NCBI GenBank assembly: GCA_020054965.1
Contig: JAIMZO010000083.1
Location: forward strand, 1-6,952
DNA: 6,952 nt
Direction of reading: 5' to 3'
From: Spirochaeta sp.
GTDB taxonomy: Bacteria; Spirochaetota; Spirochaetia; Sphaerochaetales; Sphaerochaetaceae
The position numbers and the translations under genes were made by a program. Position 1 is the first letter of the stretch; each line of letters starts with the position of its first letter. The notes beneath the pieces are model-generated. The model searched no databases, was not told where the DNA came from, and saw only the letters and a list, made by a program, of their open reading frames with translations. Positions 1 through 6,952 of this stretch are shown piece by piece.

Positions 1-347
1 AGTCCCTTGCCAAGGAGCAACAGGCTCAAATCATTCTTACCATGGGTAAACAAGGAAGCATCTGGTATACCCCTGAAGGGGAATCAGTTTCCATGGAGAT
101 CATTGACCTACCGGTCATTGATACGGTCGGTGCGGGAGATACCTTCAGTGGAGGCCTTCTCTCTTATCTCTATGAAAGGAATTGTTTCGGCAAGGATGGT
201 GATATTCCAAAACTCGAGAAACTCTCACTTGATATGATCAAGGATGCTTTGCTTTGGGCTACAGCATCCAGTGCTATTACCTGCTCAAGAAGAGGGTGTG
301 ACCCGCCAAGGACCGAGGAGATACGCTCCTTGCTTGCCAGCCTTTAG
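1..347 (+). CDS. PfkB/ribokinase-family sugar kinase, C-terminal part (5' end outside window)
   Basis: The reading frame is open from base 3 to the TAG at 345-347, giving the last 114 residues of a longer protein. The visible segment carries DTVGAGDTFSGG (bases 120-155), the second PfkB-family signature. In this family the Asp of GAGD is the catalytic base that activates the sugar hydroxyl, and the glycines form the anion hole for the ATP phosphates. Upstream, the strand IILTMGKQGS followed by a YTPEGE turn matches the usual approach to the ATP site, and the C-terminal helix contains ATASSAITCSRRG. A cytoplasmic kinase phosphorylating a sugar (fructokinase-like or similar) is the natural reading. 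The substrate cannot be decided because the N-terminal sugar-binding half is missing. The gene precedes htrA by 37 bases in the same direction, so it may share its transcript. An ATG at 42 lies inside the domain and is not the true start. Confidence 0.9.
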   Translation, partial: SLAKEQQAQIILTMGKQGSIWYTPEGESVSMEIIDLPVIDTVGAGDTFSGGLLSYLYERNCFGKDGDIPKLEKLSLDMIKDALLWATASSAITCSRRGCDPPRTEEIRSLLASL

Positions 348-384
348 GTTGCCTTAGCAGCTTCTTTGGAAGTACACTATCTCC

Positions 385-1674
385 ATGTTGAAGAATGTCC
401 GAAACAGAATCATACGCACTCTGCTCCTCATTTTGGGGGGTGCGTTCTGTGTATTCATAGGCTTGTTGCTCTTCCGTTGGACAGAGAGCATCTCTGAAGA
501 TAAACAGAGAAAAGAACTTTCCAAGGTTCTCAATACCATAGCTGAAGAGCAAGGTCCTGAAGGGGTGCTTGCTCTCTCAGGCGTGCAGGTTGCTGACATC
601 CTCTCAGGAGAAGATGGGTTGCTAGTATTTGAAGAGAACCAATCACTCTATTACAGCGCTGCTGAGAGACAACAGATGGGTGTGTATGAAAATGTGAACA
701 AGAGTGTTGTACACATCACCACCGTGGGAGAGGCAGCGGTAAGCGCCTTCATGGATGTGCTCCCTGCCCAAGGGACCGGTAGTGGGATCATCCTTTCCAA
801 GGATGGCTACATTCTTACCAATGCCCATGTGGTTGAGAAAAGCTCAAGTATACAGGTAGGTCTTTATAACAACCAATCCTACGCTGCAACCTTGGTTGGT
901 GTTGATAGTGAGGATGATCTGGCAGTAATCAAGCTGGTTTCTGCAAAGGATGTGATGCTCTATCCCGCCACCTTGGGAACCAGTGAAGATTTGCAGATTG
1001 GACAACGGGTAATTGCAATCGGAAATCCATTTGGATATGACCGTACAATGAGTGTCGGTGTGGTAAGTGGATTGAATCGACCGGTGAGAACCAGCGAAGG
1101 CAAGGTAATCATGAATGCAATCCAGACCGATGCTGCAATACATCCAGGAAACAGTGGAGGACCGTTGCTCAATACGCGGAGTGAAGTCATCGGGATCAAC
1201 TCAGCGATATTCACTACTTCAGGAAGCTCCCAAGGGTTGAATTTTGCCATCCCTGTTGATACAGCAATAGCAGTCATTCCAGATCTGATCAAGCATGGAA
1301 AGATCAGCAGGGGTTGGCTCGATCTTTCTGCAGTACAGCTGACCCCACAGCTTGCAACCTATGCGAAGCTTTCTGTTGAAAAAGGCGTCCTGGTAAGTGA
1401 AGTCACCAGTGGGGGACTCGCTGAGAAGGCAGGGATAAAAGGTGGAAGCCGGAAGGTGCAGTACGGCTCCTCGGTTATCAATCTTGGGGGTGATGTCATC
1501 ACTGCAATCAATGGTGAGACGATCAGTGACCTCAACGACCTCTATCTTGCTCTGCTTCCCATGAGAAGTGGGGAGGAGGTTTCGGTCACCATCAATCGTG
1601 ACGGGAATGTAAAGAAGATGGAAGTCCAGCTGATTGAACGAACAGCGCAGCATGTGAGCGCATTGGTACGATAA
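385..1674 (+). CDS. htrA: HtrA/Deg-family membrane-anchored serine protease with one PDZ domain
   Basis: 429 residues. An N-terminal hydrophobic helix (about residues 12-31, after a basic NVRNRIIR start) should anchor the protein in the inner membrane with the rest in the periplasm. A linker of about 90 residues follows, then a trypsin-like domain (about 105-300). The catalytic triad is visible: His148 in TNAHVV, Asp178 in DDLAVIKL and Ser257 in PGNSGGP. A single PDZ domain covers about 310-415 and contains an insertion (GGSRKVQYGSSVINLGGDVI) like that in some Deg proteases. HtrA proteins degrade or sense misfolded envelope proteins, and one PDZ plus a membrane anchor resembles the DegS/HhoA layout. 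A stop at 355-357 excludes a longer form, and ATG 385 is the first start in frame. A weak GGAAG (368-372) lies 12 bases upstream. The gene ends one base before uvrB. The family call is secure; the exact physiological role (bulk protease or stress sensor) is not. Confidence 0.95.
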   Translation: MLKNVRNRIIRTLLLILGGAFCVFIGLLLFRWTESISEDKQRKELSKVLNTIAEEQGPEGVLALSGVQVADILSGEDGLLVFEENQSLYYSAAERQQMGVYENVNKSVVHITTVGEAAVSAFMDVLPAQGTGSGIILSKDGYILTNAHVVEKSSSIQVGLYNNQSYAATLVGVDSEDDLAVIKLVSAKDVMLYPATLGTSEDLQIGQRVIAIGNPFGYDRTMSVGVVSGLNRPVRTSEGKVIMNAIQTDAAIHPGNSGGPLLNTRSEVIGINSAIFTTSGSSQGLNFAIPVDTAIAVIPDLIKHGKISRGWLDLSAVQLTPQLATYAKLSVEKGVLVSEVTSGGLAEKAGIKGGSRKVQYGSSVINLGGDVITAINGETISDLNDLYLALLPMRSGEEVSVTINRDGNVKKMEVQLIERTAQHVSALVR

Positions 1675-1675
1675 G

Positions 1676-3748
1676 ATGAAAGATACGATTTATGTTGATG
1701 AAAGTTGGGGTGGTGAAGCTGTCTACAATATCCATGGACAGGTTTCCTTCCAAAGCAAACCGTTCAAGGTAGCCTCATCCTATGAACCCGCGGGAGACCA
1801 GGGCGAGGCGATCAAGGCATTGAGCGCAGGCTTGCTGGATGGGGACCGCTGCCAGACCCTCAAGGGAGTGACCGGTAGTGGTAAGACCTATACGATGGCG
1901 AAGATCATCGAGCAAGTACAGAAACCTACCTTGGTGCTTTCCCACAACAAAACCTTGGCAGCACAGCTTTTCAGGGAGTTCAAGTCATTCTTCCCAGATA
2001 ATGCCGTAGAGTATTTCGTCTCAACATACGACTACTACCAGCCTGAAGCGTATGTTCCGGGAAAGGACTTGTATATTGAGAAAGATGCTTCGATCAACAG
2101 TGAGATTGACCGGCTTCGGCTCTCTGCCACGTTTTCGCTTATGGAGCGTCGTGACGTTATTGTCGTATCAACTGTTTCCTGTATTTATGGTTTGGCAAAT
2201 CCTGTATCAGTTCGAGATATGGTACATACGTTCCATACCGGGGAAGCTTTCAACCATCGTGAGGTTCTCGATCAATTGGTGCGCATGCAGTATGAACGAA
2301 ATGATGCCATTCTTCAGAGAGGTTCATTCCGTGTTCGTGGGGATGTGATTGAGATATGCCCATCCTATCTGGAGAATGCAGTAAGGATATCCATCGATTG
2401 GGATGAGATTGCTTCCATTCAGTGGTTCGATCCCATCAGTGGAGAGAAGCAGGAAATTGTGGACAGCTACACTCTTTACCCTGCAAAACAGTTTGTAATG
2501 CCCCAGGAGCAGGTTAAGGCAGCCATCTCGAGAATCCGCAGTGAAATGGAAGACCAAGTGGAGTATTTTACTTCCATGGGTAAACCATTGGAGGCTGAAA
2601 GAATCAAGACCAGGGTAGAGTATGATTTGGAGATGCTTGAAGAGATAGGATACTGTTCAGGCATCGAGAACTACTCACGCCTTCTCTCTGACCGTAAGGC
2701 AGGGGAACGCCCGGCGGTTTTGCTTGATTACTTCCCCCCTGACTTTATCACCTTCATCGATGAGTCGCATGTTACCCTTCCCCAGGTAGGGGCGATGTAT
2801 GAGGGGGATCGTTCACGGAAATTGAACCTGGTGAACTTTGGATTCAGGCTTCCTTCTGCGTTGGACAACCGTCCCTTGAAGGCTTCTGAGTTTGAACAGG
2901 TGGTGAAGCAACGGGTTTATGTTTCGGCTACACCGAACCAGAAGGAAGTGGATGAGAGTACACGGGTGGTTGAACAGATCATCAGGCCCACAGGCTTGCT
3001 TGACCCAGAAATCGATGTAAGACCCACCGAAGGCCAGATGGAGAACCTGTACGGAGAGATCCGTGCAGTTATCAAGAAGAAACAGCGGGTACTGGTTACT
3101 ACACTGACCAAGAAGATGAGTGAGGATTTGACGGATTATTTTGCATCCCTCGGTTTGAAGGTACGCTACCTTCACTCCGAGATTGAGACCATCGAACGAG
3201 TCGAAATTCTCAGGGATCTTCGCCTCGGGGTGTATGATGTGTTGGTAGGAATCAACCTGCTCAGAGAAGGCTTGGACCTTCCCGAAGTTTCCCTTATCGC
3301 CATTCTTGATGCAGACAAAATCGGATTCCTTCGTTCTGCCACTTCCTTGATCCAGACTATTGGGCGTGCAGCACGTAATGCTGAGGGCCGGGTTATCATG
3401 TATGCAGACCGTATGAGTCCTGCGATGGAAGAAGCCATCAGTGAAACCAACCGTCGTCGCGCTATCCAGATGGCATACAATGAGGAGCATAATATTACTC
3501 CTACTACCATCATCAAGGCGATTCATGACATGCTCGAACGCGAGCAGCATGAACAAAAAGAGATCCAGAAACATGACCTCGAGCTACTCAAGGGTGGTTA
3601 CAACCTGCTCAGTGCAACTGATAGAAAGAATTATATCAAGGCGCTTGAGAAAGAGATGCTAGAAGCCGCAAAGAATCTGGAGTTTGAACGTGCGGCTGTC
3701 ATCCGTGATGAGATCCAGGATGTAAAGACAGGCAAGTTTATCAGTTAG
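1676..3748 (+). CDS. uvrB: Excinuclease ABC subunit B (UvrB)
   Basis: 690 residues, slightly longer than the usual 660-680. UvrB is loaded on damaged DNA by UvrA, verifies the lesion with its helicase-like fold and recruits UvrC. Visible elements: Walker A GVTGSGKT (64-71); the damage-probing beta-hairpin region YDYYQPEAYVP (118-128); DESH Walker B (362-365); YVSATP (415-420); the C-terminal helicase motifs with GINLLREGLDLPEV (525-538) and QTIGRAARN (560-568), which carries the arginine-finger region; and a C-terminal UVR domain (about 645-685), the UvrC contact. ATG 1676 is forced: the frame has a stop at 1655-1657 and no other start before the Walker A region. This gives about 28 residues ahead of the usual SSYEPAGDQ start. 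No clear Shine-Dalgarno is present and the gap to htrA is one base, suggesting coupling. The loop usually reading DADKEGFLRS has Ile549 in place of Glu. Its stop overlaps the stop of the convergent caspase-like gene. Confidence 0.98.
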   Translation: MKDTIYVDESWGGEAVYNIHGQVSFQSKPFKVASSYEPAGDQGEAIKALSAGLLDGDRCQTLKGVTGSGKTYTMAKIIEQVQKPTLVLSHNKTLAAQLFREFKSFFPDNAVEYFVSTYDYYQPEAYVPGKDLYIEKDASINSEIDRLRLSATFSLMERRDVIVVSTVSCIYGLANPVSVRDMVHTFHTGEAFNHREVLDQLVRMQYERNDAILQRGSFRVRGDVIEICPSYLENAVRISIDWDEIASIQWFDPISGEKQEIVDSYTLYPAKQFVMPQEQVKAAISRIRSEMEDQVEYFTSMGKPLEAERIKTRVEYDLEMLEEIGYCSGIENYSRLLSDRKAGERPAVLLDYFPPDFITFIDESHVTLPQVGAMYEGDRSRKLNLVNFGFRLPSALDNRPLKASEFEQVVKQRVYVSATPNQKEVDESTRVVEQIIRPTGLLDPEIDVRPTEGQMENLYGEIRAVIKKKQRVLVTTLTKKMSEDLTDYFASLGLKVRYLHSEIETIERVEILRDLRLGVYDVLVGINLLREGLDLPEVSLIAILDADKIGFLRSATSLIQTIGRAARNAEGRVIMYADRMSPAMEEAISETNRRRAIQMAYNEEHNITPTTIIKAIHDMLEREQHEQKEIQKHDLELLKGGYNLLSATDRKNYIKALEKEMLEAAKNLEFERAAVIRDEIQDVKTGKFIS

Positions 3749-4662
3749 CGAAGAATCAGATCCAGTGGCCCCCCAGTAATGGTGGGGTGCTGGTAGAGTT
3801 TTGGATTCACTCCGCTAAGCGGAAAATCCTGATGGTGATATACATATTGGTAGAGGTAATCCGCCGAGATTGTTTGATCTACATCGCGTAGTATTTGATT
3901 CTCTTCATCCCAGCCGAGTCCTTCAAGTAGCGCTTGTGTGAAATATCCATGGGTCGGAACACCATAATAGGGTGGTTCCTTTGCTGTATTATCATAGGTA
4001 GTAGAAGCCAGTACAAATACAGGGCGGGTATACGATCCTTCGGTAAAGTACTGGTCATATATTTCCTGTAAGTACGCATTTCTCTCTATAAGGGAATAGG
4101 ATGTTTCACTCTCCTGCACAAAGTTTCCGCTATAGCAGCTATCAACAAGTAGCAGGATATTTCCCTTACACTCCTTCAACTTGTCATAGAGGTCTATGAC
4201 TGAAAGAAGAGTTTCATCAAATGGTTCATCATCGTCATCGAGAATTTTCTTATCTTCCCGAGTGGGATAGAGAACCAGTGAACCATCAACATCTCCATGC
4301 CCACTGTAGCTGATGATGAGGATGTCTTGCTCATTCATTGTTTCTGAGAGTGATTCTATTTTCTGGGTGACATTGGCTTTTGTAGGAAGCAAAGGATCAG
4401 AAAGGGAATCACTGTCATCTTGGAGCATAAGGGTGGATGTATGCTCCTTCCCCACAAACAGAGCAGTAAATGCTTTCTCCAATTCTATTGCATCCGGAAG
4501 TGTGCCGTGGAGTGGATTTACATTCGTCCCATCATAACTAAGCGCTATAGCAAGGTGATGGGTTTTTCCTTCCTCAGGAGGATCACTCATCAATTCACAA
4601 CCCCAAAAAAGTGAAAGGGACAGAAGGATCAGAAGTTGAAGTTTCATATATCTAGAGTTCAA
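3745..4662 (-). CDS. Caspase-like (C14/metacaspase-type) cysteine peptidase lipoprotein
   Basis: 305 residues from a TTG start. A hydrophobic signal segment (residues 8-20) ends in FWGC; Cys22 is the likely lipidated residue, with a relaxed spirochaete-style lipobox. The rest is one caspase-hemoglobinase fold: LAIALSYDG as first strand, the TLPDAIELEKAF helix, the catalytic His122 in IISYSGHGD, an acidic loop LDDDDEPFDE (141-150), catalytic Cys176 in LLVDSCYSGNF, then FVLASTTYDNTAKE, HGYFTQALLEGLG and a C-terminal QHPTITGG. Both members of the dyad are intact, so an active peptidase is expected, exposed at the cell envelope. Bacterial relatives often cleave after Arg or Lys, but the target here is unknown. 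The start could be ATG 4647 (C17 lipobox). TTG 4662 is preferred because AGGA sits 8 bases upstream. The gene is convergent with uvrB (stops overlap by 4 bp) and lies 17 bases after the remnant of a paralogue, which suggests a former operon. Confidence 0.9.
   Translation of the reverse strand: MNSRYMKLQLLILLSLSLFWGCELMSDPPEEGKTHHLAIALSYDGTNVNPLHGTLPDAIELEKAFTALFVGKEHTSTLMLQDDSDSLSDPLLPTKANVTQKIESLSETMNEQDILIISYSGHGDVDGSLVLYPTREDKKILDDDDEPFDETLLSVIDLYDKLKECKGNILLLVDSCYSGNFVQESETSYSLIERNAYLQEIYDQYFTEGSYTRPVFVLASTTYDNTAKEPPYYGVPTHGYFTQALLEGLGWDEENQILRDVDQTISADYLYQYVYHHQDFPLSGVNPKLYQHPTITGGPLDLILR
3769..3787 (+). terminator. Possible hairpin 3' of uvrB (weak terminator candidate)
   Basis: Twenty bases after the uvrB stop, CCCCCCA (3769-3775) pairs with TGG+GGGG (3780-3787, one bulged T at 3783) around a GTAA tetraloop, which is of the GNRA type. 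It is the only strong structure near the uvrB 3' end, and uvrB needs a stop because the next gene is convergent. A T-run is present only about 10 bases downstream (TTTT around 3799-3802), so it is not a classical intrinsic terminator. It lies inside the coding end of the caspase-like gene, where TGG codons and HP codons alone could create the pairing. Confidence 0.25.
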
Positions 4663-4670
4663 TGACCTGT

Positions 4671-4677
4671 TCCTTTG
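4671..4677 (-). promoter_or_regulatory. Shine-Dalgarno site deciding the TTG start of the caspase-like gene
   Basis: On the minus strand CAAAGGA occupies 4677-4671, with AGGA eight bases before TTG (4662-4660). The alternative ATG at 4647-4645 has no purine-rich site at a normal distance. The site lies within the 17-base gap after the stop codon (4682-4680) of the upstream caspase-like remnant, a spacing typical of translationally linked operon neighbours. Confidence 0.55.
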
Positions 4678-4679
4678 CT

Positions 4680-4810
4680 TCAGTAGCGGAAAAGTAGCAT
4701 ATCCATCGCCCCACCGGTTACCATGGGGTGTTGCACATTCTCTCCAATGGAAAACAACGACCAGCGTACAGGGTATGTCTGGTTTTTCTTGATGTATTTA
4801 TACGTCAATT
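4680..4810 (-). pseudogene. 3' remnant of a second caspase-like gene, cut by the insertion sequence
   Basis: Reading the minus strand from 4808 to the TGA at 4682-4680 gives 42 uninterrupted codons. The product contains TYKYIKKNQTYPV and ends QHPMVTGGAMDMLLFRY. This lines up with the end of the intact neighbour: LYQYVYHHQDFPL, then QHPTITGGPLDLILR. The spacing, the QHP-x-[VI]-TGG-x-[ML]-D-[ML] pattern and the distance to the stop all agree, so this is the C-terminus of a paralogous caspase-like peptidase. Homology ends at the insertion sequence boundary (4810/4811); continuing into the element gives an immediate in-frame stop. The catalytic His and Cys would lie in the missing 5' part, expected beyond the far end of the element. 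The divergence between the two tails indicates an old duplication. Whether the 5' half still exists cannot be seen here. Confidence 0.8.
4807..4810. repeat. Candidate target-site duplication, left copy (AATT)
   Basis: AATT directly precedes the left terminal repeat and is repeated directly after the right terminal repeat at 6945-6948. Four bases of a palindromic AT-rich word are weak evidence alone. It is supported by the fact that keeping one copy and removing the element restores an open caspase-like frame across the junction. Confidence 0.5.
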
Positions 4811-4831
4811 ACCCATAAACGGGTAAACGCC
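4811..4831. repeat. Left terminal inverted repeat of the insertion sequence
   Basis: ACCCATAAACGGGTAAACGC plus one C matches the reverse complement of 6924-6944 (TCCCCCAAACCGGTAAACAC plus C) at 16 of 21 positions, including the uninterrupted core GGTAAAC. A second, local inverted repeat TTACCC/GGGTAA (4809-4814 and 4821-4826) overlaps the tip. The core is the probable transposase binding site. Confidence 0.75.
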
Positions 4832-4876
4832 CTCAATTAAACACCCCAATATATCTTCTCTGGATTTCGATTTAAC

Positions 4877-4897
4877 TATCTTGTTAGCAACAAGATA
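4877..4897. repeat. Perfect 9-bp inverted repeat (hairpin) in the element leader
   Basis: TATCTTGTT and AACAAGATA are exact reverse complements separated by AGC. The hairpin lies 17 bases upstream of the -35 box of the transposase promoter. It could be an operator, or a structure limiting read-through transcription into the transposase gene, as known for several insertion sequences. Nothing in the sequence decides between these; no strong T-run follows it. Confidence 0.6.
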
Positions 4898-4914
4898 ATT
4901 TATGTCGTTTTCTC

Positions 4915-4943
4915 TTGATTTATTGTCATAAAACTCTTATAAT
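4915..4943 (+). promoter_or_regulatory. Sigma70-type promoter of the transposase gene
   Basis: TTGATT (4915-4920) and TATAAT (4938-4943) are separated by exactly 17 bases, matching the housekeeping consensus at 4 of 6 and 6 of 6 positions. Transcription should start near 4950, leaving a leader of about 30 bases before ATG 4981. A small inverted repeat TTACC-ATC-GGTAA (4949-4961) sits on the expected start site and could be an operator or a short leader hairpin. This is the best promoter I see in the window. Confidence 0.8.
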
Positions 4944-4969
4944 TATAGTTACCATCGGTAATCATTAAT

Positions 4970-4976
4970 AGGAGGT
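4970..4976 (+). promoter_or_regulatory. Strong ribosome binding site of the transposase gene
   Basis: AGGAGGT at 4970-4976 places the core AGGAGG five bases before ATG 4981. It fixes the start codon and is much stronger than the sites before htrA and uvrB. With the near-consensus promoter it implies appreciable transposase expression unless another control is present. Confidence 0.85.
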
Positions 4977-4980
4977 TTTT

Positions 4981-6846
4981 ATGGCACACATATATTGGGA
5001 ACTGAAAGAGATTCCACAGCCTGAAGGATCACATATTAACAGGAGTGACGGGAGGGTATTTGTCTTCCTTTCAGGGGATTCCCCTGTAAGGAAGAGCAGG
5101 CGAAAAGTCATCGGCCGTGCGACAAGCGAGACCATGATGCATCCTAACGACACCTTCAAGTATCTCTTTCCCAACTTGTGGAATGAGCATTATGGTCCTG
5201 ACAAGCTTCCTGAGCATATCCTCCATGTTGGTCTCTATGCCCTCACCCTTGGCATCGGCTATGAGACCGGCCTCTATCCGATTCTTCAGAATGCCTATGG
5301 GCCTTTACATGCCAACATCCTTATGGACTACGGGATATACTCCATCCTTGAGCAATCTGATGTATCCATGCACTTTCCAGACAGGATGGCACAGCGGGTT
5401 ATCTTCTCAAAGGATTGTGTAAGCGACTCCTGGCTCTCCGACTTCTTCCAGAACAGGATCACCGGGAATGACAATGCGGCCTTCAGGTCGCAGTGGCTTG
5501 ATGCATGCAAGAAGAGGGGCGTGACAAAGGCCTGGATCAGCATTGACGGCAGCAACAACAACTGTGATGCACTGGCGTGTGACCTGGCTGAGAAGGGACA
5601 CTCCAAATCCAGGAAGAACACCAATGTCGTAAGCTACATGTATGCGGTCAACGCTGAAGACGGCAGGCCCATCACCTACACGGTATCCAATGGGGGCAAG
5701 GTCGATTCCAAGGCTTTCCAGAAGATGGCGGCCCTGCTCGCCTCCCATGGGATCGAGACCGAAGGTGTCATTCTTGACAGGGCATTCTGCACCCATGATG
5801 TGTTCCATTTGCTGGACAGGCTGGGATACCCCTATGTGGTCATGCTGCAGTCAAACACCTTCGGCCATACACAGATGGTGGCTGAGCACAGTGAGACAAT
5901 ACGGTGGCGTGTGCCTTATGCAGTAGGCGAAAAAGGGCTGTTCGGCCTGTCCAAAAAGAAGCAAATCTTTCGCCAGCACCCGGAAGAAGCCTTTGTTAAC
6001 CTATTCTTTGATGCCTCTAATGGATCACAGCGGGCCCTTTCCCTCCTGGGCAAGGTCATGAAAGCCACCAGGGAGATTCGGGCGGACATCCAAAGGGGAA
6101 AGGCTCCTGTTGTCCCTCCGTCCCTTGCCAAGTACATCACACTCAATGGGGAAGGCCATGGCATTACAGTAGAGCATGATTACGGGTTGTGGCAGAAGGA
6201 TATGGACCTGAAGGGGTACAGCAGTATCGCATCCTCAGAAGACTTCGGGCCACAGGAAGTGGACAGGGTCTACCATCTCAGGGATGCCTCGGAGACCCAG
6301 TATTCGATACTCAAGAGCCAGCTTGGCTATGATGTGACCAGGGTCCATTCCACCCCAGGCATCCAGAACAAGTTTTGTGCCTGTTTCATAGCAGCTATCA
6401 TCAGAAGCGAAATCATGAATGCCTGCAAGGCCCTCGGGTATGCCACAAACCAGATGATACGGGAAGTGGACCGGATTGAACTCCTGCTGCTTCCCAACGG
6501 CACCTACACTGCGATCCATGATGAGAGTGCAAGGGCCAAGGAGCTGTTGTCATTGTATGATATCGTCCCATCCGATTTTGATTCGATTGCCACAGATGTG
6601 AACAACCGCCTCTCAAGTAGCATGAACAGCCAGGTCAGGGTAAAGCCAAGCCATGAAAAACGGGAACCCAGGAAGAGGGGCCGGCCTCCCAAGGCAAAGG
6701 CCGATGCACCGACAAAGACAAAACGAAAGCCAGGAAGGCCAAAGGGAAGTGTGAAGAAGGCTAAGCCTGCCAAGCAGGAAGGGGTGGCAAAAAGAAAACC
6801 CGGCAGACCCAAGGGGAGCAAAAACAAGCCTAAGGCAGATGCTTAG
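4981..6846 (+). CDS. DDE transposase, IS4 superfamily (IS1634-like), with C-terminal AT-hook tail
   Basis: 621 residues. It cuts and rejoins the ends of the surrounding insertion sequence through a DDE (RNase H-like) active site. The catalytic residues are readable: Asp189 in WISIDGSNNN, Asp266 in VILDRAFC and Glu438 within Y431-x2-R434-x3-E438-x6-K445, the exact Y(2)R(3)E(6)K signature of the IS4 superfamily. The long stretch between the second Asp and Glu is the usual insertion domain of this group. The N-terminal 120 residues (for example RVFVFLSGDSPVRKSRRKVIGRA) resemble IS1634-type proteins. The last 60 residues are lysine- and proline-rich with three AT-hook cores: RGRPP (566-570), PGRPKGS (584-590) and PGRPKGS (607-613). 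This tail would bind the minor groove of AT-rich DNA and makes the protein longer than I expect for the family. After the TAG the same frame stays open and lysine-rich to the end of the window. Family assignment is firm; the subgroup is tentative. Confidence 0.93.
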   Translation: MAHIYWELKEIPQPEGSHINRSDGRVFVFLSGDSPVRKSRRKVIGRATSETMMHPNDTFKYLFPNLWNEHYGPDKLPEHILHVGLYALTLGIGYETGLYPILQNAYGPLHANILMDYGIYSILEQSDVSMHFPDRMAQRVIFSKDCVSDSWLSDFFQNRITGNDNAAFRSQWLDACKKRGVTKAWISIDGSNNNCDALACDLAEKGHSKSRKNTNVVSYMYAVNAEDGRPITYTVSNGGKVDSKAFQKMAALLASHGIETEGVILDRAFCTHDVFHLLDRLGYPYVVMLQSNTFGHTQMVAEHSETIRWRVPYAVGEKGLFGLSKKKQIFRQHPEEAFVNLFFDASNGSQRALSLLGKVMKATREIRADIQRGKAPVVPPSLAKYITLNGEGHGITVEHDYGLWQKDMDLKGYSSIASSEDFGPQEVDRVYHLRDASETQYSILKSQLGYDVTRVHSTPGIQNKFCACFIAAIIRSEIMNACKALGYATNQMIREVDRIELLLLPNGTYTAIHDESARAKELLSLYDIVPSDFDSIATDVNNRLSSSMNSQVRVKPSHEKREPRKRGRPPKAKADAPTKTKRKPGRPKGSVKKAKPAKQEGVAKRKPGRPKGSKNKPKADA

Positions 6847-6923
6847 GCAAGCTCTAAAAACAAGGAAGAGAAAAAAGCAAAAGCAGTAAGCCGGCAACCC
6901 TCAAATAGAGGTAATATTATCGA
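6847..6923 (+). other. Non-coding 3' region of the insertion sequence
   Basis: Seventy-seven bases between the transposase stop and the right terminal repeat. The transposase frame continues open here and starts with a lysine/alanine-rich stretch (ASSKNKEEKKAKA), then loses that character. A weak hairpin ACCCTC-AAATA-GAGGT (6897-6912) is visible but has no T-run, so no convincing terminator is present. Confidence 0.45.
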
Positions 6924-6944
6924 GGTGTTTACCGGTTTGGGGGA
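6924..6944. repeat. Right terminal inverted repeat of the insertion sequence
   Basis: GGTGTTTACCGGTTTGGGGG plus A, the imperfect reverse complement of the left end. The shared core is GTTTACC. Mismatches fall at the outermost base, at positions 5-6, 11 and 19 counted from the tip. Confidence 0.75.
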
Positions 6945-6948
6945 AATT
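6945..6948. repeat. Candidate target-site duplication, right copy (AATT)
   Basis: AATT follows the right terminal repeat and matches 4807-4810. Only CATG follows before the window ends. On the minus strand, CATGAATT joined to GACGTATAAA reads H-E-L-T-Y-K, in frame with the caspase-like remnant. Confidence 0.5.
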
Positions 6949-6952
6949 CATG

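Follow-up and report, generated by a model that had tools for sequence, protein, structure and literature searches.

The window analysed here, a stretch of 6,952 nucleotides covering positions 1 to 6,952 of contig JAIMZO010000083.1 from a Spirochaeta sp. assembly, very probably preserves the trace of an ancestral tandem pair of Peptidase_C14 (caspase-like) lipoprotein genes of Sphaerochaeta, one member of which, hereafter B, was struck at a TTTATA site by an insertion sequence of the IS1634 family, while its neighbour, hereafter A, is intact. Four parts of this reading come directly from sequence comparisons, namely the homology of a short gene tail to B, the intact pairs found in relatives, the family and the ends of the element, and a breakpoint at 4802/4803. 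The features of the window are listed in Table 1; from left to right, the kinase, htrA and uvrB genes are on the plus strand, gene A and the remnant of B on the minus strand, and the transposase again on the plus strand.

Table 1. Features of the window (positions are those of the 6,952-nt stretch).
Feature	Position	Strand	Remarks
pfkB-family kinase gene, end part	left part of the window	+	
htrA-like protease gene	between the pfkB-family kinase gene and uvrB	+	
uvrB	1676..3748	+	convergent with gene A; neighbour kept in relatives
Gene A, intact Peptidase_C14 lipoprotein, 300 aa	3745..4647	-	ATG at 4647, stop 3745-3747
Gene B remnant, last 40 codons and stop	4680..4802	-	codons 4683-4802, stop 4680-4682
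TTTATA, probably the left repeat of the target duplication (6 bp)	4797..4802	.	B codons Y-K on the minus strand
IS1634-family insertion sequence, 2150 bp	4803..6952	+	80.5% identical to the 2148-bp complete copy of genome G018
Left terminal inverted repeat	4803..4831	+	starts CGTCAATT
Transposase, 621 aa, DDE_Tnp_1	4981..6846	+	three AT-hook-like GRP motifs in the C-terminal tail
Right terminal inverted repeat	6924..6952	-	starts CATGAATT read inward; tip is the window end

A Gene Remnant Beside an Intact Caspase-Like Gene

Gene A, which was aligned with 19 orthologs, has the motifs SGHG and DSCYSG and a lipobox-like LFWGC, and a 305-aa frame of A beginning at an upstream TTG scored 49.8 bits against PF00656 (gathering cut-off 21.4). 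Next to A, the minus strand carries an open frame of 42 codons (4680-4808), whose C-terminal end is QHPMVTGGAMDMLLFRY. A preliminary description of this DNA had proposed that the frame is the tail of a second, tandem caspase-like gene cut by an insertion sequence, and the comparison with Sphaerochaeta sp. S2 (G001), the nearest genome among those examined, bears this out. The tail is 97.5% identical over 40 aa to the C-terminus of the S2 protein B (E 2e-25, searched against the open frames of the retrieved loci), with 120/123 nt the same, and the element beside it has a transposase frame and terminal inverted repeats. In S2, B is an intact gene of 331 aa directly upstream of A, 33% identical to A, and it carries SGHG and DSCYSG, i.e., the same catalytic His-Cys dyad as the A of the window; its PF00656 score is 39.4 bits (cut-off 21.4). 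The stop of B and the start of A are separated by 32 nt in S2, and the same spacing was found in the window. The uninterrupted gene expected in relatives devoid of the element is thus present, and it ends at the equivalent of position 4680. The parallel previously drawn between the tail and the C-terminus of A is weaker yet real (35% over 40 aa against the window's own A, E 2e-6 in a one-sequence comparison), and by identity the tail falls on the B side. The 42-codon remnant by itself gave no Pfam match, and its similarity to the C14 family is significant through B.

The remnant has to be shortened by two codons, however: the last 40 belong to B, whereas the first two, TTG and ACG, are element DNA. 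That the tail encodes a small protein of its own, initiated at this TTG, is scarcely conceivable; an open frame with such a start does exist, but the TTG is inside the element and the tail corresponds, in frame, to the end of a conserved protein of 331 aa.

In a collection of 5.8 billion proteins we found 53 homologs of B, two of which, the metagenomic P0005 and P0016, match the tail in 40/40 of their last residues and are open through the insertion site. A protein running from B into the element was not found among the 53, where clustering at 90% could mask one. P0015, a 294-aa partial B from a 2584-base contig of a Sphaerochaeta MAG, was considered as the missing half of B and rejected on two grounds: the proteins closest to it, P0006 and P0008 (99% identical), have GESVQ at their end in place of the GENVQ of the window, and it stops before the target site, at ...LTIDS, one codon ahead of Y-K. 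Its end beside the insertion point is possibly a contig break at another insertion, or possibly a matter of chance.

At the DNA level, the window is 95.8% identical to S2 in uvrB, 93.5% in htrA and 79.2% in A (the A protein is 79% identical), which indicates as host a Sphaerochaeta near S2 and not S2 itself. The divergence is patchy: over 3745-4802, compared with the S2 locus L034, the tail of B is 97.6% identical in DNA and A merely at the level given above. From this unevenness, A may have evolved fast or undergone recombinational exchange.

The Insertion Sequence, Its Ends and Its Target

The transposase narrowly passed the NCBIfam model of the IS1634 family (NF033559, 103.8 bits against a cut-off of 100), and the next family was at 30.4 bits against 115. 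In a DNA search of 26 genomes of the genus, two gave a match, namely G018, with copies of the element, and S2, where just 23 bases of the B tail were hit; a protein search with the transposase in 139 genomes of the family (E <= 1e-100) returned G018 alone. The complete G018 copy (L102), which runs from CGTCAATT to AATTCACG, is flanked by TATATA on either side. Two more right ends of G018, AATTTACG and AATTCATG, are each followed by TATATA, so that this applies to 3/3 right ends, and the tip of AATTCATG (L106) is the same as the right tip of the element in the window.

These copies, together with the empty site, allowed us to fix the left boundary. In S2 a single TTTATA occupies the insertion position, and at 4802/4803 the match to S2 changes from the 120/123 nt of the gene side to 7/27 on the element side. 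The element therefore starts at 4803 and not after 4810, as had been supposed, and TTTATA is probably the left copy of the target duplication, as judged from this alignment. The 6-bp length attributed to the duplication of the window is taken from one G018 copy, the sole complete one with both flanks, and from the family rule.

The preliminary description had instead assumed a 4-bp duplication of AATT, with an open in-frame junction H-E-L-T after removal of the element. It is true that AATT occurs at both ends and that the frame is open across them; nevertheless, AATT lies inside both inverted repeats, in the window element as in the complete G018 copy, and the ends so defined would be without the terminal C of the family (PMC2266710). 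Moreover, at the DNA level, six of six close relatives of B read D-S-L or D-S-I, followed by Y, where this model has E-L-T-Y. With the breakpoint at 4802/4803, the L-T that opens the 42-codon frame is element sequence, and so is the H-E-L-T junction. This highly improbable model was thus ruled out by the G018 copies and the six relatives, the apparent junction being an artefact.

According to the account of the IS1634 family in PMC2266710, its members have the end consensus C-----YT and 5-6 bp repeats in AT-rich tracts, two of them carry long, variable duplications, and their size, given as typical and not as defining, is 1500-2000 bp. The ends of the window element, CGTCAATT and CATGAATT, fit the consensus, with a C at the start and T-T at positions 7-8; the complete G018 copy has 6-bp repeats at an AT-rich target. 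At 2150 bp, the window element is slightly longer than the typical range. Its transposase has a basic tail with the three GRP motifs at residues 565-611 (window 6673-6846), kept in both G018 transposases, the only ones with which the tail was compared; the Pfam AT_hook model was just under its cut-off there (14.9 against 17.4 bits). As judged from these motifs, the tail may help to direct the element to AT-rich targets, TTTATA and TATATA among them.

Probable Fate of the Interrupted Gene and of Its Neighbour

In the proposed sequence of events, B and then A would have closed an ABC-transporter operon on the minus strand, convergent with uvrB. The element would have inserted at TTTATA, in B codons 292-293 (S2 numbering), with the transposase reading against B, leaving the last 40 codons of B beside A and placing the remainder beyond the element, presumably with the second copy of the 6-bp duplication. 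The window ends before any right target copy or 5' part of B, which would lie beyond 6952; if this 5' part is present, translation of B would run on into the element and terminate within a few codons of foreign sequence. The last base of the window is the right tip of the element, and contigs break in this way at repeat boundaries.

Two other readings bear on what lies beyond this tip. In the first, the 5' part of B was lost, through insertion with an adjacent deletion or rearrangement, and only the tail of the gene survives. The window gives no sequence beyond 6952, and rearranged copies do exist, since one G018 copy, on contig C22, has a normal right end and no recognisable left end; however, the complete copy of G018 inserted cleanly, between flanks that match, and the tail is undecayed with respect to both S2 and P0005, which suggests a recent event. 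We consider such a loss unlikely. In the second, the window end is an assembly junction, at which reads of the repeat were attached to this flank while most cells have an intact B. The contig halting exactly on the tip, as contigs do where repeats branch, would agree with this, as would the metagenomic P0005 and P0016, with their identical 40-residue ends open through the site. On the other hand, the element joins the tail at TTTATA, in keeping with the target preference of its family, and the left junction is within continuous sequence, so that an assembly junction appears quite improbable.

If B was interrupted as we propose, the consequences can be considered on predicted structures. The A and B paralogs have a predicted caspase/metacaspase fold. 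In the model of S2 B (mean pLDDT 81.5) the insertion site is within the helix 288-298, and the part cut off comprises the last two strands and the residues Q315, H316, P317, G321, G322, D325, L328 and F329, invariant in a 20-row alignment and conserved at >=90% in a 52-row alignment. The catalytic motifs lie upstream of the site, that of His from residue 139 and that of Cys from residue 191. The truncated protein would therefore retain its catalytic residues and lose part of its core, namely half of its last helix and the conserved C-terminal QHP..GG..D..LF segment, and a loss of B function is likely.

Since the transposase is in the opposite direction and A is 32 nt behind B, A would probably be separated from the promoter of its operon. 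No promoter-like site was found on the minus strand, that of A, between 3700 and 5000. A promoter of the element driving A was also considered and set aside, as the two sites found in the same interval are both on the plus strand and fall short of the mean of 3.3 obtained after shuffling.

As regards known systems, the predicted folds of A and B showed about 12-19% identity in structural alignments with the C14 metacaspases and orthocaspases AtMC4, AtMC9, yeast Yca1 and GSU0716, from which A and B differ by a lipoprotein-like signal and by the conserved C-terminal QHP..GG..D..LF segment. The terms follow PMC6426788, where metacaspases are described as having a p10 domain and orthocaspases as lacking it. 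For prokaryotic metacaspases, PMC3501461 reports the Cys-His pair as conserved in 89% for Spirochaetes, and states that N-terminal helices may be signal peptides. The sole NCBIfam match of A and B is the model of EACC1-associated caspases (NF047832), with scores far under its curated cut-off (47.3 and 57.7 bits against 140).

The Tandem Pair in the Genus and Its Phylogeny

The 26 genomes of the genus were searched with A and with B. The two genes are adjacent in 20/26, including G022, in which A is cut by a contig end; two genomes (G008 and G015) have only part of A, at the edge of a contig, and three (G009, G016 and G017, the last rated 95% complete) gave no copy of A or B at the thresholds used. 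G019 (L036) has a frameshifted B, and its uvrB is frameshifted as well, which makes a sequencing error in this assembly likely; we therefore set it aside as a second broken B and counted it neither as intact nor as knockout.

The phylogeny was built on 40 sequences (11 A, 12 B and 17 single or other genes), all from a set of 68 related loci, save the A of the window; it omits the A copies of L045, L047, L036 and L046, the matches of L061 and L064 and the loci of the genus search. B forms one clade (98/97), A forms another together with one single-copy gene (99/99), and the join of A and B is less well supported (82/88). The separation of the two clades indicates that the A/B duplication is old. 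Two caspase-like matches at the equivalent place were also observed in the more distant spirochaetes L055 and L056; both Bullifex copies (L055) belong to neither the A nor the B clade, suggesting that they were duplicated separately. In the A paralogs of L045 and L047 the His motif is SGHA and not SGHG.

The Conserved Neighbourhood

The 68 related loci were drawn from 84,980 species genomes. Loci of Sphaerochaeta, such as that of S2 (L034:577-6894), and of several other spirochaetes have in common the order substrate-binding protein, permease, ATPase, small protein and one or two caspase-like genes, with uvrB and htrA convergent to them. A uvrB match was counted by eye in 25/68 loci, in one case at a distance above 4 kb; many of the loci devoid of it are from other phyla or on short contigs. 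The small protein has a signal-like N-terminus and no family match, and is absent or unrecognised in distant loci.

The substrate-binding protein passed the thiamine subfamily model TIGR01254 (273.4 against 93.4 bits) and was below the cut-off of the thiB equivalog (227.2 against 317.15 bits), whereas the permease and the ATPase were below the cut-off in the best 25 of 32 and the best 25 of 194 models, respectively. With a match at subfamily level only, 'thiamine-type' is a subfamily label, from which the function of the caspases does not follow. A role in anti-phage defence was also considered and rejected: the caspase matches in PADLOC are weak and generic (28.7 and 19.6 bits), and the adjacent genes serve transport and repair.

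From these data it is tempting to propose, albeit as a rather doubtful idea, that in Sphaerochaeta and its kin the locus could be a conserved envelope module, in which two membrane-tethered metacaspase-like proteases, the products of an ancient duplication, cooperate with a thiamine-type ABC importer and with a small protein that is exported; the insertion would then be a natural knockout, B being losable with A kept.

Conclusions

The knockout of one paralog by an insertion sequence is an ordinary event, and the conserved locus that it uncovers is mildly interesting. In the portion of the literature on spirochaetal caspases, metacaspases and lipoprotein orthocaspases that was consulted, we found no dedicated study of these Sphaerochaeta caspase-like lipoproteins. 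For the analysis of similar elements, it is worth considering that a short repeat within the ends can pass for a target duplication. For the biology of the genus, the insertion points to two tandem genes for caspase-like lipoproteins whose chromosomal location is the same in 20/26 Sphaerochaeta genomes, and for one of these paralogs it offers what would be a natural loss-of-function allele.
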